A stretch of 5,872 nucleotides of DNA from Candidatus Bipolaricaulota bacterium (GTDB lineage Bacteria; Bipolaricaulota; Bipolaricaulia; UBA7950; UBA9294). Where the stretch lies: the NCBI GenBank assembly GCA_030612485.1, contig JAUWNS010000146.1, forward strand, positions 1 through 5,872, read 5' to 3'. Under the pieces are notes generated by a model. That model ran no database searches and had not been told where the DNA came from. It saw nothing but the letters and a program-made list of their open reading frames with translations. Shown here in pieces: positions 1 to 5,872 of the stretch (the first letter of the stretch is position 1; every line of letters begins with the position of its first letter). Both the position numbers and the translations under genes were made by a program.

Positions 1-518
1 GGAATCCAACCAGGGCCCGACACACGATACGCACTGATGAACACCATCAACAACAACGTCCACGCCAGAAGTGGTGCAACTGCTGTCCCCACTAGATACA
101 GTGGAACACTGAACAGAATGTCGCCCACGCTCCCAGCCATAAGAATCACCCCGGCCTGGGAGACCGTCCACCATGCAAGACCCCCGATGATAACCGCGTA
201 AACGAGGGCCGTGATCAGTGCGAAGGCGAATCGAGCAAGCACGTGCAAATACCCGCTCGGAGGACTGAGTAACAGCACCTGATACTGCCCCTGGCGCGTC
301 TCTCCGCGGATTCGGCCGATCATTAAACACAGGACGAGTACGCCAATCAGCGCTGCACCGGTGAGGAGACCAGCTCGAACACCTAGCCGCTCCCCAATTT
401 CTGCAAGTCGCACCTGATGCATGCCCCACGCCCAGAAGGCAAGCGATCCGATAAGTGCTGCTGCCCACACCCGGGAACGCCGGTACTCAAGCCAAAGCAG
501 TGTTTTGAACCTCTTCAT
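1..518 (-). CDS. ABC transporter membrane permease, ABC-2-like, N-terminal part (runs off window)
   Basis: My translation of the minus strand from the ATG at 518-516 stays open for 172 codons to the window edge, so the C-terminus is missing. It begins MKRFKTLLWLEYRRSR, a short basic amphipathic start typical of ABC-2 type permeases. Hydrophobic membrane segments follow at about residues 17-33, 52-68, 94-118, 122-150 and 151-164. The start codon overlaps the ATPase stop as ATGA, and a GGAGGTG ribosome binding site lies 5 bases upstream, so the two proteins are probably made in fixed ratio from one message. By position it is the transmembrane partner of the ATPase, forming an exporter under the upstream GntR repressor. 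The family call rests on topology and operon context rather than a signature motif; the substrate cannot be read from the sequence. Confidence 0.8.
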   Translation of the reverse strand, partial: MKRFKTLLWLEYRRSRVWAAALIGSLAFWAWGMHQVRLAEIGERLGVRAGLLTGAALIGVLVLCLMIGRIRGETRQGQYQVLLLSPPSGYLHVLARFAFALITALVYAVIIGGLAWWTVSQAGVILMAGSVGDILFSVPLYLVGTAVAPLLAWTLLLMVFISAYRVSGPGWI

Positions 519-1195
519 CCCAGCACCTCCCGGAAGGCATCGACCACACTCTTGCCCTGTTCGCGCAGCTCCTCCGCTTGTGTGTCCAGAGCCAACCGCC
601 CATCGCGCAGGTAGATAACGCGCTCGAACAACCCTTCGGCTTCCGCTACCTCGTGGGTCGAAAGGAGGATCGTCTCGTCGGTATGCCACTCACCCACCAA
701 GGACGTCAGGATCTTCTCGCGCGAGAGCAGATCTATCCCTGCCAACGGCTCGTCGAGCAGGTAGAGCTTTGCATCGCGCGCCAGTGCCATTGCCAGACGC
801 AACCGGCCGCGTTCGCCCTTCGACATTACCTTTGTTTTTCGTCGCGGGACATCGAGTGTGTTAAGCAGCTCACGAAAGCGGCTGCAATCGAAATCGCCGT
901 ACAATCCTGCCATGAAGCGCTCGGCATCCGCCGGCGTCATCCAGGCGTAGAGCGAATCGGTCTCGCCGAGGTAGACGATCTTTGCCCGATTGCGACGCGG
1001 CGGACCGTTAAAGGCCATCACCTTACCTTCGGTAGGGGTCAGTAGACCCGCAAGCAGCTTCAGCATCGTCGATTTTCCACTTCCATTAAGTCCGAGCACA
1101 CCAACGATCTCGCCAGCGGGAAAATCGAGTGTCAGTCCCCGCACGCCCTCGGCCTTGTAGTAACACTTGGTCACGTTATTTAGTTTCGCCAGCAT
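515..1195 (-). CDS. ABC transporter ATP-binding protein, YtrB/BcrA-like exporter type
   Basis: This is a 226-residue single nucleotide-binding domain that powers the adjacent permease at the inner face of the membrane. Motifs in order: Walker A GLNGSGKST at residues 35-43; a Q-loop region IVYLGE at 73-78, with Glu where the canonical Gln sits; a signature loop MSKGERGRL at 124-132 instead of LSGGQ; Walker B LYLLDEP at 144-150 with catalytic Glu149; D-loop AGID at 152-155; and the switch His181 in LLSTHE. The SKG-type signature and Q-loop Glu are usual in GntR-linked and BcrA-like ABC-2 exporters, so the enzyme looks active. The ATG at 1195 lies inside the gntR 3' end (20-base overlap) and has an AAGGAGGT site 5 bases upstream. 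The substrate is unknown; related systems handle peptide antibiotics or cell-envelope stress. Confidence 0.93.
   Translation of the reverse strand: MLAKLNNVTKCYYKAEGVRGLTLDFPAGEIVGVLGLNGSGKSTMLKLLAGLLTPTEGKVMAFNGPPRRNRAKIVYLGETDSLYAWMTPADAERFMAGLYGDFDCSRFRELLNTLDVPRRKTKVMSKGERGRLRLAMALARDAKLYLLDEPLAGIDLLSREKILTSLVGEWHTDETILLSTHEVAEAEGLFERVIYLRDGRLALDTQAEELREQGKSVVDAFREVLG
524..530 (-). promoter_or_regulatory. Ribosome binding site of the permease gene
   Basis: The minus strand reads GGAGGTG here, inside the 3' end of the ATPase gene, 5 bases before the permease ATG at 518. It supports that start and translational coupling through the ATGA overlap. Confidence 0.75.
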
Positions 1196-1562
1196 TCAGC
1201 ACCTCCTTCAGGACGGAGATCCCTTCCGAACTTGGAATCCCCAACCGTCTGATCTCCCACGCATAGATTGTTGCTGCAGAGTGGAGCATCTCTGCGCGCA
1301 TCACCGCAACGGGCGCATCTTTACGCACAAACGTACCCAGCCCCCGCCGTTTCTCGATCACACCCTGCCTTTCCAGCTCCATGTAGGCGTGGACCACCGT
1401 GTTCGGGTTCACCCCTAGTATTTGCGCCAACTCCCTCGCCGAGGCCAACTTCTCTCCCGGTGAAAGATCACCGCGCGCCAGAGCTCGGCGCACGTTCTGC
1501 GCGATCTGTACGAAGATCGGTCCTGCGTTCATGTCGAGAGTCCAGTCTTTCTTCTTCGTCAT
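1176..1562 (-). CDS. GntR-family transcriptional repressor, YtrA subfamily
   Basis: A 128-residue DNA-binding protein, the usual short YtrA-type length. The winged helix-turn-helix covers about residues 14-80: PIFVQIAQNVRRAL, the conserved loop GEKLASARELA (residues 36-46), the recognition-helix stretch GVNPNTVVHAYMELERQG (50-67), and the wing KRRGLGTFV (71-79). A short helical tail follows, with no large effector domain, as expected for YtrA members, which dimerise through this tail. It heads the operon with the ATPase and permease and most likely represses it. The start codon lies inside a perfect 40-bp palindrome that is the probable operator, which argues for autorepression. No ribosome binding site precedes the ATG, and the likely -10 box ends 8 bases upstream, so the message is probably leaderless. 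Met11 is a possible later start but also lacks a binding site and would remove conserved N-terminal residues. Confidence 0.93.
   Translation of the reverse strand: MTKKKDWTLDMNAGPIFVQIAQNVRRALARGDLSPGEKLASARELAQILGVNPNTVVHAYMELERQGVIEKRRGLGTFVRKDAPVAVMRAEMLHSAATIYAWEIRRLGIPSSEGISVLKEVLNAGETK
1201..1208 (-). promoter_or_regulatory. Ribosome binding site of the ATPase gene
   Basis: The minus strand reads AAGGAGGT within the last codons of gntR, 5 bases before the ATPase ATG at 1195. It fixes that start and shows that the downstream gene is translated efficiently although the repressor gene lacks such a site. Confidence 0.85.
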
Positions 1563-1594
1563 AGTGTACTAGTATACTAGTACACTATGACGAA
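1555..1594. promoter_or_regulatory. 40-bp perfect palindrome, probable GntR/YtrA operator
   Basis: The left arm TTCGTCATAGTGTACTAGTA (1555-1574) is followed without any spacer by its exact reverse complement (1575-1594). Symmetry breaks at 1554/1595. Inside are symmetric AGTGTA (1563-1568) and TACACT (1581-1586) half-sites with 12 bases between them. From memory, AGTGTA/TACACT half-sites with similar spacing are the operator of Bacillus subtilis YtrA. The palindrome covers the gntR start codon and the candidate -10 box, so a bound repressor dimer would block the promoter directly. Perfect symmetry is sequence fact; operator function is inference from position and family. Confidence 0.85.
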
Positions 1595-1600
1595 AATCAA
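1571..1600 (-). promoter_or_regulatory. Promoter of the gntR-ABC operon
   Basis: Reading the minus strand, TTGATT (1600-1595) and TATACT (1576-1571) are separated by 18 bases and resemble sigma-70 -35 and -10 boxes (4 and 5 of 6 matches). The -10 box lies inside the palindrome. The expected start of transcription is near 1563-1565, within a base or so of the gntR ATG at 1562, so the transcript would have essentially no leader. Confidence 0.6.
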
Positions 1601-1668
1601 GTCGGAAACAGATCGGCATCCCTTCCATCGTCTGCGGAGATTCACGATAACCAGATACAGATCGCTGA

Positions 1669-2559
1669 TTAATCCGGCGTTTTGCGGACGTTAGTCACCA
1701 GGACTCCGGCGATGCAGAGCACTCCACCGAGGAGCGACAGCCATGTTGGAATCTCGCCCAGCCATACCCAAGCGATCACAATGGCGAGGACCGGGTTCAG
1801 GTACAGGAAGCTGGTCACGTTCGATGCCGGTGAGCGCGACAGGGCATAAACCCAAAGAACATAGGCGATCGCTGCGGGGAAGACGCCGAGATACAGGGCG
1901 GCACCGGTTGCAGAGATTGGTGCAATCTGAACCGTTGTGATAAGGCGCGGGAGGAAGACAAGCATCGGCAGCGTCCCCGCCCAGATCACGTAGGTCGTGA
2001 ACTCGAGTGGGCTGTATCGCTCGATGAACCGCTTCTGCACGACGCTGTAGATGCTTGTGAGAACAGCGGCTAGCAAGATAAGGAGCGCTCCTATTTCGAG
2101 GTGTACGCCACTGCCCTCCCCAAAGGCAATCAAGACAACACCAAGAAAACTCAGCCCCACGCCCACCCATCCTATTGCCCGAAACCGTTCCCCGAGGAAG
2201 AACCCAGCGAGAAGAGCCGTGAATATCGGGACAGAAGCGATAAGCATACTCGCCGAACCGGCGGTCACCGTCACCTCACCGACGTTCAGCAAAAGGTGAT
2301 ACCCAGTGATACCGAGCAGGCCGAGCACTGCAATCAACGGAAGGTCGCGAAGCTTCGGAAGGCGCATCCTGCTCGCGATCGCGTAGATTCCAAGCACAGC
2401 CGACGCAGTCAAGAAACGCAACAGTGCCAACTCACACGGACCGTAGGCGATAAGCGCCGCGCGAATCGCCGCGAACGCCGACGACCAGAAGATCAAGGTC
2501 ACAGCCAAAGCAATCAGTGTACGCCTGTCGGTTGGAGTATTCATCAGCGGATGCAGCAC
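1669..2559 (-). CDS. EamA/DMT-family transporter, full length
   Basis: A 296-residue inner-membrane protein of drug/metabolite transporter size, with about ten hydrophobic helices arranged as two EamA repeats (about residues 15-146 and 156-290). Each repeat ends in the family's typical turn and helix: LGERFRAIGWVGVGLSFLG from residue 122 and LGEIPTWLSLLGGVLCIAG from 267. The segment SPASNVTSFLYLNPVLAIV (243-261) is characteristic of the second repeat. DMT members export amino acids, metabolites or drugs; the substrate cannot be inferred. The start is uncertain: the frame opens with GTG at 2559, while an ATG at 2544 (MNTPTDRR, 291 residues) gives a more usual N-terminus. Neither has a convincing ribosome binding site. 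The stop is 106 bases before gntR on the same strand; I see no clear terminator between them. Upstream, ppnP ends 86 bases away. Confidence 0.93.
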   Translation of the reverse strand: MLHPLMNTPTDRRTLIALAVTLIFWSSAFAAIRAALIAYGPCELALLRFLTASAVLGIYAIASRMRLPKLRDLPLIAVLGLLGITGYHLLLNVGEVTVTAGSASMLIASVPIFTALLAGFFLGERFRAIGWVGVGLSFLGVVLIAFGEGSGVHLEIGALLILLAAVLTSIYSVVQKRFIERYSPLEFTTYVIWAGTLPMLVFLPRLITTVQIAPISATGAALYLGVFPAAIAYVLWVYALSRSPASNVTSFLYLNPVLAIVIAWVWLGEIPTWLSLLGGVLCIAGVLVTNVRKTPD

Positions 2560-2581
2560 GTGATCCAGAACATCGCTCGTT

Positions 2582-2611
2582 ACTCTAAAGCAAATATTGT
2601 CGCTGTGGAAA
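2582..2611 (-). promoter_or_regulatory. Possible promoter of the EamA transporter gene
   Basis: On the minus strand TTTCCA (2611-2606) and TAGAGT (2587-2582) are 18 bases apart and fall in the short gap between ppnP and the transporter gene. Both boxes match only 4 of 6 consensus positions, so this is a weak candidate. Read-through from ppnP is an alternative. Confidence 0.25.
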
Positions 2612-2645
2612 GGCTGGTATTTATTACAGAGTACATATGTGGTAT

Positions 2646-2927
2646 CTACCGATACATGCAGATGTACGATGAGTCCTGTTCAACCTTCAACTGGAACTTC
2701 TCATTTGCCTCGACTATGAACGTGTCGTACGGTGCGTAGTCTTTCCACTCATCGCTTCCCGGCAGCCTGACAGTGAGCTTCCCACTCGTAACCGTCATGA
2801 TCTCTTTGGTTGACGTTCCAAATTCATATTCGCCCGCTGCCATGACACCGACGGTCGCCGAACCGTTCACACCCTCAAAAGCTATCGACTTGACCTTTCC
2901 ATCAAAATACTCATTTGTCTTAAACAT
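2646..2927 (-). CDS. ppnP: Pyrimidine/purine nucleoside phosphorylase PpnP (YaiE/DUF1255 cupin)
   Basis: A 93-residue cytoplasmic cupin, one residue shorter than Escherichia coli PpnP as I recall it. The N-terminus [11 protein letters not shown] (residues 5-15) and the stretch [20 protein letters not shown] (27-46) match that protein closely, as do SGKLTVRLP and the C-terminal SYICMYR. The family performs phosphorolysis of purine and pyrimidine nucleosides, giving free base and ribose-1-phosphate, in nucleoside salvage. The start is firm: AGGAGG lies 8 bases before the ATG. The gene stands alone or leads into the EamA transporter gene 86 bases downstream on the same strand; a link to nucleoside or base export is possible but unsupported. 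An inverted repeat lies directly upstream of the ribosome binding site. Confidence 0.95.
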
Positions 2928-2935
2928 TTATACTT

Positions 2936-2941
2936 CCTCCT
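2936..2941 (-). promoter_or_regulatory. Ribosome binding site of ppnP
   Basis: AGGAGG on the minus strand, 8 bases before the ppnP ATG at 2927. It confirms the start. Confidence 0.85.
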
Positions 2942-2948
2942 CATTGAT

Positions 2949-2986
2949 TTGCCGATCAACGCTGGGCTTTTTGGCCATATCGGCAA
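2949..2986. repeat. Inverted repeat upstream of ppnP, leader hairpin or operator
   Basis: TTGCCGAT (2949-2956) and ATCGGCAA (2979-2986) are exact reverse complements separated by 22 bases. The element ends 7 bases before the ppnP ribosome binding site, a position suited to a leader-RNA stem or a regulator site. No T-run follows on the minus strand, so it does not look like a terminator. Confidence 0.5.
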
Positions 2987-3049
2987 GAGAAGGATACCAT
3001 TCCCGTGGGGTCCTCACCACCTGCAATTAGGCACACTGCCGTCCAGTAT

Positions 3050-3259
3050 CTACCACGTTATCGAAACCAGGGCCACCCCGGCGATAATCAGCAATACGCC
3101 TATGGCAGAGCAACGAGAAGGTCGTTCCTTCAGTATGAAAACGCTCGCCACAAATCCGAACAGTACCACCAGTCCCCGAATGGAGGGAACAAGATTAGCC
3201 GGCACCCGTTCGAGGGCGTTCGCCGCCGTGGCGTGCAGTCGTGCGGCGGTGAACTTCGA
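3050..3259 (-). pseudogene. C-terminal remnant of a DMT/EamA-family transporter
   Basis: My translation of the minus strand gives 69 open codons after TGA-TAA and ending in TAG. It reads as the last part of the second EamA repeat: ALERVPANLVPSI, then the hydrophobic helix GLVVLFGFVASVFIL, the family turn LKERPS, and a final helix GVLLIIAGVALVS. The same order closes the intact DMT protein in this window, but the sequences differ, so this is another family member. There is no credible start codon or ribosome binding site, and consecutive in-frame stops lie just upstream. The gene is therefore decayed, with perhaps three quarters of its length lost. It sits upstream of ppnP on the same strand and probably contributes nothing. 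Confidence 0.65.
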
Positions 3260-3291
3260 TTATCACAAGATCGTTCGCAGTATGAGGCAAT

Positions 3292-3399
3292 TTATGAACG
3301 GATTCTAGGAGAGGATTGACGACTGTCAATCAGGCCGAATAGAAGTCCCTTTTTCCAAGCGAGCGCCTTTGCTTGATTTCTCCTATCTGAAGCGGACAT
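3292..3399 (-). pseudogene. Possible N-terminal scrap of the same decayed DMT transporter
   Basis: A 35-codon minus-strand frame from ATG at 3399 begins MSASDRRNQAKALAWKKGLL and continues FGLI before losing membrane character and stopping. A basic start running into KGLLFGLI resembles the first helix of DMT proteins. With the C-terminal remnant only 32 bases further on, a large internal deletion would explain both. The match is short and there is no ribosome binding site, so this is tentative. It could be noncoding sequence in the leader of the divergent gene. Confidence 0.25.
3315..3330. repeat. Small inverted repeat
   Basis: ATTGAC and GTCAAT (6-bp arms) flank GACT in the otherwise featureless stretch before the plus-strand gene. 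The first arm contains TTGAC, a -35-like sequence, but no suitable -10 box follows at the right distance. Function unknown. Confidence 0.3.
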
Positions 3400-3419
3400 A
3401 GGCTGACTACGGGTTCGGT

Positions 3420-3449
3420 TTGCTCCAGTCGACCGATTCGTAATAGAAT
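3420..3449 (+). promoter_or_regulatory. Candidate promoter of the secreted-protein gene
   Basis: TAGAAT (3444-3449) matches the -10 consensus at 5 of 6 positions, with TTGCTC (3420-3425) as a weak -35 box at 18 bases. Transcription would begin near 3456, leaving a leader of about 15 bases that contains the complete ribosome binding site. The -10 box lies inside the hairpin at 3434-3451, so the same bases may act as promoter, operator or terminator. Confidence 0.4.
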
Positions 3450-3457
3450 CGTTTTTT
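3434..3457 (+). terminator. Terminator-like hairpin with T6 directly before a ribosome binding site
   Basis: CGATTC (3434-3439) and GAATCG (3446-3451) form a perfect 6-bp stem with loop GTAATA, followed at once by six T (3452-3457). This is the form of a short intrinsic terminator on the plus strand. No gene upstream on the plus strand needs one, and the T-run abuts the next gene's ribosome binding site. It may attenuate upstream transcripts, or be a palindromic operator over the candidate promoter. Confidence 0.45.
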
Positions 3458-3466
3458 GGAGGTGAT
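3458..3466 (+). promoter_or_regulatory. Ribosome binding site that fixes the start of the secreted-protein gene
   Basis: GGAGGTGAT is a nine-base match to the complement of the 16S rRNA 3' end. GGAGG lies 8 bases before ATG 3471 but only 2 before ATG 3465, and it overlaps the TTG at 3456. It therefore selects 3471. Confidence 0.85.
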
Positions 3467-3470
3467 GGAA

Positions 3471-5678
3471 ATGCGTCGGAAAACCTGTCAATACGCTCTC
3501 CTCTCAGCCTTTCTAGTTGTCAGAATATTGTTTTCTGTCCTAGGATTCGCAGAAGAAAGCTGTGCATGCTACGACCAGCCCGATGACCCGTGCATCGCAC
3601 AGGCATTGACCCTGACGAGTATCGAGTTCCCTCATCAGGTTTTAAGAGACGGTGAATACGTGGATTCATGCTTCCACGACGCCTTGTATGAGTTCGGCGA
3701 AAACTCGGAGGTATGGGTCATCATCCAGGTTGATCCGGGAGGAAATTGTTACGAGTGTGCGCAAACATACATCCTGTATCGTCCGAGGTTGAATGTGAAA
3801 AGCGGAGAGGACTTCGAGTTTGCGGTGAATGACCCTGGGTTTACAGCGAGCAACGTCGTCTTTTCCATGTCTGAATGCAGCCCTCGCACTCCCTATAAAG
3901 TAACCGCAGCAATCATTGAGGAAGATCAAAACTACACGGATGTGCTGAAACGGCTTGCCAAAATCGTTCCTCTACGTGGCTTTGCCGTTCTCAATACGAC
4001 GGGGAGTCGCAAAAAGGAAACCGCAGAAGAAAAAGGCTGGTCGATCAGGATCGAAGCCCCGATCCTCCAGAATATCTACCATGCGATCGTCTACGATGCC
4101 TATCAAGGGAACAAACCTGAAGATGAATGGGAGCGCAACAGCAATGACATAGTGCTGAGGATCACCAGCTGGCCAGTGCACGGCCTTGACTTTGTCGGTC
4201 TGCGAAAATCACCTAGATTGCCGAAAGAGACTGGAGAAATACGCTTGCGTACTAGCGCTTCGTCAGAAGAAGTCTCTGGAGACTTCGGATGCTCCCGCGA
4301 GGCCGCCGCGCGTGAGACGCAGGCCGAAGCGTTTCACAAAACCGCGACGATGAATAACTCTCCAGGGGCACCCCATCCACCACCGCTGCAGCAGATCATC
4401 AACAACTCCCCTTCGGGGTTTCATTGTTATGGCCCTGGATCGGCGAATCTTCCCAAAAACAGTGTCGGGATGGAGGTTACCAAGCGTACAATAGTCAACG
4501 CCGGACCGAACAACAGCATCGTTATCTTGAAACTCGCGACCGTGGTGATCCGGTTTAAGGATTACTCGGACTACGTTTACTGGAATGACGTAGAGGAATG
4601 TATCGATCAGGAGGGGAACATCACCTCTGGAACTTACGATCGCGGGGATGGAGCCTCTCGGATTGGCTCCAAACGTTCACGTTCCCGCAGCGACTTTTGG
4701 AAGGCGGATATACTACAAACCCATCGGTACGTGTGGGGCAGCTCCGTGGGCTCTCCCCTCGCTCTGTCGGAGATTATTGACCTATCGACTGCTGATGGGC
4801 CTTCTGTGGATGAGATAGTGATCACCACCGGTGCGGGAGGAACGCTGGATCTCACCGGGCTTGGACCTGTAAGCAGCCTCTTTGGCACGTCAGGGAGTGT
4901 AAAACCATCGCTTGTTGCCAATGATGCGATCACGATCTATGCCGATGATATCCTTCTTGATCCCGGGGACTCCTTGTCGGACTTGATGAGCCCTGTACCC
5001 ACCGTCAAGCCTGGGATCGATGGATTCCACCTCATCCTCCCTGAGGGGGTAGGGGTGCTGACCGGTGAGGATATTCTCCCGATCGGGGTGATGAGTTGGG
5101 CGAGCAGTCCCCAAACTGTGTCGTTATCCTGGCAGGATAGCAGAGGGTGGGTAGCACCCGGCACGATGCCGGTGTACCTGCCGTCTGGAGGCATGACGTT
5201 CGTCAACCTATTGGTCCATGTGCCGGAGGGAGCTGATCTAGTCTCTTCCTCCAGCATGCTCACGTTCACCGGAATCTCGCAGTCGCTCGGTTCCACTGAA
5301 AGCATTTGCGAGCTGATTGCGTCCACGTCGGTGGATGCGGATGATGTACTTGCTCAACCGACTGAAGAGGCGTCCGCGGAACCGGCCGTTGCCGAGGAAC
5401 CCCCGGAACCGGGCATCCCCGAGGAGATCTTGACGTGCACCGAAGACCTAGGAGAAGCATCCGGCACCGACTACAAGAATAGCGGCTTTCGCCGGCACAA
5501 AGTATCCCCGTCAAAGCGTCTAAAATTCTTCAAAGACGAAATCGATGCCTACTTGGACTGCAACAAGCTTGGACCCTGTGCACGAACGGTGAAGACCTGG
5601 TTGCAACAAGCTTCGCTGGAGCTACAGAAGGAGCTGGCAGAGATCTTCTACACGGCATTTCAGAAAGCCAACCGGTAG
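3471..5678 (+). CDS. Large exported cysteine-rich protein of unknown function
   Basis: I do not recognise this 735-residue protein. Residues 1-27 form a signal peptide: MRRK, a hydrophobic core to VLGFA, likely cleaved before Glu28. The mature N-terminus is cysteine-rich (Cys31, 33, 41, 67, 93, 96, 136), including CAC and CYEC, which suggests disulfides or metal binding outside the cytoplasm. The middle has few cysteines (274, 319, 377), a Pro/Asn-rich linker near 300-318 and an Arg/Ser stretch SRIGSKRSRSRS (396-407). Residues about 530-606 follow the pattern of extracellular Ig-like/NEW3 beta-sandwiches: VSLSWQDSRGWV, then YLPSGGMTFVNLLVHVPEGA, then LTFTGIS. An acidic linker (about 628-655) leads to a charged, helical C-terminal domain with Cys697 and Cys703. 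There is no lipobox, C-terminal membrane anchor or LPXTG motif, so it is secreted or periplasmic. It is monocistronic. The frame extends to TTG 3456, but the ribosome binding site selects ATG 3471. Confidence 0.85.
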   Translation: MRRKTCQYALLSAFLVVRILFSVLGFAEESCACYDQPDDPCIAQALTLTSIEFPHQVLRDGEYVDSCFHDALYEFGENSEVWVIIQVDPGGNCYECAQTYILYRPRLNVKSGEDFEFAVNDPGFTASNVVFSMSECSPRTPYKVTAAIIEEDQNYTDVLKRLAKIVPLRGFAVLNTTGSRKKETAEEKGWSIRIEAPILQNIYHAIVYDAYQGNKPEDEWERNSNDIVLRITSWPVHGLDFVGLRKSPRLPKETGEIRLRTSASSEEVSGDFGCSREAAARETQAEAFHKTATMNNSPGAPHPPPLQQIINNSPSGFHCYGPGSANLPKNSVGMEVTKRTIVNAGPNNSIVILKLATVVIRFKDYSDYVYWNDVEECIDQEGNITSGTYDRGDGASRIGSKRSRSRSDFWKADILQTHRYVWGSSVGSPLALSEIIDLSTADGPSVDEIVITTGAGGTLDLTGLGPVSSLFGTSGSVKPSLVANDAITIYADDILLDPGDSLSDLMSPVPTVKPGIDGFHLILPEGVGVLTGEDILPIGVMSWASSPQTVSLSWQDSRGWVAPGTMPVYLPSGGMTFVNLLVHVPEGADLVSSSSMLTFTGISQSLGSTESICELIASTSVDADDVLAQPTEEASAEPAVAEEPPEPGIPEEILTCTEDLGEASGTDYKNSGFRRHKVSPSKRLKFFKDEIDAYLDCNKLGPCARTVKTWLQQASLELQKELAEIFYTAFQKANR

Positions 5679-5742
5679 AGAAGACTGGTGTTGCAGGTCA
5701 GTGTCCAAACAGGTGAACAGCTGGGCTCGCGTATAGGCGCTT

Positions 5743-5843
5743 AATAAAGAAATCCCTTGAAATTGACTATCCCCGTAGCAAGACTACAGGGTATTCCGCC
5801 AATTTCATTTTGACCTGAAGGTCAAAACCGGGATTTCATTATT
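5743..5843. repeat. Nested inverted repeats that fold into a three-way junction
   Basis: The outer arms are 5743-5756 and 5830-5843, with 13 of 14 pairs and one A-A mismatch; their core is GAAATCCC with GGGATTTC. Inside are two side arms. The first pairs TGAAATTG (5758-5765) with CAATTTCA (5800-5807) and carries an apical hairpin, CCCGTAG with CTACAGGG around CAAGA (5772-5791, one bulged A). The second is TTTTGACC, loop TGAA, GGTCAAAA (5808-5827). Only one to two unpaired bases join the three stems. It begins 64 bases after the stop of the plus-strand gene. It could be a structured RNA, a mobile-element end or MITE-like insertion, or a 3' processing structure. Confidence 0.6.
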
Positions 5844-5844
5844 T

Positions 5845-5872
5845 CACCTCACCCCGACCCTCTCCTATCAAG
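5845..5872. repeat. C-rich stretch at window end, possible half of a dispersed palindromic repeat
   Basis: The stretch CACCTCACCCCGACCCTCTCC (within 5846-5866) resembles one arm of the abundant intergenic palindromes in many bacterial genomes, in which a C-rich arm is followed by a short loop and its G-rich complement. The complementary arm would lie beyond 5872 and cannot be seen. TATCAAG at the end could be the loop. Confidence 0.3.

Follow-up and report, generated by a model that had tools for sequence, protein, structure and literature searches.

A probable YtrA-type GntR operator nested with a predicted leaderless promoter in a perfect 40-bp palindrome of Candidatus Bipolaricaulota

The stretch of DNA analysed here (5,872 nucleotides, referred to throughout as the window) carries a regulator gene of the GntR family, gntR, followed on the same strand by ABC transporter genes. 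The genes concerned are as follows.

1176..1562, minus strand: gntR, a YtrA-type GntR repressor of 128 aa (ORF, Pfam, model and structure matches)
1560..1562, minus strand: ATG start codon of gntR and predicted (leaderless) transcription start
515..1195, minus strand: ABC transporter ATPase (PF00005), overlapping the end of gntR (ORF, Pfam)
1..518, minus strand: membrane protein, putative ABC permease, running off the window (ORF reading)

The gntR product matches the GntR winged-helix family (PF00392) in its N-terminal part with 52.3 bits against a cut-off of 27. Its AlphaFold model (mean pLDDT 89) shows a winged helix followed by two C-terminal helices (residues 85-106 and 111-126), and the predicted protein of 128 aa thus has, as is characteristic of the YtrA subfamily, a short two-helix C-terminal part (about 50 aa). 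A Foldseek search with this model matched 3neu, the C. glutamicum structures 2ek5/2du9 and Sulfolobus YtrA (6sbs). The operon with ABC transporter genes, another feature of this subfamily, is also present, and an ATPase homolog is the next gene after gntR in all 34 loci examined (L007 and L093 are one gene). No Pfam match was obtained for the portion of the membrane protein that lies inside the window. The search for protein relatives of gntR returned 295, of which 120 were listed, most without an organism name; those named among the matches listed are nearly all Candidatus Bipolaricaulota or Bipolaricaulis, with one Thermotogota. The nearest relatives (P0001-P0011) share 90-98% protein identity. 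Upstream of gntR lies a co-directional EamA gene. We also note at 3050-3205 a 51-aa frame resembling the end of the EamA profile (27.8 bits, just below the Pfam cut-off of 28.2), which is probably a remnant, and at 3456-5678 an ORF of 740 aa with a hydrophobic N-terminal stretch resembling a signal peptide and no Pfam match at E 0.001.

The start of gntR falls within a long inverted repeat, the parts of which are listed here together with the predicted promoter elements.

1555..1594, no strand: perfect spacerless 40-bp palindrome (inverted-repeat computation)
1563..1586, no strand: putative 24-bp core operator AGTGTA-N12-TACACT, the conserved part (sequence comparison)
1555..1562, no strand: outer arm in gntR codons 1-3, ATGACGAA on the minus strand (sequence, ortholog comparison)
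1587..1594, no strand: outer arm upstream of gntR, mirroring codons 1-3 (ATG ACG AA) (ortholog comparison)
1571..1576, minus strand: predicted -10 box TATACT, at the operator centre and 8 nt from the ATG (promoter scan, ortholog comparison)
1595..1600, minus strand: predicted -35 box TTGATT, with an 18-nt spacer (promoter scan, ortholog comparison)

The arms 1555-1574 and 1575-1594 are complementary at 20 of 20 positions with a spacer of 0, exactly as a preliminary description of this DNA had reported. In 1000 windows drawn from a first-order Markov model perfect arms reached at most 12, and arms of at least 20 are expected 6e-9 times per window; chance does not account for the palindrome as a whole. 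The GC content of the palindrome is 35%, compared with 55% for the window. The same description had placed the -10 box, the start site and codons 1-2 of gntR within the palindrome. The predicted -10 box (TATACT, minus strand, 1576-1571) and the ATG (1562-1560) are indeed covered, and the overlap with the start site at the ATG stands, but that start site is itself a prediction; the extent was given slightly short, since the palindrome takes in codon 2 completely and two further bases, in codon 3. Nothing in the window matched Rfam at the gathering threshold, and a viral collection yielded one distant relative and no exact copy of the 24-mer. A divergent plus-strand gene starting from the mirrored ATG was considered (a 35-aa frame) and rejected because the promoter scan gave no plus-strand promoter. 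The core 1563-1586 also reads as three tandem 8-bp units AGTNNACT, in which NN is GT, AT and AC, and the outer two of these are themselves near-palindromes.

A palindrome scan of the related Bipolaricaulota genome G012 (1.6 Mb, with 5 kb counted twice and 25,300 bases masked) found 18 as the longest perfect arm and 15 as the next, with arms of at least 11 occurring five times. In this genome a 36-bp perfect palindrome (L126, about 6763-6798) lies right after a TTGACA-TAGACT promoter, a second copy of its centre (CACCATCCATATGGATG) stands directly before the -35 box, and an ORF downstream resembles a ribbon-helix-helix regulator on reading of its sequence. This site is a probable second case of a long, strongly symmetric operator in Bipolaricaulota. 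At a separate locus, L018 (about 5303-5340), a 38-bp GC-rich perfect palindrome over which the scan showed no ORF of at least 90 aa is perhaps a terminator.

The inner 24 bp of the palindrome read AGTGTA-CTAGTATACTAG-TACACT, giving two distant half-sites with a spacing of 12 in an operator of the length known for YtrA proteins. The target of B. subtilis YtrA is given as AGTGTA-13bp-TACACT in PMC8060467 (citing Salzberg 2011), and PMC6746942 describes the motif of the YtrA subfamily as typically 24 bp, so that the range of 12-20 bp previously quoted for most GntR operators is inapplicable here. With up to 3 mismatches the 24-mer is present in nine of 18 Bipolaricaulota genomes, in a single copy each and just upstream of gntR; the other nine have no match within 3 mismatches. 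For a closer comparison we used 19 Bipolaricaulota orthologs, consisting of the window, L001-L014 and L029, which were taken from the top 80 among 117 relatives, and additionally L097, L099 and L100. Automatic placement puts the palindrome centre at -12 relative to the ATG in 14 of these, and the number rises to 15 when L002, placed at -16 by the same procedure, is set to -12 by hand. The operator is shifted in L029 (centre -14), L099 (-18) and L100, for which the automatic placement was -16, but the 24-mer ends 8 nt before the ATG and the centre is hence at -20. L007 (G096) has neither an operator nor a credible promoter at the expected place. Perfect symmetry of the core is rare, all 12 pairs being matched in two of 59 sites and also in L029, which is outside that set. 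The earlier proposal that this is an operator holds in that the inner 24 bp (1563-1586), judged by comparison, are very probably the site of the adjacent GntR repressor, overlapping the -10 box, the predicted start and the ATG. It does not hold for the full 40 bp: in the alignment of ortholog upstream regions that had been suggested as a check, the AGTGTA/TACACT core is kept together with one flanking T-A pair, and the full outer symmetry is not.

The same motif occurs outside the phylum. We scanned 65 loci from other phyla, with Thermaceae among them, over the 250 nt that precede related gntR genes. AGTGTA/TACACT, allowing up to 2 mismatches, is present at 46 of the 65, compared with 3, 3 and 1 for three scrambled pairs of half-sites in the same scan; at the remaining 19 loci no motif was found under these settings. 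The half-site spacing is 12 in 44 of the 46, which include Halanaerobiales, Clostridia, Treponema and 11 of 15 Thermaceae. In the latter group, all loci but L016 and L017 agree with the 24-mer at no fewer than 16 of 24 positions, and each of these 13 (of 15) has GGAGG or GAGGTG between operator and gene. The 44 sites with spacing 12 follow the pattern T-AGTGYACTA-N6-TAGTRCACT-A. The search partly favours the half-site letters of this pattern but does not favour its inner CTA/TAG, its flanking T-A pair or its spacing. The comparison yields a clear probable operator of YtrA-type repressors, which seems to extend across several phyla. In an Eremiobacterota sequence (L059, about 2976-2999), AGTGTATTAGTACACC lies immediately 5' of ATGACAC; this may be a further case of an operator adjoining a start codon.

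The predicted promoter occupies the same bases. In 16 of the 19 Bipolaricaulota orthologs (window included) 8 nt separate a -10 box from the ATG, and in 15 of the 16 this box is the operator centre; in L099 and L100 the best -10 box is at the right end of the operator and not at its centre, and the gap to the ATG is 6 in L099 and 10 in L029. TTGAC serves as the -35 box in 14 of the 19. Within the 15 main-form rows the window has the poorest -35 box (TTGATT, 4/6), and it alone has a -35/-10 spacer of 18 nt, compared with 16-17 in the other 18 rows. Shine-Dalgarno-like strings occur in two of the 19 orthologs, with none before gntR in the window. A -10 box directly before the start codon and no Shine-Dalgarno sequence are the marks of a leaderless gene, with TANNNT reported about 12 bp upstream of the start in PMC3160421 and, for Deinococcus, a -10 box about 6-7 bp from the ORF in PMC12340547; we accordingly predict a leaderless promoter built into the gntR operator, with transcription starting at the ATG. 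Such signals seem to be the less common kind in the part of G012 that we tested (400 kb), where a small TANNNT bump at -15 (15 compared with about 5 per position) accompanies a distinct Shine-Dalgarno peak that spans -12 to -10; this counts against a phylum-wide habit. At the operator centre, positions 11, 12, 14 and 15 are the same in all 15 Bipolaricaulota sites (position 13 in nine of 15), but these four positions are weak across the 44 outside sites. In Bipolaricaulota it is therefore probably the -10 box, and not the repressor, that constrains the centre.

In our view, the most consistent interpretation, to which we assign a probability of roughly 0.8, is that the core is an autoregulatory YtrA-type GntR operator fused to the leaderless promoter of the gntR-ABC operon. 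What the analysis shows is the palindrome, its conserved core, the single place of that core in the genomes that have it, the nested promoter geometry, the operon and the predicted fold of the repressor; GntR binding, repression, the start site and the inducer are inferred. One extended GntR dimer would bind the two AGTGTA half-sites, which are separated by about two helical turns. The promoter of gntR-ABC would reside in the same DNA, its -10 box forming the operator centre, and transcription would start at or beside the ATG that abuts the operator; because the promoter is nested in this way, the bound dimer would directly block RNA polymerase. Some signal would then release the dimer; for B. 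subtilis YtrA this is lipid II-binding antibiotics or cold shock. The preliminary description had suggested two dimers on the palindrome, but a second is not needed, since the centres of the half-sites are 18 bp apart, a calculated distance of about 61 Å, which fits one extended dimer such as C. glutamicum YtrA (62 Å between recognition helices, according to PMC6746942). On this interpretation Bipolaricaulota would provide a conserved example in which the start codon and the predicted transcription start form one element with the operator and the -10 box, and comparison with Thermaceae, which have a Shine-Dalgarno sequence after this operator, makes a switch between leaderless and led initiation testable at one regulated operon.

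The outer 8-bp arms, by comparison of the sites, lie outside the conserved operator, and their symmetry is an unusual residue: rare, non-conserved and without a certain explanation. All eight outer pairs are matched in the window only among the 19 orthologs. Seven-pair runs past pair 13 occur in two of 59 sites, the window and a Treponema site (L065), compared with about 0.09 expected (0.071 + 0.023) with swapped partners, and the arm of the window (TTCGTCAT) differs in sequence from that of L065. Template switching is described for imperfect inverted repeats in PMC7202029, PMC3820800 and PMC8604942, and two long runs of differing sequence fit such homogenisation of the arms; we regard this as a plausible lead, at somewhat less than even odds, and not as a demonstration. 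The gntR site of L065 (about 2888-2927) has AGTGTA/TACACT and perfectly mirrored outer arms, with mismatches in the core. A broader and rather doubtful idea is that autoregulatory operators of strong symmetry perfect themselves: a template switch from one arm to the other would copy coding bases beside the start codon to the upstream side. If so, symmetry would grow past the bases read by the repressor and displace the -35 box, which would explain both the mirrored ATG ACG AA of the window and its poor TTGATT at an 18-nt spacer. A functional role for the outer arms seems to us unlikely.

That the outer arms are chance extensions of a 26-bp operator is possible, though we hold it with some reserve. 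It agrees with the lack of any general excess of outer pair matches, since across 58 sites (window excluded) pairs 14-20 match in 128 of 406 cases and pairs 21-27 in 127 of 406. The five pairs GTCAT/ATGAC are complete in three of the 19 Bipolaricaulota sites (window, L001 and L097), but when partners were swapped among these sites runs of 3 and 4 were expected 2.8 and 2.6 times and were observed 3 and 3 times, so that GTCAT faces ATGAC no more often than with swapped partners; these yield equal short runs because nearly every site has ATGAC downstream. The two seven-pair runs are the evidence against chance.

It is considerably less probable that the full 40 bp form a specialised high-affinity operator in which the outer arms give extra contacts or hold a second dimer. 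GTCAT...ATGAC in three of 19 sites, a pattern that requires at least two changes on the gntR tree, would suit such an operator, as would the secondary half-sites beyond the core that aid binding of Sulfolobus YtrA in the account of PMC6746942. However, the near-equal matching of pairs 14-20 and 21-27 speaks against it, the outer arm is by eye unlike a half-site, and base-specific contact is disfavoured by the different sequences of the window and L065, the sole other seven-pair extension.

An RNA hairpin hiding the start codon, whether the RNA comes from the gntR promoter or reads through from the EamA gene on the same strand upstream, is very improbable: a through-transcript would fold strongly (-27.5 kcal/mol for 40 nt and -32.5 for 80 nt; z -8.0 and -7.0), but the predicted leaderless transcript has the ATG at its 5' end, includes 8 nt of the palindrome and shows no unusual folding in its first 60 nt (z -0.34), so that only a transcript from further upstream, such as EamA read-through, would carry the hairpin, and the imperfect core symmetry of nearly all sites favours an operator, which tolerates mismatches better than a hairpin does. 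Insulation from read-through is possible as a side effect of the palindrome. A length of 40 bp is short for a cruciform-deletion effect. The argument that selection must hold the symmetry against such deletion is accordingly weak, the examples of instability in PMC4245961 and PMC7999016 concerning palindromes of hundreds of bp.

Returning to the reading of the core as an autoregulatory operator fused to a leaderless promoter, we compared it with known systems. A literature search for GntR or AGTGTACTA did not show AGTGTACTA among the five matches listed, the ranking of which favoured multi-term matches. In B. subtilis, as PMC8060467 describes, YtrA is likewise a GntR regulator whose gene shares an operon with ABC transporter genes, and it represses its own operon through the same half-sites as in the window. 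The spacing in the ytr operator is 13 rather than 12, and unlike the ytr site that of the window has perfect symmetry and extended arms and is fused to a predicted leaderless promoter and start codon. The site of the YtrA-type autorepressor YtrASa of Sulfolobus acidocaldarius spans the transcription start (PMC6746942), as predicted in the window, but this system differs in having a compact dimer, a 14-bp core and an archaeal promoter. The leaderless genes of Deinococcus-Thermus and other bacteria reported in PMC12340547 and PMC3160421 have a -10 box directly before the ORF, as in the window, in which, unlike those genes, the predicted -10 box is at the same time the middle of a probable repressor operator and is accompanied by a -35 box. 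The type of operator is thus already known, and the nested architecture of operator, promoter and start is a neat addition to it.
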